Below, piece by piece: positions 1-64,000 of a stretch of DNA of 64,000 nucleotides. Source of the stretch: Bacteroidia bacterium (GTDB lineage: Bacteria > Bacteroidota > Bacteroidia > NS11-12g > UBA955); assembly GCA_030158725.1 (NCBI GenBank), contig JAOASJ010000126.1, positions 36,513 to 100,512 of the forward strand, in the 5' to 3' direction. Position 1 is the stretch's first letter. Each line of letters starts with the position of its first letter. A model generated the notes under the pieces. That model had not been told where the DNA came from. It was given only the letters and a program-made list of their open reading frames with translations, and searched no databases. The position numbers and the translations under genes were made by a program.

Positions 1-252
1 GAATTACCTGACATAATTTTACTAGATATCAGTATGCCAATTATGGATGGTTGGCACTTCCTAGAGGAATACGCTAAGTTAATGCCTAAAATGTCTAAGA
101 AGAATAATTTATATATGTTCTCATCATCAATTAGTCAAATCGACATAGAACGCGCTAAAAGTAATCCTTTGGTAAAAGACTATATTTTCAAACCATTGCA
201 AAAAGAAAGATTTTTAGCTATGGTTGAAGAACTTGGTGAAACCATGAACTAG
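1..252 (+). CDS. Response-regulator receiver domain protein, 5' truncated
   Basis: The frame is open from the first base (GAA TTA CCT GAC), so the ATG of the ORF track at 34 is internal and the gene begins outside the window. The visible 83 residues are the second half of a CheY-like receiver domain: the phospho-acceptor Asp lies in ILLDISMP and the conserved Lys in YIFKPL. The protein ends about 20 residues after that Lys, so no C-terminal output domain follows, as in stand-alone response regulators. Its sensor partner is not visible. The stop codon overlaps the stop of the convergent aminotransferase gene through the palindrome CTAG. Confidence 0.85.
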   Translation, partial: ELPDIILLDISMPIMDGWHFLEEYAKLMPKMSKKNNLYMFSSSISQIDIERAKSNPLVKDYIFKPLQKERFLAMVEELGETMN

Positions 253-1424
253 ATAAAAAACTCTTTTTTTGAATTGATTCGTTCAAATGCTTCACTCAAA
301 ATTGCCTCTGAGCTAGCATAACAGATTCTTAAATAGCCTTCTGATTTAGACTCAAACCAATTATTACCTCCAGGTACTAACGCTACATTGCTAATGTCTA
401 ATATATTTTTTACCAATTCTTCTGAATTGATTTCTTGTCTTATTTTAGGGAACATCAAATAGGTTGAATCACTTTCAACGGGGTGAAGAAATCCTGAGTT
501 TTTTACAAAATTCTGACTCAGTGTTTTCATTTTACCCAAGTGTTTTCTGAAACCATTTAACCAATCGTCGCACTCACTTAGCGCACTAATACCAGCCGCT
601 TGTGCTAAGGGTGACAATCCAAAGGCTGTAGATTGGTGTAAAGAGTTTTCAAGTACTTTTCGGTAAAAGGTATTATTGGGGCTAATAATATAGCCGATAC
701 GCAGTCCCGCTAATCCAAAGTTTTTAGATAAACCCGAAATTACAACCGTCTTTTCGTAAGGAATACTTGAAGAATTTAAAACACTAATGACCTTTTTGTC
801 GTAGTAAATATCTGCCCATATTTCATCTGCTATCAACCATAAATCATGCTTTTTTGCAAACGATTTTAGCTTGTTTATTTGTTCTAAAGTATAACTTTTG
901 CCTAGAGGATTATTTGGATTACAAAGCATGATTGCTTTGGTTTTGGAATTGATTTTTTGCTCCAGTTCAATAAAATCGTATTCTGCAGTATCCATATTTA
1001 CTTCACAAGGAATCGCGCTTCCTTTTGCATACTCTATAGATTTTCTAAAAAGAAAGTCTACCGGATTGGGGATAATTGCTTGCTCGCCTTCTTTCAATAT
1101 GGTTTTCATAACCACAAACAAAGCATAAGCAGCGCTGTTAACAGGTAAAATAAACTCTGGGTTACAATCTGCTAAATGCTGTCTTTTATACCAATTTGAG
1201 ATGGCTTGTTTAAATTCATACAAACCTTCTGCTGGTCCGTAAGAAAAGTAGCCATCTTCTATATATTTTTTAATGCTTTCTTTGATAGGAGGGGCAACAG
1301 GGAAATCGGGGTCAGCTGCAGTTAAAGGTATTATACCCTTGGGGTGTACAGCCCAACGGTAATTAAATGCTTTTTTTTCTAAAGCATCAATGTTTACATT
1401 TTCATTTGAGAAAAATCTATCCAT
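249..1424 (-). CDS. MalY/PatB-like class I/II aminotransferase (PLP enzyme)
   Basis: This is a fold-type I PLP-dependent enzyme of 391 residues, the usual length for the family. Visible features are the N-terminal substrate-loop region (LTAADPDFPVAPP), the YGPAEGL motif, NPNNPLGK, the ADEIWAD Asp that binds the PLP ring, and the Schiff-base Lys in SGLSKNFGLAGLRIGY. The ADEIW and SKNFGLAG patterns resemble the MalY/PatB C-S lyase and aminotransferase branch, so it may be a beta C-S lyase or a transaminase; the sequence alone does not decide. It starts one base after the stop of the upstream DsbA/monooxygenase fusion gene and is probably co-transcribed with it. Confidence 0.8.
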   Translation of the reverse strand: MDRFFSNENVNIDALEKKAFNYRWAVHPKGIIPLTAADPDFPVAPPIKESIKKYIEDGYFSYGPAEGLYEFKQAISNWYKRQHLADCNPEFILPVNSAAYALFVVMKTILKEGEQAIIPNPVDFLFRKSIEYAKGSAIPCEVNMDTAEYDFIELEQKINSKTKAIMLCNPNNPLGKSYTLEQINKLKSFAKKHDLWLIADEIWADIYYDKKVISVLNSSSIPYEKTVVISGLSKNFGLAGLRIGYIISPNNTFYRKVLENSLHQSTAFGLSPLAQAAGISALSECDDWLNGFRKHLGKMKTLSQNFVKNSGFLHPVESDSTYLMFPKIRQEINSEELVKNILDISNVALVPGGNNWFESKSEGYLRICYASSEAILSEAFERINSKKEFFI

Positions 1425-1425
1425 T

Positions 1426-3393
1426 TTAATGTAATGATATTGGAATTTTTAATTGTTCAACATTGGTGAGATTTAAAAAATCTTTAACCAAGTCATCACC
1501 TTCGTTAATATAAAATTGAATCTGTTCTTTTCTATCTTGATAATATTGGTCAAATACGTCCTCTAAACTTTGGTTTTCGCCTTGTTTTGACAAATTGGAT
1601 AGCAAACAAGAGACATCTTCGAGTGCTGAGTTTGCTCCCTGACTGGTAAATGCAATTAATGGGTGTGCGGCATCTCCCGCTAAAACCAAATTGCTTGAAT
1701 GGAATGAAGGCAATAAATCCATTCGTTTGGCCACCCAAAGAACAGACTTTGCTGGATCGCTATATTTCACCACATTTTGAAATTCTATTGGATAGTTTTT
1801 AACTGTGTCTAATGCATAATTTTTAATGCTTTCAGGGTCTCTGTCATTTAATGGATGTGTGGAATTGTTAAATTGAATAAACCATATATAATCGCCACCA
1901 CCAAGAGGAATTAAGCCCATGTTTTTGCCATTTTCTTTGTCAATTATTTTTAGAAATTCATCGCTAGGAATATTTAATTCATGCTGGTTTAATATTCCTA
2001 CAATTTCCCTTTCATTGATTTCTTCCAATATTAGATTTGGGAAAATTTGTGACCTGATTTTTGAGTGAATACCATCACAAGCAAAGTAAATATCATTTTG
2101 AATCGTTTGCCCATTTTGCATACTCAAGCTTTCAATTTTGTTTTCTGAATTGTAGTTGATATTTGCTACCTGATTTTCCATTAAGAGATGGTCATCGCCA
2201 ACTTCATCTTGTAAAATTTTCAGGAAATTTTCACGGCTAATTGCAGTGCATTCTTCAAGGATTTGGGTAAATAAAAGTTGTCCTTTGGGGTTAATGGCTT
2301 TAAAGAAATTAAGCGTATTGCTGTTTTTTAACAGAATATTCTTTAAACCCAATAGGCGCATTGCTTCCATGCCATTTTCAAGAAGCAAGAAGCCTAAGCC
2401 ACCCGATTTAAATACATCATTTTTTTCGTAAATTTTAAAATCAATTTTATACCTTTTTAAATGCAGAGCTAGAAAGTAACCACAAACACCGCCACCAATT
2501 ATGGCCGCGTTTTTAAACTTCAATCCATTCTTATTTATTTTATAAGGAGAGTTGTTTATACTCCAATAGTTTATTTCGGTATTCTCTTCTTTAATTACTT
2601 CTCCTTTGTCAAAGGACTCTTGAAGGTCTGCATTTACTTTGTCAATACCTTCTTCGTTAATTGAATTTAGCTCTGATGTTGTCATTCCGTAAAAATTTTC
2701 TAAAATTTTAATCGCACTTGTTTTTGCCGTCTTCTTTGTTATTTCTCCATTCGATAATTCGAACATGATGTCTTCCCAATCTTTATATATTTCTTCTCCT
2801 CTGGTATTGTTGTTAATGTGTTTTACGTATTTTTTGTATTGGAAACTTTCATTGTAGAATACCATGCTTGGGTATGAGGTGATTTTCCAAATATCTCTTT
2901 CAATTAGATCGCGTTTAAAATCGTGTTCTGCAATTCCACTTTTGAAATCGGTAACAAACTGCGCTAAGTCTAATTTGCATTGTATTGCTGCACTTATTAC
3001 ATGGTGTTCTTTGCTAATGTCTTTGTGTTGAAGAAAAACCATTTCTCTAAGTGTGTGCAAAAAATGTAGGGCTTTCTTATTGCCTTGTTTTTTCGCTGCA
3101 TAGTAGGCAATACAAGCAGGGAAGGAAGACTGAATAGGGTAGTCTGTCCAAATTTTCCCATCCATTATAACACCATATTTTCGACCGAGACTGGTCCACA
3201 TCTCTGAAAGATATAAATCTTTAGGCATGGTCGTATTAGAAGGTTGGTAATATTCCCATGATTCTAAAAGCCCACCCATTCTTACCTCTATATCAATGTC
3301 ATCGCCGTATTCAATGAGTAATTTATTTAAAAATGGTTCCGCTAGCCAGCAACTAGAACAGATGGGGTCGGTATAATAAACCAGTTTAACCAT
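1426..3393 (-). CDS. DsbA-like thioredoxin-fold / FAD-dependent monooxygenase fusion protein
   Basis: A single 655-residue frame joins two domains. Residues 1 to about 270 look like a DsbA/FrnE-type thioredoxin-fold protein with a CSSC redox motif at residues 12-15 (YYTDPICSSCWLAEP). There is no signal peptide, so it should be cytosolic. From about residue 293 a flavoprotein monooxygenase of the UbiH/PHBH type follows: Rossmann motif IIGGGVCG, the acidic end of strand 2 (IYEK), and the second FAD motif LVLAGDAAHPL near residue 570. The frame is continuous, so this is a real fusion or at least not an obvious assembly error. It is first in a two-gene unit with the MalY-like aminotransferase. 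The substrate is unknown. Confidence 0.75.
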   Translation of the reverse strand: MVKLVYYTDPICSSCWLAEPFLNKLLIEYGDDIDIEVRMGGLLESWEYYQPSNTTMPKDLYLSEMWTSLGRKYGVIMDGKIWTDYPIQSSFPACIAYYAAKKQGNKKALHFLHTLREMVFLQHKDISKEHHVISAAIQCKLDLAQFVTDFKSGIAEHDFKRDLIERDIWKITSYPSMVFYNESFQYKKYVKHINNNTRGEEIYKDWEDIMFELSNGEITKKTAKTSAIKILENFYGMTTSELNSINEEGIDKVNADLQESFDKGEVIKEENTEINYWSINNSPYKINKNGLKFKNAAIIGGGVCGYFLALHLKRYKIDFKIYEKNDVFKSGGLGFLLLENGMEAMRLLGLKNILLKNSNTLNFFKAINPKGQLLFTQILEECTAISRENFLKILQDEVGDDHLLMENQVANINYNSENKIESLSMQNGQTIQNDIYFACDGIHSKIRSQIFPNLILEEINEREIVGILNQHELNIPSDEFLKIIDKENGKNMGLIPLGGGDYIWFIQFNNSTHPLNDRDPESIKNYALDTVKNYPIEFQNVVKYSDPAKSVLWVAKRMDLLPSFHSSNLVLAGDAAHPLIAFTSQGANSALEDVSCLLSNLSKQGENQSLEDVFDQYYQDRKEQIQFYINEGDDLVKDFLNLTNVEQLKIPISLH

Positions 3394-3736
3394 TTTTAAT
3401 ATTTTTAATCATTTCTAAGGTTGTTGAAACAAGTAATTTTAATCTCCTCAGTACTAAATTAGTCTAAATACTCTACGCTTTCAAAATATTAAAATTGTTT
3501 TTTGTTTAAAATTAAAACATTGATTATCATAATCTTAAAAATAAAACAAATTCAACAAAGAAGAAAAGTACTAATACTTGAACTTAATAAAAAGGGCATA
3601 AAAAGTCGAGTATTAGCCGAAAACTCAGTTTTTGAACTATTTAAATTGCTTTTTTGAGGCCTTAATTAACTCTAGAATTTAGCCCAAAAATAGCCTCAGA
3701 AATCCGCCAATTTTTACGTATTTTTGCACGTTTTAC
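3394..3736. other. AT-rich intergenic region between divergent genes
   Basis: These 343 bases separate the leftward fusion gene from the rightward ABC-F gene. No open frame with coding character and no RNA gene is visible. The only recognisable element is the TAnnTTTG box at the right end. A weak inverted repeat (TGAGGC near 3655, GCCTCA near 3693) is too short and too widely spaced to interpret. Confidence 0.6.
3719..3726 (+). promoter_or_regulatory. Bacteroidota -7 box for the ABC-F gene
   Basis: TATTTTTG matches the TAnnTTTG consensus of the Bacteroidota primary sigma factor. It ends 10 bases before the ATG at 3737, implying a very short 5' leader. No TTTG is found 19 bases upstream, so the -33 element is weak. 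Confidence 0.6.
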
Positions 3737-5638
3737 ATGTTAACTTTAAATGAATTATCGTTCGACTTTGGTGGTCGTTATTTATACAGTGATGTCAATT
3801 GGCAAATAAAGCCAGGTGAGAGAATTGGATTGGTGGGTCAAAATGGTACTGGGAAGTCAACCCTTTTGCGCATTATTACAGGAGAGTACAAGCCAACAGA
3901 AGGTGTGCTTTCCAAATCAAAAGATTGTACCATAGGATTTTTAAATCAAGATCTATTGAGCTATGAAAGTACTGAAAGTATTTACCATGTGGCTCTGCAG
4001 GCATTTGATAAAGCTTTAAAGCTTCAAACTGAAATTGACCAAATTCTCGAAAGAATGGAAACAGACCATTCCGATGAAATACTCAACCAACTTGGAGATA
4101 AACAAGAGCAATTTGAAGCACTTGACGGTTATAATATCCAATTTAAAACCGAAGAGATTTTAGAAGGTTTAGGTTTTAAAACAGCCGATTTGGAACGTCC
4201 TCTTAACGAATTCAGTGGAGGATGGAGAATGCGTGTGATGTTGGCCAAACTCTTGTTGCAAAACCCGCGTCTACTTTTACTGGATGAGCCTACCAACCAC
4301 TTGGACTTACCTTCAATTGAATGGATAGAAGAATATTTACAATCATACCAAGGAACGGTAATCATCGTATCGCATGACCGTTATTTCTTGGATAGAATGG
4401 TAACCAAAATTGTTGAAGTTGCTAATAGGAAAGTATACCAATGGGCAGGGAATTATTCTAAATTTTTAGAACTAAAAGTTGAACGTGACGATCTGCAACA
4501 AAGGGCTTTCGACAACCAACAGTCTTTTATCAAACAACAAGAGCGTTTAATTGACCGTTTCAAAGCCAAGGCTAGTAAAGCGACTATGGCCCAAAGTAGG
4601 ATGAAGATGTTGGACAAAATTGAACGCATTGAAGAAGTACAGAACGATGAATCTGTAATGAATCTTAAGTTTAAAGTTAGACAACAACCAGGTAAAGTAA
4701 TTGTTGCCATTAAAAATTTGTCAAAGCAATACGGCGACCAAGTTATCTTCGATCATACGAATGCTGAGATATTAAGAGGTGATAAAATTGCCTTGATTGG
4801 AGCCAATGGTAAAGGTAAATCAACCTTGTTGAGAATAGTCGATCAAAGTGAATCTTTTGAGGGAACTGTTGAAAATGGGTACAATGTAGAAAAGACATTC
4901 TATGCCCAGCACCAATTAGAATCATTGAATGTAAACAATGAAATTCTAGAAGAAATGGTTCAAATGGGTTCGGTTAAAACCGAAAATGAATTGAGAACCA
5001 TACTAGGTTGTTTCTTGTTTACGGGCGACGATTCATTTAAGAAAATTAAAGTACTTAGTGGTGGTGAAAAAGCCAGAGTTGCTCTAGCAAAAGCTTTGGT
5101 TAACGAAGCAAATTTCATGTTGCTGGATGAGCCTACCAACCACTTGGATATTCAAAGTATGAATATCTTGATACAAGCTTTACAACAATTTGAAGGTACT
5201 TTCATTACCGTTTCCCACGACCGTTATTTTATTTCAAACATAGCCAATAAGATTTGGTGGATAGAAGAGGATCAAATCAAAGAATATTTAGGTACTTACG
5301 ATGAATGGAAGTATTTCATGCAACAACGTGAGAAGAACGGATTGGCGCCTAAACCAAAGCAAGAAAAGTCTAGCAATAAATCTGCACCAGTCCAAGAAAT
5401 CAATACCCCTGATGCCAATAGCAAATTGAAAAAACAATTGCAAAAGCAAGCGGATGAAATTGAACAAGCTTTGGAAAAATTGAAGATTCAAAAACTTGAT
5501 GTGGAAAAACAAATTTCAGAAATGAACGATCAATCCAAAATTGGTACACTTTCTGAACAATACAAAGTGTTAGAAGATTCAATTGTTAGTAAAAATAAAG
5601 AGTTCGAAACAATATTCGAACAATTACTGAGTTTATAA
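3737..5638 (+). CDS. ABC-F family ATPase (Uup/EttA-like translation factor)
   Basis: The 633-residue protein has two ABC domains and no membrane segment. Domain 1 has Walker A GQNGTGKST, signature FSGGWRMRV and Walker B LLLLDEPTNHLD; domain 2 has GANGKGKST, LSGGEKARV and MLLDEPTNHLD. A charged interdomain linker (about residues 240-300, rich in Arg, Lys and Gln) matches the P-site tRNA interaction motif region. The last 90 residues are a predicted coiled coil, as in Uup-like members. ABC-F proteins act on the ribosome or in DNA-related processes rather than transport. Whether this one is housekeeping or gives antibiotic protection cannot be told. The T9SS plug gene begins 10 bases downstream. 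Confidence 0.92.
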   Translation: MLTLNELSFDFGGRYLYSDVNWQIKPGERIGLVGQNGTGKSTLLRIITGEYKPTEGVLSKSKDCTIGFLNQDLLSYESTESIYHVALQAFDKALKLQTEIDQILERMETDHSDEILNQLGDKQEQFEALDGYNIQFKTEEILEGLGFKTADLERPLNEFSGGWRMRVMLAKLLLQNPRLLLLDEPTNHLDLPSIEWIEEYLQSYQGTVIIVSHDRYFLDRMVTKIVEVANRKVYQWAGNYSKFLELKVERDDLQQRAFDNQQSFIKQQERLIDRFKAKASKATMAQSRMKMLDKIERIEEVQNDESVMNLKFKVRQQPGKVIVAIKNLSKQYGDQVIFDHTNAEILRGDKIALIGANGKGKSTLLRIVDQSESFEGTVENGYNVEKTFYAQHQLESLNVNNEILEEMVQMGSVKTENELRTILGCFLFTGDDSFKKIKVLSGGEKARVALAKALVNEANFMLLDEPTNHLDIQSMNILIQALQQFEGTFITVSHDRYFISNIANKIWWIEEDQIKEYLGTYDEWKYFMQQREKNGLAPKPKQEKSSNKSAPVQEINTPDANSKLKKQLQKQADEIEQALEKLKIQKLDVEKQISEMNDQSKIGTLSEQYKVLEDSIVSKNKEFETIFEQLLSL

Positions 5639-5648
5639 ACCCGATTAA

Positions 5649-6944
5649 ATGAAGAACTATTCAACTTCAATATTTGTAAAACAAGGCCGCCTCGCTGCCT
5701 TGTTTGTTTTTTTATTTCCCATGCTTGCTCATGCAGCTTACCTTCCAATCGCATATACAAATTCTGCGTATGAGAGTAATATCAAAACAGCAATCATGAC
5801 ACAGTCAGGAAGCTACGAACGTTTCCCTGCCATCGATTTAAATAGCAACCAACAGTTGAATCTTCAATTTGATGATATGATGCCAGAAAGCGACAATTAT
5901 CAATTTACCTTTATACATTGCAGCTCTGATTGGAAACCTTCCAGTTTAAAACCCAACGAATATTTAACAGGTGCAATGTTTGAAAACATCACCAATTATA
6001 CTTTTTCAACCACCACCTTTCAAGTTTATACCCACTACAACGTAAATTTCCCTTCTGCAGAAATGAAGCCGAAGCTATCAGGAAATTACATCTTGAAAAT
6101 CTTTCGCAACTTTGATGAGAATGATTTGATTCTAACCCATCGCTTCATGGTGGTTGATGATAAATTTGTTTTAACCCCAAGTGTAAAAATAGCTACCAAC
6201 CCTAGTGTTCGATTTACTTCACAAGAATTGGACTTTAGTGTAAACATGGGCGACAATGTGGTGCCGAATCCAATGACTGATGTTAAAGCCACTTTGATGC
6301 AGAACTTGAGATGGGACAACGCAATCTTTGACCTTAAACCACGCTTTATTAATGGAAAGATCTTAGACTACAACTACGAAAGTGGTAATGTTTTCCTAGG
6401 TGGAAATGAATTTAGATATTTTGATATTAGAAACTTAAGGTTCTTAAGTTTTAACGTTAGAAGAAAATACGATGAGAACAACATCAAAAATGCGGTGCTA
6501 TACAGCGATGCAAGTAAGATGTCTGCGCCGTATTTGCAAACCATAGATTTTAACGGTAAGATAGTTGTCGATAATAGAGACGGTGCCGTAAAGGGTGAAA
6601 TTGGAGCCGACTATGCTGCAGTGCATTTTACTTTTGTTAGCGATAAATTAAGTAAGGATGTATACATTTTCGGAGAGTTGACCGATTGGCAACTTAAAGA
6701 AGAATTTAAAATGGAATGGAATGAAAAGGCCATGCAATATGAAAAAGTAGTTATGCTTAAACAAGCGTATTACAACTATTATTATGCAACACCTGACGAT
6801 AAAGGACAAGCCGATTTGAAGTATACTGAAAACAATTTCAGCAATACAGAGAACGATTACTATATCATGGTTTACAATAAAAATCCTTTTATGCAATACG
6901 ATGAATTACTTGCAACCATTCATTGTAATACCATGTCAAAATAA
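5649..6944 (+). CDS. Type IX secretion system plug protein (DUF5103)
   Basis: I recognise this 431-residue secreted protein as the DUF5103 family. In Flavobacterium johnsoniae the family member plugs the SprA outer-membrane translocon when no cargo is engaged. An N-terminal signal peptide (RLAALFVFLFPMLAHA) precedes a beta-rich body with the family signature FTFIHCSSDWKPS and the stretch FRYFDIRNLRFLSF. It lies between the ABC-F ATPase (10 bases upstream) and porX (12 bases downstream), so plug and porX are likely one transcript. The plug function is known for the family; expression with porX is inferred from spacing. Confidence 0.88.
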   Translation: MKNYSTSIFVKQGRLAALFVFLFPMLAHAAYLPIAYTNSAYESNIKTAIMTQSGSYERFPAIDLNSNQQLNLQFDDMMPESDNYQFTFIHCSSDWKPSSLKPNEYLTGAMFENITNYTFSTTTFQVYTHYNVNFPSAEMKPKLSGNYILKIFRNFDENDLILTHRFMVVDDKFVLTPSVKIATNPSVRFTSQELDFSVNMGDNVVPNPMTDVKATLMQNLRWDNAIFDLKPRFINGKILDYNYESGNVFLGGNEFRYFDIRNLRFLSFNVRRKYDENNIKNAVLYSDASKMSAPYLQTIDFNGKIVVDNRDGAVKGEIGADYAAVHFTFVSDKLSKDVYIFGELTDWQLKEEFKMEWNEKAMQYEKVVMLKQAYYNYYYATPDDKGQADLKYTENNFSNTENDYYIMVYNKNPFMQYDELLATIHCNTMSK

Positions 6945-6956
6945 AAACAAACTATA

Positions 6957-8513
6957 ATGAGCGATAAAATTAAGATTCTATGGGCCGACGATGAAATCGA
7001 TTTGCTTAAACCACATATACTTTTTCTAGAACAAAAAGGCTACGAATTAATAACGGTTAACAATGGCAATGCGGCGGTTGCAAAAGCAATAAGCGAAAAA
7101 CCAGACTTGGTGTTCTTGGATGAAAATATGCCAGGTATTAGTGGACTTGAAACACTGCGTCAAATTAAAGCTATTCAAGCCGATGTGAAAGTGGTTATGA
7201 TAACCAAAAGCGAAGAGGAGTACATTATGGATGATGCCATAGGTTCTCAAATTGCCGATTATCTAATTAAACCAGTAAACCCGAATCAAATTCTACACTC
7301 CATTAAGAAACTAATGGACAAGAGTAGATTGGTAACTGAAAAAACCAATCAAAACTATCAAATAGATTTTCGAAACATCAGCAATATGCTTATGGATTCT
7401 CAGAGTTTGGACGATTGGAAAGATTTGTACAACAAACTAATTTATTGGGAACTTGAGCTTGGTAAAAGCACTGATAAAAGCATGAATGAAGTGTATGAAA
7501 ATCAGAAAAAGGAAGCCAACCACAATTTTGGAAAGTTTATCGTTAAAAACTATTTTAATTATTTACAACCAACCGGTGACAATGGTCCTGTAATGAGTCA
7601 TAATTTGTTTAGACGTAAAGTAAAGCAGCATATTGATGAAAAGGTTCCAGTATTCTTCATTTTGATAGACAATCTCCGTTTGGATCAATGGAAAACCATT
7701 GCACCAATATTGAAAGAGAAATTTAAAATAGACGAGGAAGATCAATATTTAACCATATTACCAACGACTACCCAATACTGCAGAAATGCAATTTTTAGCG
7801 GTTTGCTTCCTAGTGAAATAGAAAAAAGGTTCCCTGATAAATGGAGCAACGACGAAGACGAAGGGGGTAAAAATAATTTTGAAGAAGACTTCTTTAAAGA
7901 CATGCTTCAACGTTTGCAGATCAAAGGTAAAAACAGTTATACCAAGGTTACAAATCTAGATGGCGGAAAGGCTATGGTCGATAAAATTTCTAATTTGTTT
8001 CAGAACGCTATCAATGTTATTGTCTACAATTTTGTTGATGCATTTTCACATGCTAGGACTGATGTTAGTATTATCAGAGAGTTGGCTGAAGATGAAGCTG
8101 CTTATCGTTCAGTAACCGAAAGCTGGTTTAAACACTCGCCACTATGGGAAGCCTTGCAAATGATTTCTGAAAAGAAATGTAAGGTTATTATTACCACCGA
8201 CCATGGTTCTGTAAGGGTTAATAAACCGGTTAAGATTATTGGTGACAAAAACACAAATTCAAATTTGCGTTACAAACAAGGTAAAAACTTAAGCTATGAT
8301 GCCAAAGATGTTTTTGAAATCAAAAAACCAGAAATGGCCTTTTTGCCCAAAGTCAACGTGAGTCAGTCGTTCGTTGTTTGTAAAGAAGACGATTTTTTTG
8401 CTTACCCAAACAACTACAATTATTATGTAAAATACTACAGCAATACCTTCCAACACGGGGGGATTTCATTAGAAGAAATGATGGTTCCCTACATCGTAAT
8501 GGAGTCAAGATAA
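6957..8513 (+). CDS. porX: PorX, T9SS response regulator with PglZ domain
   Basis: The 518-residue protein has an N-terminal receiver domain (acidic pair WADDE at 11-12, phospho-acceptor Asp55 in LVFLDENMPG, Lys in YLIKPVNP). A helical linker and a C-terminal PglZ domain of the alkaline-phosphatase superfamily follow, with metal-ligand-type motifs FILIDNLRLDQW, NFVDAFSHAR and ITTDHGSVRV. PorX is the two-component effector that controls expression of T9SS components with the sensor PorY and SigP; its PglZ domain is a zinc-dependent phosphodiesterase in studied homologues. No porY is present here, in keeping with the orphan arrangement usual for this pair. Confidence 0.95.
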   Translation: MSDKIKILWADDEIDLLKPHILFLEQKGYELITVNNGNAAVAKAISEKPDLVFLDENMPGISGLETLRQIKAIQADVKVVMITKSEEEYIMDDAIGSQIADYLIKPVNPNQILHSIKKLMDKSRLVTEKTNQNYQIDFRNISNMLMDSQSLDDWKDLYNKLIYWELELGKSTDKSMNEVYENQKKEANHNFGKFIVKNYFNYLQPTGDNGPVMSHNLFRRKVKQHIDEKVPVFFILIDNLRLDQWKTIAPILKEKFKIDEEDQYLTILPTTTQYCRNAIFSGLLPSEIEKRFPDKWSNDEDEGGKNNFEEDFFKDMLQRLQIKGKNSYTKVTNLDGGKAMVDKISNLFQNAINVIVYNFVDAFSHARTDVSIIRELAEDEAAYRSVTESWFKHSPLWEALQMISEKKCKVIITTDHGSVRVNKPVKIIGDKNTNSNLRYKQGKNLSYDAKDVFEIKKPEMAFLPKVNVSQSFVVCKEDDFFAYPNNYNYYVKYYSNTFQHGGISLEEMMVPYIVMESR

Positions 8514-8553
8514 TTGCGAACTAAAAGTATTTTTAATAATAAATTAAAAATGT

Positions 8554-8584
8554 TTTGATTTATTAACTCAGAATTGTATATTTG
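8554..8584 (+). promoter_or_regulatory. Full -33/-7 Bacteroidota promoter for the 49-residue gene
   Basis: TTTG at 8554-8557, a 19-base spacer and TATATTTG at 8577-8584 give an exact match to the TTTG-N19-TAnnTTTG consensus. This is one of the two best promoters in the window. The ATG follows 20 bases after the -7 box. Confidence 0.8.
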
Positions 8585-8604
8585 CACCCTTAAAAATTAA
8601 TATC

Positions 8605-8754
8605 ATGGCTGTTACCAGACTTAAACGTAAAGATAGAAGAAATAAAGAGTTTACTCGTATTAGAAAAACAAATCTTAAGAATGTAAACAAACTGGTATAC
8701 ATCCAGTCACCTTATAAAGGTACTTCAGGTATTGTTCTAGAAGACCAAGCATAA
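8605..8754 (+). CDS. Short basic protein, 49 residues, function unknown
   Basis: This gene is too short for the ORF track. The frame starts ATG GCT GTT ACC AGA CTT and ends TAA at 8752. The product begins MAVTRLKRKDRRNKEFTRIR, is very rich in Arg and Lys in its first 30 residues, and lacks a signal peptide or membrane segment. A perfect promoter directly upstream and a strong terminator directly downstream make it a self-contained, probably well expressed unit. The composition suggests RNA or ribosome binding. I recall similar TRLKRKDRRNK-type short proteins in other Bacteroidota, but I cannot name a family with confidence. Confidence 0.75.
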   Translation: MAVTRLKRKDRRNKEFTRIRKTNLKNVNKLVYIQSPYKGTSGIVLEDQA

Positions 8755-8780
8755 TAAGCATTATCGCTTTTACAATATTT

Positions 8781-8813
8781 AAAAACCTTGTCCTTGGGCA
8801 AGGTTTTTTTTAT
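8781..8813 (+). terminator. Rho-independent terminator after the 49-residue gene
   Basis: The arms AAAAACCTTG and CAAGGTTTTT form a 10-bp stem with an 8-base loop (TCCTTGGG), followed by a T-run. It separates the short basic gene from icd. Confidence 0.85.
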
Positions 8814-8845
8814 TTATTGGGTATCCAAAATATCAAGTTAAATTT

Positions 8846-8853
8846 TATATTTG
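8846..8853 (+). promoter_or_regulatory. -7 box for icd
   Basis: TATATTTG matches TAnnTTTG and is followed by GC, as in many phylum promoters. The ATG of icd lies 24 bases downstream. No good -33 TTTG is seen at the expected distance. Confidence 0.6.
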
Positions 8854-8877
8854 CAGAAATAACCCTATCCTTTAAAC

Positions 8878-10113
8878 ATGAACAAAATCAAAGTAGCGAA
8901 TCCTGTAGTGGAGCTAGACGGCGACGAAATGACCAGAATAATCTGGAAATTTATTAAAGACAAATTAATCCTTCCGTATTTAGACTTAGATATTAAGTAT
9001 TACGATTTGGGTGTTGAATACCGCGACCAAACCAATGACCAAGTTACCATCGATGCAGCTGAGGCCATTAAAAAATATAATGTAGGTATCAAATGTGCTA
9101 CAATCACACCTGATGAAGCCCGTGTGGTTGAGTTTAACTTAAAGCAAATGTGGAAATCACCTAACGGAACCATTCGTAATATCTTAGATGGTACTGTTTT
9201 CCGTGAACCAATTGTTTGTAAAAATGTTCCTAGATTGGTGCCAAACTGGACTGCTCCAATTTGTATTGGACGTCACGCTTTTGGTGATCAATACCGTGCA
9301 ACCGATTTCGTTACCAAAGGAAAAGGTAAATTAACGGTTAAGTTCGAAGGTGAAGATGGAACTGTTCAAGAATTTGAAGTATATAATTTCAAAGGTGATG
9401 GCGTAGCAATGGCTATGTACAATACTGATGAGTCTATCAGAGGTTTTGCTCATTCTTGCTTCAATACGGCTTTACAAAAAGGCTGGCCTTTATATTTGTC
9501 AACTAAAAACACCATCTTGAAAAAATACGATGGCCGTTTTAAAGATATATTTGAAGAAATTTACAATGCTGACTACAAAGCAAGATATGAAGCTGCTGGT
9601 ATCGTATACGAGCACCGCTTAATTGATGATATGGTAGCATCTGCGTTGAAATGGAACGGTAACTTCGTTTGGGCTTGTAAAAACTATGATGGTGACGTTC
9701 AATCTGATACTGTTGCTCAAGGTTTTGGTTCACTAGGTTTGATGACTTCAGTATTGGTTACTCCAGATGGAAAAACCATGGAAGCTGAAGCAGCTCACGG
9801 AACTGTAACAAGACACTTCCGCGATCACCAAGCGGGTAAACCAACTTCTACAAATCCAATTGCTTCAATTTTTGCTTGGACTAGAGGTTTAGAGTTTAGA
9901 GGTAAACTTGACAACAACCAAGAATTAATCAATTTCTGCCATACATTAGAGAAAGTTTGTATCGATGTAGTAGAAAGTGGAAAAATGACTAAAGACTTAG
10001 CCGTTTGCATACATGGAAATAAAGTAAGCCATGGTGAGCACTACTTGTATACCGAAGAGTTCTTAGATGAGCTAGATAAAGGTTTAAAAGCAAGTTTAGG
10101 CCAAACTGCTTAA
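8878..10113 (+). CDS. icd: NADP-dependent isocitrate dehydrogenase, type II (eukaryote-like)
   Basis: This enzyme oxidatively decarboxylates isocitrate to 2-oxoglutarate in the TCA cycle. The 411-residue sequence is close to the homodimeric animal and plant IDH1/IDH2 type rather than the E. coli type: it has [47 protein letters not shown] and [14 protein letters not shown]. The Arg-His pair after HGTVT corresponds to residues that bind the 2'-phosphate of NADP in IDH1. Asp residues of the metal site are present in the LIDDMVA segment. The gene is monocistronic, with its own -7 box and a strong terminator. Confidence 0.95.
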
Positions 10114-10127
10114 AATACTAATTGCAT

Positions 10128-10161
10128 AAAAAAGGCGCTTTTATTAAAAGCGCCTTTTTTT
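10128..10161. terminator. Bidirectional terminator between icd and purA
   Basis: GGCGCTTTT and AAAAGCGCC pair around a 3-base loop (ATT). They are flanked by an A-run on the left and a T-run on the right, so the hairpin can end transcripts from both convergent genes. Confidence 0.9.
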
Positions 10162-10175
10162 ATGTTTAATTTTTT

Positions 10176-11444
10176 TTAATCTACTATGGTTTGCTCTCTG
10201 TCTGGACCAACCGAAATAATATGTATTGGCATGCCCAATTCAGATTCTAAGAAATCGATATAGGTTTTGAAATTTGCAGGCAATTCAGATTTTTTACGAC
10301 AAATGGTTAAATCTTCTGTCCAACCTTTGAAACTTTGGTATACAGGTTCAACAGTTTCGTTGCACAGATCGTAAGGGATATGTGTGCTTATTTCTCCGTT
10401 TACTTTATATCCTGTGCAAACTTTAACTTCTTCAAAGCCACTTAATACATCACTTTTCATCATAATTAAATAGTCTACACCACTTAACATGATGGCATAT
10501 TTAAGTGCCACTAAATCCATCCATCCACATCTTCTCGGTCTGCCAGTTGTGGCGCCAAATTCATTTCCTTTTTTGCGCAACTCTTCACCAACCTCATCGT
10601 TTAACTCAGTAGGGAATGGGCCACTTCCAACACGGGTACAATATGCTTTAAAAATACCATGCACGCGACCAATGTGTTGAGGTGCTATACCTAGTCCATT
10701 GCAAACGCCGCCACTAATAGTGTTGCTAGAGGTTACAAATGGATAACTTCCGAAATCAATATCCAACATACTGCCTTGTGCACCTTCTGCTAATATCTTT
10801 TCGGTTTTCATTTTTTCATTGACAAGGTATTCAGTGTCAACAAAAGTAAATCCTTTTAAAAATTCACAAGCTTCGTAGAATTCAGTTTCTAATGTATTGA
10901 TGTCAAAATCTGAATAACCAAGAAAATCAATTAGCTTTAAATGCTCGTCTTTAATTGCTTGGTATTTATTTTTAAAATCAGGATGAACAATATCACCTAT
11001 GCGTATGCCATTTCTGCCAATTTTGTCTCTGTAAGTTGGGCCAATTCCACGAAGAGTAGAACCAATTTTAGCCGCGCCTTTTGCATGCTCACTTGCCGCA
11101 TCTAATAATCTATGGGTTGGCAAAATAACGTGGGCTTTTCTAGAAAAAACTAAGTGTTTCTTTACATCTGCACCTGCAGCCTCTACACGCTCTATTTCAG
11201 CTTTAATTCTCACTGGGTCAACAACAACGCCATTGCCTATAATATTTAAACTTCCACTGTGGAAAATGCCTGATGGTATGGTGTTCAATACATGGGTTTG
11301 TCCATTGAATTTTAAAGAATGACCAGCATTTGGACCTCCTTGAAAACGGGCAATTACATTGTATTGTGGAGTAAGAAAATCTGCTATTTTCCCTTTGCCT
11401 TCATCACCCCATTGTAGTCCTAATACGACATCTACTTTATTCAT
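10176..11444 (-). CDS. purA: Adenylosuccinate synthetase
   Basis: The enzyme joins IMP and aspartate with GTP to form adenylosuccinate, the first committed step to AMP. The 422-residue protein has the P-loop/catalytic motif [14 protein letters not shown] with the catalytic Asp, the switch-like GGPNAGHS with the catalytic His, [37 protein letters not shown], and the C-terminal GTP-binding part including [10 protein letters not shown]. Its start overlaps the end of the Fur-family gene by 8 bases, so the two are translationally coupled. It ends at the shared terminator with icd. Confidence 0.97.
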
Positions 11445-11943
11445 CTTTATTGATTACTTCTTTATGACAACTTTTACATTGATTGTTATTCTCCAATAAT
11501 GGGTTTGCATACAGGTGCAGTGAATGGTGATTCACTTCAAAACCTAGCAATTCGCCCATTGTATTTTTAATTTGTTGAATTCTTGGATCGCAGAATTCTA
11601 ATACTTTGTTGCAATGCAAGCATATTAAATGGTCATGTTGACTGTAACCATAACTTTGCTCATACATTGCCATGTTTTGTCCAAATTGATGGCGTTTCAC
11701 CAAACCGCTGTCAAGAAGTAAATCTAAGGTATTGTATACCGTTGCTCTACTTACGCGGTATTTTCTGTTTTTCATGTGAATAAACAGAGTGTCTACATCA
11801 AAATGTTCTTTATGCGTGTAAATTTCATCAAGTATAGCATAGCGTTCCGGAGTTTTTCTTTGTTTGTTTTTCTCCAGATATGCAGTAAAGATTTTTCTAA
11901 CCTCTAGCTTTACTTTTTTTATTTTATCGACTGAGGTTTGCAT
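11437..11943 (-). CDS. Fur/PerR-family metalloregulator
   Basis: A Fur-family repressor of 168 residues. The winged-helix recognition region is [23 protein letters not shown], and two CxxC zinc sites are visible (CLHC and CKSCHKE) with the His-rich sensing motif SQHDHLI. The track frame opens at a TTG at 11985, but a TATATTTG promoter box lies inside that extension at 11950-11957. The ATG at 11943, giving [10 protein letters not shown], is therefore the better start. Whether it senses iron, zinc or peroxide cannot be decided. It is co-transcribed with purA. Confidence 0.9.
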
Positions 11944-11949
11944 AAAGCG

Positions 11950-11957
11950 CAAATATA
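11950..11957 (-). promoter_or_regulatory. -7 box for the Fur-family gene and purA
   Basis: TATATTTG on the minus strand ends only 6 bases before the ATG at 11943, so the transcript would be leaderless or nearly so. The box also rules out the longer start in the ORF track. Confidence 0.6.
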
Positions 11958-12036
11958 CATTCAATTTTTTTATGAATCCGGGCAATTATCACAATCTTTT
12001 GCACGGAATTCAACAGAATTAGAATTGCTATTTTAA

Positions 12037-14265
12037 TTAAGAGGTTAATTCCATTCTGAATACATCCATCATTGGGTGCTTTTGTTTGATATTGGCGATC
12101 AAATCATCGAGATGCTTAGTGTCTTCAACAAATACTGAAATCATGCCTTCAAAGGTGCCTTCATGACTTTCAATGGTTATTGCCTTCATATTTACCCCCA
12201 TGTTTTTACTGATGATTTCAGACAATGAACTCACAATTCCAACATCATCTATTCCAATAATCTTGATACCAGCAAGGAACCTCGATTCAGTTTTTACCAA
12301 GGTGTTTTTCCACTGCGATTTAATGATTCTATATCCATAGTTACTCATTAAAGATACCGCATTAGGGCAACTGGTTCTATGTATTTTGACGCCCTCACCA
12401 ATGGTAATAAATCCAAAAATATCATCACCTGGAATTGGGTTGCAACATTTGGCCAAACTGTAAGGCAAATCATATTCATCACCCACCACAATTTCATTCT
12501 TTTTTGAATTGGTGTTTGGTGCGGTATTGGTCTTAACTGGAGGCGGGGTAACTACAATCTTCTTGTTTAGGATATTGCTAATTTCCAGTTTGTCCGAGCT
12601 TATTAGTTCTTTGGCAACTGAGTAATACAGGTCAAGTGAACTTTGTACCTTGAAATAACGAACTAGTTTTTGAATATTGTCATCAATGAATTCAACTTTC
12701 TCTTTGTGAAAGCGTTTCTTCAATTGTTCTTTGCCTTTTTCAGCAACTTCTCTTTTTGATTCTCTTAAGAAGTTTCGAATTCTGGCAATCGCTTTACCCG
12801 TTATTACATATTGTAACCATTCGTCTCTAGGGTGTTGTTTTTCTGAAGTTAGAATTTCTACTTGGTCGCCATTAGAAAGGGTATGGCTTAATGGTACCAA
12901 TCGGTTGTTTACTTTAGCCCCAATACATTTGCTGCCTACTTGGGTGTGGATTTCAAATGCAAAGTCAAGCGTACTTGCACCTTTTGGTAGTTTCTTTAAA
13001 TCACCATTTGGGGTAAATACAAAAATTTCTTCATGAATTAATTGGAGTTTAAAATCATCTAAAAATTCAAGTGCATTTGACGATGGGTTGTCTAATATAT
13101 CTTTAATACGGGCCAACCATCCATCGACTCCAGTTTGAGCTTCATTTTCTATACCTTCTTTACTATCCTTGTATTTCCAATGGGCAGCATAGCCTTTTTC
13201 AGCTATTTCATCCATACGCTCGGTCCTGATTTGTACTTCAACCCATTTCCCGTCATTTCCCATTACAGTGGTATGCAAACTCTCATAACCGTTGCTTTTA
13301 GGCGTTGTAATCCAGTCGCGCGTCCTTGAAGGGTTAGGCTTGTAAATATCCGTTACAATAGAGTATGCTGTCCAACAATCTGATTTCTCTTTTTCAGGTA
13401 AGGAATCAACAATAATTCGAATGGCAAATAAATCAAATACCTGTTCAAAAGGAATGTCCTGTTGGTTCATCTTTTTCAATATTGAATAGATGCTTTTTGG
13501 ACGGCCTTTAATGGTGTATTTTACATTGGCTTCATCGAGTTTCTTTTTAATTGGCTCAATGAATTTTCGGATATAACGGTCTCTTGCTGCTTTCTTAGCA
13601 TTTAATTTTACCGATATTTCTTTATAGGCTTCTCTTTGGGTGTATTTAATAGAAAGGTCTTCTAACTCCGACTTCACGTTATACAAGCCAAGTCTATGCG
13701 CTAAAGGGGCATATAAGAACAAAGTTTCACTTGCAATTTTTAATTGGTTTTTTCGGCTCATGCTGTCTAGCGTTCGCATATTGTGCAAACGGTCGCAGAG
13801 CTTTACCAAAATTACCCTAACATCATCGCTCAGGGTTAATAGCATCTTTCTGAAATTCTCAGCTTGCATGCTATCGGTGTGGTCAAAGACTTCTTTTATT
13901 TTTGTTAAACCGTCTACAATCTTAGCGGTCTTTTCGCCGAATTTCCTTTTAATGTCTTGAACAGTGTAATTGCTGTCTTCAACTACGTCGTGTATCAGAC
14001 CGCAAACGACTGAAGTGGTGCCTAGACCGATTTCTTGAGCAGCAATTTTTGCAACAGCAATAGGATGGTAAATATAAGGTTCACCGGTTTTGCGGCGCAT
14101 GTCTTTGTGCGCATCAAGGGCTAGATCGAAGGCTGAACGTATGGTTTTCTTTTGTTCGTTGGTTAAGTCGTGTCGAATAGACCTCAACAATGATTTATAC
14201 CGTTTAAGGATTTCTTTTCTTTCAAGTTCTTCGCGAACCGCAACAGACATTTCTAGTTCAGACAT
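12037..14265 (-). CDS. spoT: Bifunctional (p)ppGpp synthetase/hydrolase, RelA/SpoT homologue
   Basis: The single long RSH protein of the window (742 residues) makes and degrades the alarmone (p)ppGpp. Domains in order: HD hydrolase (VVCGLIHDVVEDS, LCDRLHNMRTL), synthetase (FDLFAIRIIV, GYESLHTTVMG), TGS (IFVFTPNGDLKKLPKGASTL), a zinc-finger/CC-type helical region with AKCCNPIPGD, and a C-terminal ACT domain. The basic motif TRDW ahead of the synthetase YESLH resembles the RxKD type of bifunctional enzymes rather than the EXDD of monofunctional RelA. It has its own TACCTTTG box. Confidence 0.95.
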   Translation of the reverse strand: MSELEMSVAVREELERKEILKRYKSLLRSIRHDLTNEQKKTIRSAFDLALDAHKDMRRKTGEPYIYHPIAVAKIAAQEIGLGTTSVVCGLIHDVVEDSNYTVQDIKRKFGEKTAKIVDGLTKIKEVFDHTDSMQAENFRKMLLTLSDDVRVILVKLCDRLHNMRTLDSMSRKNQLKIASETLFLYAPLAHRLGLYNVKSELEDLSIKYTQREAYKEISVKLNAKKAARDRYIRKFIEPIKKKLDEANVKYTIKGRPKSIYSILKKMNQQDIPFEQVFDLFAIRIIVDSLPEKEKSDCWTAYSIVTDIYKPNPSRTRDWITTPKSNGYESLHTTVMGNDGKWVEVQIRTERMDEIAEKGYAAHWKYKDSKEGIENEAQTGVDGWLARIKDILDNPSSNALEFLDDFKLQLIHEEIFVFTPNGDLKKLPKGASTLDFAFEIHTQVGSKCIGAKVNNRLVPLSHTLSNGDQVEILTSEKQHPRDEWLQYVITGKAIARIRNFLRESKREVAEKGKEQLKKRFHKEKVEFIDDNIQKLVRYFKVQSSLDLYYSVAKELISSDKLEISNILNKKIVVTPPPVKTNTAPNTNSKKNEIVVGDEYDLPYSLAKCCNPIPGDDIFGFITIGEGVKIHRTSCPNAVSLMSNYGYRIIKSQWKNTLVKTESRFLAGIKIIGIDDVGIVSSLSEIISKNMGVNMKAITIESHEGTFEGMISVFVEDTKHLDDLIANIKQKHPMMDVFRMELTS

Positions 14266-14282
14266 GGTTTTAGATACTTATG

Positions 14283-14290
14283 CAAAGGTA
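14283..14290 (-). promoter_or_regulatory. -7 box for the RelA/SpoT gene
   Basis: TACCTTTG on the minus strand lies 17 bases before the ATG. A TTTG is found 17 bases upstream, slightly closer than the ideal 19. Confidence 0.6.
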
Positions 14291-14380
14291 GTGTATAATT
14301 TGAAAGTCAAAATAAGGGCAGATTACAAATTGAAAACATTGAATTGAAAAGTGTCTGAAAAACAAGAAGGATAGGGGCAT

Positions 14381-14410
14381 AAAAAAAGGCGACCTATTGG
14401 TCGCCTTTTT
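14381..14410 (-). terminator. Terminator downstream of rpsA
   Basis: AAGGCGACC and GGTCGCCTT form a 9-bp stem with a TATT loop, flanked by A-runs and T-runs. It lies 16 bases past the rpsA stop on the minus strand and just ahead of the RelA/SpoT upstream region. Confidence 0.9.
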
Positions 14411-14426
14411 GATGATTTAAATTTAA

Positions 14427-16532
14427 TTAAGCTTTCAAAGCTTTAGCTTCTTCCATCCAAGTATGCCATTGCTCAAGGCTGGTCATGCTGTCTTGGGTTT
14501 CTAATTCAGCGATTTTCTCATCTGTAAGATTGATTAAATCGTCGTAGCTAATGATTCCTAAAGCGTTAAGTCTTTTTTCGAAAGCAGGACCTACGCCAGT
14601 GATCTTTTTAAGATCATCTTTACCTTCAGCGGCTTCAGCTTTTTCTTTCTTTTCAACTTTTACTTTTTCGTCTTTAACACCAGCGCTATCGAACATTGCT
14701 TTCAAATCACTGAATGCATCCAATTCACCAAGAGTTGATTTTTCATTGGTTTTGTTTGGAGCTTTGCTTGATTTGTTGTTTGCTCTGTCTCTAACAACTT
14801 GGTCTTCTGCAGCTTTAACTTTGTCGTCAGCTTTCCAAGTGTTGGTATGTGATAAAACGATGCTTTTGTTTTCTTTGTTGAATTCGATTACTTCGAATAC
14901 CAATGCATCACCATCTTTAATTTTGCCACCGTTCTCTCTTACAAGATGACGTTTTGGAGCAAAACCTTCGATTCCATATTGCAATTGTACGTTAGCACCT
15001 TTGTCGTTAACACCAACAACTGTACCTTCATGTTTGCTATGTAAATAGAAAATGGTTTCAAAAGTATCCCAAGGATTTTCTTCAAGTTGTTTATGACCTA
15101 AAGACAATCTGCGGTTTTCAGAATCTACTTCAAGAACTACAACATCAATTTTCTCATCTTTCTTAATGAATTCAGATGGATGCTTGATTTTTTTAGTCCA
15201 TGATAAATCAGAAACGTGAACCAATCCGTCAACACCTTCTTCTAGTTCGATGAATAAACCATAGCTGGTTAAATTCTTAACGATACCAGTGTGTTTGCTT
15301 CCAACTTTGTATTTTTCAACAATGCTAGACCATGGATCAGGAGTTAATTGTTTAATGCCTAAAGACATTTTGTGTTCGTCTTTTTCAAGCGCAGTGATGA
15401 TAGCTTCAACTTCATCGCCAGCTTTTAAGAAATCATGTGGACTTCTTAAGTGACTTGACCAGCTCATTTCAGATACGTGTACTAAACCTTCAACACCTGG
15501 AGTGATTTCGATAAATGCACCGTAATCTGTAACTGTAACAACTTTACCTTTTATTTTAGCACCAACTACAAACTCAGCACCTAGAGAATCCCAAGGGTGC
15601 TCAGAAAGTTGTTTCATGCCTAATGAAATACGTTTTTTGTCTTCATCAAAATCCAATACTACTACAGTTATTTTTTGTTCTAATTGTAATAATTCTTCTG
15701 GATGGTTGATACGACCCCATGACATATCAGTGATATGCAATAAACCGTCGATACCACCTAAATCAACAAATGCACCAAATGGAGCGATATTTTTAACAAT
15801 ACCTTCTAACACTTGACCTTTTTCTAATTTAGATAAGATGTCTGATTTTTGAGCCTCGATATCATCTTCGATAAGCGCTTTGTGAGAAATAACTACGTTT
15901 TTGAACACGTCGTTTACTTTCACTATTTTGAATTCCATGTCTTTACCAACATATTGATCGTAATCTTTAATTGGTTTAACATCGATTTGTGAACCTGGTA
16001 AGAATGCATCGATGCCCATTACATCAACTACCAATCCACCTTTAGTTCTTGTTTTAACTAATCCAGTCATCACAGTTCCTTCTTCCATTGCTTTAATGAT
16101 GAAGTCCCATGCTTTTTCTTGAATTGCACGTTTACGGGAAATGATCAATTGTCCATCTTGATCTTCTACATTTTCTAGATATACTTCTACAGTGTCACCA
16201 ACTTTAAGATCGTTTAAATCTTTAAATTCGTTTCTAGAAATGATACCGTCAGATTTGAAACCAACGTTTACCACGACTTCTCTTTCAGAAATTGCTACTA
16301 CTGTACCTGAAATTAATTCATTTTGAGTAAGTGATTTAAGAGAGGTTGAATAGAGATTTACCATCTCTTGATGCTTTGCGGTATTGTAATTACCGAATCC
16401 TGCTTTGTCCATGCTCCAATCGAAATCTTCCGCAGCTGGAGCAGCTGGGGTTTTAGTGCGGGTCTTTGTTGTTTCTGTGGCGGTATCAACTCCGGTTGAC
16501 ACGGTGCCGTCTTGTAATTGTTCTTCTGTCAA
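14427..16532 (-). CDS. rpsA: Ribosomal protein S1 with C-terminal helix-hairpin-helix extension
   Basis: The 701-residue protein contains six S1 RNA-binding motifs, for example GQVLEGIVKNIAPFGAFVDL and GSKHTGIVKNLTSYGLFIEL. A Lys/Glu-rich linker follows (VKVEKKEKAEAAEGK), then a C-terminal module LKKITGVGPAFEKRLNALGI, a helix-hairpin-helix type motif that E. coli S1 (557 residues) lacks. The start is TTG at 16532, fixed by a strong Shine-Dalgarno AAAGGAGGA at 16541-16549 with 9-base spacing. That is exceptional here because the neighbouring genes have no recognisable SD. S1 brings mRNA to the 30S subunit. Confidence 0.95.
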   Translation of the reverse strand: MTEEQLQDGTVSTGVDTATETTKTRTKTPAAPAAEDFDWSMDKAGFGNYNTAKHQEMVNLYSTSLKSLTQNELISGTVVAISEREVVVNVGFKSDGIISRNEFKDLNDLKVGDTVEVYLENVEDQDGQLIISRKRAIQEKAWDFIIKAMEEGTVMTGLVKTRTKGGLVVDVMGIDAFLPGSQIDVKPIKDYDQYVGKDMEFKIVKVNDVFKNVVISHKALIEDDIEAQKSDILSKLEKGQVLEGIVKNIAPFGAFVDLGGIDGLLHITDMSWGRINHPEELLQLEQKITVVVLDFDEDKKRISLGMKQLSEHPWDSLGAEFVVGAKIKGKVVTVTDYGAFIEITPGVEGLVHVSEMSWSSHLRSPHDFLKAGDEVEAIITALEKDEHKMSLGIKQLTPDPWSSIVEKYKVGSKHTGIVKNLTSYGLFIELEEGVDGLVHVSDLSWTKKIKHPSEFIKKDEKIDVVVLEVDSENRRLSLGHKQLEENPWDTFETIFYLHSKHEGTVVGVNDKGANVQLQYGIEGFAPKRHLVRENGGKIKDGDALVFEVIEFNKENKSIVLSHTNTWKADDKVKAAEDQVVRDRANNKSSKAPNKTNEKSTLGELDAFSDLKAMFDSAGVKDEKVKVEKKEKAEAAEGKDDLKKITGVGPAFEKRLNALGIISYDDLINLTDEKIAELETQDSMTSLEQWHTWMEEAKALKA

Positions 16533-16540
16533 ATTTAATT

Positions 16541-16549
16541 TCCTCCTTT
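16541..16549 (-). promoter_or_regulatory. Strong Shine-Dalgarno sequence of rpsA
   Basis: AAAGGAGGA on the minus strand, ending 8 bases before the TTG start. It is complementary to the anti-SD end of 16S rRNA, and it is the only clear, well-spaced SD I found at a start codon in this window. It may serve autoregulation of S1. Confidence 0.75.
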
Positions 16550-16558
16550 GTGGGGCGG

Positions 16559-16566
16559 CAAATTTA
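16559..16566 (-). promoter_or_regulatory. -7 box for rpsA
   Basis: TAAATTTG on the minus strand lies 26 bases upstream of the TTG start. The predicted leader is about 20 bases and contains the Shine-Dalgarno sequence. Confidence 0.6.
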
Positions 16567-16609
16567 ATACAGAAGTTTCAATTTTCCTACTTGTTTAAAC
16601 CTTTCTTCC

Positions 16610-16945
16610 TTAAAATTTTTTTGCAATGAAAAAAACACTTAAAAAAAGTAAAATAAATCCCACAATATGGTTCCATTTTAATGGCTCCTTTAAAACAAAT
16701 ACCGCAAATACGATAAAGATAATAATAGTAATGGCTTCCTGAGTTATTTTTAATTGATAACCTGACATGCCCTCAAGTTTTCCTATTCTATTTGCTGGAA
16801 TCATAAAGCTGTATTCAATAAATGCAATTAACCAACTAATAACAACAATTTTCCATAATGATACATTTTCGAATTTTAAATGCCCATACCAGGCTATCGT
16901 CATGAAAATATTTGAAATTATGAGTAATATTATGGTCTTTAACAT
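16610..16945 (-). CDS. DMT-superfamily small membrane protein (DUF486)
   Basis: A 111-residue integral membrane protein with four hydrophobic segments, recognisable as DUF486 by IFMTIAWYGHLKF, WLIAFIEYSFMIPANRIG and the C-terminal FVLKEPLKWNHIVGF. The family belongs to the drug/metabolite transporter superfamily, but no substrate is established. Its start shares one base with the stop of the upstream lipoprotein gene (TAATG), so the two are coupled. Confidence 0.85.
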   Translation of the reverse strand: MLKTIILLIISNIFMTIAWYGHLKFENVSLWKIVVISWLIAFIEYSFMIPANRIGKLEGMSGYQLKITQEAITIIIFIVFAVFVLKEPLKWNHIVGFILLFLSVFFIAKKF

Positions 16946-17415
16946 TATTGTTTGGGTTTTAATTGTCGGTTTGAACGCAAAAAATGAATATCACTTTTGA
17001 TTGATGCAATCTCTAATTTTATCTCAATAGGGTATTCCGTGCTTTGTTCTAATTTTTCGTTTTGAAGCTCTATTTCTTCAAATATTTGGTCCAAATACTT
17101 GCGCTGTGATTCAATTGAATCGCTATACTTTTTCGTTGTCATTAAAAGATTGGTGTAAACATCTAAGACATTCTCGATACTTAAGTCCTTAATATCGTAT
17201 TTTGGTTTCAATGGCTTCAACGCTATTTGATTCAGCGATATTTTGTCAAGCTCACTTAAGCCCTCATCGCTTGAATACATATTGGTATCAATCGTAAATG
17301 AATCCTCTGCTATCATTTTTCTTATTTCATCTGATGGCCCATCAGTTGATTGCTTAGAACTCTGATTAGAAGTACAAGCTGATAAGATGATTCCTATAAT
17401 AATGTATAAGCGCAT
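16945..17415 (-). CDS. Putative lipoprotein, function unknown
   Basis: A 156-residue product with a short lipoprotein signal (MRLYIIIGIILSACTS, predicted lipidated Cys14). The mature part is charged and mostly helical; the C-terminal half (YSDSIESQRKYLDQIFEEIE onward) looks like a coiled coil. No family recognised. It is translationally coupled to the DUF486 gene. It starts just beyond the terminator of the preceding lipoprotein gene, and I see no clear promoter of its own. Confidence 0.65.
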   Translation of the reverse strand: MRLYIIIGIILSACTSNQSSKQSTDGPSDEIRKMIAEDSFTIDTNMYSSDEGLSELDKISLNQIALKPLKPKYDIKDLSIENVLDVYTNLLMTTKKYSDSIESQRKYLDQIFEEIELQNEKLEQSTEYPIEIKLEIASIKSDIHFLRSNRQLKPKQ

Positions 17416-17430
17416 GGTTTTCTTTTATAT

Positions 17431-17462
17431 AAAAAAAGAGGCTGGGTTACCCCAACCTCTTT
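17431..17462 (-). terminator. Terminator after the 132-residue lipoprotein gene
   Basis: AAAGAGGCTGGG and CCCAACCTCTTT pair over 12 positions with one mismatch and a TTAC loop, followed on the minus strand by seven T. Confidence 0.85.
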
Positions 17463-17480
17463 CGTCAAATATAGTTAGAA

Positions 17481-17879
17481 TTATTTATTAGATTTCAATA
17501 CTTGCTCAACAACTGGCATGCTGTCTTTTGCTGTTGAATCCATTGCTGCTGCTTCTAAAGCTGCTTTTTTGCTGTTTTCCATTCCTGAAAGGTAAGATTC
17601 GCCAATGCCTTCCCAAGTGCTTTGGATAGTGCCATAAGTGGTTCTTGTAGCTTCATCTAATTCAGTTTCATTGATGCCTTCTTTAGCCGTGTTAAAACCT
17701 TCTGAGTATCCAGCCCATGTAGCTGAATCAAAAGTGCTAGATGATGATACTAAGTTTTTTACAGAATCAACCCATTTACCTAAGTCAGCAACTTTCATTG
17801 CAGATTCAGATAGTTCCGGAGAATTGTTGCAAGCAGCAAAGAAAGCTGCGAAAACAGTAAGGATAAATAATTTTTTCAT
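17481..17879 (-). CDS. Small putative lipoprotein, function unknown
   Basis: A 132-residue protein with a lipobox-type signal (LTVFAAFFAACNN, Cys17). The mature part is rich in Ser, Ala, Glu and Thr, with repeated helical segments and an Ala/Asp-rich C-terminal region containing MDSTAKDSMP. No family recognised. It is a single-gene unit with a near-perfect promoter and a strong terminator, suggesting steady, possibly high expression. Confidence 0.7.
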   Translation of the reverse strand: MKKLFILTVFAAFFAACNNSPELSESAMKVADLGKWVDSVKNLVSSSSTFDSATWAGYSEGFNTAKEGINETELDEATRTTYGTIQSTWEGIGESYLSGMENSKKAALEAAAMDSTAKDSMPVVEQVLKSNK

Positions 17880-17906
17880 TCTTTTTGTTTATTAATAAAA
17901 TTTACG

Positions 17907-17937
17907 CAAATCTAATTTTAAAGTTAGATATTGCAAA
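17907..17937 (-). promoter_or_regulatory. Full -33/-7 promoter for the small lipoprotein gene
   Basis: On the minus strand TTTG (17937-17934), a 19-base spacer and TAGATTTG (17914-17907) match the Bacteroidota consensus exactly. The ATG follows 27 bases later. Confidence 0.8.
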
Positions 17938-17954
17938 ACATTTTTTAACCGAAA

Positions 17955-20057
17955 TTGAAACGCGATTTTCTTAGTACACCAATAGAATACCTCAAAGGGG
18001 TCGGTCCGCAAAAAGCAGAAGTTTTGCAAGCTGAAATCAATGTGTTTAGGTATGGTGATTTACTGCGTTTTTTCCCTTTTAGATATATTGATAAATCGAA
18101 AATTACTTCCATTTCAGAATTAAATGAAGAATCTGCTGCCATTCAATTAAGGGGTAAATTGTCAAATATTCGTGTTATTGGTGCTGACAGGGGGAAGCGT
18201 CTTGTTGCCAATCTAATTGACAAAACGGGTGTAATTGAATTGCTTTGGTTTAAAAACTACCAATACATCCTTAAGGTTTTAAAAGAAGATGCTCACTATA
18301 CCGTTTATGGTAAAGTAAACGCTTTTATGGGTAAATTAAGTATTGCCCACCCTGAGATAAAATTATACGATCCCAAAGACGATGAAAAAGGTTACCAAAT
18401 GGAACCTGTTTATCCTTTGACCGAAAAGTTGAAATCGAGGTTTATGGATTCAAAGTATATTCTCAGTTTGGTGAAACAGATTCTTCAAAGTCCGGAATTT
18501 GAATGTCTTGACCATATTCCTGATTCTGTATTAAAGCCCCTGAATTTAATCAGTCGGAAGTCGGCCTTATACCACATGCATTTGCCTAGTTCCGAACAAG
18601 CGGCATTGGCTTCAGCGAGGCGAATAAAGTTTGAGGAAATGTTTACCCTTGCCATGCGTTCTGAAAAAATCAAAAGCAAAAGATGGCAAGAAATGAACGG
18701 TTTCAAAATGACCCAATCTGGTGTTTTGCTAAAAGAATTTTACCATAACCATTTATCGTTTGAATTAACCGATGCTCAAAAAAGGGTTATAAAAGAAATT
18801 CGAACAGATATGAGAAGTGGGCATCAAATGAACCGTTTGCTTCAAGGGGATGTTGGAAGTGGAAAAACAATAGTTGCACTTTTTTGCATGCTAATGTGTA
18901 TTGACAACAATGCCCAAGCTTGTATGATGGCACCAACGGAAATATTGGCCACACAACATTATATAACACTCAAAGACCAAGTTCAAGGTTTGCCCATTAA
19001 AGTTGAATTGCTTACCGGTTCAACCAGTAAAAAGAAACGCAACTCTATACTCGAGGAACTGAAATCGGGCGACATACATATTTTAATTGGAACCCATGCA
19101 TTAATTGAGAACGATGTTGAATTTCAAAAACTAGGCTTGGCCGTAATAGATGAACAGCACCGCTTCGGTGTGGCTCAAAGGGCAGAACTTTGGAATAAAT
19201 ACAAAACCAAGCCCCATGTTTTAGTCATGACGGCAACACCTATTCCTAGAACCTTGGCCATGACCATTCATGGTGAATTAGAGGTTTCAGTAATTGACGA
19301 ACTGCCTAAAAACCGTAAGCCAATTAGGACGGTTCAAAGGGAGGAGCGATACCGTTCAGAAGTTATGGAGTTCCTGAAATTGGAAATACTAAAAGGCAGG
19401 CAAGCCTATATTGTATATCCTTTGATAGAGGAGTCAGGCAAGCTTAATTTAAATGACTTGATGAATGGCTACGATTTGGTTTGTAGTTTTTTCCCAATTC
19501 CTCAATATCAAATTAGTTTAATGCACGGCAAACTGAAGCCTGAAGTGAAAGCTTTAGAAATGCAAAGGTTTAAAGATGGCGTTACCCAAATTATGATTTC
19601 TACCACTGTAATCGAGGTGGGTGTTAACGTGCCCAATGCTTCGGTGATGGTAATAGAAGATTCTAATCGTTTTGGTCTATCGCAATTGCATCAATTGCGC
19701 GGTCGCGTAGGTAGGGGAGCGGAACAGAGTTATTGTATATTAATGACCAAAGAAGATTTAAATTATCCAGCCAAAAGGCGCATTCAGACAATGTGTGCAA
19801 CCAATAATGGTTTCGATATTTCTGAAGTCGATTTGGAGCTCAGAGGTCCTGGAGATGTTATGGGGACTAGGCAAAGCGGTTTGCCTGAATTTAAACTATT
19901 AGATTTGGTAAAGGATACAGAGATAATTGATTTGGCAAAGCGGGCAGCTGCTTATATTATAAAAAACGATCCCACGCTCGAAAAGGCTGAGCATAGCTTA
20001 TTGCTAGAGTATCTCTTGGCCCATCAAGACGACCATTTCTGGAGTAGGGTGAGTTAA
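17955..20057 (+). CDS. recG: ATP-dependent DNA helicase RecG
   Basis: RecG remodels stalled replication forks and Holliday junctions. The 700-residue protein has the N-terminal wedge/OB region (STPIEYLKGVGPQKAEVL, IQLRGKLSNIRVIG), Walker A LLQGDVGSGKTIVAL, the DEQH box VIDEQHRFGVAQR, TATPIPRT, and motif VI QLHQLRGRVGRG with the TRG region. The start is TTG: an in-frame TAA lies at 17946, nine bases upstream, and no ATG precedes conserved sequence. A TTAGATATTGC sequence upstream resembles a -7 box weakly. Confidence 0.96.
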   Translation: MKRDFLSTPIEYLKGVGPQKAEVLQAEINVFRYGDLLRFFPFRYIDKSKITSISELNEESAAIQLRGKLSNIRVIGADRGKRLVANLIDKTGVIELLWFKNYQYILKVLKEDAHYTVYGKVNAFMGKLSIAHPEIKLYDPKDDEKGYQMEPVYPLTEKLKSRFMDSKYILSLVKQILQSPEFECLDHIPDSVLKPLNLISRKSALYHMHLPSSEQAALASARRIKFEEMFTLAMRSEKIKSKRWQEMNGFKMTQSGVLLKEFYHNHLSFELTDAQKRVIKEIRTDMRSGHQMNRLLQGDVGSGKTIVALFCMLMCIDNNAQACMMAPTEILATQHYITLKDQVQGLPIKVELLTGSTSKKKRNSILEELKSGDIHILIGTHALIENDVEFQKLGLAVIDEQHRFGVAQRAELWNKYKTKPHVLVMTATPIPRTLAMTIHGELEVSVIDELPKNRKPIRTVQREERYRSEVMEFLKLEILKGRQAYIVYPLIEESGKLNLNDLMNGYDLVCSFFPIPQYQISLMHGKLKPEVKALEMQRFKDGVTQIMISTTVIEVGVNVPNASVMVIEDSNRFGLSQLHQLRGRVGRGAEQSYCILMTKEDLNYPAKRRIQTMCATNNGFDISEVDLELRGPGDVMGTRQSGLPEFKLLDLVKDTEIIDLAKRAAAYIIKNDPTLEKAEHSLLLEYLLAHQDDHFWSRVS

Positions 20058-20098
20058 GATAAAATGAATTTTATATTTTTCTCTCTCAGTTTTATTCT

Positions 20099-20106
20099 TA
20101 TCTTTG
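20099..20106 (+). promoter_or_regulatory. -7 box for nusB
   Basis: TATCTTTG overlaps the TTG that the ORF track uses as a start at 20104. This favours the ATG at 20128, 21 bases downstream of the box, as the true start of nusB. Confidence 0.6.
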
Positions 20107-20127
20107 CGGCCCCAATTACGTTCATAC

Positions 20128-21072
20128 ATGTTATCGCGCAGGAATATCCGCATTAAAGTTCTTCAACAATTATATGCTTTTCAGCAACAAGACGCTAAGT
20201 CTGTTCCTGTGTTTCAAAAAGCATTAGAAAATCAGTTTACAGATTTTTACAAATTTTACTATTTTAGTTTACAATTTCTTATCGATTTTAACACTTTCAT
20301 GGAAAGTGAAAAGGAGTTAGAGTTGGAAAAATACTTCCCAAATAAAACGCATATCAGAAATGCAGACGTTTTAAAAAGGGTTGAATTCTTTAAAACATTA
20401 TCAGAGAGCACAAATTTCCAAGAAGTTTGTGGCAAATTGCCTTACGATTGGAGAAGACATGGTGACATGTTTAACCGCATATTTATTGACATCGTTCAAT
20501 ACGATTTCTTTATTGATTTTTGTGTGTTTGACGAACCAAGTCCAGAAGTTCAAAAGGAGTTTTTAATCAACTTATATGAGTTTTTATTCAACGAATTGGA
20601 GTTGTTCGATCAATCAATGGAAGATGAGTATATTTATTGGGAAGATGATTCTGCTGATATTTTAAAATCTGTGGTCAACACCATTGATACATATTACACC
20701 AAGAATAAGCTTAAAATTGAAATCATCAACGACAAGCAAAGAGAAGATATTCAATTTGGTGTTTCATTGTTTCAAAATTGTATTGTAAACAAAGAATCTC
20801 TTGATGAAATTATCCATCAAAACACATCTAACTGGGATGCAGAGCGCTTAACAGTTAATGATATCATTATGCTTAGAATGGCATTGTCTGAGTTTTTATA
20901 TTTTGAGACCATTCCACCAAAAGTAAGCATCAATGAATACTTGGATATCGCCAAATCATATTCTACACCTAAGAGTCATTTGTTCTTAAATGGCGTATTA
21001 GATAAAATAAGAATCACTCTTACTCAAAGTGGTAAATTAAATAAAACGGGTAGGGGATTGAAAAACGAATAA
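20128..21072 (+). CDS. nusB: Transcription antitermination factor NusB, long Bacteroidota form
   Basis: The protein begins MLSRRNIRIKVLQQLYAFQQ, the NusB helix that contacts boxA RNA. The C-terminal part matches the conserved NusB core (TVNDIIMLRMALSEFLYF, ISINEYLDIAKSYSTPKSHLF-like segment). At 314 residues it is about twice the length of E. coli NusB, because of a helical insertion in the middle, as is usual in this phylum. NusB with NusE/S10 supports rRNA antitermination. It leads a row with DUF1573, yajC and coaE. The track start at 20104 is rejected because it lies on the promoter box. Confidence 0.88.
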   Translation: MLSRRNIRIKVLQQLYAFQQQDAKSVPVFQKALENQFTDFYKFYYFSLQFLIDFNTFMESEKELELEKYFPNKTHIRNADVLKRVEFFKTLSESTNFQEVCGKLPYDWRRHGDMFNRIFIDIVQYDFFIDFCVFDEPSPEVQKEFLINLYEFLFNELELFDQSMEDEYIYWEDDSADILKSVVNTIDTYYTKNKLKIEIINDKQREDIQFGVSLFQNCIVNKESLDEIIHQNTSNWDAERLTVNDIIMLRMALSEFLYFETIPPKVSINEYLDIAKSYSTPKSHLFLNGVLDKIRITLTQSGKLNKTGRGLKNE

Positions 21073-21087
21073 TTCGATTTATTTTTG
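21057..21087 (+). promoter_or_regulatory. Promoter for the DUF1573-yajC-coaE genes
   Basis: ATTG at 21057-21060, a 19-base spacer and TATTTTTG at 21080-21087 fit the -33/-7 consensus. It overlaps the end of nusB and lies 23 bases ahead of the DUF1573 ATG. Confidence 0.7.
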
Positions 21088-21110
21088 CCTCAACAATCAA
21101 TATTTAATAT

Positions 21111-21599
21111 ATGAAACAAATTAGCTTTTGTGTTTTAGCCTTTTTATTTTTGGCTTCTTGCAATACCAAATCAGGTAGCAATGAAAATTCAAACTCAACA
21201 ACTGAGAATAGCACTGAAATTTCAAACGAGCAAATCAACAATCCTGCTACAGCGAGCAATCCTACAGCTACTCCAACAGAATTTGCTATTATGAGTTTTA
21301 AAAACACTGAACACAATTTCGGAGATATTTTAGAAAATCAAAAAGTTGAAACAACATATGAATTTACCAATACCGGTAAAGTTGATTTGTTGATTAACGA
21401 TTGCCGAGCTTCTTGTGGTTGCACTGTTCCTAATTGGCCAAAAACACCAATCAAACCAGGTGCTTCTGGTGTCATTAAAGTTGTATTTGACAGTGCAGGT
21501 AAATCTGGTGAGAACAATAAAATAGTTACCGTATTGGCTAACATTAAAGAAGGTTCAATTGAACTTAAATTTAAAGCATCTGTACGTTCACTTAAATAA
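21111..21599 (+). CDS. DUF1573 domain lipoprotein
   Basis: A 162-residue exported protein with a lipobox signal (LAFLFLASCNTKS, Cys17), a Ser/Asn/Thr-rich linker and a C-terminal DUF1573 Ig-like domain. The domain shows HNFGDILENQKVETTYEFTN, CRASCGCTVPNWPKTPIKPG and VVFDSAGKSG. The two-Cys motif SCGC is typical of the family. The function is unknown. Its place between nusB and yajC is a common arrangement in the phylum, to my knowledge. Confidence 0.88.
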   Translation: MKQISFCVLAFLFLASCNTKSGSNENSNSTTENSTEISNEQINNPATASNPTATPTEFAIMSFKNTEHNFGDILENQKVETTYEFTNTGKVDLLINDCRASCGCTVPNWPKTPIKPGASGVIKVVFDSAGKSGENNKIVTVLANIKEGSIELKFKASVRSLK

Positions 21600-21609
21600 T
21601 TAAACAAAC

Positions 21610-21939
21610 ATGGACAATTCAATTATAATTTTACAAGCTCCTGCTTCAGGAGGTTCAAGCAGCTTCATGATCATGATGGGCTTGATGTTGGTGGTGATGT
21701 ATTTTTTTATGATCAGACCTCAACAAAAGAAAATGAAAGCTCAAAAGAAATTCATTGACGAAATGAAAAAAGGTGATTTAGTTGTTACCACTGGTGGTAT
21801 TCACGGTAAAGTAGTTTCTCTAGATGAAGGTTCTACGCTTGTGATTGATTCTGAAGGTACAAGATTGAAAATTGAAAAATCTTCAATTTCATCTGATTTA
21901 AGCGCACCTTTGAACGCAGTAGCAACAGCAAAAGCATAA
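21610..21939 (+). CDS. yajC: Preprotein translocase subunit YajC
   Basis: A 109-residue single-pass inner-membrane protein. The hydrophobic segment SFMIMMGLMLVVMYFFMI is followed by the hallmark RPQQKKMKAQKKFIDEMKKG and the GDLVVTTGGIHGKV beta domain. YajC associates with SecDF at the Sec translocon. It starts 10 bases after the DUF1573 gene and is followed 4 bases later by coaE. Confidence 0.95.
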   Translation: MDNSIIILQAPASGGSSSFMIMMGLMLVVMYFFMIRPQQKKMKAQKKFIDEMKKGDLVVTTGGIHGKVVSLDEGSTLVIDSEGTRLKIEKSSISSDLSAPLNAVATAKA

Positions 21940-21943
21940 TTCT

Positions 21944-22528
21944 ATGCTCAGGGTTGGTATAACTGGAGGTATTGGAAGCGGAAAAACAACAGTTTGTTCA
22001 ATATTTGAAAGACTTGGAGTTCCTGTTTATTACGCCGATTCAAGAGCCAAAGAATTAGTTAATACCAATTCAGAATTACAAAACAAAATTACAAATGCCT
22101 TCGGGCAAAACTCTTTTATAGAAGGCGCGTATAATCGCGCCTTCATTGCTTCTATCGTTTTTTCTGATAAGGAAAAACTTGAATTGTTAAATTCAATTAT
22201 CCATCCCTTTGTCTTAAATGATTGGGAAGTTTTTTGTCATGAACATGCACATTGCTCTTATGTAATTAAGGAGGCTGCTATTATGCTTGAAACAGATAGC
22301 AAAAACTCAATCGACCATATTGTTCTTGTTCATTCGCCATTGGAAACAAGAATTCAAAGAATTCAAAAAAGAGATAAGGTCTCTGAAGCTGAAATCAAAG
22401 CTAGAATTGAATCTCAGATGTCTGAAGATGATAAAATGAAATTGGCAGATTCAGTGATTTATAACGACCAAGAACATTCATTAATTGAACAGGTTCTGGC
22501 TTTGCATCAAAAATTCAACTTACTTTAA
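21944..22528 (+). CDS. coaE: Dephospho-CoA kinase
   Basis: This enzyme catalyses the last step of coenzyme A synthesis, phosphorylating the ribose 3'-OH of dephospho-CoA. The 194-residue protein has the P-loop GITGGIGSGKTTV, YADSRAKEL, the LNSIIHPFV CoA-domain motif and the lid-region RIQKRDKVSEAEIKARIESQ. It lies 4 bases after yajC. The YbbR-domain gene I would expect between yajC and coaE in many Bacteroidota is absent. Its end overlaps convergent pdxJ by 9 bases. Confidence 0.95.
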   Translation: MLRVGITGGIGSGKTTVCSIFERLGVPVYYADSRAKELVNTNSELQNKITNAFGQNSFIEGAYNRAFIASIVFSDKEKLELLNSIIHPFVLNDWEVFCHEHAHCSYVIKEAAIMLETDSKNSIDHIVLVHSPLETRIQRIQKRDKVSEAEIKARIESQMSEDDKMKLADSVIYNDQEHSLIEQVLALHQKFNLL

Positions 22529-23248
22529 TTGATTCAAATACATTTTAATTGTATTTGACATGCCGTATTCCAAGGCATCACAAATTAGTGCATGTCCAAT
22601 GCTAACTTCTAATAAACCAGGGATATTTTGAGCAAAGTATTTTAAATTAAATAAGTCTAAATCGTGTCCAGCATTTATGCCTAGGCCATATTCTAAAGCT
22701 TTTTCAGCTGTTTCTCTATAAGGCTTGATAGCAGCTTCTTTATTGCTTGGGAAATTTACTGCATAGTATTCAGTGTATAATTCTATTCTATCAGTGCCAG
22801 TGTTTGATGCTGATTCAATAAGTGAAGGGTCTGGATTTAAAAATATACTGCTTCTAATGCCTGCGGCTTTAAATTTTGCAATAGTTTCTTTTAAAAAGTC
22901 TAAATGTTTAACCGTGTCCCAACCTGCATTACTAGTCAACACATCTGGTGGATCTGGTACCAATGTTACTTGATGTGGTTTAACTTCTAAAACCATTTTA
23001 ATAAAGTCTTCGCTGGGATAACCTTCAATGTTGTATTCGGTTTTAACCGTGTTTTTAAGGGCATATACATCGTCAAAACGGATATGCCTCTGATCCGGTC
23101 GCGGATGGATAGTTATGCCTTCAGCGCCATAAGATTCAATTTTCTCAGCGAATTTAATGATATCAGGATTGTTACCCCCTCTAGCATTCCTAATGGTTGC
23201 TAATTTATTGATGTTAACACTTAATTTGGTCTTATTTATAATTTCCAT
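22520..23248 (-). CDS. pdxJ: Pyridoxine 5'-phosphate synthase
   Basis: PdxJ condenses 1-deoxyxylulose 5-phosphate with 3-amino-2-oxopropyl phosphate in the DXP-dependent route to vitamin B6. The 242-residue TIM barrel shows KLSVNINKLATIRNARGG, the active-site stretch GITIHPRPDQRHI, PHQVTLVPDPP, DRIELYTEYYA and GINAGHDLDLFNL. Its start overlaps the end of the upstream HhH/barrel gene by 13 bases, so the two are likely coupled. Confidence 0.96.
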   Translation of the reverse strand: MEIINKTKLSVNINKLATIRNARGGNNPDIIKFAEKIESYGAEGITIHPRPDQRHIRFDDVYALKNTVKTEYNIEGYPSEDFIKMVLEVKPHQVTLVPDPPDVLTSNAGWDTVKHLDFLKETIAKFKAAGIRSSIFLNPDPSLIESASNTGTDRIELYTEYYAVNFPSNKEAAIKPYRETAEKALEYGLGINAGHDLDLFNLKYFAQNIPGLLEVSIGHALICDALEYGMSNTIKMYLNQLK

Positions 23249-25221
23249 TGTAGTTGAAAAGTTAAGTCGCTTGTATGGGGTTGGTCTATGTAATTTAATC
23301 CTGTTCCATTGCTTCCAACACCTGCAAATGAGCTGCGTGCAAATCTAAACCAAATTTGCAGATCTTTTTGTATTTGGTGCTTAATTAATATGTAGGTTCT
23401 GCTTCCTTTTCCTATATATGCTGGAATATTAAAAGTACCCGGTACATCATTTTCATAAGCGAAGGTTCTTGTATTGTAATCGTCGGAGCTGAAATTGCTG
23501 TATCGAAAGCTTATGTTGGTCTTTGTATTGAGCATGAATTGAACGTCTTGGTAAATCAAACTCCCATTACTTGGACTGCGGTTTTCAATTTGATAGTTTA
23601 CAATTTCAATTCGATTTCTGAGTTTTATTTTATCAAATTTGGTCTCACTATGCAAACGAAATACTGTTTTTTGATGTCTTTCTAGGCTGTGGATATTGTC
23701 ATACGAATCTTCATTCTGTTGATGCTCTGTATGTTTTAGTCTTAAGTAGATTGAAAATGCTTGTTTGGTTTTATAAGCAATTTCTAACATCTGTTCTGTT
23801 TGATAACTTTTCGCATCAACTCTGAATTTGGGTTTATCAAACTGACATAAATCGTTGTATAAACTCAAGGTAAATTTACCAGGTAACTGCGTGCTTAAGC
23901 CCAAATAAAATCCCTTTTCATTGCTATTGGTGCTAGAGCTTCCAAAGCCATTACTTAATCGTGTGTCATCGGCAACTGTATAATAACGGGTTAGTATACT
24001 TAAGTCTGACTTTTTTCCTAATGTTCTTAATAAGCCACATACCAATGACTTTCCGCTTTTTATTGGTAGTGAGAGTTCTCCAAAGATTAAATTGTTTTTG
24101 ATGTGAAATTTCCAATCCAAACCCATTCTAATTTTGGAACTATTAATCATTTCAGTTTCTATTGCAGCGTATTTTGTTTTGGTAAAAGGATTTAATTTAA
24201 TGCTGTTGTATATTAAACTTGAACCTATTTCCATTTTTTTAAATTTAAATAAAGTATGGCATCCACTTAAGTATTGATACAATTGATGTCTGCTTTTTTG
24301 TTCTTCACTATTTCTGTAATAACCGGTATTTAATATGCTTCCAATTGTGGTTTCGTTGCTGTCGTTTTTTATCTTGGTATCCAATTGTCGTATGCCAGTA
24401 AAGAGTATGGCTTCAACATTTGAACCAATGTTTTTTCGTATTGATAGCCCTCTTAAAAAACCTGTTTCATTGAATGATTTGTATGGTTTACATCCAATAT
24501 TATTTTTCATTATTTGCATAACTAAGGCCGAAGTTCCGCTGGATATTCCAGTACCTAAACTGAGTCCTTGCGCAAAATTTATTTGTTGGTCGCCGATTAA
24601 AATACTCTGAATTTTATTCTTTGGCTTGATTAAAACATAAGCCGATTGAAACAACATTTTTTCGGGTTCACCTGCATCTTTTTCAATATGTAATCCGTAA
24701 TCTAAATTGATGGATTCTGATTGGTATAAGAATCCGATTTTAGAACGGTTTCCTGCAAATTTATTTGAGTCGTTGGAGCTGAAACCCAAAGATTTTTCCA
24801 ATCTGTAGCTATATTTCAAACGCAATAACTCTTGGTGTTTTTGTTTGAGAATGGTTTGAAAGGAGAAGTCATTGACATCAAACACCGATAGAATACGATT
24901 AATCTCAATGGAATCGAGTCCTTCAATGGTTTGTAATTCGTATTTAGATTTAATTGGACCATATGTTTTTTGATGTTCTAAAATGTGTTCCACTTGCCCA
25001 TATGCAAGTAGATTTAATGAATGAAAATTAAGTTGGCTAATTTTGTTAAGGTTTAATTTTTTGTTCATCCATTGCTTATTGTCCAGTTCAGAATAGTCAA
25101 TTTCGTTGTCGGAAATTAAATTACTAGATTCTATAAGTTTTTCGAATTCTGAATTGTCAGAATCTTGGGCCCGAATTTGGCCACAGAAAAGAATTATGAA
25201 AAGACTAAGACTTAATTTCAT
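23236..25221 (-). CDS. Secreted helix-hairpin-helix protein with predicted outer-membrane beta-barrel
   Basis: A 661-residue protein with a signal peptide (LSLFIILFCGQIRAQ). The region at about residues 45-115 carries ComEA-like HhH features: KLNLNKISQLNFHSL, then YGPIKSKYELQTIEGLD. The remaining 500 residues alternate polar and hydrophobic residues in short strands (SYRLEKSLGFSS, GLHIEKDAGEP) and end in LTFQLQWKL, as outer-membrane barrels do. Pairing exported HhH motifs with a barrel suggests an envelope role with DNA or protein contact, but this is inference. I recall similar HhH proteins across the phylum without known function. It overlaps both neighbours. Confidence 0.7.
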   Translation of the reverse strand: MKLSLSLFIILFCGQIRAQDSDNSEFEKLIESSNLISDNEIDYSELDNKQWMNKKLNLNKISQLNFHSLNLLAYGQVEHILEHQKTYGPIKSKYELQTIEGLDSIEINRILSVFDVNDFSFQTILKQKHQELLRLKYSYRLEKSLGFSSNDSNKFAGNRSKIGFLYQSESINLDYGLHIEKDAGEPEKMLFQSAYVLIKPKNKIQSILIGDQQINFAQGLSLGTGISSGTSALVMQIMKNNIGCKPYKSFNETGFLRGLSIRKNIGSNVEAILFTGIRQLDTKIKNDSNETTIGSILNTGYYRNSEEQKSRHQLYQYLSGCHTLFKFKKMEIGSSLIYNSIKLNPFTKTKYAAIETEMINSSKIRMGLDWKFHIKNNLIFGELSLPIKSGKSLVCGLLRTLGKKSDLSILTRYYTVADDTRLSNGFGSSSTNSNEKGFYLGLSTQLPGKFTLSLYNDLCQFDKPKFRVDAKSYQTEQMLEIAYKTKQAFSIYLRLKHTEHQQNEDSYDNIHSLERHQKTVFRLHSETKFDKIKLRNRIEIVNYQIENRSPSNGSLIYQDVQFMLNTKTNISFRYSNFSSDDYNTRTFAYENDVPGTFNIPAYIGKGSRTYILIKHQIQKDLQIWFRFARSSFAGVGSNGTGLNYIDQPHTSDLTFQLQWKL

Positions 25222-26008
25222 AGGCTAGGCTTAAACAAGTGCTAAATCCGAGAATAATATGGGCGGTAAAAGCAAAACCAAGTTCTACTTTCTTCTTTTT
25301 CATACCAATGCCTAAACCTAATTGTCTGCCCGCATTGCTGCTGCATATATTTATATTAAATATAGAATCTTTTTGAACAGACAGGGCTGCTTTTAATTGA
25401 ATGGGAATAAGTTTTGATTTTTCAATCTCAAGCAAAAGTTTGATTCTTTTCTCAATGTTATACGCAAGGCCCCAGACGATTGTTTGATTGTGGTTAAATT
25501 CATTCCCTGTGTTTGTTTTGAAATGGATTAAATTTTTAACTAAGAAACTGGTTTTGATTTTAGAGTTTGGCACCACACTAATTGAGAGATCGATGTTGTA
25601 CCGTTTTCTAAGAGCATATTTTGTAATGGACATTAATTCGAGATGACCTTTAAGTCCCACACTTATGTCTTTACTTGGTTTTAATGCTGTGCTTAATCCA
25701 ATCTTATTGAAATGATAGGCTTGATTTCCCTCGTTTTGCCAAGAAATACCTGCGCCAAAATGTGATGTTGAGGATTGCAGATTCATTCCCACTGCATATA
25801 AATCTTTTACACCATATGGATTGCTAATTGAATAGGAGAGTGTTGTTTTTGCATTTATCAATTCTGCGGGGTTGTTTAATGCTGCAAAACATGAATTGCC
25901 TTGACTAATGCAAGAAGAGAATGCGTAATAACCATAGGCTTGGGCATTCGCATGATTCAGTTTACCCCATAGCAAAGCTGTAATCAAAAATATAGTTTTG
26001 AAATTCAT
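25205..26008 (-). CDS. PorV/PorQ-like outer-membrane barrel protein, function unknown
   Basis: A 267-residue exported protein with signal peptide (TIFLITALLWGKLNHANA). Early in the mature part it has the segment NSCFAALNNPAEL; an 'NPA' motif like this marks FadL/PorV-type barrels at the same place. The rest is short amphipathic strands (SHFGAGISWQNEGNQAYHF, SVGLKGHLELMSIT). A direct T9SS role is possible but not shown. It is first in a leftward operon with the HhH/barrel gene (17-base overlap) and pdxJ. Confidence 0.6.
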   Translation of the reverse strand: MNFKTIFLITALLWGKLNHANAQAYGYYAFSSCISQGNSCFAALNNPAELINAKTTLSYSISNPYGVKDLYAVGMNLQSSTSHFGAGISWQNEGNQAYHFNKIGLSTALKPSKDISVGLKGHLELMSITKYALRKRYNIDLSISVVPNSKIKTSFLVKNLIHFKTNTGNEFNHNQTIVWGLAYNIEKRIKLLLEIEKSKLIPIQLKAALSVQKDSIFNINICSSNAGRQLGLGIGMKKKKVELGFAFTAHIILGFSTCLSLAYEIKS

Positions 26009-26023
26009 AGTGTTCGTTTAACC

Positions 26024-26054
26024 CAAAGATAGTAAAAGAAATTCAATGTTACAA
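26024..26054 (-). promoter_or_regulatory. Promoter for the barrel-HhH-pdxJ operon
   Basis: On the minus strand TTG (26054-26052), a 20-base spacer and TATCTTTG (26031-26024), 15 bases before the ATG at 26008. Confidence 0.65.
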
Positions 26055-26161
26055 CATAGGATTTAGGCCTTGGTCTTTAATGAAATTCCTTTTTTGAATA
26101 CAGTTTTTATTGCCGGGGCTAAACATTTATGATATAATTCTAAAATATCCAACAAACCATT

Positions 26162-26169
26162 TAATTTTG
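26162..26169 (+). promoter_or_regulatory. -7 box for the RCK-domain gene
   Basis: TAATTTTG ends 5 bases before the ATG at 26175, predicting a leaderless or near-leaderless transcript. Confidence 0.55.
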
Positions 26170-26174
26170 CATAA

Positions 26175-26870
26175 ATGATAAAAGCAAAATTTGCAGTTAT
26201 AGGTCTAGGTCGTTTCGGCGGAAAAATTGCAAGGCAACTCTCTAGAAGAGGTGCTGAGGTAGTTGCAATAGATGACAATGAAGATAAAGTAGAGGTGCTT
26301 AAAGAAGACGTAGCTATGGCAATAACCATGGATGCAACTGAAATAAATGCCCTAAAAAGTTTTAAAATTGAAGAGATGGATGCTGTCGTTGTCGCGATAG
26401 GAGAAAATTTTGAAGCATTGATTTTAACCGTGGTGAACTTAATGGAGTTAAAAATCAAACGTATTATTGCACGTGCAGGCTCACCTCACCAAAAGTTGAT
26501 TTTAGAAAAATTGGGTATAACCGAGACATTGTCTCCCGAAGAGGAAGTTGGTATCTTAGTAGCTGAAAGACTAATTCACCCAAGTGTGAAAACCTTTTTG
26601 CAATTGCCAGATGGTTATGAAATTGCTGAGATTTCGGCACCAAAGGGTATCAAGAATATGACAATCGAAAAAATTGAATTCGATGTGAAGTATAATTTGA
26701 CTTTAATCACAATTAAACGTCTTTATGAGGTAGATAAAAGAGGAAAGATTGAACACGAAAGACATTTGCTAGGTGTTGTTCAATCCAATACGGTAATTTA
26801 CGAGCAAGATGAAATTATTGTAATGGGAAAAGAAATCGATATTGAAAGATTTATCGAACTAAACAAATAG
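26175..26870 (+). CDS. KtrA/TrkA-type potassium transport regulatory protein (RCK domains)
   Basis: A 231-residue cytosolic protein with an RCK_N Rossmann domain (AVIGLGRFGGKIARQL, VVAIDDNEDKVE, MDATEINALKS) and a C-terminal RCK_C domain. Such proteins gate K+ channels of the KtrB/TrkH/TrkG type in response to nucleotides. No membrane partner is encoded next to it, which is common for Ktr systems. The gene stands alone between a -7 box and a perfect terminator. Confidence 0.9.
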   Translation: MIKAKFAVIGLGRFGGKIARQLSRRGAEVVAIDDNEDKVEVLKEDVAMAITMDATEINALKSFKIEEMDAVVVAIGENFEALILTVVNLMELKIKRIIARAGSPHQKLILEKLGITETLSPEEEVGILVAERLIHPSVKTFLQLPDGYEIAEISAPKGIKNMTIEKIEFDVKYNLTLITIKRLYEVDKRGKIEHERHLLGVVQSNTVIYEQDEIIVMGKEIDIERFIELNK

Positions 26871-26885
26871 AAAAATATTTAACAT

Positions 26886-26919
26886 AAAAAAAGCCCGAAT
26901 ATTAATTCGGGCTTTTTTT
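26886..26919. terminator. Bidirectional terminator after the RCK gene
   Basis: AAAAAAAGCCCGAAT and ATTCGGGCTTTTTTT are perfectly complementary over 15 bp around an ATTA loop. It can serve the RCK gene and the convergent small membrane gene. Confidence 0.95.
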
Positions 26920-26932
26920 ATGAAGTAAATAT

Positions 26933-27088
26933 CTAGACTTTATTGCTGCCTTTTATTACACGCAATAAAAATGCTATAACAGCTATGACCAGTAAAACGT
27001 GAATAATGCCACTTGCATTATAACCAATGTAACCAATGGCCCATAATACAACCAAGACTACAGCTAATAAATATAAAGTATTTGACAT
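26933..27088 (-). CDS. Small two-segment membrane protein (Lmo0937/DUF5670-like)
   Basis: This gene is too short for the ORF track. The minus-strand frame from ATG at 27088 gives 51 residues: MSNTLYLLAVVLVVLWAIGY, a Gly/Tyr turn, then IIHVLLVIAVIAFLLRVI and a short basic tail. Two hydrophobic helices around a small loop match the Lmo0937-family pattern, often linked to envelope stress. It starts one base after the stop of the next gene and is likely the last member of the leftward small-protein cluster before the terminator at 26919. Confidence 0.85.
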   Translation of the reverse strand: MSNTLYLLAVVLVVLWAIGYIGYNASGIIHVLLVIAVIAFLLRVIKGSNKV

Positions 27089-27089
27089 A

Positions 27090-27410
27090 TTACAATAAGA
27101 TAATAATTAAAATAATTAGCAGAACTGCACCAGTAGAAATATATATACCACTTCTAGATCCGTGTACTTGAGCTTTCATTCTTTTAAGTTCAGATTTTAA
27201 TTGAGTTTTCTCTTTTTTTGAGAGTTTAGATTTATCCATTGCATTAATTTCATTTATTCTATTGATTAAAATACTTGAATTTTGTTTTGCGGATATTTCT
27301 GTTTGAGTAAGTGGTGCTGTCTCGTTATGCGACTTAGCATTTAAGTTATTTATTGAAAAATTACTTAGAATAATTGCAATAATGAATATTGCTTTTTTGA
27401 TGTTTTTCAT
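27090..27410 (-). CDS. Secreted helical protein with C-terminal membrane anchor
   Basis: A 106-residue protein with a signal peptide (AIFIIAIILSNFSINNLNA), a highly charged helical middle (MDKSKLSKKEKTQLKSELKR) and a C-terminal hydrophobic segment (GIYISTGAVLLIILIIILL). It probably sits in the inner membrane with the charged helix outside the cytosol. No family recognised. It is directly followed by the Lmo0937-like gene. Confidence 0.65.
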   Translation of the reverse strand: MKNIKKAIFIIAIILSNFSINNLNAKSHNETAPLTQTEISAKQNSSILINRINEINAMDKSKLSKKEKTQLKSELKRMKAQVHGSRSGIYISTGAVLLIILIIILL

Positions 27411-27426
27411 GTGCTTGAATTGTTTT

Positions 27427-28020
27427 TTAAAAATGTACTGCTACCCCAAAAGTTGAAACGCCTGTAGAAAGGTCAAGGAATAACCCTGCTTTCGAATTGA
27501 TGTGATATTCTGAACCTATATGGGCATCTAAATATAAGTTGCTGCCTTCGTTTATTACCTTAGTGTCGCCATAATAAGTGTTTTGCCATTTGGTCCTTCT
27601 TAATGCAAACCCTAATGATCCTGCCAAGTAAAAATCCCATTTGCTATTGGCCTTTAAAATGTCATCAAAGTAGTATGAACCTTTAACACCCATTGGTATA
27701 ACGGTTTGCACATATGAATAATCTTGGTATGGATGGTTAGGACCGCCCCAATAGTAGTACTTCTTGTAAGTATACATTGAAATAAAAGGCGCCAAGGTGA
27801 AGTTTTTTGCAACATCAAATTCATAGTTGGCGTGAATTACTGGAGTGTTATGACCAACATACCCATAGTAGCCTATGCCTAGTCCAATATTTAATGTATT
27901 TCCATATGATCTGTTAACGGGTTTTGAAACTGGATTTGCTGAAGCATTTAATGAAAGGAAAACTAAAAATAGACAGATGCTACTTTTTAGGATTGTTTTT
28001 TTTGATGATTTAATTTGCAT
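27427..28020 (-). CDS. Putative outer-membrane beta-barrel protein
   Basis: About 197 residues from the ATG at 28020; the track start at 28050 is a TTG lying on the TACATTTG promoter box. The start region MQIKSSKKTILKSSICLFLVFLSLNASA is a signal peptide. The mature part is rich in Tyr and Gly with alternating strands (TLNIGLGIGYYGYVGHN, LYLDAHIGSEYHI) and ends in VSTFGVAVHF, with a terminal Phe as in barrels. No specific function recognised. Confidence 0.65.
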   Translation of the reverse strand: MQIKSSKKTILKSSICLFLVFLSLNASANPVSKPVNRSYGNTLNIGLGIGYYGYVGHNTPVIHANYEFDVAKNFTLAPFISMYTYKKYYYWGGPNHPYQDYSYVQTVIPMGVKGSYYFDDILKANSKWDFYLAGSLGFALRRTKWQNTYYGDTKVINEGSNLYLDAHIGSEYHINSKAGLFLDLSTGVSTFGVAVHF

Positions 28021-28047
28021 GAATTGAATTACTTGTAATTGTTGTTT

Positions 28048-28055
28048 CAAATGTA
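28048..28055 (-). promoter_or_regulatory. -7 box for the barrel gene at 27427-28020
   Basis: TACATTTG on the minus strand, 27 bases before the ATG at 28020. It shows that the cluster has at least one internal promoter. Confidence 0.55.
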
Positions 28056-28151
28056 GTTATAAATGAGTCAATTAGGGTTAGTTATTAATTAAAGTTATAT
28101 ACATAACTCATTGTTTTTTAATTTGTTAAATCGCGAGAATTAATAAATTTT

Positions 28152-28205
28152 AAAACCACAAATTCACTAAGTGTATTGTATTTTACTTAATGAATTTATG
28201 GTTAA
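28152..28205 (-). terminator. Long hairpin terminator after the PorT-domain gene
   Basis: Arms of 19 bases, AACCACAAATTCACTAAGT and ACTTAATGAATTTATGGTT, pair fully on the minus-strand RNA if two G-U wobbles are allowed. A TTTT run follows. It lies directly downstream of the gene ending at 28224. Confidence 0.7.
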
Positions 28206-28223
28206 GGTAAGCTTGATTTTAAC

Positions 28224-28865
28224 TTATAAAAATCTGTATCCGAATGTTGCTTGGTACCAAATGTTTTTATAACGTGGGGTAGTTGATGTTCCATCGCCAA
28301 CATTGTTTTGTACATCCCATGCAAGACGAACGCCGACTACAACTTGATTAATGCCAATGTCCGCACCACAGATTAAGGACATGATGTTTTTTCTTACATT
28401 GTCATGTTTAAATTCTTGTTCTTGGGCATAACTGGTTAGACTATTAGTAAATACATCATTTTGTTTTACTAAATAAGAATATTGAGGACCAGCTAACAGA
28501 GTTAGAAAAGAAACTGGTTTAAGCTGAAACATTATCGGAACATCAATATACGTTGTTGTTCTGGTAAGTTGGTAGCTGCTTCCAAGTATAGAGCCATTGG
28601 CTTTAAAACCTTTTCTTGACAATAAAAACTCCGGTTGTATGCCAAACAATTTACCAATAGGAATAGCAGCGAAGGCACCAAATGCCAAACCAAATTTAGG
28701 ATCTGCTACAAAGTCTTGGCCTTGCTCGTCATAAACATTAGAATAATTACTTCCTATTTTTGCACCTATAAGGAAACGGTCGCGGTGGTCCCCAATTTCT
28801 AATCCTTTACCCAAACAATTTGAAGTGAAAAGTGATAAGCTAATTAAGGCTATAAATAGTTTCAT
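28224..28865 (-). CDS. Outer-membrane beta-barrel protein (PorT-like domain)
   Basis: The best start is ATG at 28865, giving MKLFIALISLSLFTSNCLG as signal peptide and 213 residues in all; the track start overlaps the upstream gene. The mature region resembles the porin-family/PorT beta-barrel domain widespread in Bacteroidota: FLIGAKIGSNYSNVYDE, LAFGAFAAIPIGKLFGIQPEFLLSRKG, YIDVPIMFQLKP, and a C-terminal aromatic WYQATFGYRFL. This domain is common, so a T9SS role is not implied. It follows the coiled-coil lipoprotein gene by one base and is followed by a strong hairpin. Confidence 0.75.
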   Translation of the reverse strand: MKLFIALISLSLFTSNCLGKGLEIGDHRDRFLIGAKIGSNYSNVYDEQGQDFVADPKFGLAFGAFAAIPIGKLFGIQPEFLLSRKGFKANGSILGSSYQLTRTTTYIDVPIMFQLKPVSFLTLLAGPQYSYLVKQNDVFTNSLTSYAQEQEFKHDNVRKNIMSLICGADIGINQVVVGVRLAWDVQNNVGDGTSTTPRYKNIWYQATFGYRFL

Positions 28866-28866
28866 A

Positions 28867-29325
28867 TTATTTGCTTGTTTTTTTAGCATCAACATTTTTA
28901 ACCGTTAGGTCTTTAAATGCTTTTCCTAACTCATCCATGTCGCGACTGAATTCTGTTTTAAATGTTTCCCATTTTTCTTTGCCTTCAGCCTTGTAATCGT
29001 CCATTGACTTTTTCATGTCATTGTTCTTGCTTTCCAAAGCCTCAAGTTTTTTGTTGTAGTCTTCTCTTGCTTCTTTCTTTTCAGTGGCAATTCTAGCTTT
29101 GAATTCAATGATGCTTTTTTCGTTTTCTGCAATTCTTGCAGCTGTTTGTACCCTGTAAGAATCGATATCATTTTGATATTCTTCTTGGGCAATAGCTAAA
29201 TCTTGTTTAGCTTCTGTTACATCTTCTTTAGCATCTTCAACTTTTTGTGCTGGTGAAGTACATGCAATAAAACTTCCAGATACTAAGATGGCAATTGCTG
29301 CGATGTTTGTTAATTTATTTTTCAT
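28867..29325 (-). CDS. Coiled-coil lipoprotein
   Basis: A 152-residue protein with a lipobox signal (AILVSGSFIACTSPAQK, Cys22). The mature chain is almost entirely charged helix (VEDAKEDVTEAKQDLAIAQE, KEAREDYNKKLEALESKNND) and lacks Cys, fitting a periplasmic coiled coil. The function is unknown. It is one base ahead of the PorT-like barrel gene and probably co-expressed with it; the Glu/Lys repeats resemble other envelope-stress spacer proteins only in composition. Confidence 0.7.
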   Translation of the reverse strand: MKNKLTNIAAIAILVSGSFIACTSPAQKVEDAKEDVTEAKQDLAIAQEEYQNDIDSYRVQTAARIAENEKSIIEFKARIATEKKEAREDYNKKLEALESKNNDMKKSMDDYKAEGKEKWETFKTEFSRDMDELGKAFKDLTVKNVDAKKTSK

Positions 29326-29460
29326 TATATTGTTGATTAATGTTGTTTTGTTTGTTGGTTTTTTTTGTTGTTTTAGATATTGATTATTAAGTGAATTATA
29401 GAGAATTGAATGAATTTAATCTTTAAGATAAATTCATCTCAATCATTTCTTTTGAGGTTT

Positions 29461-29835
29461 TTATTTTTTCTTGAACATTTGCAAGATTTTATTGAACGCA
29501 AATTGGGTGTATTCGGGGTGTTTGCTTAAAAGATTGCTTACACCTATCATGATTCCCGAACCAATTATTTTGGTCACTGGACCAGAACTTATAAGTTCAA
29601 AAGTTTTTTTAGCGAGGTAACCGCCAGATATTCCAATTCCTGAATTAATTAAACTGTCTTTGATCTCATTGCTTTCAGAAGGAACACTTAAAATTGACTT
29701 AATTAAATTTTGTGGTTTAAAAGAGTTGGAAAGTTGATTGAACGAAATTTGAACATTGGCCTTGTCAATTTCAAATTGATTTTCTAAATCAAATAATAGA
29801 GAATCTATTTCTTCATATTTTTCTATTTTTCTCAT
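29461..29835 (-). CDS. Conserved-type small protein of unknown function
   Basis: A 124-residue protein without a clear signal peptide. The first 45 residues are charged and helical; the central part (SGIGISGGYLAKKTFELISS, KIIGSGIMIGVSNLL) is Gly-rich and hydrophobic and may associate with membrane; the tail is basic (FNKILQMFKKK). I do not recognise the family. Its start overlaps the stop of the holin-X-like gene by 4 bases (ATGA), so the two are coupled. Confidence 0.6.
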   Translation of the reverse strand: MRKIEKYEEIDSLLFDLENQFEIDKANVQISFNQLSNSFKPQNLIKSILSVPSESNEIKDSLINSGIGISGGYLAKKTFELISSGPVTKIIGSGIMIGVSNLLSKHPEYTQFAFNKILQMFKKK

Positions 29836-30176
29836 TGATTTAGAGTTGTTTTAATTAGGTATTGACCTACCGATTTTTTTATTGTTTTGGACATTATTAA
29901 TGCACTTAAAATGCCTAGTACAATAAATGCCAAAGAGACTATTAAAAATCCCCAAATTTTATTGTTTAAAATATCTCCAAGATATAATGCAGATGCAATT
30001 CCGGTGAATATTAAAGAAATTATAACGGTGATGAAAATTGTGATCCAAATAATCAATGAACTTATGAAAATTGATGCTGTTTTAATGGATTTTAGTTTTA
30101 TGATTTCAACTTGAGTTTTGCCCAGCGTTTCTATACTAATTAATAAATCTTCTAAAGGTTTTTTTATACTGTCCAT
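29832..30176 (-). CDS. Holin-X/DUF1469-like membrane protein
   Basis: A 114-residue protein: an amphipathic N-terminal helix (LLISIETLGKTQVEIIKLKS) followed by two membrane helices (SLIIWITIFITVIISLIFTG and GFLIVSLAFIVLGILSALIM). This matches the layout of the putative phage-holin superfamily III (YqjE-like) proteins, which in bacteria usually lie beside YtxH-type genes and are not phage lysis proteins. The same neighbour is found here. Confidence 0.7.
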   Translation of the reverse strand: MDSIKKPLEDLLISIETLGKTQVEIIKLKSIKTASIFISSLIIWITIFITVIISLIFTGIASALYLGDILNNKIWGFLIVSLAFIVLGILSALIMSKTIKKSVGQYLIKTTLNQ

Positions 30177-30191
30177 ATTTAAAATAAAGAA

Positions 30192-30219
30192 ACGAAGAAG
30201 TGAGATTGCACTTCTTCGT
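30192..30219 (-). terminator. Hairpin between the YtxH and holin-X-like genes
   Basis: ACGAAGAAGTG and CACTTCTTCGT form a perfect 11-bp stem with a 6-base loop. The following minus-strand sequence (TTTCTTTATTTT) is T-rich but broken, so this may be an attenuating or RNA-stabilising hairpin rather than a full terminator. Confidence 0.55.
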
Positions 30220-30239
30220 AATGAATCTTCTAATCGTGA

Positions 30240-30497
30240 TTAATCTTCGGCTTTTTCTGCTTTTGCTTGGAGATCCTTGCCAAGTTTTTCAGCATTGTGT
30301 TTTAGTTCTTCAAACTTAGAGTTAACACCCTCTAAAAATTCATTGAATTTATCACTTAAATCTTCTGCTAGGTCTTCTCCTTTGTTGGCCAACTTGCGTC
30401 TGGTGGTGCTGCCCTTTTCGGGGGCAAATAAAATCCCTAATGTAGCGCCAAGGGCTAATCCTGCCATAACACCTAATAAAACTTTTCCTGTACTCAT
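30240..30497 (-). CDS. YtxH domain protein
   Basis: The preferred ATG at 30497 gives 85 residues; the track start is an upstream GTG. The start MSTGKVLLGVMAGLALGATLGILFAPEKG is the YtxH signature: one Gly/Ala-rich membrane helix ending in FAPEKG, then TRRKLANKGEDLAEDL and an amphipathic helical tail. YtxH proteins are small general-stress-associated membrane proteins of unknown mechanism. It is the first gene of the leftward cluster after the AraC-type regulator. Confidence 0.85.
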   Translation of the reverse strand: MSTGKVLLGVMAGLALGATLGILFAPEKGSTTRRKLANKGEDLAEDLSDKFNEFLEGVNSKFEELKHNAEKLGKDLQAKAEKAED

Positions 30498-30625
30498 AAT
30501 TGTATTTTTATGAGAGCAAAATTGCACTTTATAAAACCAAAAGACTTACACCTGAGGAGCTATATCTTGCACATTTCACATGTTTTTAGATTCAAATATT
30601 TAAATTGGGATTTAATTATTTGACA

Positions 30626-31186
30626 TTACATGTTTTCAAGGTTGGTAATTCTTTTTTCTCTAAGCTTTTTATAATAAGAAGGAGAAAGTCCTGTGACTTT
30701 TTTGAATTGATTGGAAAGATGGGCAACGCTACTGTAGTGTAGCTTTTCTGATATTTCAGTAAGATTTAATTCATCGTATAATATTAACTCCTTAGCACGT
30801 TCAATTTTATGAGAAATAATAAATTGTTGAATTGTTATGCCTTTTACCTCAGAAAAAATATTGGACAAATAGGTGTAATCGTAGTTTAATTTAGCACTAA
30901 TATAATCAGAGTAATTGGTCTTCGGAATTTCATCCACATAATGGATCATTTCAATAATGACATTCTTTATTTTATCTATTAAAATACTTTTTTTATCATC
31001 CAATAATTCTAACCCGGACTTAAGTAAATTCTGTTTGAGTAATCCATGCTGTTCATCATTCATTTCTTCCATGATTTCAACCATGCCAAGATCCACTGAT
31101 ACATAATGTAATCCGAGTTTTATAAGCTCGTCTTTAACCAACATTTTACAGCGCAAACTTACCATGTATTTAATATACAGTTTCAT
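30626..31186 (-). CDS. AraC-family transcriptional regulator, short form
   Basis: A 186-residue regulator whose last 100 residues form the AraC double helix-turn-helix: DYTYLSNIFSEVKGITIQQF, then KIERAKELILYDELNLTEIS, and the second HTH HYSSVAHLSNQFKKVTGLSPSYYKK. The N-terminal 80 residues are not a recognisable cupin sugar-binding domain. ATGs at residues 8 and 15 are possible alternative starts. It is oriented with the small envelope-protein cluster, 130 bases upstream of the YtxH gene, and is a reasonable candidate to control it; this is inference. Confidence 0.85.
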   Translation of the reverse strand: MKLYIKYMVSLRCKMLVKDELIKLGLHYVSVDLGMVEIMEEMNDEQHGLLKQNLLKSGLELLDDKKSILIDKIKNVIIEMIHYVDEIPKTNYSDYISAKLNYDYTYLSNIFSEVKGITIQQFIISHKIERAKELILYDELNLTEISEKLHYSSVAHLSNQFKKVTGLSPSYYKKLREKRITNLENM

Positions 31187-31622
31187 AGTTACATTTTAGT
31201 TTTTTATTGGAGGAAAATTGTATAAAAGGTTTGTTAACTTGAATTCTTTAACAGATGCACCAAACAGAAAAATGTAATCAGAACATTACATAATTTAAAA
31301 GAAGCTTTTTGAATTAAATCCACAAACACTAAAGATGTATTTTACTAAACTTAACATATCAAAGATAGATTTAATAAGTCTATTTACCTAATAATTATTT
31401 GATTATTAATAATTTATATATTAATTAAGTCCTTTTTGCTATTATAAAATTGTCATACTTACTGTCGTTCTTGCTTATTTTGCAATAAAAATAATGAATC
31501 ATTAAGACGAAAAATTATTCTAAATGAGTTTGTGAAATAGACAATTTAAAATTACTGCCATAACGACGATTATTCTAATTGAAAATTATAATTTTAGGCA
31601 TATAAAATTGAACATTTTGTCA
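31187..31622. other. Very AT-rich intergenic region between divergent AraC and lon genes
   Basis: No gene-like frame or RNA gene is visible. The stretch around 31380-31440 is nearly pure A/T with short palindromes such as AATAATTATT. It probably holds the control region of the AraC-type gene and lon, but I could not define operators. Confidence 0.6.
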
Positions 31623-31630
31623 TACTTTTG
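31623..31630 (+). promoter_or_regulatory. -7 box for lon
   Basis: TACTTTTG lies 37 bases upstream of the ATG at 31668. No convincing heat-shock CIRCE-type inverted repeat is visible near it. Confidence 0.5.
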
Positions 31631-31667
31631 TTAGTGGTACATCTATTGCCATAAAAGAGATAATATT

Positions 31668-34145
31668 ATGATTTTTGATAAAAAGATATTTGGAGGACAC
31701 ATGGATTCAGAGGATACTGAAGGAGGGGACTTGTTTCCATTGTTTTCGCAACAAGAAGAAAAGGAGAGCAATAAATTAACTGTGCCAGGAAGTCTGCCAA
31801 TCTTACCGATTCGCAATACTGTTTTGTTTCCAGGTGTGGTATTCCCAATAACAGTAGGGAGAGATAAATCCATCAAATTAATAAAGGACGCCAATAAGGG
31901 TGATAAAATTATTGGTGTATTTGCTCAAATAAATCCTGAAACTGAAGAACCTGGAATCTCAGACCTGAATACAATTGGCACTATGGCGCAAATTATTAAA
32001 ATTCTGCGCATGCCTGATGGCAATACAACTGCCATTATTCAAGGCAAACGAAAAATTGAATTGGGCCCTGAATTGTCATCTGAACCTTATTTAAGAGCGG
32101 AAGTAAAAGCATTAGATATTGAAGAAGAAGTTACTGATAAAGAATTAAATGCCCTTATCAGCAGCATAAAAGATACTGCAGCAGAGAACATAGATTTATC
32201 GCCCAATATCCCTTCTGAAGCCAATTTTGCGCTTAGAAACATTGACAGCGATAATTTTTTAGTGAGTTTTATTGCTTCTAACTTAAACATCACTTTACCT
32301 GAAAAGCAACATATTTTAAATTCTAAAACTTTAAAAGAACGTGCCAATATGGTTTTTGAACATTTGATAAGAGAAAACCAAATGTTGAAATTAAAAGACC
32401 AAATTCAAAGCAAAGTTAAAGTTGATATTGACAAGCAACAAAAAGAGTATTTCCTGCAACAGCAAATTCGTGCTATCCAAGAAGAATTGGGACACGACTC
32501 TCCAGATAGAGAAATTGAAAGTCTACGCGAAAGAGGAAATAAAAAGAAATGGAGCAAAGAAACGCATGAAGCTTTTAACAAAGAATTGGATAAGCTTTTG
32601 CGCGTTAATCCTGCAAGTCCTGATTATTCAGTTAGTCTCAACTACGCTCAAACACTCTTGGATTTGCCTTGGAACGAATTCACCCGTGATAATTTAGATA
32701 TTAAAAAAGCTCAGAAAGTGCTGGACTCAGACCATTTTGGTTTGGAGAAAGTAAAACAAAGAATTCTAGAATATTTGGCAGTCATCAAATTGAAAGGCGA
32801 TTTAAAAAGCCCTATCATTTGTTTGTATGGACCTCCAGGTGTGGGTAAAACCAGTTTGGGTAAAAGTATTGCCAAAGCCATTGGAAGGAAATATGTTCGT
32901 GTTTCATTAGGTGGATTGCACGATGAATCTGAAATTCGCGGTCACCGTAAAACCTATATTGGTGCTATGCCTGGTCGTATTATCCAAAACCTTAAAAAGG
33001 TAAAATCAGGTAATCCTGTTTTTGTATTGGATGAGATTGATAAAGTAGGACATGACTTTAAAGGAGATCCATCTTCTGCTTTACTAGAAGTTTTAGATCC
33101 GGAACAAAACACTAGCTTCCACGACAATTATTTGGAATTGGACTACGACTTGAGCAAGGTAATGTTTATTGCCACAGCCAATTCATTAGATACCATACAA
33201 CCAGCATTGTTGGATAGAATGGAAATTATTGAAATAAGTGGCTATACAGTTGAAGAAAAAATTCAAATTGCTCAAAAGTATTTGATTCCAAAACAAAGAA
33301 CCATGCATGGTTTGAAAGCCAATCAATTCAAACTAAGTGATGATGTTTTAGAAGGTATAGTAGAAGAGTATACAAGAGAAAGTGGTGTCAGAAACCTTGA
33401 GAAAAAAATAGCAGCACTGGTAAGACACAATGCAATGAATATTGCAAGTGAAGGACCTTTTAATCCTAGTTTAAGTCATGCAGATATCGAAAGAATATTG
33501 GGTGTAGATAAATTGGAAAAAGAGATTTACCAAGACAATGATACAGCAGGTGTTGTTACCGGTTTGGCTTGGAGTCCAGTTGGTGGAAGTATCTTGTTTG
33601 TAGAAAGTACTTTAACCCGTGGTAAAGGCGGTGTGGTATTAACAGGTAAATTGGGCGATGTAATGAAAGAGTCGGCCACCACTGCAATGACGTATTTAAA
33701 AGCCAACGCAGAGTATTTAAACATCGATTACAAAGCATTTAATAATTGGGATACACACATTCACTTTCCTGCAGGAGCAATTCCCAAAGATGGTCCAAGT
33801 GCAGGTATTACCATTTTAACTTCACTTGCATCCTTGTTTACTCAAAGAAAAATTAAACCTTTCCTTGCAATGACTGGTGAAATAACCTTAAGAGGTCGTG
33901 TGCTTCCAGTGGGTGGAATTAAAGAGAAAATATTGGCAGCAAAACGCGCAGGGATTAAAGAAATTATCATGTGCAAGGAAAATAAAAAAGATGTAGATGA
34001 TATTCCTAGTCAATATTTAAAAGGTGTGGAGTTTCATTATGTAAGCAATATGCTAGAGGTTCTTGATCTTGCATTATTAGATGAAAAAGTTGCAAAACCT
34101 TTGGAATTGAACATAGAAGAAACAACAAAAGATAAAAAAGATTAA
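31668..34145 (+). CDS. lon: Lon ATP-dependent protease
   Basis: The 825-residue LonA protein has an N-terminal substrate-binding domain ([20 protein letters not shown]), a coiled-coil linker ([19 protein letters not shown]), an AAA+ module (Walker [14 protein letters not shown], Walker [10 protein letters not shown]) and a C-terminal protease with the Ser-Lys dyad ([10 protein letters not shown] and [11 protein letters not shown]). It degrades misfolded and regulatory proteins. The ATG at 31701 (MDSEDTEGG), preceded by GGAGG 5 bases upstream, is an alternative start; the first Met fits the distance from the -7 box. Confidence 0.97.
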
Positions 34146-34154
34146 ATTTACAAC

Positions 34155-34544
34155 ATGAAAACAAATATTAAATCGTTAATCATGGCCAGTTTATTTCTTG
34201 GGTTGGCCGCTTCTTGTGGCTCTAAGAAAACTGTTGCAAGTGCTGATGTTCCTAAACCTGCGCCAAGCAAATTGAATTGCAGTACTTCTAATTCATATAG
34301 CAACAACATCAAAGGTTTGATTGATTTGCATTGTGCTAAATCATGCCACAGCGCAAGCAAGCATGCAGATGGCATCGATTTGTCTACTTATGATATGCTA
34401 AAAGAGGAAGCAATTAAGCCTCGCTTTATGGCAGCGATTAAACACCAAATGTTGGCAACCCCAATGCCTTTGAAGGCGGCTAAATTAAGTGATAGCACCA
34501 TTCAAGTTATTGAATGTTGGATTATAAACGGAATGGTAAATTAA
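34155..34544 (+). CDS. Cytochrome c-like lipoprotein with CX3CH motif
   Basis: A 129-residue protein with a lipobox signal (LFLGLAASCGSKKT, Cys21). The mature part has the layout of small c-type cytochrome lipoproteins: LIDLHCAKSCHSASKHADGI near the start and a distal Met in LATPMPLKAAK, then VIECWIINGMVN. The heme-type motif reads C-AKS-CH, with three residues between the cysteines instead of two. Whether heme is attached is not certain. It begins 9 bases after lon and ends at a strong terminator. Confidence 0.7.
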   Translation: MKTNIKSLIMASLFLGLAASCGSKKTVASADVPKPAPSKLNCSTSNSYSNNIKGLIDLHCAKSCHSASKHADGIDLSTYDMLKEEAIKPRFMAAIKHQMLATPMPLKAAKLSDSTIQVIECWIINGMVN

Positions 34545-34560
34545 AAAGAAAGATATAATA

Positions 34561-34592
34561 AAAAAGGCTCCAAAAACTTGGAGCCTTTTTTT
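34561..34592. terminator. Bidirectional terminator between the cytochrome-like and 34608 genes
   Basis: AAAAAGGCTCCAA and TTGGAGCCTTTTT are fully complementary around an AAAC loop, and the T-run continues. Confidence 0.93.
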
Positions 34593-34607
34593 ATGCCTTA
34601 AATTATT

Positions 34608-35030
34608 TTATTCTAAGAATACTTCGACAGCCTCTACTGCACCATTAAGTTCAACCCAAGCAACCGTGTTTGGACCTAGATCTAAGAACATAACCGGTCT
34701 ATCCGCTCCAGTATTTTTATCTACCATAGTGCGAATACTGATGATGCGGTATTTTTTGCCACCATACGAGCAGGGAAGGGCCTTGGCATCGAAATCACCA
34801 TCTAGAAAAAAATATTCATAGAAATCTTCTCCAGTAGTTTTGTTATAAGTGGCGTTGATATTTGTAAATCGGGTTTTTTGATAATATTGTAAGTAAGTAT
34901 ATCCTTTCGCTGGACATACTGAAATCATAACTGAATCACCTACTTGAACACTTCTACTTGAATCAGCTGTATTGGCTTTTGAAACATGCATACAAAACAG
35001 CATGCAAAGGGTTATTATTAAGTGCTTCAT
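34608..35030 (-). CDS. Secreted protein of unknown function
   Basis: A 140-residue protein with signal peptide (LIITLCMLFCMHVSKA). The mature part is small and beta-rich, has two cysteines (SVCPAKGYTY and LPCSYGGKKY) that could form a disulfide, and no recognised domain. The upstream minus-strand sequence TATAATTG is one mismatch from the -7 consensus. A single-gene unit ending at the shared terminator. Confidence 0.65.
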   Translation of the reverse strand: MKHLIITLCMLFCMHVSKANTADSSRSVQVGDSVMISVCPAKGYTYLQYYQKTRFTNINATYNKTTGEDFYEYFFLDGDFDAKALPCSYGGKKYRIISIRTMVDKNTGADRPVMFLDLGPNTVAWVELNGAVEAVEVFLE

Positions 35031-35123
35031 TGTATTTTATTCACGCAATTATACTGCCAAAATAATAAAAATTTTTTGTATTTGAAAAAAAGGTGTTAAT
35101 TAGCGAAAAATTTACAGACTATA

Positions 35124-35435
35124 ATGGAAGATTTCAGAGACAAGAACAGCATCTATTCGAAACGTGTGAAAGCTGGAAAAAGGACTTATTTTTTTGATGT
35201 AAGAGCCACGAAGTCAAATGATTATTTTTTAACGATTACTGAAAGCACAAAGAAATTCGACGATGGAAACTATGTGAAATCTAAGATTTTTTTATATAAA
35301 GAAGATTTCAATAAGTTCTCTGAAGCTTTAAATGAAACCATTAAGCACGTTAAAAGTGAATTGCTTCCTGAATATAATTTCGATGAATTTTCAAGAAAAG
35401 ATTACGATCCAGAAACTGGAACTAACTTGTCTTAA
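35124..35435 (+). CDS. PUR-family nucleic-acid-binding protein (DUF3276)
   Basis: A 103-residue cytosolic protein recognised by SKRVKAGKRTYFFDVRATKS, DYFLTITESTKKF and KSKIFLYKEDFNKFSEAL. This is the bacterial PUR-repeat fold, related to the DNA/RNA-binding repeats of eukaryotic Pur-alpha. The Borrelia homologue binds DNA and RNA; the role in Bacteroidota is not established. The gene stands alone and ends 18 bases from the convergent porQ. Confidence 0.9.
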   Translation: MEDFRDKNSIYSKRVKAGKRTYFFDVRATKSNDYFLTITESTKKFDDGNYVKSKIFLYKEDFNKFSEALNETIKHVKSELLPEYNFDEFSRKDYDPETGTNLS

Positions 35436-35453
35436 TTAGTCAAACTTTCCTTA

Positions 35454-36494
35454 CTATTTCTTCTTGTAAAAATCGTTTAAGTTTACCAATAAACTAAACT
35501 GATTGCTGTTGTGTCCATAAAAATAACTTGCGCTTCCGTAAGATATTTGGAATTTAGAAACTTTAAAACCTAAACCCCAGCTAAAACCAGCGGTTCCTCT
35601 TTTTTGCTCTTGTCCCATTTCTTTTCGTTTCATGTGGTTGTAACCAAAACGGACAACAAAATATTTAGATAAGTTTAATTCTCCACCTAAAGCAATATGT
35701 CGCAAGATATTGTCACCCATAGTCATGGTTTTGTATTTAGGATTTCCATTTTCGTCTTTTTCACCCGTTTCGCTTATCGTATATCTAAAATCAGGTGTCT
35801 GCAAATTATTGAAGATTAAATGGTATCTGAAAGGTAAATGCTCTAGTCTTTTAGATATGCTAATTGCCATTTCAAAAGGCAAGCCTTGGCGCTCGGTTCC
35901 ACTGTATGGAATTGCTTGGAAACCAATGTTTCTAGCAAACGCTGTAATGTTTAATTGTTTGGCAGAATCGGTATAAATAGCTGAAAGGTCTGTCGACAAT
36001 CCATTGCTTACAAATGATTCGTATATTGAATAAATGTATTTTGCATTGGCACCAACCCTAAACTTACTATTCAATTGTTTTCCATACGATAAGTTAAAGC
36101 ATTGGTCTTGGGCTTTAAATGTCCCTGTGCTTATTCCTGCTTCATTATATCCATTAAAAGTACCATAGTCATTATATAATATTCCCAATGAAAAGGTGCC
36201 TATGTTTTTAAAAGATTTTCCATATCCGAAATAACCGGAATTAATATCACTTATGTAGTTGTTGTAACTGGCAAAAACATGTTTGTCCATCGCTGAATTA
36301 AGAGCGGCTGGATTGCACCATGCTTGACTTAAATCATTGTCAATGGTAGAAATAAAACTGCTGCCCAATGACAATTGTCTAGCAGAACTGGGCATATTTA
36401 AAAAAGCAAATGCTTTTGTTCCCGCTCTTTGTGAATAGACAAATTGGGCGCTAAATAATAGTATAAACAGGGCAAGTATTTGCTTCTTCATCAT
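35454..36494 (-). CDS. porQ: PorQ, T9SS outer-membrane barrel protein
   Basis: The 346-residue protein has a signal peptide (ILALFILLFSAQFVYSQ) and a PorV/PorQ-type barrel beginning AFAFLNMPSSARQLSLGSSF with the NPAALNS motif (QAWCNPAALNSAMDKH). The rest is alternating strands ending in FSLLVNLNDFYKKK. In Porphyromonas gingivalis PorQ holds the PorU-PorZ attachment complex at the outer-membrane surface, where T9SS cargo is processed. No porU, porV or porZ is adjacent. A second Met directly follows the first, so the start may shift by one codon. Confidence 0.88.
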   Translation of the reverse strand: MMKKQILALFILLFSAQFVYSQRAGTKAFAFLNMPSSARQLSLGSSFISTIDNDLSQAWCNPAALNSAMDKHVFASYNNYISDINSGYFGYGKSFKNIGTFSLGILYNDYGTFNGYNEAGISTGTFKAQDQCFNLSYGKQLNSKFRVGANAKYIYSIYESFVSNGLSTDLSAIYTDSAKQLNITAFARNIGFQAIPYSGTERQGLPFEMAISISKRLEHLPFRYHLIFNNLQTPDFRYTISETGEKDENGNPKYKTMTMGDNILRHIALGGELNLSKYFVVRFGYNHMKRKEMGQEQKRGTAGFSWGLGFKVSKFQISYGSASYFYGHNSNQFSLLVNLNDFYKKK

Positions 36495-36561
36495 TTTGTA
36501 TTTATATAAATCGACAATGTGATTTTTATTTTATTAAATCTAAAAAAAGACAATTTTATGA

Positions 36562-37413
36562 CTAATAAATTGTGTCTCTGACATTGCTGACTCCACCAAC
36601 CATTCCAATACCATTGGTAACATTTGATTTTAATATCACAGGTTCATTACTTAGGCCATTGCCGTTCTGACGGTAATTTTCTACAGCTCTTAAATAATCA
36701 TTGTAATCTGTATCGAAACTTTTTATTGAAACTTCAAATTTCGGGGTTCCTTGGGCCAATCCAAATGGTACGTCAAAATACAGGTTTTTGGTCTTGCCTG
36801 AAAAGGTTCTGTCGCTAAACATATATCCACCGTCATTCAATTTGTCATTATTTATGAATAGTATATCATTGGATGTGATTTCAAAAGGAAACCAAACGGT
36901 GGTTCCAGCATTGTAATAACGAATCAATAGCTTGTAATAATTGCTTACAGAACCATCATCGGTAAAACTCAAGCTAATCTGACCAACCTTAAATCCAAAG
37001 GCATCTAAGCCTATTGAGTCTTTGAACTTTAAAACAACTGGAAGTTTTTTAGGGATTTTCAAATTGGCTTGAACAGGGGTGTAGGTGCCAGAACTTACTT
37101 TTATTTGATATGAAGCACCAGGTTTTGGTTTTGCGGCCAAAACATATTTGCCAGAAAAATAATTGGCCGTTCCTATATTGGTTCCGTTTTCGAAAATTTG
37201 TACAACTGCATCCTTTATTAAATACCCTGTAGAGTCGTTCGATTGCATGATAGGAATACTGCGACTTACCTCCAAGGAAATATCATTTTCCGTATCCATT
37301 TCACCATTTACAACAATTTTACTGTTGTAGGCTGGTAGATTTAAGTCTATCTCTTTTGAGCATGAAAGTGCTAAGACTGTGATGCTCATAAAAATTATAT
37401 ATTTTAATTGCAT
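36562..37413 (-). CDS. DUF4249 domain lipoprotein
   Basis: A 283-residue lipoprotein with lipobox TVLALSCSKEIDL (Cys18). The family signature follows: IVVNGEMDTENDISLEVSRS, DAVVQIFENG, GKYVLAAKPKPGASYQIKV. DUF4249 proteins are encoded directly after TonB-dependent receptors, as here (5-base gap), and are thought to be their surface or periplasmic partner lipoproteins. The substrate is unknown. Confidence 0.88.
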   Translation of the reverse strand: MQLKYIIFMSITVLALSCSKEIDLNLPAYNSKIVVNGEMDTENDISLEVSRSIPIMQSNDSTGYLIKDAVVQIFENGTNIGTANYFSGKYVLAAKPKPGASYQIKVSSGTYTPVQANLKIPKKLPVVLKFKDSIGLDAFGFKVGQISLSFTDDGSVSNYYKLLIRYYNAGTTVWFPFEITSNDILFINNDKLNDGGYMFSDRTFSGKTKNLYFDVPFGLAQGTPKFEVSIKSFDTDYNDYLRAVENYRQNGNGLSNEPVILKSNVTNGIGMVGGVSNVRDTIY

Positions 37414-37418
37414 GTGAT

Positions 37419-39905
37419 TTAAAATTTGATGTAATAAGTAATACCTGGAATGAATGGTAAGAAGCCTCTTTGATAGGCCTTAGGTGTTTTACCGCTATTG
37501 TCTATGTAAATGTAGGCGGGATTGTTTCGGGCCAATACATTGTATATTGAGAATCTATAACCTGATTCAGCAGCCCAAGAAGAATAGCGTATTTTGTTTA
37601 AACCAAAATCAATTCTGAAGGTGTTTGCTAAGCGGTAATTGTTTTTCTCTGTATAGTCGTATACAACATTGCCGTTGATGTCTAAATATTTTCCAATTGG
37701 AACCGATTGAACATTTCCTGTTGAGAATACCACATTAATTGAAGCTGAATAATCGTCATCAATTTTGGTTTGAGCCACAATATTGATGTAGTGTCTGCGG
37801 TCAAATTGATAGAAATAGTCTTCGCCTCTATTAACAGTAGGGGTATTGCGCTTAGCCCAAGACAAAGTATAACTCATCCACCCAGTAAGGTCGCCTTTTC
37901 TTTTGTGCAAAAAGGTTTCAATACCATAATTCCAACCCTTACCAGTTAGTAATTTAGATTCCCAATCGTTGCTGCTAAGAATGCCACCATTGATATCTGC
38001 ACCTTCTTTTACTTCTAATATTCTAGAATACCATTTGTAATAACCTTCAACGGTTAATTCCCAATTGTCTTTAAATGGTTTTGAAAGTCCTAATGTGATT
38101 TGCTGGACTTTCTGCGGTTTTACTGCATCATTTGACGGTACCCATCGGTCAAAATTCAATGATAAAATATTTGAATTGATATTGTCAGCAAGTAAATTCA
38201 ACGTTTGATTCATCATCGTATAACTGCCTTTTAGAGCATAGGTGTTATTGAATTTTCTATTGAATGAAAATCTAGGTTCTAGGAAAATAAAGGTTTGGTC
38301 TTTGTAAAAATAGTTCACCATACGTGCCCCGATATTTAACCTTAAGTTGTTGTTTACCTTTTTCTCTTCTTCTACATAAATTGCAAGTTCTTTGGTGGTA
38401 AGGGCTTTTGATAATCCAAAAAAAGTATCATTTGAAATAATGCCATTTTGATTAAAGGTCGTAGCCGTTGATCCAGGCATGAATCCTTTTAAAGAAAATT
38501 GAGCTCCATAACGCAACGTATTTCGTTTGTCAAGCAAATAATCATAATTTAAACCTGTTTGAATATCGCGTATGAAATTAAAGTATTTAAAATTAATTTT
38601 TGAAAAATCTATCACTCTAGCACTGTCAACAGATTCGCTAAATCCAAGTCCAATCGAGCTTTTGTATTGGCTATAGGTAATATCGAAATTAGAAAATAAG
38701 CGGTTGTTAATTACTCGATTCCATTTAAATGAACCAGCTATGTTACCCCATTTAACATCAAACTCAGCATCTGAAGTTGTTTTGATGTTGTTAATCACTT
38801 CAGTTGATTTATTGTAGGTATAAAAACGGTCTCTGTTGTTGTAAACGCTGAAGAACAATTTGTTTTTTGCATTTATTCTATGGCAAACTTTAACATTTAA
38901 ATCGTAAAATGTATAGGTGAATTTATTAGAATCAGTGCTTATAGGTCTGAAGAATAAAAGGTCCCAGTTTGATCTTCTTGCTGCTACAGAAAAGGTCGTT
39001 CTTCCATCTCTTGAAAGTGGACCATTTAAATCGAGGGTAAATGAAAACAAACTATTCAAAAAGATACCATGTATATTTTTAGAGTTACCTTCTTTCATTA
39101 CCACATCGGTAATCGCTGAAAGTCGACCGCCATGCTTGGCTGAAAAACCACTCTTAGATAAGTTAATACTATTAATGGCATCTGAATTAAATATAGAATA
39201 AAAACCAAAAACGTGGTTGGTGTTATAAATAGGAATTCCATCAATTAAAACTAAGTTTTGATCCTGACTGCCACCTCTAACATACATGCCATTGGTTAAC
39301 TCAGTTCCGGGCATAACTCCTGGAAGATGTTTAATAGCTCTTCCAACATCAATCTCTCCGGCTAATGAAGGCATTTGACTAATTTGAAATCCAGGCACTT
39401 CAACATATCCATTTTCAATTCGGTCAATAATCTTCATGTTGTGCTGCAGGGCGTACAAAATTAGTTTGTTAACCTCATCGCTGTTTTTTATGGTAACTTT
39501 GGGAGAACTGCTGCTGTCGTTTTCATCTACCACAGTTTCTGTTTCTTCTGAAATTTGGATATCACTGAAAGGGTTAATTTGAAAAGCCTCATCTGGCATT
39601 TCACTTAATTCCACATCAGCTTGCTTATTAGAAGAAATACGCATGGTATCAATTTTGGCATAATATCCTTCACCTATGTATAGAATGTTTTTGGTTCCGT
39701 ATGGGACACTGATTGCATAGTAACCATAGTTGTTGGTTACTGAGCCTGATCCAGTTTGTGGACAGAAAACATAAGCCCCAATTAAAACCTCTCCAGTTTC
39801 TTTGTTGCTTAAAAAACCAGATATGGTAAAACTCTGAGCATTTAAGTTAGAAAGGCTTGTAAATACTAACAACAATAAAAAGTAAATCTTGCGTACTCGA
39901 TTCAT
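37419..39905 (-). CDS. TonB-dependent receptor with carboxypeptidase-like N-terminal domain
   Basis: An 828-residue outer-membrane receptor: signal peptide (FLLLLVFTSLSNLNAQ), a carboxypeptidase-regulatory-like beta domain (ISGFLSNKETGEVLIGAYVF), a plug domain (MPSLAGEIDVGRAIKHLPGV, YVRGGSQDQNLVLIDGIPIYNTNHVFGFYS) and a 22-strand barrel that ends FIPGITYYIKF. It imports an unknown ligand using TonB-ExbBD energy. The gene order receptor-DUF4249 is usual for non-SusCD transport pairs in the phylum. A TACATTTG box lies 13 bases upstream of the start. Confidence 0.92.
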   Translation of the reverse strand: MNRVRKIYFLLLLVFTSLSNLNAQSFTISGFLSNKETGEVLIGAYVFCPQTGSGSVTNNYGYYAISVPYGTKNILYIGEGYYAKIDTMRISSNKQADVELSEMPDEAFQINPFSDIQISEETETVVDENDSSSSPKVTIKNSDEVNKLILYALQHNMKIIDRIENGYVEVPGFQISQMPSLAGEIDVGRAIKHLPGVMPGTELTNGMYVRGGSQDQNLVLIDGIPIYNTNHVFGFYSIFNSDAINSINLSKSGFSAKHGGRLSAITDVVMKEGNSKNIHGIFLNSLFSFTLDLNGPLSRDGRTTFSVAARRSNWDLLFFRPISTDSNKFTYTFYDLNVKVCHRINAKNKLFFSVYNNRDRFYTYNKSTEVINNIKTTSDAEFDVKWGNIAGSFKWNRVINNRLFSNFDITYSQYKSSIGLGFSESVDSARVIDFSKINFKYFNFIRDIQTGLNYDYLLDKRNTLRYGAQFSLKGFMPGSTATTFNQNGIISNDTFFGLSKALTTKELAIYVEEEKKVNNNLRLNIGARMVNYFYKDQTFIFLEPRFSFNRKFNNTYALKGSYTMMNQTLNLLADNINSNILSLNFDRWVPSNDAVKPQKVQQITLGLSKPFKDNWELTVEGYYKWYSRILEVKEGADINGGILSSNDWESKLLTGKGWNYGIETFLHKRKGDLTGWMSYTLSWAKRNTPTVNRGEDYFYQFDRRHYINIVAQTKIDDDYSASINVVFSTGNVQSVPIGKYLDINGNVVYDYTEKNNYRLANTFRIDFGLNKIRYSSWAAESGYRFSIYNVLARNNPAYIYIDNSGKTPKAYQRGFLPFIPGITYYIKF

Positions 39906-39918
39906 AGTAATTAAAATT

Positions 39919-39926
39919 CAAATGTA
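39919..39926 (-). promoter_or_regulatory. -7 box for the TonB receptor/DUF4249 operon
   Basis: TACATTTG on the minus strand, 13 bases before the ATG at 39905. Confidence 0.55.
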
Positions 39927-39999
39927 ATAAAAAAAGCGCATTTTATTTGAATGTTTAGGATTGGCAATAACTTGTGGAAAAGCTAAAAATGTTTGCACT

Positions 40000-40007
40000 T
40001 ATCTTTG
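40000..40007 (+). promoter_or_regulatory. -7 box for the glucosaminidase-like gene
   Basis: TATCTTTG ends 10 bases before the TTG start at 40018. Confidence 0.55.
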
Positions 40008-40017
40008 AATTTATCAT

Positions 40018-40560
40018 TTGAAAATCATTCGTCGACTTTTAATATCGATACTATTGATTTTTACCTTGCAGAGCTATGGGGTTAATCATTCAGACTCAAG
40101 TTCTAAGTCTTTGGATACCACCAATGTACTAAGAGGTTTAAATTTAAAACGTGTTCCAAATATGGATACCTTGCATAAGGTTGCCCGAAAGTATATGGGA
40201 CGATGGAATTATTTATTTTTGGCAATAAAAATGGAAGAAAGTGGAGCAAATGGCCATTATAGCTGGTTGTCATCTACCCATTATAATTTATGTGGCATGC
40301 GTTTTCCACGAGCAAGAAGAACATATGCCATTGGTGCTACAAATACCAATTATGCCATCTATAGAAATTGGTTTGAATGCATGTTGGATTTTAAAATCTA
40401 TATTGAATCCATAGAAGCAAAATTTATAGATAAAAATAAACGTCCTCCTAAAGATGAAATAGAGATGATACATTTTATGTACAACTCGTTTAACCATTTT
40501 GCAAAATGGAAGAAAGACATGTTGGTTTTAATTAAATATGTCAAGAAGAAATATAAATAA
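40018..40560 (+). CDS. Glucosaminidase-like cell-wall hydrolase, secreted
   Basis: A 180-residue protein with signal peptide (RRLLISILLIFTLQSYG). The body resembles the glucosaminidase/Bax fold: a Glu in LAIKMEESGANGHYSW at the catalytic position, then THYNLCGMRF and NYAIYRNWFECMLDFKIYI, as in the FlgJ/LytD group that cleaves peptidoglycan. The start is TTG because the first in-frame ATG falls inside the mature protein. It is followed 23 bases later by a glycosyltransferase gene with its own -7 box. Confidence 0.75.
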   Translation: MKIIRRLLISILLIFTLQSYGVNHSDSSSKSLDTTNVLRGLNLKRVPNMDTLHKVARKYMGRWNYLFLAIKMEESGANGHYSWLSSTHYNLCGMRFPRARRTYAIGATNTNYAIYRNWFECMLDFKIYIESIEAKFIDKNKRPPKDEIEMIHFMYNSFNHFAKWKKDMLVLIKYVKKKYK

Positions 40561-40571
40561 GCTTTTTCTTT

Positions 40572-40579
40572 TAGTTTTG
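40572..40579 (+). promoter_or_regulatory. -7 box for the glycosyltransferase gene
   Basis: TAGTTTTG ends 4 bases before the ATG at 40584, so the transcript would be leaderless. Confidence 0.5.
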
Positions 40580-40583
40580 TAGA

Positions 40584-41453
40584 ATGTTTGTATCCGGTTT
40601 CACCATTGCTAGAAATGTCGTAAAAGCAGATTATCCAATTAAAGAAGCGGTGTATTCAATTTTACCTCTTTGCGACGAAATGGTTATAGCAGTTGGTAAA
40701 AGCGATGATGATACTTTGAATTACATTAAATCGTTTGATTCACCCAAAATTAAAATTATTGAAACCATATGGGACGATAGTTTAAGAGAAGGGGGTAAAG
40801 TATTGGCTATAGAAACCAATAAAGCGATGGATGCCATTAATCCTAATGCTGATTGGTGTTTTTATATTCAAGCAGACGAGTGTTTGCATGAACAATATCT
40901 TGAACCTTTGAAAAACCTTATGCTGAAATATAAGGATGAACAATCTATTGATGGTTTGCTTTTTAATTACACCCATTTTTATGGCAGCTACGATTATGTT
41001 GCCGACAGCCGTCATTGGTATAGAAAGGAAATACGCATCATTAGAAATAACCCACAAATTCGTTCCTTTAAAGATGCTCAAGGGTTTCGTAAAAACGACC
41101 AAAAATTAAAAGTAAAAGAAACAGGTGCATCTATTTACCATTATGGTTGGGTTAAGCATCCTAAACAACAACTTGAAAAATTAAAACAAGCTAGAAAATT
41201 ATGGCATTCTGATGAGTTTCTTGAAAAAGAATACGCAGACATAAACGAATATGATTTTAGTAATGTTGATTCTTTATCACTATTCACAGGAACCCATCCT
41301 CAAGTAATCCAAGAGCGTATCCAGAAAAAGAACTGGAAATTTGAGTACGATATAAAGATTAAAAATTTAGGCTTTAAAAAGTCTGTCCTATATTTTATTG
41401 AAAAAATAAGTGGTTGGAGAGTAGGAGAGAATAAAAACTACAAAATTATTTAA
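40584..41453 (+). CDS. Glycosyltransferase, GT2-like
   Basis: A 289-residue soluble protein of GT-A type. The N-terminal part SGFTIARNVVKADYPIKEAV is typical of a family-2 subgroup that recognises nucleotide sugars, and WCFYIQADECLHEQYL carries the metal-binding acidic motif in place of DxD. The C-terminal half is helical and basic (KQQLEKLKQARKLWHS). It probably adds sugar to a surface glycan or lipid; the acceptor is unknown. The end overlaps the convergent permease gene by 8 bases. Confidence 0.8.
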   Translation: MFVSGFTIARNVVKADYPIKEAVYSILPLCDEMVIAVGKSDDDTLNYIKSFDSPKIKIIETIWDDSLREGGKVLAIETNKAMDAINPNADWCFYIQADECLHEQYLEPLKNLMLKYKDEQSIDGLLFNYTHFYGSYDYVADSRHWYRKEIRIIRNNPQIRSFKDAQGFRKNDQKLKVKETGASIYHYGWVKHPKQQLEKLKQARKLWHSDEFLEKEYADINEYDFSNVDSLSLFTGTHPQVIQERIQKKNWKFEYDIKIKNLGFKKSVLYFIEKISGWRVGENKNYKII

Positions 41454-42510
41454 GGTGGATATCCAATGCATCTCTTAATGCAATACCAAGGAAATTAAAG
41501 CCCATCACCAACAACATAATCACAAAGCCAGGTACTATTGCCAAATACGCATTGTCCCACATAATATAAGGATAGTTTTCTTTTACCATCATGCCCCAAC
41601 TTGGCGCAGGGGGCGCAATACCAAAGCCTAAGAAACTTAAACCTGATTCTAATAAGATAGCAGAGCCAAAAACCGATATGGCCAATACAATTAATGTGCT
41701 TTTTAAGTTTGGTAACAAGTGCCTAAACATGATACGAAACGGAGAATATCCCAATACTTTGGCAGCTTGTATAAATTCTTTTTCTCTTAAACTAAATACT
41801 TGTCCTCTTACAACTCTGGCAACTTCAACCCAAGAACTAATGCCAATTGCTACAAAAATTTGCCAAAATCCTTTACCTAAAGCAAAACTTATAGCAGCAA
41901 CCAACAACATGCTTGGCAAACTCCATATAACGTTGATAAACCAAGAAATGGCAATATCCGTTTTGCCCCTATAATATCCTGCTATTAAACCCAAGGCAGT
42001 ACCAATTAAAAATAGGGAGACCAATACAGCAACTATTCCTACTGCCAATGATACTCTGCTGCCTAATACAATTCGGCTGTATACATCGCGTCCAAAACCA
42101 TCGGTTCCCAATAAAAATGTTTGTTCTTCAATCTTATAAGGTGCTGGTAACTTAGATATACAGATTGTTTCAGTAATCGTTTTTTCAGGATAATATAAAC
42201 TTAATCTTATGCTGTCATTTTTTATAGAATAAGCGTTAATGGCTATATTGTAAATTGGCTCGTTTTGGCCATTGATCCAAGCATCAAAAAACGACTTCTG
42301 AATTGGGTTCTCTACCTTAAACATTTGGATTTTACTCATTGGCTTTAATAAAGCAATTGGTAAATTGATAAGGTTTGAATTACTGGTCTTATCTGGGGTA
42401 ATCAAATTGCCCAATAAGCCCATAACAAAGAATAAACTTACAATAATAAAACCAATTAAACCCAGCGGGTGTTTAACGGTCTTTTTGAAAATAGATTTCG
42501 GTTTTTCCAA
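41446..42510 (-). CDS. OppC/DppC-type ABC transporter permease
   Basis: A 354-residue inner-membrane permease. The N-terminal transmembrane helix (LGLIGFIIVSLFFVMGLLGN), a periplasmic segment, and the core with GTDGFGRDVYSRIVLGSRVSLAVG and the EAA loop FIQAAKVLGYSPFRIMFRHLLPN are diagnostic of peptide/nickel importers. It starts at TTG (42510) directly after a -7 box. The partner permease, ATPases and binding protein are not in the neighbourhood, as is common for Opp genes dispersed in Bacteroidota. Confidence 0.92.
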   Translation of the reverse strand: MEKPKSIFKKTVKHPLGLIGFIIVSLFFVMGLLGNLITPDKTSNSNLINLPIALLKPMSKIQMFKVENPIQKSFFDAWINGQNEPIYNIAINAYSIKNDSIRLSLYYPEKTITETICISKLPAPYKIEEQTFLLGTDGFGRDVYSRIVLGSRVSLAVGIVAVLVSLFLIGTALGLIAGYYRGKTDIAISWFINVIWSLPSMLLVAAISFALGKGFWQIFVAIGISSWVEVARVVRGQVFSLREKEFIQAAKVLGYSPFRIMFRHLLPNLKSTLIVLAISVFGSAILLESGLSFLGFGIAPPAPSWGMMVKENYPYIMWDNAYLAIVPGFVIMLLVMGFNFLGIALRDALDIHLK

Positions 42511-42514
42511 GTTA

Positions 42515-42522
42515 CAAATGTA
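42515..42522 (-). promoter_or_regulatory. -7 box for the OppC-type permease gene
   Basis: TACATTTG on the minus strand ends 4 bases before the TTG start, predicting a leaderless transcript with a non-ATG start. Confidence 0.5.
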
Positions 42523-42552
42523 TTAATTATTATAAGTACTATAGACTAATAT

Positions 42553-43398
42553 TTATGAATTGGATTTAATCAATTGGTGTTTAAACCAGGTTTCTTGGCG
42601 TTTGGCATAATTTCTTGAGTGTTGTTTGATTTTATCTATGGTAAACTCAATTTTGTTTTCACCTCTGAAATACGGCCACCATTCACTATAGCCAACGGTT
42701 TGCAAAGCATTTAATTCTTGAAATTCTTCCAAATCTTTGGCTTCTTTCTCCAATCCCATTTCTACCATCTCATCAACCCGTCTGTTGATCCTATCATACA
42801 GTTCATTTCTATCCATAGTCAACACTTTGTATTCTGTTTCGAATTCCCAAGAAAAATCGGGGATATCACTTACAGGAACTTCTTCAGCACTTCCAATTTC
42901 TATGGCTCTAATTAACCTTTGAGGATTTAATATTTCTGTTTTATTGTACAAGTCGACCGACAAGGATTTTAATTTTTCTTGTAAAAATTCAATACCCAAT
43001 GAAGCGTAATTCTCTTCCAATTCTTGTCTTAGTATTTCATTGCTTGGGGGCAAAGGGTCAAATCCGTTTATCAAGGCTTTAATGTACAAACCAGTACCAC
43101 CACATACCACTAAATTATCATGCTTCTCAAATAATTGATTAATTATTAATCGAGCTTCTTTAGCGAAAATTCCAGCATTATAAGGTTGGTGTATGCTGGT
43201 GTGGGCTATTAAATAATGTTTAACTTCTGATAATTGTTCTTCGCTAGGACGAGCAACACCAATATTTAATTCTTTAAATACTTGTCTAGAATCGGCCGAA
43301 ATAATTGGTGAGTCTAGTTTTTTTGCCAATTCAATCGCAAAAGCTGTTTTACCAACAGCAGTAGGACCGGCAACAATGGTTAACTTTTTATCACTCAT
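42553..43398 (-). CDS. miaA: tRNA dimethylallyltransferase
   Basis: MiaA prenylates A37 of tRNAs that read UNN codons. The 281-residue protein has the P-loop VAGPTAVGKTAFA, SADSRQVFKELNIG, the catalytic-site region VVCGGTGLYIKALI, and the C-terminal QTVGYSEWWPYFRGE with QHSRNYAKRQETWF. It is slightly shorter than the usual 300 residues. The start overlaps the PPK2 gene by 8 bases. Confidence 0.95.
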   Translation of the reverse strand: MSDKKLTIVAGPTAVGKTAFAIELAKKLDSPIISADSRQVFKELNIGVARPSEEQLSEVKHYLIAHTSIHQPYNAGIFAKEARLIINQLFEKHDNLVVCGGTGLYIKALINGFDPLPPSNEILRQELEENYASLGIEFLQEKLKSLSVDLYNKTEILNPQRLIRAIEIGSAEEVPVSDIPDFSWEFETEYKVLTMDRNELYDRINRRVDEMVEMGLEKEAKDLEEFQELNALQTVGYSEWWPYFRGENKIEFTIDKIKQHSRNYAKRQETWFKHQLIKSNS

Positions 43399-44278
43399 TC
43401 TCTAAGCTAATCTTAGCCTTTTGTAATTCTTCCTTTTGTATTTCGTTGATAATAGGATAATCCAATTCTAAAGACTCTAAGGCTTCTGAAACCAAGCGAC
43501 CAACAATGGCTCGGCTTACCCATTGGTTGTTTGCCGGAACAATATGCCAAGGCGCATATTTACTTGTTGTATTCTTAATCATGTCTTCATAGGCGATTTG
43601 ATAATCATCCCAATGCGCACGTTCTTGTAGATCTGCTGAGTTAAACTTCCATTGCTTTTCAGGTACTTCTATCCGTTCTATGAAACGTTTCTTTTGTTCA
43701 GCCTTACCTAGATTTAAAAATACTTTTATAATAACGGTACCATTCAAAACCAAGTGTTTTTCAAGAGCATTTATCGCTTCATATCGGTTTTCCCAAAAAT
43801 CCTTTTTGATGTCCTTTTTACTGTTAATGCCTGGAATGTTTTGTGATAGGATATATTCAGGGTGTACTTTACAAACCAATACCTCTTCGTAATAAGAACG
43901 GTTGAAAACAGCAATCTTACCTCTTTCAGGCAACAAGCGGTTGCAACGCCATAAAAAGTCATGGTTCAATTCTTCTTTACTTGGTTGTTTAAAATTAACA
44001 ACATGACAACCTTGAGGATTAACTCCTGTTAGCACATGTTTAATACAGCTGTCTTTTCCAGCAGCATCTATTGCTTGAAGAACTATAAGTACTGAATATT
44101 TATTTTGTGCATAGAGTTTTTCTTGCAATATAGAAATAGACTCTTTGTGGCCATCTAGTTCCTTTTTTAAGGATTCTTCGTTTTTGTAATGCAAAGTTTC
44201 GCTCGGTTTGTAATTTTTCAATTTAAAACCCTTGCTGTCTTTAATGCATATTTTTTTGTTGAATAATATTTTTTTCAT
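43391..44278 (-). CDS. ppk2: Polyphosphate kinase 2 family protein
   Basis: A 295-residue member of the PPK2 family, which transfers phosphate between polyphosphate and nucleotides. Walker A-like VLQAIDAAGKDSCIKHV, the lid-type region FLWRCNRLLPERGKIAVFNRSYYEEV (Walker B) and KRFIERIEVPEKQWKF are present. The single-domain length fits class I. It is the first gene of a leftward pair with miaA. Which nucleotide it prefers is not evident. Confidence 0.9.
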   Translation of the reverse strand: MKKILFNKKICIKDSKGFKLKNYKPSETLHYKNEESLKKELDGHKESISILQEKLYAQNKYSVLIVLQAIDAAGKDSCIKHVLTGVNPQGCHVVNFKQPSKEELNHDFLWRCNRLLPERGKIAVFNRSYYEEVLVCKVHPEYILSQNIPGINSKKDIKKDFWENRYEAINALEKHLVLNGTVIIKVFLNLGKAEQKKRFIERIEVPEKQWKFNSADLQERAHWDDYQIAYEDMIKNTTSKYAPWHIVPANNQWVSRAIVGRLVSEALESLELDYPIINEIQKEELQKAKISLENE

Positions 44279-44283
44279 AATAA

Positions 44284-44790
44284 TTAGAACATAAAACCAA
44301 CTCGAACGACATAAGGTGCATTGTAGATATTGTTGTTAGGGTACAACAATAAATAATAGGCAGAAACATAGAATCCCGCGGTGGGAGTATAACCACCCCC
44401 AACTAAAGCGTATTGACCCCAATTGTTTTGAAAGTTGAGCATTTGGTACTCTGTTTGGGCAAATAAAACATCATTTACTTTATATCGAGCAAATGCATTT
44501 CCACCATATATAAGGTAGGCATTGCTACTGTAGTTTATGTTTTTATAGTATTGAAAGTTCGCCCCAATACCAGTTGTAAATTTAGGCGTTACCCTATACC
44601 CAACCTGAGGCATGATGTTGATGTTGCTATAGGTATTGCCTATCATCAGCCCACCGCCAACGTTAAATGTTAAACGCTCTTTGAAACTTAATTTCGAGAG
44701 ATCTTCTTTTTTGCGCTTTTGATTTTGACTACTAGCGTCTAATAAGTTGAGCAGAAGTGCAGTAAAAAATAAAATGTTTTTGAATTTCAT
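44284..44790 (-). CDS. Putative outer-membrane beta-barrel protein
   Basis: A 168-residue protein with signal peptide (NILFFTALLLNLLDASSQ) and a Tyr- and Gly-rich barrel-like body: LTFNVGGGLMIGNTYSNINI, PKFTTGIGANFQYYKN, ending PYVVRVGFMF with terminal Phe. Its exact function is unknown. It lies 5 bases ahead of PPK2 on the same strand and shares a divergent control region with serC. Confidence 0.65.
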   Translation of the reverse strand: MKFKNILFFTALLLNLLDASSQNQKRKKEDLSKLSFKERLTFNVGGGLMIGNTYSNINIMPQVGYRVTPKFTTGIGANFQYYKNINYSSNAYLIYGGNAFARYKVNDVLFAQTEYQMLNFQNNWGQYALVGGGYTPTAGFYVSAYYLLLYPNNNIYNAPYVVRVGFMF

Positions 44791-44842
44791 TGTTTTATTG
44801 TTTCAATATTAGCTTAATTTCGCAACATAAAAAATATTCAGT

Positions 44843-45916
44843 ATGTCAAAACTACATAATTTCTCAGCAGGTCCATCTATTCTTCCACAAGAGGCCATTG
44901 AAGCGAGCATGGAAGGTATTAGAAACTTTGCTGGTACTGGTTTATCCGTATTAGAAGTATCACACAGAGGCAAGGAATTTGTTGCTGTTGTTGAAGAAAC
45001 TCAAGCCATTATTAAAGAACTTTTAGGTGTTCCAGAAGGATACGAAATATTGTTTTTAGGTGGTGGTGCTAGTACACAATTTTTAATGGTAGCCTATAAT
45101 TTATTGGAAACTAAAGGTGCTTATTTAAAAACAGGTGTTTGGGCTGCAAATGCTGTAAAAGAAGCTAAATATTTAGGAAATGTTGAAGTAGTTGCAAGTT
45201 CAGAAGACAGGAATTATTCTTATATCCCAAAAGGATATACCATTCCAAGCGATGCTGATTATTTCCATTGCACAAGTAATAACACCATTTATGGTAGTCA
45301 AATGCAAAGTTTCCCTGATAGCCCTGTAACTATGGTTTGCGACATGAGTTCTGATATTTTAAGTAGAAGAATTGATGTTTCTAAATTTGGTTTAATATAT
45401 GCTGGTGCTCAGAAAAACATGGGTCCTGCCGGTGTAACAGTAGTTATAGTAAGAAAAGATATTTTAGGTAAAGTTACCCGTCACATTCCTAGTATGATGA
45501 ACTACCAAGTTCACATCGATAAAGAAACGATGTTTAATACGCCTCCTGTATTCCCAATATTCTCAATGTTGCAAAACTTAAAATGGGTTAAAAAAGTTGG
45601 TGGTGTAGATGAAATGCAAAGAAGAGCTGCTGCAAGAGCTGCTTTGTTGTATAACGAAATTGACAGCAACCCATTATTTAAAGGAACCATAGATAAAGAA
45701 GATAGATCTCAAATGAATGCTTGTTTCTTATTAAGCGATGAGTCTATGGAAAATCAATTCAACGCCGCTTGGAAAGAAGCTGGTATTTCTGGAATTAAAG
45801 GTCACCGTTCAGCCGGAGGTTACAGAGCAAGTATGTACAATGCTTTGCCACTTGAAAGTGTTGAAGCTTTAGTAAATGTAATGAGAACTTTTAACGCAAG
45901 CAGTCAATCAAATTAA
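44843..45916 (+). CDS. serC: Phosphoserine aminotransferase
   Basis: SerC transfers an amino group from glutamate to 3-phosphohydroxypyruvate (serine route) and can act in the PdxA/PdxJ branch of vitamin B6 synthesis. The 357-residue PLP enzyme shows [17 protein letters not shown] at the start, [19 protein letters not shown], the PLP Lys in [16 protein letters not shown], and the C-terminal [24 protein letters not shown] upstream is one mismatch from the -7 consensus. Stop and serA start overlap (TAATG). Confidence 0.96.
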
Positions 45917-46872
45917 TGAAAATATTAGCAAACGATGGAATAGATGCTTCAGCTAAAATAGCTTTAGAAGCAAATGGTTTTACCATTGATACCAACAACA
46001 TACCTCAAGCTGAATTGGCTTCAAAAATCAACAATTACGATGTGTTGTTGGTGAGAAGTGCAACTAAAGTAACAAAAGAAATATTTGATGCTGCACCAAA
46101 TTTAAAACTGGTTGGTCGCGCCGGTGTGGGTCTTGATAATATTGATACAACATACGCCAAAGAAAAAGGTGTTGCAGTGGTTAACACGCCTGCAGCTTCT
46201 TCAACTTCGGTAGCTGAATTGGTATTTGCTCACATGTTCTCTATTTGTAGAATGTTGCAATATAGCAACAGACAAATGCCAGAGAACGGAATGTCTCAAT
46301 TTAATCAATTGAAAAAAACAGCCTCAGCTGGTGTTGAATTAAAAGGCAAAACTCTAGGTTTAATTGGTTTTGGAAGAATCGGTCGCGAAGCAGCTAGAAT
46401 GGCTTTCGGTTTAGGAATGAATGTTATTGCTTTTGATCCAATGATTTCAGAAGCAAATGTTGAAATTACTTTTCATGAAGATGCAGGCATACCTAGTATT
46501 ACCAAAACCATCAAAACAATCTCAAAAGAGGATGTATTAAAACAAGCTGATTTCGTTAGCTTACATATTCCAGGTGGTCAAGGTTACGTTATTGCTGAAG
46601 CAGAATTGAAAATGATGAAACCTAATGCTGGTCTAATCAATTGTGCCCGCGGTGGTGTCGTTTGTGAAACGGATTTAGTAAATGCATTGAACAATAAAAC
46701 CATTGCATACGCAGGTGTTGACGTTTTTGAAAAAGAACCACCAGTGTATGATGGCATCCTTAAATTAGATAATGTTTCTCTTACTCCTCATATTGGAGCA
46801 AGCACCAATGAAGCTCAAAAACGCATCGGTGATGAAATGGCTGAACAAATTATCCGTTTTTTCAATTCATAA
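45916..46872 (+). CDS. serA: D-3-phosphoglycerate dehydrogenase, short form
   Basis: SerA oxidises 3-phosphoglycerate to feed serC. The 318-residue protein has the catalytic domain, NAD motif GLIGFGRIGREAARMAFGLG, Arg in NCARGGVVCE, Glu in FEKEPPVYDG and the His of LTPHIGAST. The C-terminal ACT domain of E. coli SerA is missing, so serine feedback inhibition by that route should be absent. It is translationally coupled to serC. Confidence 0.94.
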   Translation: MKILANDGIDASAKIALEANGFTIDTNNIPQAELASKINNYDVLLVRSATKVTKEIFDAAPNLKLVGRAGVGLDNIDTTYAKEKGVAVVNTPAASSTSVAELVFAHMFSICRMLQYSNRQMPENGMSQFNQLKKTASAGVELKGKTLGLIGFGRIGREAARMAFGLGMNVIAFDPMISEANVEITFHEDAGIPSITKTIKTISKEDVLKQADFVSLHIPGGQGYVIAEAELKMMKPNAGLINCARGGVVCETDLVNALNNKTIAYAGVDVFEKEPPVYDGILKLDNVSLTPHIGASTNEAQKRIGDEMAEQIIRFFNS

Positions 46873-46874
46873 TA

Positions 46875-48086
46875 TTGGCTAATATTTTTCCTTTTAAAGC
46901 GCTATTACCTGCCCAAGGTAAAGAAGGTTTGGTGTCTGCAAATACCCATGTGGATGACCTAAAACGTCAAATGGAAATAGTTCGCGATAACCCGCTTACT
47001 TATCTAAATGTAGTTAAACCTTATCTGAAATTTAATGAGGAAAAAGATCCAATAAAACATTTTCCATACGGTCTCTCTGCCTTACATGAATTAATGGCAA
47101 TGAAGGCAATGGCATTAGATAGCGATTCTTCATTGTATATATACATTCAGACTGATAAGATAAATGGTTCACATGAATATATTGGGTTAATTTGTACTGT
47201 TCCAGTTGAAGATTATTACGATGGTAAAATCAAAATTCATGAAAAAACCCTCACTGAAAAAGAGGAACAGTTAATCATGCATATTGAAGCAACTGGCGTA
47301 ATAGGTGAACCGGTTTTAATGACCCATAAACCTTCATCAAATGTTTCTGATATTTTAAAATCTAATTCCATTAATGGTGAAGAAATTATTCATTTCCATG
47401 ACGAGGTAGATCGCATTCATCGTGTAATTAAAATAAAGGATGATTCGTTAATAGAATCTATACAAAACGCCTACTCAGGAATTGGTGATTTATACATTGC
47501 AGATGGTCATCACCGAAGTGCAGCCTCTGCGGGTTATTTTAAAAAGAAGGGCATTCAAAATGGTCATTATTTAACCTATATAGTCCCACCTGAATATTTG
47601 AACATTGATAGTTTTCACCGCGCATTTAAATCAAACACTCAGTTTTCAGCAGATACTTTTCTAGAACTATTAAAAAATGATTTTGAGGTTAAATCTTCTT
47701 CAGAATCTATTTTGCCTAAGAACGAATTAGAATTTGGTTTAAGACTTAAAGGGCAGTGGTATCAATTAAATTACAAGCTTGGTGTCGATGGTCTCAACGC
47801 TGTCGATAGTTTAGATGTCTCTATATTGGAAGACCATGTATTCAAATCAAAGCTGCATATCCACGATTCAAAAACAGACAATCAACTGTCTTTCTTAAAG
47901 GGAAGTATCCCTTGTGAAATGCTTGAAGCAGAAGTAGAAGCGGGTATATATGATGCTGTTTTTACCGTGCATCCTTGTCACATACAACATGTTTTTGATG
48001 TTGCTGATCAAGGCTTAATTATGCCTCCAAAATCGACTTATATAGAGCCAAAATTGAGAACTGGTCTAACCGTTCAAATGGTTTAA
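46875..48086 (+). CDS. DUF1015 family protein
   Basis: A 403-residue cytosolic protein recognised as DUF1015 by FPFKALLPAQGKEGLVSANT, ADGHHRSAASAGYFKKKG and YLTYIVPPEYLNIDSFHR. It starts at TTG two bases after the serA stop and completes a serC-serA-DUF1015 operon. That placement suggests a role linked to serine metabolism; the biochemical function is not known. Confidence 0.88.
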   Translation: MANIFPFKALLPAQGKEGLVSANTHVDDLKRQMEIVRDNPLTYLNVVKPYLKFNEEKDPIKHFPYGLSALHELMAMKAMALDSDSSLYIYIQTDKINGSHEYIGLICTVPVEDYYDGKIKIHEKTLTEKEEQLIMHIEATGVIGEPVLMTHKPSSNVSDILKSNSINGEEIIHFHDEVDRIHRVIKIKDDSLIESIQNAYSGIGDLYIADGHHRSAASAGYFKKKGIQNGHYLTYIVPPEYLNIDSFHRAFKSNTQFSADTFLELLKNDFEVKSSSESILPKNELEFGLRLKGQWYQLNYKLGVDGLNAVDSLDVSILEDHVFKSKLHIHDSKTDNQLSFLKGSIPCEMLEAEVEAGIYDAVFTVHPCHIQHVFDVADQGLIMPPKSTYIEPKLRTGLTVQMV

Positions 48087-48234
48087 TCGGTTTTATTTAA
48101 CCTTTTTTCTCGTTAATTAGGCGCTATTTAATAGCTGAAATTCCTAGTAATTAGCATCTTGTATTTTCAAATAGGTTTTATGCGATGAAATATTGGTTTT
48201 TTTAACGAACTTTGCCTTTATTAACGCAAAGAGA

Positions 48235-51200
48235 ATGATTAAAGCCCATACCATTAATAGATTTTTAACACTTTTTATTTTCTTTTTATATGCTCTAGTG
48301 TCAAATGCGCAAGTTTTTGAAGGTGACTTGGCCAATAAAAAATTAAAAGGTGCTGATCTGGTAAAAGTAAGCGAACAAACAGGATTAATTCAATATGCTC
48401 AATTAAATGAGAATATTAGAATAAATGAGGCAAATGTTCAAGCTTATTTGCAAAAGGTGTACGAACTTTCGAATGCCTATACTTTTAGCATTCTTAGAAA
48501 AGAGTCTGATGAATTAGGCTTTTTACACATTCGTTATCAATTGAATTATAATAAAGTTCCTGTTCTTGGTTCTATAATAATTGCACATATAAAAAATGCT
48601 TATCTCTATTCGTTCAATGGTGAGGTTTTTAAAATATCTGAAATCAATTCACAAGTAAAATTAAATGAAAGTGAATGTCTGAAAATTGCATTGGATTCGA
48701 CACATGCAGATTCTTATTTGTGGCAAATTCCAGAAGAAGAGTCTGTAATTAAAGAAATTAAAGAAGATATTCATGCCACATGGTACCCAAAAGGTGAACT
48801 GGTTTATGTACCTGAAAATTTAAATTTCTTTAACAAAACGTTTTACTTAACCTACAAGTTTAATGTACATGCAAGTGTCCCTAGAACTGCAGAAAATATG
48901 TATGTGGATGTGAACTCGGGGAAACTAGTGGCTAGAGAAAATCAATTACACACAGTAGATGTCAATGGTAAGGCCATTACTAAGTATAGTGGAACAAAGA
49001 ATATTATTACCGATAGTACAGCACCATTTAATTACCGTCTGCGCGAGAATACTAGAGGAGGAGGAGTTTATACGCTAAACTTGAAAAAAGGCACCAATTA
49101 TGGTTTAGCCGTCGATTTCCTAGATAGTAACAACAATTGGAACAATGTAAATACAAATAAGGATGAAGTAGCTACAGATTGTCATTGGGGTGCTGAAACT
49201 ACTTATGATTATTATAAAAACAAATTCAACCGCAACAGTTACAACAACAACAACGCAAGAATTAATAGTTACGTCCATTATTCAGCTAATTACGACAACG
49301 CCTTTTGGGATGGACTTCGCATGACTTATGGTGATGGAAATTCCTTTAAACCACTAACTTCTTTGGATGTTTGTGGTCATGAAATTACCCATGCCGTAAC
49401 CAGCAATTCTGCCAACTTAATATACAGTTACCAATCAGGTCAATTAAACGAATCATTTAGTGATATTTTCGGAAATGCCGTTGAAAGATATGGTAAGCCA
49501 ACGGGTTATAGTTGGATAATCGGAGAAGAAATAACTTTTTCTGGAACAGGCTTAAGGAATATGTCAGATCCCAGAGTTAAAGGGCATCCACGTTGCTATT
49601 TAGGAACCTATTGGTACACTGGTTCAGGTGATAATGGTGGAGTACACTTAAATAGTGGGGTTCAAAATTGGTGGTTTTATCTAATAACTGAAGGCGGAAC
49701 TGGAACCAACGATTTTAGCAATGCTTATAAGGTTGACAGTCTAGGAATATTAAGTGCTGAAAAAATTGCATATAGAAATTTAACGGTTTATTTAACCCCT
49801 TCTTCTCAATATGCTGATTCACGTTTTTATTCTATTCAGGCTGCAAAAGATTTGTTTGGTCAATGTAGTAAAGAGGTCATCTCTGTAACCAATGCTTGGT
49901 ATGCGTGCAACGTTGGGCCAAAGTATGATAGCGGTTATGTTAAAGCAGCATTTTCTGCTGATACTGTTATTTGCAACACATCGAAAACCGTGAAGTTTTA
50001 TAACTTAAGTTCAAATGCAATAACTTACAAATGGACATTTGGAGATGGAAATACTTCGACAGCCGCAAATCCGACTAAAACGTATTCTAACTATGGTAAT
50101 TATACAATCAAACTTGTGGCAACAAGCTGTTTTAAAAACAAGAAAGACAGTTTAACCAAAACGGCCTATGTTAAAATTGACTCAACTTTTGATATTTGCA
50201 ATGCTATTTTAATGCCTGCTTCTGGAGTCGACAGTACCCATAAATGTAAATCATTTATATACGACGATGGAGGTGAAGACATATATTCCCAAGGAAGAAT
50301 AACCTATTTCAGAATCAGTGCACCAGGTGCAGATTCTATCCGTATTCGTTTCCTTGATTTTGATTACGAAGCTGGTTATGATAGCCTTTATGTATACAAA
50401 GGCAAATACCCTGGAACAGGCACCAAAGTTGGTGGTTACACTGGTTCAAGTTTGCCATTTTCTGGCAACAATTTCCTTGTTGCTGGTAACACAGTTACTT
50501 TAAGACATGTCTCCGATCCGTATGTGGTAGGTAGAGGTTTTAAGTTATATTATGTTGCAATTAAGAAGCCTGTAAAAGTTACTGCTTATTCAGATACCAC
50601 CATTTGTATGGGTAAATCTGCTTTGCTAAGAGCTAAAGGTAGCGGTGGTTATGCTGGTGATTATTTCTTTAAATGGAATAATTCGGTATACAATGACACC
50701 AATATTGTTGGACCAACAAGCAATACAAGTTATAAAATTAATCTAACTGATTTATGCACCAATTCTAAAGACTCTGCCACAGTTAATGTTACAGTTAGAA
50801 GTCCTTTAGATGTTAAGGCAAATAAAGATACTACCATTTGTTTAGGTCGTTCAGTTACTTTGTCCGCCGCAGCAACTGGTGGAAATTCTGCCAATTATGT
50901 GTATACCTGGGACAATGCTCTAGGTACTGGCACAACAAAAACAGTTAGTCCTACAGTAAATACTACCTACAGAGTAATTATAAGTGATGCTTGTACGCCA
51001 ATATTGGATACAGCATACATTACGGTTAAAGTTAAAGATGGTTTAAAAGTTAAGGTAAGTAGCAACGACACATTAATTTGTTACAATAAAGTGAGTGTTT
51101 TGTCTGCCAATGGCAGTGGGGGAGATACCAGTCAATATTCTTACCAATGGGCTAATGGATTGGGTATGGGTAGCAGTATTAATGCAACATTAACTAGTAG

Positions 51201-53466
51201 CCGTTGGGTAAAATGTACTTTAACAGATGCTTGCTCTGTAACACCTGCTTCTGATTCAATTTATGTAGTTGTTAGAGCGCCTTTGTCAGTTCAATTAAAC
51301 AACGATACTACCTTGTGTTATGGTAGAGGTACTAAACTAATTGCACAATCTAGTGGCGGTGTGTCAAAAGACTATATTTATAACTGGAGTCCAGTATTGT
51401 CAGACACTGCAATTCAAAATGTTAAACCCAAAACTAAAACAAAATATAAAGTTGTACTAAGTGATAATTGTTCCAATTCAGCAAGCGATTCTATCATAGT
51501 TGATGTTTTAGCTCCAATAGTGGTTAGCGGATTAAAAGACACAACTATTTGTACGGGTATGAATGTGCCTTTGATTCCTATAGTAAGTGGAGGTTTGAGT
51601 AGTTCATATACGTATACTTGGAATTTAGGTTTAGGAAATGCTACTACACAATTGGTAGCTCCTACAGGAAGCAATACCTATCAAGTCATTGTTAGAGATG
51701 GCTGCACAGTGCTTGGAGATACTGCAAGTGCTAACATTACTGTTAAGAGCGCTTTGAAACCCAAAATATTTAGTGCAGATACTTTGATTTGTTACCAAAA
51801 TACAAGTGCCTTTACAGTTACTGCCACTGGTGGTGATGTTAGTAATTACTTATATACTTGGAATAACGGATTGGGAACAGGAAGCAGCACCTCAGGTGTT
51901 ATGTCATCAAGTAAATGGGTGAAAGTTACTTTAACAGATGCTTGTACAGTCAATCCTGGTGTCGATTCAATATATGTAACAGTTAGACCAGAGTTGAAAG
52001 TTAATCTGCCTAAAGATACTTTAATTTGTTTTGGAAGTTCTATGACTTTGAGTGCAAATCCAATTGGAGGTGACGTAAATACCTACGCATATACTTGGAA
52101 TCAAGGTCTTAATTCTACACAATCAAATACCATTGCGCCGAAAGTAAAAACACAATACATCGTTTTGTTGAACGATTTGTGTTCAGCTCAAGCTACTGAC
52201 ACTATGGAGGTAGATGTAATGGCGAAAATTAAAATTTCTGGTCTAAGAGATACCACGATTTGTGATGGTGCTTCTGTGCCACTTAACCCAATTGTTACCG
52301 GAGGAATTAGCACTAATTATAAATATACATGGAACCTAGGTCAAGGTAATTCAAAGAACATTTTAGTAAAACCAACGAGCAACACAACTTATAAATTGAT
52401 TGTTGATGATCAATGCACACAACCCTATGATTCTTCTTTTGTCAACATCACAGTTCTTCCAGCTTTAAAATTAAATATTAAGCTGAGTGATAACAGTATT
52501 TGTGAAAGTGATACTTCTATTCTTAATATTAATATGAGTGGAGGTTTAAGCGCTCAATACCAATGGACTATTAATGGTTCGCCAAGTATTAGTAAATCGA
52601 TAATTGAAAATCCTTCAACAAGTACTCAATATATAGTAAACTTAATTGACAATTGCTCGCAAGCAATATCCGACACTGCCAACCTTATTGTTAACCCTAA
52701 ACCAATTGTAGATTTTTCAGTTAGTAAGCAAACGATATGCAGAAAAGAGTCTGTAACTTTTAATAATCTAAGTTCTGGTGCAGTATCTTATTGGTGGCAT
52801 TTAACACCTACAGACAGCACCAATGCGCCTAATCCAATTTTTGCTTATCAAGTTGCTGGAACGTATGACGTGAGTTTGTTCGCCGTTTCCGATTCCCTTT
52901 GTGTTAATGAAATTAAAAAGACGGCTTATATGAATGTGGTAGATTTACCCATTAGTAAGTTTACTTATTTACCAACACAACCTGATTATTTAAACCGTCT
53001 GGTAAACTTCAATAACCAATCAACAAACCAATCTAGTTTTGAATGGAGTTTTGGCGATTTTAGTAAAGAAACAGTCAATCCAAGTCCTTCTCATACATAT
53101 TCTGATACTGGTTATTTCCCTGTGCGATTAATTGTTAAAAACAGTTTAGGTTGCGCCGACACCATGTCTGAAATGTTAAGGGTAAAAGATGTTTTCAGAA
53201 TTTACATTCCAGATGCTATTACCGTTAACAACGATTTGTTAAATGATAATTTTATTGTTCTTGGTCGCGGGATACAATTTTACAACCTACAAATATTTGA
53301 CCGTTGGGGTGGTAAAATTTATGATGGAAACATGGGCGATAAACCATTTGATGGTAAAGACAGTAAAGGTGTTCCTTTAATGAAAGGCACCTATGTGGTT
53401 AATCTAACTGTTCGCGACTTCGAAGGCTTTATGCACTACATCAGACAAGTTCTAGAAGTTCTGTAA
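48235..53466 (+). CDS. Giant secreted M4 metalloprotease, T9SS type B cargo
   Basis: The ATG at 48235 begins a signal peptide (FLTLFIFFLYALVSNAQ); the track TTG start at 48193 adds a non-signal tail and is rejected. The protein has 1743 residues. Order: FTP/PepSY-type propeptide; thermolysin-like M4 catalytic domain with zinc motif CGHEITHAV near residue 380, third ligand in GQLNESFSDIFGN and active-site His in GGVHLNSGVQNWW; a PKD domain (WTFGDGNTSTAANPTKTY); a CUB-like domain; nine Ig-like repeats of 78-80 residues; two more PKD domains; and a C-terminal type B sorting domain (LQIFDRWGGKIYDGN). It is presumably exported by T9SS and attached to the surface. Confidence 0.9.
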   Translation: MIKAHTINRFLTLFIFFLYALVSNAQVFEGDLANKKLKGADLVKVSEQTGLIQYAQLNENIRINEANVQAYLQKVYELSNAYTFSILRKESDELGFLHIRYQLNYNKVPVLGSIIIAHIKNAYLYSFNGEVFKISEINSQVKLNESECLKIALDSTHADSYLWQIPEEESVIKEIKEDIHATWYPKGELVYVPENLNFFNKTFYLTYKFNVHASVPRTAENMYVDVNSGKLVARENQLHTVDVNGKAITKYSGTKNIITDSTAPFNYRLRENTRGGGVYTLNLKKGTNYGLAVDFLDSNNNWNNVNTNKDEVATDCHWGAETTYDYYKNKFNRNSYNNNNARINSYVHYSANYDNAFWDGLRMTYGDGNSFKPLTSLDVCGHEITHAVTSNSANLIYSYQSGQLNESFSDIFGNAVERYGKPTGYSWIIGEEITFSGTGLRNMSDPRVKGHPRCYLGTYWYTGSGDNGGVHLNSGVQNWWFYLITEGGTGTNDFSNAYKVDSLGILSAEKIAYRNLTVYLTPSSQYADSRFYSIQAAKDLFGQCSKEVISVTNAWYACNVGPKYDSGYVKAAFSADTVICNTSKTVKFYNLSSNAITYKWTFGDGNTSTAANPTKTYSNYGNYTIKLVATSCFKNKKDSLTKTAYVKIDSTFDICNAILMPASGVDSTHKCKSFIYDDGGEDIYSQGRITYFRISAPGADSIRIRFLDFDYEAGYDSLYVYKGKYPGTGTKVGGYTGSSLPFSGNNFLVAGNTVTLRHVSDPYVVGRGFKLYYVAIKKPVKVTAYSDTTICMGKSALLRAKGSGGYAGDYFFKWNNSVYNDTNIVGPTSNTSYKINLTDLCTNSKDSATVNVTVRSPLDVKANKDTTICLGRSVTLSAAATGGNSANYVYTWDNALGTGTTKTVSPTVNTTYRVIISDACTPILDTAYITVKVKDGLKVKVSSNDTLICYNKVSVLSANGSGGDTSQYSYQWANGLGMGSSINATLTSSRWVKCTLTDACSVTPASDSIYVVVRAPLSVQLNNDTTLCYGRGTKLIAQSSGGVSKDYIYNWSPVLSDTAIQNVKPKTKTKYKVVLSDNCSNSASDSIIVDVLAPIVVSGLKDTTICTGMNVPLIPIVSGGLSSSYTYTWNLGLGNATTQLVAPTGSNTYQVIVRDGCTVLGDTASANITVKSALKPKIFSADTLICYQNTSAFTVTATGGDVSNYLYTWNNGLGTGSSTSGVMSSSKWVKVTLTDACTVNPGVDSIYVTVRPELKVNLPKDTLICFGSSMTLSANPIGGDVNTYAYTWNQGLNSTQSNTIAPKVKTQYIVLLNDLCSAQATDTMEVDVMAKIKISGLRDTTICDGASVPLNPIVTGGISTNYKYTWNLGQGNSKNILVKPTSNTTYKLIVDDQCTQPYDSSFVNITVLPALKLNIKLSDNSICESDTSILNINMSGGLSAQYQWTINGSPSISKSIIENPSTSTQYIVNLIDNCSQAISDTANLIVNPKPIVDFSVSKQTICRKESVTFNNLSSGAVSYWWHLTPTDSTNAPNPIFAYQVAGTYDVSLFAVSDSLCVNEIKKTAYMNVVDLPISKFTYLPTQPDYLNRLVNFNNQSTNQSSFEWSFGDFSKETVNPSPSHTYSDTGYFPVRLIVKNSLGCADTMSEMLRVKDVFRIYIPDAITVNNDLLNDNFIVLGRGIQFYNLQIFDRWGGKIYDGNMGDKPFDGKDSKGVPLMKGTYVVNLTVRDFEGFMHYIRQVLEVL
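50593..52728 (+). repeat. Nine Ig-like tandem units with a 711-bp higher-order repeat
   Basis: Units start at the Asp codon of DTTIC/DTLIC: 50593, 50827, 51067, 51304, 51538, 51778, 52015, 52249, 52489. Their lengths are 234, 240, 237, 234, 240, 237, 234, 240, 240 nt. Sequence similarity follows the same phase: unit 3 resembles 6 (SSxWVKxTLTDAC), 4 resembles 7 (KTxYxVxLxDxCS), 5 resembles 8 (VPLxPIVxGG). A three-unit block of 711 bp (51067-51777, 51778-52488) is therefore duplicated, with a partial copy before it. Each unit has a Cys near its start and one about 55 residues later. Confidence 0.93.
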
Positions 53467-53469
53467 CTT

Positions 53470-54138
53470 ATGCTTAACACAAAAGTGTTCTTGGGAACTT
53501 TGCTAGCTTGTATACTTGCTTCATCATCATTCCAAGAAAAAGAAACTATCCCAACGATTAAAATTGGTAATTTAATTTGGATGACCAATAACCTAGATGT
53601 CGATACATTTAGAAATGGAGACACAATACCAGAAGCTAAGACATATTATGCTTTAGACAGTTTTGCTCGTCTTAAGCAAGCAGCTTGGAGTTATTACAAC
53701 AACCATAAAGATCCAAAATCTACTTACGGAAGGCTATATAATTGGTATGCTGTAAATGATGCTAGGGGACTTGCCCCAAAAGGTTATCATGTTGCCACAA
53801 AGAATGAATGGCTTTCGCTAATTGATACTTTAGGTGGAAAAGAAAATGCAGGATTAAAGTTAAAATCCAATCGAGAATGGACCAAATCCAATGGGCCATT
53901 TCCAAACAATGTTCAATCAAATGGGTTCAATGCCTTGCCCGGTGGTTACCAATGGGCAAGTGGAGGAGGATTCAGTTTTAAACATGAAACAGGCTTTTGG
54001 TGGACTTCAACTGCAATTAGCTCTTCGCAAGCCGTCAATTTTAGTTTGTACCATATTAGCGGTTACGTTGACCAATCTAATATGAATTTTGAAAATGCCA
54101 TTTCAGTGCGCTGTGTCAAGGATACTTTAAAACTTTAA
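53470..54138 (+). CDS. FISUMP-domain protein (Fibrobacter major paralogous domain)
   Basis: A 222-residue secreted protein with a signal-like N-terminus (VFLGTLLACILASSSFQ). The body has the FISUMP pattern: IKIGNLIWMTNNLDVDTFRNG, YGRLYNWYAVNDARGLAPKGYHVATKNEW, GFNALPGGYQW, GFWWTST and a terminal SVRCVKD. The domain is related to C-type-lectin-like folds and is common on surface proteins. It begins 3 bases after the M4 protease stop and is likely co-expressed with it; a physical link is not shown. Confidence 0.85.
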   Translation: MLNTKVFLGTLLACILASSSFQEKETIPTIKIGNLIWMTNNLDVDTFRNGDTIPEAKTYYALDSFARLKQAAWSYYNNHKDPKSTYGRLYNWYAVNDARGLAPKGYHVATKNEWLSLIDTLGGKENAGLKLKSNREWTKSNGPFPNNVQSNGFNALPGGYQWASGGGFSFKHETGFWWTSTAISSSQAVNFSLYHISGYVDQSNMNFENAISVRCVKDTLKL

Positions 54139-55044
54139 CCAATGGCCAATTATTCTGCCTTGAGAAAATTCAAGTGCTGGTGCTGGAAGTTTGATGCAAT
54201 TCAATACAAATAGCAAAGTTTTAATTCCTTTTTTCTTTGTTTTAATTTTGCTCAAATTGAAATCTAAACTCAAATAATACTGCCTATACCTTTTCACATT
54301 TGAATAGTCTTGAACCACTAAGTTTTTATCAATCCATATATTGTCATCACCGCCCAACATACCATCGGCGCCATATCCAATTCCAAACCCCAACCATTGT
54401 GCTTTGTTTTTTAAAGGACTATAGCATAACCAGTAAGTTTGGGCATTGTAGTCTTTTAACAACCTTTCATTAAAATTACTGCCTAATGTGTTGGGTCTTA
54501 TGGAAGCATAATTTGAAGCACTATAAGAGAATTTCATTTTGATTTTCTGTTCATGCCAAATTGCTTCTTGTCCTGCGCTTAACAAGGTTCCAAAACTATT
54601 TGCTGCTAAATCGCCAACCGAAGCACCCCAAGCGCTTGAAAAGCCATCCCAAATTTCAATAGGGTCTTGGAAAATGCTGCCAAATAAAGCCCATTTCCAT
54701 TGTTTGTTTTTTGGAACACCAGCCCATTTTGCGGCTTCAATTCCAGCTAGTCCTAAGTAATAAGAAGAAAAACAATGGCCAAACTTATCCATTTGTAACC
54801 ATTCATGGTTGTCGTTAAAAAAATGAAATTTACTCTGAGGATAACCGCTGTACCACAGTTTATACAAACCAGCGTGTACAACAGCGGTTCCACCTATTCC
54901 AACGGTGTAAGCTAAATTTTGCTTTTGTTTATAGTTAAGAGTATCACTCTGCTTTTGTGTCATCAACAGTAGGTGATTTGTGTCTGCATTTACATTGCAA
55001 AGCACACTAAAAAATAGACCAAAGCAAAAGACTTTAAGCCTCAT
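54127..55044 (-). CDS. DUF2279 family protein
   Basis: A 305-residue protein with a signal peptide (VFCFGLFFSVLCNVNADT) and the DUF2279/YfiM-like core: WLQMDKFGHCFSSYYLGLAG, GVPKNKQWKWALFGSIFQDP, EIWDGFSSAWGASVGDLAANSFG. The conserved His/Asp-rich core with hydrophobic helices suggests an envelope protein of unknown activity. The end overlaps the convergent FISUMP gene by 12 bases. It follows the phosphohexomutase gene with an 8-base gap. Confidence 0.85.
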   Translation of the reverse strand: MRLKVFCFGLFFSVLCNVNADTNHLLLMTQKQSDTLNYKQKQNLAYTVGIGGTAVVHAGLYKLWYSGYPQSKFHFFNDNHEWLQMDKFGHCFSSYYLGLAGIEAAKWAGVPKNKQWKWALFGSIFQDPIEIWDGFSSAWGASVGDLAANSFGTLLSAGQEAIWHEQKIKMKFSYSASNYASIRPNTLGSNFNERLLKDYNAQTYWLCYSPLKNKAQWLGFGIGYGADGMLGGDDNIWIDKNLVVQDYSNVKRYRQYYLSLDFNLSKIKTKKKGIKTLLFVLNCIKLPAPALEFSQGRIIGHWLKF

Positions 55045-55052
55045 AAGAAGTA

Positions 55053-56474
55053 TTACAAAATCGCAGCTTTACAAGCGTCAAGAATTTTATAAGCACTTTC
55101 AGAATCTTTGCTCTCTGCATAGACTCTCAATACTGGCTCAGTGCCACTTGGACGAATCATAACCCATTCTTCATTGCCTAAATGGAATTTGAAACCATCC
55201 ATATTCTCAACACGCTCAACCTTATAAGATCCAAAACTAGCGTATGCATTTTCTTGGCAATTTTTTATAATGGCTTGCTTTTGCGCTTCTTCAATATGCA
55301 AATCATATCTTTCAACTGCAAAGGCACCAATTTGAGCATAGGTTTCATCTATTAAGGTTTCGATGCTTTTTCCTGTTAATGCCATATATTCTAATATCAA
55401 CAAGCCCATCCAAATTCCATCTCTTTCAGGAATATGACCTTTTACTGCAATACCTCCGCTTTCTTCAGCACCAATTAATACATCATCAGTAATCATATAC
55501 TCGCAGATGTATTTGAATCCTATTTTAGTCGTTATAGTCTCTAAACCTAAGATGCTAGCCAGTTTGTCAATTTTAGACGAGACTGAAAAACTCTTAATGA
55601 TTTTACCATTTAATCCTTTGTATTTGGTTAAATATTGCATAAGCAATAAAATTAAATGATGTGAATCAACAAAACGACCTTTGCTGTCGAAGAATCCAAT
55701 TCTGTCGGCATCACCATCTGTTGCTAAACCACAAAGCAATTGATCATTGTTTTTTAGCATTTCAGAAAACTCCAAAAGATTTTTTAGAATTGGTTCAGGT
55801 GCAGTTCCATTAAATCCCGGATTGTAATCGCAATGCAACAAACTCGCTTCAGGAAGTAATTTTTTAATTACATTTTGTCCAGCACCATACATGGCATCAT
55901 ATCCAAAATGTGGAGCATAAGCCTTTAGTTTGCTGGTATCAAATTTCTCTTCAATTTGCTTTAAATAAATTGCTTCGAAATCTGAATATTCAATAAGCCC
56001 ACTGTTAATGTAGGTTTCTAAACTTTCGATTTTTGGCAATTCAGAATATGAAATTAAATTCTCTACTTTTTCAATTTCTGACGGAATTACTGGTCCACCA
56101 TAATTTGCTTTTATTTTATATCCATTGTATGATGGAGGATTGTGTGATGCGGTGATAATAACACCCGCATAGGTGTTTAGTTTTGTATTGGCCAAAGAAA
56201 TCATTGGCGTGCTGCAAAAACCACTTGAAAGATAAACTTTAACCCCATGAGAAGCGAGAACTCTTGCGGTGTTTTCTGCGAACATTTTTCCGCCAAAACG
56301 GCAATCATATCCTACAGTGCAGGTGTGGTTGCTTGAACTTTCTTTTAACCAGGTAGCGGTTGCATGGGCAACGCGAATTACATTTTCTACGGTATAGTTG
56401 TCTGCGATAATTTCGCGCCATCCGTCTGTTCCAAATTTAATTGTGTACATATTAGTTTTTTGAGTATTTGACAT
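55053..56474 (-). CDS. Phosphoglucomutase/phosphomannomutase family enzyme
   Basis: A 473-residue alpha-D-phosphohexomutase. The phosphoserine loop is IITASHNPPSYNGYKIK, the Mg loop LATDGDADRIGFF, the sugar loop GAEESGGIAVKGH (EESGG), and the phosphate loop MIRPSGTEPVLRVY. The substrate may be glucose or mannose phosphate; the family does not separate these reliably by eye. The ATG at 56450 (MYTIKFGTDGWR), placed two bases after the upstream stop, is a likely alternative start that avoids a 23-base overlap. Confidence 0.92.
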   Translation of the reverse strand: MSNTQKTNMYTIKFGTDGWREIIADNYTVENVIRVAHATATWLKESSSNHTCTVGYDCRFGGKMFAENTARVLASHGVKVYLSSGFCSTPMISLANTKLNTYAGVIITASHNPPSYNGYKIKANYGGPVIPSEIEKVENLISYSELPKIESLETYINSGLIEYSDFEAIYLKQIEEKFDTSKLKAYAPHFGYDAMYGAGQNVIKKLLPEASLLHCDYNPGFNGTAPEPILKNLLEFSEMLKNNDQLLCGLATDGDADRIGFFDSKGRFVDSHHLILLLMQYLTKYKGLNGKIIKSFSVSSKIDKLASILGLETITTKIGFKYICEYMITDDVLIGAEESGGIAVKGHIPERDGIWMGLLILEYMALTGKSIETLIDETYAQIGAFAVERYDLHIEEAQKQAIIKNCQENAYASFGSYKVERVENMDGFKFHLGNEEWVMIRPSGTEPVLRVYAESKDSESAYKILDACKAAIL

Positions 56475-57552
56475 AATTACTTACTTGAGTCCATTTATAA
56501 TCACGAAGAGCTTTTAAATAGATAGCCGATTCGTTGTATGGTATAAGGTCTCTATTGATTTTATAAATGCTAAAATTAAATGCTTTTTCCAATAATACAT
56601 CTTCCAAAGTTTTAAAGTTAATTAAGAGTTGCCATTTGGCTACTTCTTCAAATGTTAGAATGTTTAAAGGCTTATTGTTCGCAAATATTTTAACGGAATA
56701 GGGGGTATAGACAATTTGATTTCCTTTTTTCTCCCAAATTTCAGTAACCTCAATACGGGTTATGGTAATATCAAGAAGTCTGTTGTGGAAATCGAAATAT
56801 TTGTCGCCGCCAATATTGAAAAGGATTTCTTTATTTTCATTTAAGAATTTTTCAATGCTGTGCAAACAATTAGATCCTGGGTCGTCACTTTCTGAAAGGT
56901 TTTTTTCTATTACAAAAGTCACCATTTTGGTGTTTTTGGGTTTGTATAAACCAACGACTTTCTTTTTAGAGTAAAAGGCATCTTTCTTAATCGTAAATGA
57001 AGAGGATGGATTGCTTGTGAAATCGCGTCCTCCAAACTGCAACAAATTAAAATTGTATCTTCTGCTGTATATGGCATCGATATAGGTTAATTGTGCAGGT
57101 CCGTTTACATTGGTTGGAATATTTTGAGACAGTAGAGGTAAAGCTTGTAAAATTTCTACAAATCCAAACGAAATTTTTCCTTTCGGTGATTCAGATAAAA
57201 ATGAAATGCCAACCACTACAAACTCTGTTTTCCTGGGCGAACTGGTCCATAGTTCATTAAGGAATAAGTTGCCCGTTCTTGAAAATGAAACAGAATTACT
57301 AGATTCTATATTTTTAAGTGCTTCAGGAGAAATTGCAATTTGTTTTTTGGGCGAATCCCATAAAGTGATTTTTCCATCTAAAATGCCTTTGTAAATTAAA
57401 CTAGGCAAGTGTTCAACCAAATTAAAACCAAAAGTATCTTCCTGTTCACTTCTTGCCATATGCACTAGCACTGGCATTTCAGTATATAGTTTCTTAGCCT
57501 CAGCGTTTATGCTGAGAAAAAAGAATAAACTATATAAGATTCGTTTAAGCAA
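56452..57552 (-). CDS. Secreted protein of unknown function
   Basis: A 366-residue protein starting at TTG (57552), with a signal peptide (ILYSLFFFLSINAEAKK) immediately following, so no later ATG is acceptable. The body is mixed alpha/beta with a Lys-rich hydrophilic surface (GLYKPKNTKMVTFVIEKNLS). I see no known motif. The early segment YKGILDGKITLWDSPKK recalls GldN-type proteins only faintly and does not justify a call. It overlaps glutaryl-CoA dehydrogenase by 8 bases and is co-transcribed with it and the mutase. Confidence 0.65.
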   Translation of the reverse strand: MLKRILYSLFFFLSINAEAKKLYTEMPVLVHMARSEQEDTFGFNLVEHLPSLIYKGILDGKITLWDSPKKQIAISPEALKNIESSNSVSFSRTGNLFLNELWTSSPRKTEFVVVGISFLSESPKGKISFGFVEILQALPLLSQNIPTNVNGPAQLTYIDAIYSRRYNFNLLQFGGRDFTSNPSSSFTIKKDAFYSKKKVVGLYKPKNTKMVTFVIEKNLSESDDPGSNCLHSIEKFLNENKEILFNIGGDKYFDFHNRLLDITITRIEVTEIWEKKGNQIVYTPYSVKIFANNKPLNILTFEEVAKWQLLINFKTLEDVLLEKAFNFSIYKINRDLIPYNESAIYLKALRDYKWTQVSNYVKYSKN

Positions 57553-58762
57553 AGGCGTTTTCTCCAGTGATTTCCATACCTAGTATGAGTAGGTGCACAT
57601 CATGTGTTCCTTCATAAGTGATTACACTTTCAAGATTCATGCTGTGACGCATAATTGGATATTCGCCTGTAATGCCCATAGCTCCATGGATTTGTCTAGC
57701 TTCTCGTGCAATCTCAATGGCAATTTGAACATTGTTTCTCTTAGCCATACTGATTTGCGCAGGAGTCGCTTTTCCTTCATTCATTAAATTACCCAATCTC
57801 CAACACAATAGTTGTGCTTTCGTAATTTCGGTAATCATTTCAGATAATTTCTTTTGTTGCAATTGAAAACCTGCAATTGGTTTACCAAATTGAATTCTTT
57901 CTTTTGAATATCTTAATGCTGAATCATAGCAATCCATCGCGGCACCTACAGCACCCCAACTGATACCATAACGCGCAGAATTCAAACAAGTTAATGGTCC
58001 TTTCAAACCTTCAACATTTGGCAATAAGTTTTCTTTCGGAACTTTAACGTTGTCAAATACCAACTCACCTGTTGCACTCGCACGCAAACTCCATTTACCA
58101 TGGGTTTCAGGTGTTGTAAAACCTTCGTATCCGCGCTCTACAATTAGACCTCTTACTTTACCTTGTTCGTTCTTTGCCCAAACAACTGCGATATCAGCAA
58201 ATGGAGCATTGCTAATCCACATTTTAGCACCGTTCAATAAGTAATGGTCGCCCATGTCTTTAAAGTTGGTGGTCATGCCTCCAGGATTAGATCCATGATC
58301 AGGTTCGGTTAAACCGAAACAGCCCATCAATTCTCCTTTAGCTAATTTAGGTAGATATTTATGTTTTTGCTCTTCGCTTCCAAATTTGAAAATTGGATAC
58401 ATAACCAATGAACCTTGAACAGATGCAGTAGAACGTATTCCACTGTCACAACGCTCTAGTTCTTGCATGATTAGACCATAAGTAATATAATCCATGCCAC
58501 CGCAGCCATATTCTGCAGGTAACTGTGGACCAAAAGCACCTATCTCACCTAAGCCACGTATGATGTGGTGAGGGAATTCTGCCTTCTGTGCATATTCTTC
58601 AATGATTGGAGATAACTCACGTTTAACCCAGTCGCGAACTGAATTGCGAATTAAGATATGTTCTTCAGTTAATAAATCGTCGATGTTATAAAAGTCAGGT
58701 TGTACGTATCTGTCTTTTCCTTGGTTGCGTTCTTTAAGGTCTTCGAAGTTGATAGAGGACAT
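57545..58762 (-). CDS. gcdH: Glutaryl-CoA dehydrogenase
   Basis: This acyl-CoA dehydrogenase oxidises and decarboxylates glutaryl-CoA to crotonyl-CoA in lysine and tryptophan breakdown. The 405-residue protein has CFGLTEPDHGSNPGGMTT and WISNAPFADIAVVWAK in the FAD-binding part, the RIQFGKPIAGFQLQQKKL helix, QIHGAMGITGEYPIMRH and the catalytic Glu in VITYEGTHDVHLLILG, close to the human GCDH motif. A TATTTTTG box lies 19 bases upstream. It heads a leftward operon. Confidence 0.94.
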   Translation of the reverse strand: MSSINFEDLKERNQGKDRYVQPDFYNIDDLLTEEHILIRNSVRDWVKRELSPIIEEYAQKAEFPHHIIRGLGEIGAFGPQLPAEYGCGGMDYITYGLIMQELERCDSGIRSTASVQGSLVMYPIFKFGSEEQKHKYLPKLAKGELMGCFGLTEPDHGSNPGGMTTNFKDMGDHYLLNGAKMWISNAPFADIAVVWAKNEQGKVRGLIVERGYEGFTTPETHGKWSLRASATGELVFDNVKVPKENLLPNVEGLKGPLTCLNSARYGISWGAVGAAMDCYDSALRYSKERIQFGKPIAGFQLQQKKLSEMITEITKAQLLCWRLGNLMNEGKATPAQISMAKRNNVQIAIEIAREARQIHGAMGITGEYPIMRHSMNLESVITYEGTHDVHLLILGMEITGENAFA

Positions 58763-58781
58763 GCTGTATTAATATTTTTTG

Positions 58782-58789
58782 CAAAAATA
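58782..58789 (-). promoter_or_regulatory. -7 box for gcdH
   Basis: TATTTTTG on the minus strand, followed by GC and 19 bases ahead of the ATG at 58762. Confidence 0.6.
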
Positions 58790-58829
58790 AATATTTTACT
58801 TTGATTGCAGTCTAAAATTATTTTAAAAA

Positions 58830-59192
58830 ATGTCAAGCCATACCAAAGGTAAAATAGGGGTAAAAAACATTGAATTTCACATTAGAAAAGGCTTGTATCC
58901 CTCGGAATTACTGGTGGAGAACCATTTTCGAGTAAGTGCTGATGTGTACTACCATGTCAATGAAATCAAAAAAGACACCTATTTAAATTATGAGCGTTTG
59001 GCCGAAATAATTCACATTGAAATGCATAAAGACATCAATTTGTTGGAAACTGTGGCTGAAAATTGTTTGAAAAATATCATGCAAGAATGGCCTTTTGCCA
59101 TTTCATCAAATATTGTAATCGAAAAACTACACCCAGCTTTCCATAATTTTAATATGGAGGCAGTAGTTGTAGAAATGCAAATGAACAGATAA
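58830..59192 (+). CDS. folB: Dihydroneopterin aldolase
   Basis: FolB converts dihydroneopterin to 6-hydroxymethyl-dihydropterin in folate synthesis. The 120-residue protein has the family features GVKNIEFHIRKGLYPSELL (substrate-site start), LNYERLAEIIHIEMHKDINLLETVAENCLKNI with the conserved Glu and the pterin pocket, and IVIEKLHPAF near the catalytic Lys. It stands alone, divergent from gcdH. Confidence 0.9.
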   Translation: MSSHTKGKIGVKNIEFHIRKGLYPSELLVENHFRVSADVYYHVNEIKKDTYLNYERLAEIIHIEMHKDINLLETVAENCLKNIMQEWPFAISSNIVIEKLHPAFHNFNMEAVVVEMQMNR

Positions 59193-59230
59193 TTATGATT
59201 TAGATTATAAAAAATTCTATTCGTACTTAT

Positions 59231-59238
59231 TATATTTG
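59231..59238 (+). promoter_or_regulatory. -7 box for the Cys-rich cassette
   Basis: TATATTTG followed by CACCC, the same context as at 8577. It lies 16 bases before the TTG start at 59255. Confidence 0.65.
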
Positions 59239-59254
59239 CACCCGAAACCACCAC

Positions 59255-59638
59255 TTGATTCCCTTGTTTAAAAAAGTACTTGGCATATTTCTAATTTCCG
59301 TAATGACTGCTCAATTTGCTTATCAAATTGGATTTATGGCCTACTTTAATCTGAATCAAAAACAATTAACTGAAAAGTATTGTATCAACAAAAACAAAGC
59401 AAATTCTTGTTGTCAAGCCAAGTGTTATTTGAGTAAGAAGTTAATGACGGAAAATCAAAACTCTTCTCCTGAAAAGGCAATTCATGAAAATGATATTCCT
59501 TTATTTCTATTACCAAGCAATTATGTCTCTTTAGTTTCCTCAAAACCAATTTTAAAGCACCGTAATTCATATTCTACGCGCTTTACCAATGGGTTTGTTA
59601 GTAATGGCAAAAAGCCACCTAAACCATTTTGGGTTTAG
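59255..59638 (+). CDS. Small membrane-anchored protein with CC-x3-C motif
   Basis: A 127-residue protein starting at TTG, with one N-terminal membrane helix (VLGIFLISVMTAQFAYQIGF). A Cys cluster KANSCCQAKCYLSKKLM follows about 20 residues after the helix. I recall a similar CxxKCYLxKKL pattern in small proteins of other Bacteroidota that occur with metal- or redox-related envelope genes, but cannot name the family. The Pro-rich C-terminus ends KKPPKPFWV. It leads a three-gene rightward unit. Confidence 0.65.
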   Translation: MIPLFKKVLGIFLISVMTAQFAYQIGFMAYFNLNQKQLTEKYCINKNKANSCCQAKCYLSKKLMTENQNSSPEKAIHENDIPLFLLPSNYVSLVSSKPILKHRNSYSTRFTNGFVSNGKKPPKPFWV

Positions 59639-59699
59639 TCGTGACTTTTTAATGCAATTGCTATAGGCAATTGTCAATTTCCATTATTAATCAAAATAA

Positions 59700-60614
59700 A
59701 TGCAACGAATAATCATTCTTTGTGTCTTTATTGTATTGAATCAGTCATCAATAAAGGCATGCAACGTATGCTCTTGCACGAGCATGGGCAATTCCATTGG
59801 AATTTTGCCACAATTTAAATCCCATTTTATTGGGATTCGAGAAACCTATAGGCAATTTGAAAGTGTTCATCCCGTTTCAATATTAAGTCCAATAGCGACT
59901 AGAAGTCAAGAAAGGTATTACAACTCAGAATTGTGGGGTAGATGGTACCCGCATCCCAAAATTCAAGTATTTGGTTTTATACCTTTTAACCGATTTAGTA
60001 AAACAGAAAATCAAGTGAATACTACCATTCAAGGCTTAGGAGATATTAGTGTTTTAGCCAATTATATATTGCTGAATACAGGTGATTCGTCCTCAAATAA
60101 ATTTAAGCAAGCACTATCGATTGGATCTGGTTTTAAATTCGCAAGTGGTCGTTATAATTCAGCTGAATTTGCAAATTTTCAACTCGGTACTGGTTCAAAA
60201 GATATACTGTTTAATACTTCCTATACCATTCGGTATCAAAAATTAGGGATAATGTCTGAATTCAATTACCGATTAAATGGCAACAATTCATCTACCTATC
60301 AATTTGGCAACAAATTAAGTATTAATGAAAGGTTTTTCTATTTTCTCAATCTCAAAAAATTAGCTCTAATGGCTTATTCTGGGTATACATTCGAAAAATC
60401 AAATCCAGACAATCTAAATAAAATTAAACAATCATATACAGGTGGAACTGCAAGATATTTCCAAGTTGGAATGGATGCCTACAAGGGTAAATTTCAATTA
60501 GGTGTTTCAAGCATTATACCAATTCAACAAAATTTAGGCGAAGGCCAAATAAAAGAATTTCCAAGAATTCAAATCAACACAATTTTCTATTTCAATAAAA
60601 AAAACAAATGTTAA
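59700..60614 (+). CDS. Outer-membrane barrel protein with N-terminal CNVCSC motif
   Basis: A 304-residue protein with signal peptide (IIILCVFIVLNQSSIKA) and a Cys motif ACNVCSCTSMGNSIGILPQF at the mature N-terminus. The barrel-like body has SHFIGIRETYRQFESV, GLGDISVLANYILL and FQLGVSSIIPIQQNLGEG, ending INTIFYFNKKNKC. CxxCxC ahead of a barrel is a family pattern I have seen in Bacteroidota genes next to metal-related proteins; a role in metal binding or transport is inferred from the cysteines only. Confidence 0.7.
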   Translation: MQRIIILCVFIVLNQSSIKACNVCSCTSMGNSIGILPQFKSHFIGIRETYRQFESVHPVSILSPIATRSQERYYNSELWGRWYPHPKIQVFGFIPFNRFSKTENQVNTTIQGLGDISVLANYILLNTGDSSSNKFKQALSIGSGFKFASGRYNSAEFANFQLGTGSKDILFNTSYTIRYQKLGIMSEFNYRLNGNNSSTYQFGNKLSINERFFYFLNLKKLALMAYSGYTFEKSNPDNLNKIKQSYTGGTARYFQVGMDAYKGKFQLGVSSIIPIQQNLGEGQIKEFPRIQINTIFYFNKKNKC

Positions 60615-60634
60615 ATCTAAAAAATAAATCAATT

Positions 60635-61063
60635 ATGACAATTTTAAAAACACTCAAAACCGCCCTTTATTTCGTTTCCATCATGTCTTTAATTCAATTA
60701 AGTTCTTGTAAAAAAGAAGACGATCACCAACATAATGATGATACCAGCGATAAAGTCAAACCAACTGTCGTTATTAGTACGCCAAGCAGTTTGCAGATGT
60801 ACAATAATGGTGATACCATTAAAATAAGAGGATTAGTTAGTGATGCAAGTCTGCACGAATTGCTTATCAAAATCGTAAAAGATTCTGACAATTCAGTTTT
60901 ATATAGTGAGACACCAACAGTACACGATCTTACTACTTACACATTAAATTCAAATTGGAAATCTGCTGTTACCGACCATACCAACGCAAGTGTAATTGTT
61001 GTCGCAGAAGATCATAACTCCAATGTGGGTTCTGATACAGTTAAGATTCATATCATGCCTTAA
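60635..61063 (+). CDS. Lipoprotein with Ig-like beta domain and His cluster
   Basis: The preferred ATG at 60635 gives 142 residues; the track start at 60608 overlaps the barrel gene. The signal has a lipobox (SIMSLIQLSSCKKEDD), directly followed by a His/Asp-rich stretch DDHQHNDD that could hold a metal ion. The rest is an Ig/cadherin-like beta sandwich (KPTVVISTPSSLQMYNNGDT, IRGLVSDASLHELLIKIV), similar in layout to DUF4625 lipoproteins. It ends the three-gene cassette ahead of a terminator. Confidence 0.7.
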   Translation: MTILKTLKTALYFVSIMSLIQLSSCKKEDDHQHNDDTSDKVKPTVVISTPSSLQMYNNGDTIKIRGLVSDASLHELLIKIVKDSDNSVLYSETPTVHDLTTYTLNSNWKSAVTDHTNASVIVVAEDHNSNVGSDTVKIHIMP

Positions 61064-61085
61064 TACTAGAAAATGCAATAAAATT

Positions 61086-61119
61086 AAAGTTGTTAGGCGT
61101 AAATCCTAACAACTTTTTT
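61086..61119 (+). terminator. Terminator after the Cys/His cassette
   Basis: AAAGTTGTTAGG and CCTAACAACTTT pair over 12 bp with a 7-base loop, followed by TTTT. Confidence 0.9.
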
Positions 61120-61130
61120 AGTTTATTTAC

Positions 61131-61138
61131 TACCTTTG
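61131..61138 (+). promoter_or_regulatory. -7 box for the alpha/beta hydrolase gene
   Basis: TACCTTTG followed by CA ends 4 bases before the GTG start at 61143, predicting a leaderless transcript. Confidence 0.55.
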
Positions 61139-61142
61139 CAAC

Positions 61143-61988
61143 GTGAATAATCTAACAAAAAAAGAAATTAAAATCAGCAGCAAAAATGATAGTATAATAA
61201 GTGCAGACATTACTTTGCCTAAAAGTAAAACACCTACACCTATTTTGGTTTTCTGTCATGGTTTCAAGGGTTTTAAAGATTGGGGACATTACAATTGGTT
61301 TGCTAAAAAAAGTGCTGAATCTGGTTTAGCTTTTCTCAAGTTTAATTTCTCTTTTAATGGAATACAAGGCGATAATTTAACTGAGTTAAACGATATGAAA
61401 GCGTTTGCAGATAACAACTACAGCAAAGAGCTTAAAGATGTTCAATCAGTTATTGATTATATCGAAACCAATGCGGACGATTTAAACATTGATCCCAAAC
61501 GTATATTTTTAGCAGGTCATAGCCGTGGCGGTGGAATTGCAACACTTGCCTGCTCTGAAGATAAACGCATTAAAGGATTGGTATTATGGGCTTCATTGTC
61601 TGAATTTGATTCATTTTTCAGGAAAGAAACCATTGATGAATGGGAGAAAAATGGCGTGGTATATGCAAAGAACAGTAGGACAGGGCAAGATTTACCATTA
61701 AACAAACAATTCTATGAGGACTATTTAGAAAATAAGTCAATGCTTGACATTAAAAAGGCTGCAAAATTAATATCTGTACCTTTACTTATAATTCATGGTG
61801 ATAATGACGAAACTGTTCCATTCTCTCATGCTGAAGCATTTTATACTCTAGTACCTCATTCTATTTTAATTAAAGTGGATGGAGGTAACCATACTTTTGG
61901 TGCCAAGCATCCCTTTGATGAGGAGAATGACGTTTCTGAAATGCTGGAAGAATTGTTGGAAAATACAGTTGAGTTTTGTCTAGACTAA
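61143..61988 (+). CDS. Alpha/beta hydrolase
   Basis: A 281-residue cytosolic serine hydrolase. The oxyanion region is LVFCHGFKGFKDWGHYNWFA, the nucleophile elbow LAGHSRGGGIATLA, the acid in LIIHGDNDETVPF, and the catalytic His in VDGGNHTFGAK. The layout is of the dienelactone-hydrolase/acyl-peptidase group; the substrate is unknown. The start codon is GTG. It ends 3 bases from the convergent DUF1003 gene. Confidence 0.88.
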   Translation: MNNLTKKEIKISSKNDSIISADITLPKSKTPTPILVFCHGFKGFKDWGHYNWFAKKSAESGLAFLKFNFSFNGIQGDNLTELNDMKAFADNNYSKELKDVQSVIDYIETNADDLNIDPKRIFLAGHSRGGGIATLACSEDKRIKGLVLWASLSEFDSFFRKETIDEWEKNGVVYAKNSRTGQDLPLNKQFYEDYLENKSMLDIKKAAKLISVPLLIIHGDNDETVPFSHAEAFYTLVPHSILIKVDGGNHTFGAKHPFDEENDVSEMLEELLENTVEFCLD

Positions 61989-61991
61989 GTT

Positions 61992-62543
61992 CTAGGATTT
62001 GCTGATTTGCGTGAGCTTTTGCTCTATTTCTTTTAACATTTTCATCTGTAAGGCTTGGGTTTCAAAAAGCGACTTAATTTGTTCTTCTTGCAGTAAGTCA
62101 ATCTTTTGATGCAAACTCCTAATTTGTATCTCTGCTTTTAAATTAATTAAATAGTCGTTTTCGCTACGCTGTCTATCTTTTTCTTCAACTCTGTTTTGAC
62201 TCATCATAATTATAGGTGCTTGGAGTGCCGCTATGCATGACAATATCAAATTTAAGAGTATAAAAGGATAGGGGTCGAATTTGTAAACGCCCATGGCAAT
62301 TACATTAAAAATTATCCATATAACCAATACCAGCATAAATGAAATGATAAATTTCCAACTACCTCCGAAACGGGCTACTTTATCAGATATTTTTTGGCCA
62401 TCAGTTAATTCCTCAATTGGCGGATTTAAAAGATTCTGAACAATTAATTGCTCTTCATTAATTGCATTTTGAACAATGTTGTGTAGCTTCTCTAAAAGCT
62501 CAGATTCATTGCTTAGTATTTTATGAATATCTTGATCTTTCAT
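61992..62543 (-). CDS. DUF1003 membrane protein
   Basis: A 183-residue protein with the DUF1003 core: ISDKVARFGGSWKFIISFML, VLVIWIIFNVIAM, FDPYPFILLNLILSCIAALQAPIIMMSQNR, that is, two membrane helices joined by the FDPYPF turn. The C-terminal third is a coiled coil (IRSLHQKIDLLQEEQIKSLF). The function is unknown. It stands alone with its own -7 box. Confidence 0.9.
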   Translation of the reverse strand: MKDQDIHKILSNESELLEKLHNIVQNAINEEQLIVQNLLNPPIEELTDGQKISDKVARFGGSWKFIISFMLVLVIWIIFNVIAMGVYKFDPYPFILLNLILSCIAALQAPIIMMSQNRVEEKDRQRSENDYLINLKAEIQIRSLHQKIDLLQEEQIKSLFETQALQMKMLKEIEQKLTQISKS

Positions 62544-62559
62544 GGAACATTAATTTAGA

Positions 62560-62567
62560 CAAATTTA
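62560..62567 (-). promoter_or_regulatory. -7 box for the DUF1003 gene
   Basis: TAAATTTG on the minus strand, with TTG 18 bases upstream (62588-62586), 16 bases before the ATG at 62543. Confidence 0.6.
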
Positions 62568-62610
62568 AGTCCTTTGTTCCATAAACAATAGAATAAGAAT
62601 CAGTTTTAAT

Positions 62611-64000
62611 CTATCGTATTAACTGAATTACACCATTTATAGTCTTTATTTCTTCTGGCTTATTCTTTATGCTGTATCTGAAAATATAGTAATAAGTACC
62701 TGATGCACATTCAGCACCAATATTCATGACTTTTCCATTCCAATTTCCATTTTGCGTATTGTCATAATCCTTGTCCGCTTCATAAACCAATACACCCCAA
62801 CGGTCATAGATTTTTAAATCATACAAGGATTCATTTTCTATCAAGATGTCATAAAGATCATTGTAATTGTCAATGCTTCCAGGCGTAAATACGTTGAAGA
62901 TTCCAAAATCGCTTAAGCGGTCGTTTATCACCATTTTACATATAGTATCTGCACACCCAAAAGGAATGGTAGCAATCAAACAAACATTGTAGGTGCCTGT
63001 ATCATTGCCATAATTTTTCTCAGGGTTTTGTTCTGTCGAGGTATTGCCTGGACCGGCTTGACCAAAATTCCAATTTAAGCCCGCACTTAACGGATTTGAA
63101 TTGTTGTTGAATTTAAATAAAGGTGGCAGTGAACTTGGGTTTATTGTAAAGTCTGCTTTTACGCCTAGAACAGTTATAGTTTTCTGTGCACTATCTCTGC
63201 AGAAATCACTTGTTTTATCCAAATAACTTGGGTTTAATTTAACTAGAAATTGTCCTGCACGTTTGTATTTGTGACCAACTTGTAATCTGCGGTTTGTATC
63301 TAAACTATTGGAATCACCAAAAGTCCAATGGTCTTGTTTATATGCAGTGTCACTCAGACTATTCAACTGTAATGTAGTTCCAATACATATTGTGTCTGCG
63401 CTTGTTATACCTGTTGTTTTAAATGGCAAAACCAATACGCTTCTATTGGTGTCTTTTTGATATATCTTATCCGGGAAAGTGTTGTAACAATATTGGTATT
63501 GTTTTGTAAATGGATTGTATACCGTATCTATACCAATTAAACTGATATAGTATCTGCCCGGCTTGTTGTAAGTGAATTGGACATTTTGTTTGTCAAACTT
63601 TTGTATAGTTGTTTTACTAGAGTCACCAAATTGCCAAATATACTGCCTGCAATTTCGTGATTTATTCATAAAAGTCGCAGTTAAACTTTTACAACCAATC
63701 GTGTCTTTGATGAAAAAATAAGGTTTAGAGCCAATAACTTTTATATAGTAAAATGCAGTATCAACACAACCAGAAACTGTCCGAATAGCCAAAGCACCAG
63801 GAATACTGTCGAGAGAGGTATTAATAGATTGAACCGGATTCTTCTTAAGAGATGAAAAAGTTCCTTGACCAAATTGCCAAGAATAGCTTGTAATGCTGTC
63901 TAAATAAAACCCGGGACTAAATTTACGCCATGCTGGGTATTTATTGTAAAACGATGAATCGTAAAATTGTTTTAATTCAGAACAGTAAATATATTTAGAA
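62611..64000 (-). CDS. PKD-rich T9SS type B cargo protein, N-terminal part outside the window
   Basis: The track start at 63792 is a TTG inside the gene: the frame stays open to the end of the window, reading SYSWQFGQGTFSS and similar upstream, so the 5' part is missing. The visible 460 or so residues hold several PKD-type domains (YIWQFGDSSKTTIQKF, DHWTFGDSNSLDTNRRL, LNWNFGQAGPGNTSTEQNPE). A C-terminal type B sorting domain follows (FNVFTPGSIDNYNDLYDI, LKIYDRWGVLVYEADKDYD, YYYIFRYSIKN). It should be a large surface or secreted protein exported by T9SS. Confidence 0.9.
   Translation of the reverse strand, partial: SKYIYCSELKQFYDSSFYNKYPAWRKFSPGFYLDSITSYSWQFGQGTFSSLKKNPVQSINTSLDSIPGALAIRTVSGCVDTAFYYIKVIGSKPYFFIKDTIGCKSLTATFMNKSRNCRQYIWQFGDSSKTTIQKFDKQNVQFTYNKPGRYYISLIGIDTVYNPFTKQYQYCYNTFPDKIYQKDTNRSVLVLPFKTTGITSADTICIGTTLQLNSLSDTAYKQDHWTFGDSNSLDTNRRLQVGHKYKRAGQFLVKLNPSYLDKTSDFCRDSAQKTITVLGVKADFTINPSSLPPLFKFNNNSNPLSAGLNWNFGQAGPGNTSTEQNPEKNYGNDTGTYNVCLIATIPFGCADTICKMVINDRLSDFGIFNVFTPGSIDNYNDLYDILIENESLYDLKIYDRWGVLVYEADKDYDNTQNGNWNGKVMNIGAECASGTYYYIFRYSIKNKPEEIKTINGVIQLIR

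Follow-up and report, generated by a model that had tools for sequence, protein, structure and literature searches.

A nine-unit Ig-like array in a predicted Bacteroidia M4 metalloprotease, probably expanded from six units by a single three-unit duplication

The protease gene and its domain architecture

The window considered here is a 64,000-nucleotide stretch of contig JAOASJ010000126.1 from a Bacteroidia bacterium whose 2.67-Mb assembly comprises 131 contigs. On its forward strand lies a gene whose product is probably a secreted, cell-surface M4 metalloprotease, with a domain order that runs from a signal peptide through FTP, M4, PKD and CUB domains to an array of nine Ig/PKD-like, two-cysteine units, followed by PKD domains and a C-terminal CHU_C domain. 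Outside the array, the features are as follows.

48193..53466, + strand: whole open reading frame of 1757 aa
48481..48627, + strand: FTP propeptide motif, aa 97-145 (Pfam PF07504)
48970..49914, + strand: M4 (thermolysin-like) peptidase, aa 260-574, with its two Pfam halves (PF01447 and PF02868, each over cut-off)
49990..50166, + strand: PKD domain, aa 600-658 (Pfam match)
50272..50553, + strand: CUB domain, aa 694-787 (PF00431, over cut-off)
52699..53160, + strand: PKD region that follows the array and precedes the C-terminal signal, with approximate edges (Pfam and sequence reading)
53203..53412, + strand: C-terminal CHU_C domain, a type IX secretion signal (type B), aa 1671-1740 (PF13585, over cut-off)

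Judged by eye, the likely true start of the protein is the ATG at 48235, which is followed by what reads as a Sec-type signal peptide, MIKAHTINRFLTLFIFFLYALVSNAQ. The two M4 halves score 131.5 bits (cut-off 22.4) and 153.3 bits (cut-off 24.4). With the zinc motif HExxH present as HEITH, and the downstream glutamate read in the sequence within NESFSD, the M4 active site looks intact and proteolytic activity is predicted; in the homologues, HExxH and the downstream N-E/Q motif were located by pattern. Over the whole protein, PF18911 matches three stretches and PF00801 matches four. The terminal CHU_C domain scores 41.2 bits against a cut-off of 27, and TIGR04131, the NCBI type B signal model, reaches 18.1 bits, under its curated cut-off of 35, so that Pfam is the sole source of the “type B” assignment.

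The closest named homologues come from metagenome assemblies of uncultured Bacteroidota. Among the viral contigs searched, only two M4 relatives were found, both of them distant, and the literature on M4 proteases combined with T9SS yielded nothing on this protein. A few bases past the stop codon of the protease, at 53470-54138 (+), lies a gene for a Fib_succ_major domain protein, and co-transcription of the two is possible.

Nine units in an exact length cycle

The array that follows the CUB domain consists of nine units of 78 to 80 residues. They are denoted U1 to U9, as distinct from units u1 to u6 of the six-unit homologues described below.

50566..50799, + strand: unit 1 (78 aa), u1 orthologue (identity comparison)
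50800..51039, + strand: unit 2 (80 aa), u2 orthologue (identity comparison)
51040..51276, + strand: unit 3 (79 aa), u3 type, with three cysteines (identity comparison, cysteine positions)
51277..51510, + strand: unit 4 (78 aa), u4 type (identity comparison)
51511..51750, + strand: unit 5 (80 aa), u5/u2 chimera (column-wise nearest unit, breakpoint scan)
51751..51987, + strand: unit 6 (79 aa), second u3-type copy (identity comparison)
51988..52221, + strand: unit 7 (78 aa), second u4-type copy (identity comparison)
52222..52461, + strand: unit 8 (80 aa), u5 orthologue (identity comparison)
52462..52698, + strand: unit 9 (79 aa), u6 orthologue and no phase mate of units 3 and 6 (identity comparison)

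The first cysteines of the nine units fall at residues 805, 883, 963, 1042, 1120, 1200, 1279, 1357 and 1437 of the open reading frame, in steps of 78, 80, 79, 78, 80, 79, 78 and 80 codons, or 234, 240, 237, 234, 240, 237, 234 and 240 nt. The 237/234/240-nt cycle reported by the initial annotation, which had been made from the sequence, is therefore exact, and the coordinates given with it, 50593-52728, span the array, for which unit placement sets bounds of 50566-52698. Both conserved cysteines of the unit are invariant or nearly so in the aligned blocks. Two cysteines per unit, as had been proposed, is the right count for most of the units but not for unit 3, which has three. The extra residue there is Cys 1008 (51214-51216), six residues ahead of the second conserved cysteine.

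Comparison of all nine units with one another, a check that the initial annotation had itself put forward, shows that units three apart are the most alike, with a mean amino acid identity of 44% as against means of 30–34% at each other lag. This excess of 11 points has a permutation P of 0.0003 when the order of the window's units is shuffled, and P=0.00035 when the excess is averaged over 14 orthologues. The individual lag-3 identities are 36, 46, 57, 40, 56 and 29% (pairs 1/4, 2/5, 3/6, 4/7, 5/8 and 6/9). The likeness claimed for units 3 with 6, 4 with 7 and 5 with 8 is thus borne out, while the placing of units 1 and 2 in the phase of units 4 and 5 holds for the second member of that pair and fails for the first. 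Pairs 1/4 and 6/9 are not raised, and their averages over the orthologues are ~35% and ~23%; unit 1 has 40 and 44% identity to units 2 and 8 as compared with its 36% to unit 4, and unit 9 is unlike either unit 3 or unit 6 (29%). At the DNA level the copies have diverged too far for Tandem Repeats Finder, which detected no array. What one finds, then, is likeness at a fixed lag and no division of the whole array into equivalent blocks: with units 1 and 9 unmatched and a junction lying inside unit 5, such a division cannot be made.

Homologues with nine and with six units

Across 59 related genomes searched, co-linear nine-unit arrays were found in the same genus. The count is nine in each of the 14 arrays of the genus whose sequence is complete, and a partial copy (L076) is consistent with this over the part present; the array occurs in the assemblies of 14 other species, in one of which it is cut by a contig end. 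The length cycle recurs in every other copy of the genus, one subclade (L069-L072, L074 and L075) having a third step of 78 rather than 79 residues in both periods. Homologues from the family's other genera, and from a second family, have mostly six units. The comparison of array length among relatives that had been suggested thus gives a clear result, nine units in the genus and mostly six outside it. G001 and G002, two near-complete genomes of the same genus, have no match to the PKD-CUB region of the protease, and gene loss is probable in these.

With the PKD-CUB region used as a query across 108 genomes of the order, intact frames of ~1740–1770 aa were found in the genus (1741–1772 aa when uncut, a range occupied by this genus only), and the closest homologues outside it reach at most 1533 aa, a gap to the genus that is close to 237 aa. 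Among these 108 genomes there are no nine-unit frames outside the genus, the one frame of 2764 aa found there being a distant paralogue.

In genus g16, a member of the second family, the six units are spaced by 78, 80, 79, 78 and 80 residues, and in more distant six-unit homologues the series differs, for example 78, 79, 84, 79 and 80. The six-unit arrays show no lag-3 excess in identity (P=0.53 in g16 and 0.14 in the other family). Since six-unit relatives already cycle in length with no such excess, the nine-unit cycle amounts to one period added to a pre-existing length pattern. The earlier 78-80-79-78-80 series may itself be due to chance or be the relic of an older duplication.

A chimeric fifth unit and the duplicated segment

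The unit map follows directly from the mean identities to the units of g16. U1 corresponds to u1 (56%), U2 to u2 (52%), U3 to u3 (53%), U4 to u4 (49%), U6 again to u3 (50%), U7 again to u4 (50%), U8 to u5 (53%) and U9 to u6 (42%), and, taken protein by protein, 13–14 of 14 agree on the best six-unit match of each unit. U5 has a mean identity of 49% to u2, its nearest unit, and 43% to u5.

Although u2 is nearest to U5 overall in 14/14 proteins, the first 14 alignment columns are nearest to u5 in 12/14, with a u5-type “GLxD” ahead of the first cysteine; the remainder is nearest to u2, in 11/14 proteins over columns 14–40 and in 13/14 over columns 41–80. The u5-like start extends over the first 8–14 residues, and up to ~28 in the window's own clade, beyond which the unit is u2-like. 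When U5 was scanned for a single breakpoint against only the six-unit proteins, P was 0.0006; the controls gave 0.04 for U2 (marginal) and 0.41 for U8. U5 is accordingly a chimera, and all subclades have one of this kind, the breakpoints lying close to where the unit begins. The duplication junction falls within ~51535-51597, and from these comparisons we infer two copies of a 711-bp segment.

50830..51540, + strand: putative copy 1, comprising the rest of unit 2, units 3 and 4, and the start of unit 5 (edges +/- ~60 nt)
51541..52251, + strand: putative copy 2, comprising the rest of unit 5, units 6 and 7, and the start of unit 8 (edges +/- ~60 nt)

The sequence evidence supports growth through mid-array copying of this segment of three units, rather than through the addition of single units. 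Only one such duplication is demonstrable, an internal one with its edges inside units, and the six-unit homologues, the unit map and the U5 chimera together point to one in-frame unequal crossover inside a unit. The initial annotation had the array growing by a 711-bp three-domain block. One three-unit copy of that size is indeed indicated by the six-unit homologues, by the pairs U3/U6 and U4/U7 and by the u5/u2 makeup of U5; the array as a whole is not a set of three modules.

Predicted fold and role of the units

AlphaFold2 modeling of units 3–5, with 15 aligned in-phase blocks, gave a mean pLDDT of 94.3 and a pTM of 0.75, and predicts three successive beta-sandwich domains. Searched by fold against the PDB, the three-unit block has 104 matches at E<=0.001, the best 50 of these 104 being mostly tandem Ig-like proteins; the Aureispira grappling-hook protein GhpA (9flw, fragment 6) ranks first, and titin I67-I69 is among the best. 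By sequence, the Ig matches in the PDB are weak (best E 0.0023). In Pfam, 8 of 15 homologous blocks match SprB and 4 of 15 match Ig_7 (“Ig-like domain CHU_C associated”), and the window's own units 3–5 have no SprB or Ig_7 match at E<=0.01, showing only a PKD match below the cut-off. As modeled, the units are Ig-like all-beta sandwich domains, in each of which a putative disulfide between the two conserved cysteines is plausible.

Given the domain order and this fold, the likeliest role of the nine units is that of a semi-rigid stalk, keeping the protease at the N-terminus apart from the anchor at the C-terminus. Such a reading is in line with bacterial fibrillar adhesins, in which repeated domains make stalks (PMC8286594). 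The suggestion that the three-domain block might be the functional or folding unit finds no support in the structure prediction of one such block that had been proposed alongside it. Each unit of the block is predicted as a separate sandwich and the recombination junction cuts a unit, and a three-domain folding unit is rejected on both counts. We give only a slender chance to the idea that a three-domain register, such as a repeating twist or hinge, is kept by selection, with exchange between units three apart homogenizing phase-equivalent units and holding the stalk at multiples of three.

Age of the duplication and probable later exchange

In the duplicated pairs of the window, third codon positions are 40–46% identical, as against 33% expected by chance. 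With synonymous sites thus near saturation, the duplication is old and is not a product of mis-assembly. Over most of the genus the repeats are ~47–53% identical to those of the window, and the adjoining peptidase-CUB region is 73–81% identical; on this comparison, the repeats evolve faster than the region beside them.

The N-terminal half of U8 (52264-52356) in the window's subclade, for which orthologues L063 and L064 were examined, shares 59% identity with its own U5 and 39% with the U8 of the sister clade, while for the C-terminal half the corresponding values are 45% and 56%. This suggests that the N-terminal half of U8 was overwritten later, by conversion with unit-5-like sequence and in the window's subclade only, and the 56% identity of pair 5/8 would be due in part to such conversion. 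In subclade B (L069-L072, L074 and L075), U3 and U6 both lack the same single residue after GG, which points to either exchange between units three apart or independent duplication.

In trees of the copied units, built on 157 columns, U3U4 and U6U7 do not come out as clean clades. In AU tests, a single clade of U3U4 or of U6U7 has p 0.13 and 0.08, and the grouping within subclade B (B34+B67) has p 0.35, so that none is rejected; with only 157 columns, the trees do not separate one duplication plus conversion from two duplications. A tree of the flanking region places the nine-unit proteins on one side of a branch with a support of 51, and the six-unit proteins on several outer branches. In this tree the genus groups with g16 of another family, not with the genera of its own family, for which horizontal transfer or a taxonomy problem is a possible reason.

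How the array grew

We consider it very probable that a six-unit ancestor became a nine-unit array by one unequal recombination, with later conversion, in the stalk of a secreted M4 protease. The ancestor of the genus would have carried an array of six units. Unequal homologous recombination, in frame and within a unit, would then have joined unit 5 of one copy to unit 2 of another, with the crossover early in unit 5 and at the matching point of unit 2, adding the rest of u2, then u3, u4 and the start of u5. Exactly 237 codons would have been inserted in this way, raising the count to nine and making unit 5 a chimera. The two exchanged units, u2 and u5, have the same length of 80 residues, so the chimera also has 80 and the 78-80-79-78-80 series runs on unbroken. 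Since then, conversion between units at lag 3 has probably kept their lengths and sequences matched.

The most serious alternative, though in our view an unlikely one, is that subclades A and B reached nine units independently by similar three-unit duplications. The within-genome similarity of U3 and U6 (~55%) is at least as great as that of orthologues between subclades (~50%), the one-residue gap common to U3 and U6 is found in subclade B only, and the B34+B67 clade is not rejected by the AU test (p 0.35). Conversion explains these same data, however, and the N-terminal half of U8 suggests that conversion does occur; moreover, a U5 chimera of the same kind, with its breakpoints near the unit start, is common to all subclades, and the nine-unit proteins fall on one side of the flanking-tree branch, albeit with a support of only 51. 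That the entire array might be a true higher-order repeat, three copies of a three-domain module grown twice by the same, functional block, strikes us as improbable. One would then understand the perfect 78-80-79 cycle across all eight spacings, and the g16 series is such as an older block duplication would leave, but a lag-3 excess is absent from the six-unit arrays (P 0.53 and 0.14), identity is just 36% between units 1 and 4 and 29% between units 6 and 9 (~35% and ~23% on the orthologue average), and the distant six-unit homologues have another length series (78, 79, 84, 79, 80).

Very improbable, too, is the reverse order of events, with nine units ancestral and three lost in the other genera. 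A deletion of U5–U7 would leave the same orthology map, yet parallel losses would have to be assumed for several genera across two families, against the evidence of the flanking tree, the joining of u5 and u2 features in U5 would go unexplained, and no nine-unit frames are found outside the genus in the 108 genomes of the order. We attach next to no probability to the cycle being a chance pattern among units of similar length or an artefact of assembly. As the units span only 78–80 residues, a three-cycle in length alone is not very improbable, but sequence identity follows the same lag (P=0.0003). Mis-assembly, named in the initial annotation as something that could undo its reading, is ruled out by the divergence of the copies, which differ at 40–60% of their residues and have third positions 40–46% identical, as no assembler would make from one copy, and by the independent assemblies of 14 other species in which the array is also present.

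Relation to known repeat systems

Super-repeats are a feature of titin. Nebulin has a seven-domain unit (PMC1553488), and here, as in both of these systems, the domains a fixed number apart are the most alike; whereas nebulin and titin have many regular blocks, the present array appears to have had one three-unit block added once, with the end units lying outside it. Domain repeats often expand by several domains at once and in the middle of the array, and repeat proteins are much scarcer in prokaryotes than in eukaryotes (Bjorklund, Ekman and Elofsson, 2006; PMC1553488). The several-domain, mid-array growth proposed here is like the expansion described in that survey, and the case differs in that a bacterial before-and-after pair and a junction within a unit are visible. 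The general mechanism is already well documented, and this is a tidy example of it, not a new kind of system. Its value lies in offering a clean six/nine pair for the growth of a bacterial surface-protein stalk, with a recombination junction traceable to part of one domain, and in illustrating that a striking length cycle can come from one duplication over a pre-existing length pattern. It bears as well on how secreted Bacteroidota proteins adjust their reach.

Among surface proteins of the Bacteroidota, the protease resembles Aureispira GhpA (PDB 9flw), to which the three-unit block matches with an E of 2.5e-9, a TM of 0.58 by query length and 18% identity. GhpA, however, is a giant protein, of which the solved fragment covers residues 3571-4078, and a 1757-aa protease has only the domain fold in common with it. 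There is a likeness as well to type IX modular surface proteins with SprB repeats, Ig_7 and CHU_C domains, given that CHU_C is over its cut-off here and that the homologous blocks match SprB and Ig_7; unlike in those proteins, the window's own units 3–5 have only the sub-cut-off PKD match in Pfam.

The type IX secretion setting

The host genome encodes SprA (2442 bits), four PorV-family proteins over cut-off and 37 CHU_C matches over cut-off, so the cell has a type IX system serving many cargoes. One PorV-family protein is found in the window itself, at 35478-36419 (-), with a score of 171 bits that is over the cut-off. The window also contains, close to its end, a second CHU_C type IX signal at 62626-62901 (-), inside an open frame of 462 aa. 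Elsewhere in the same genome, two CHU_C proteins (G000:C5:6008-7540 and G000:C12:1753-3660) have units that are 33–40% identical to the units of the array.
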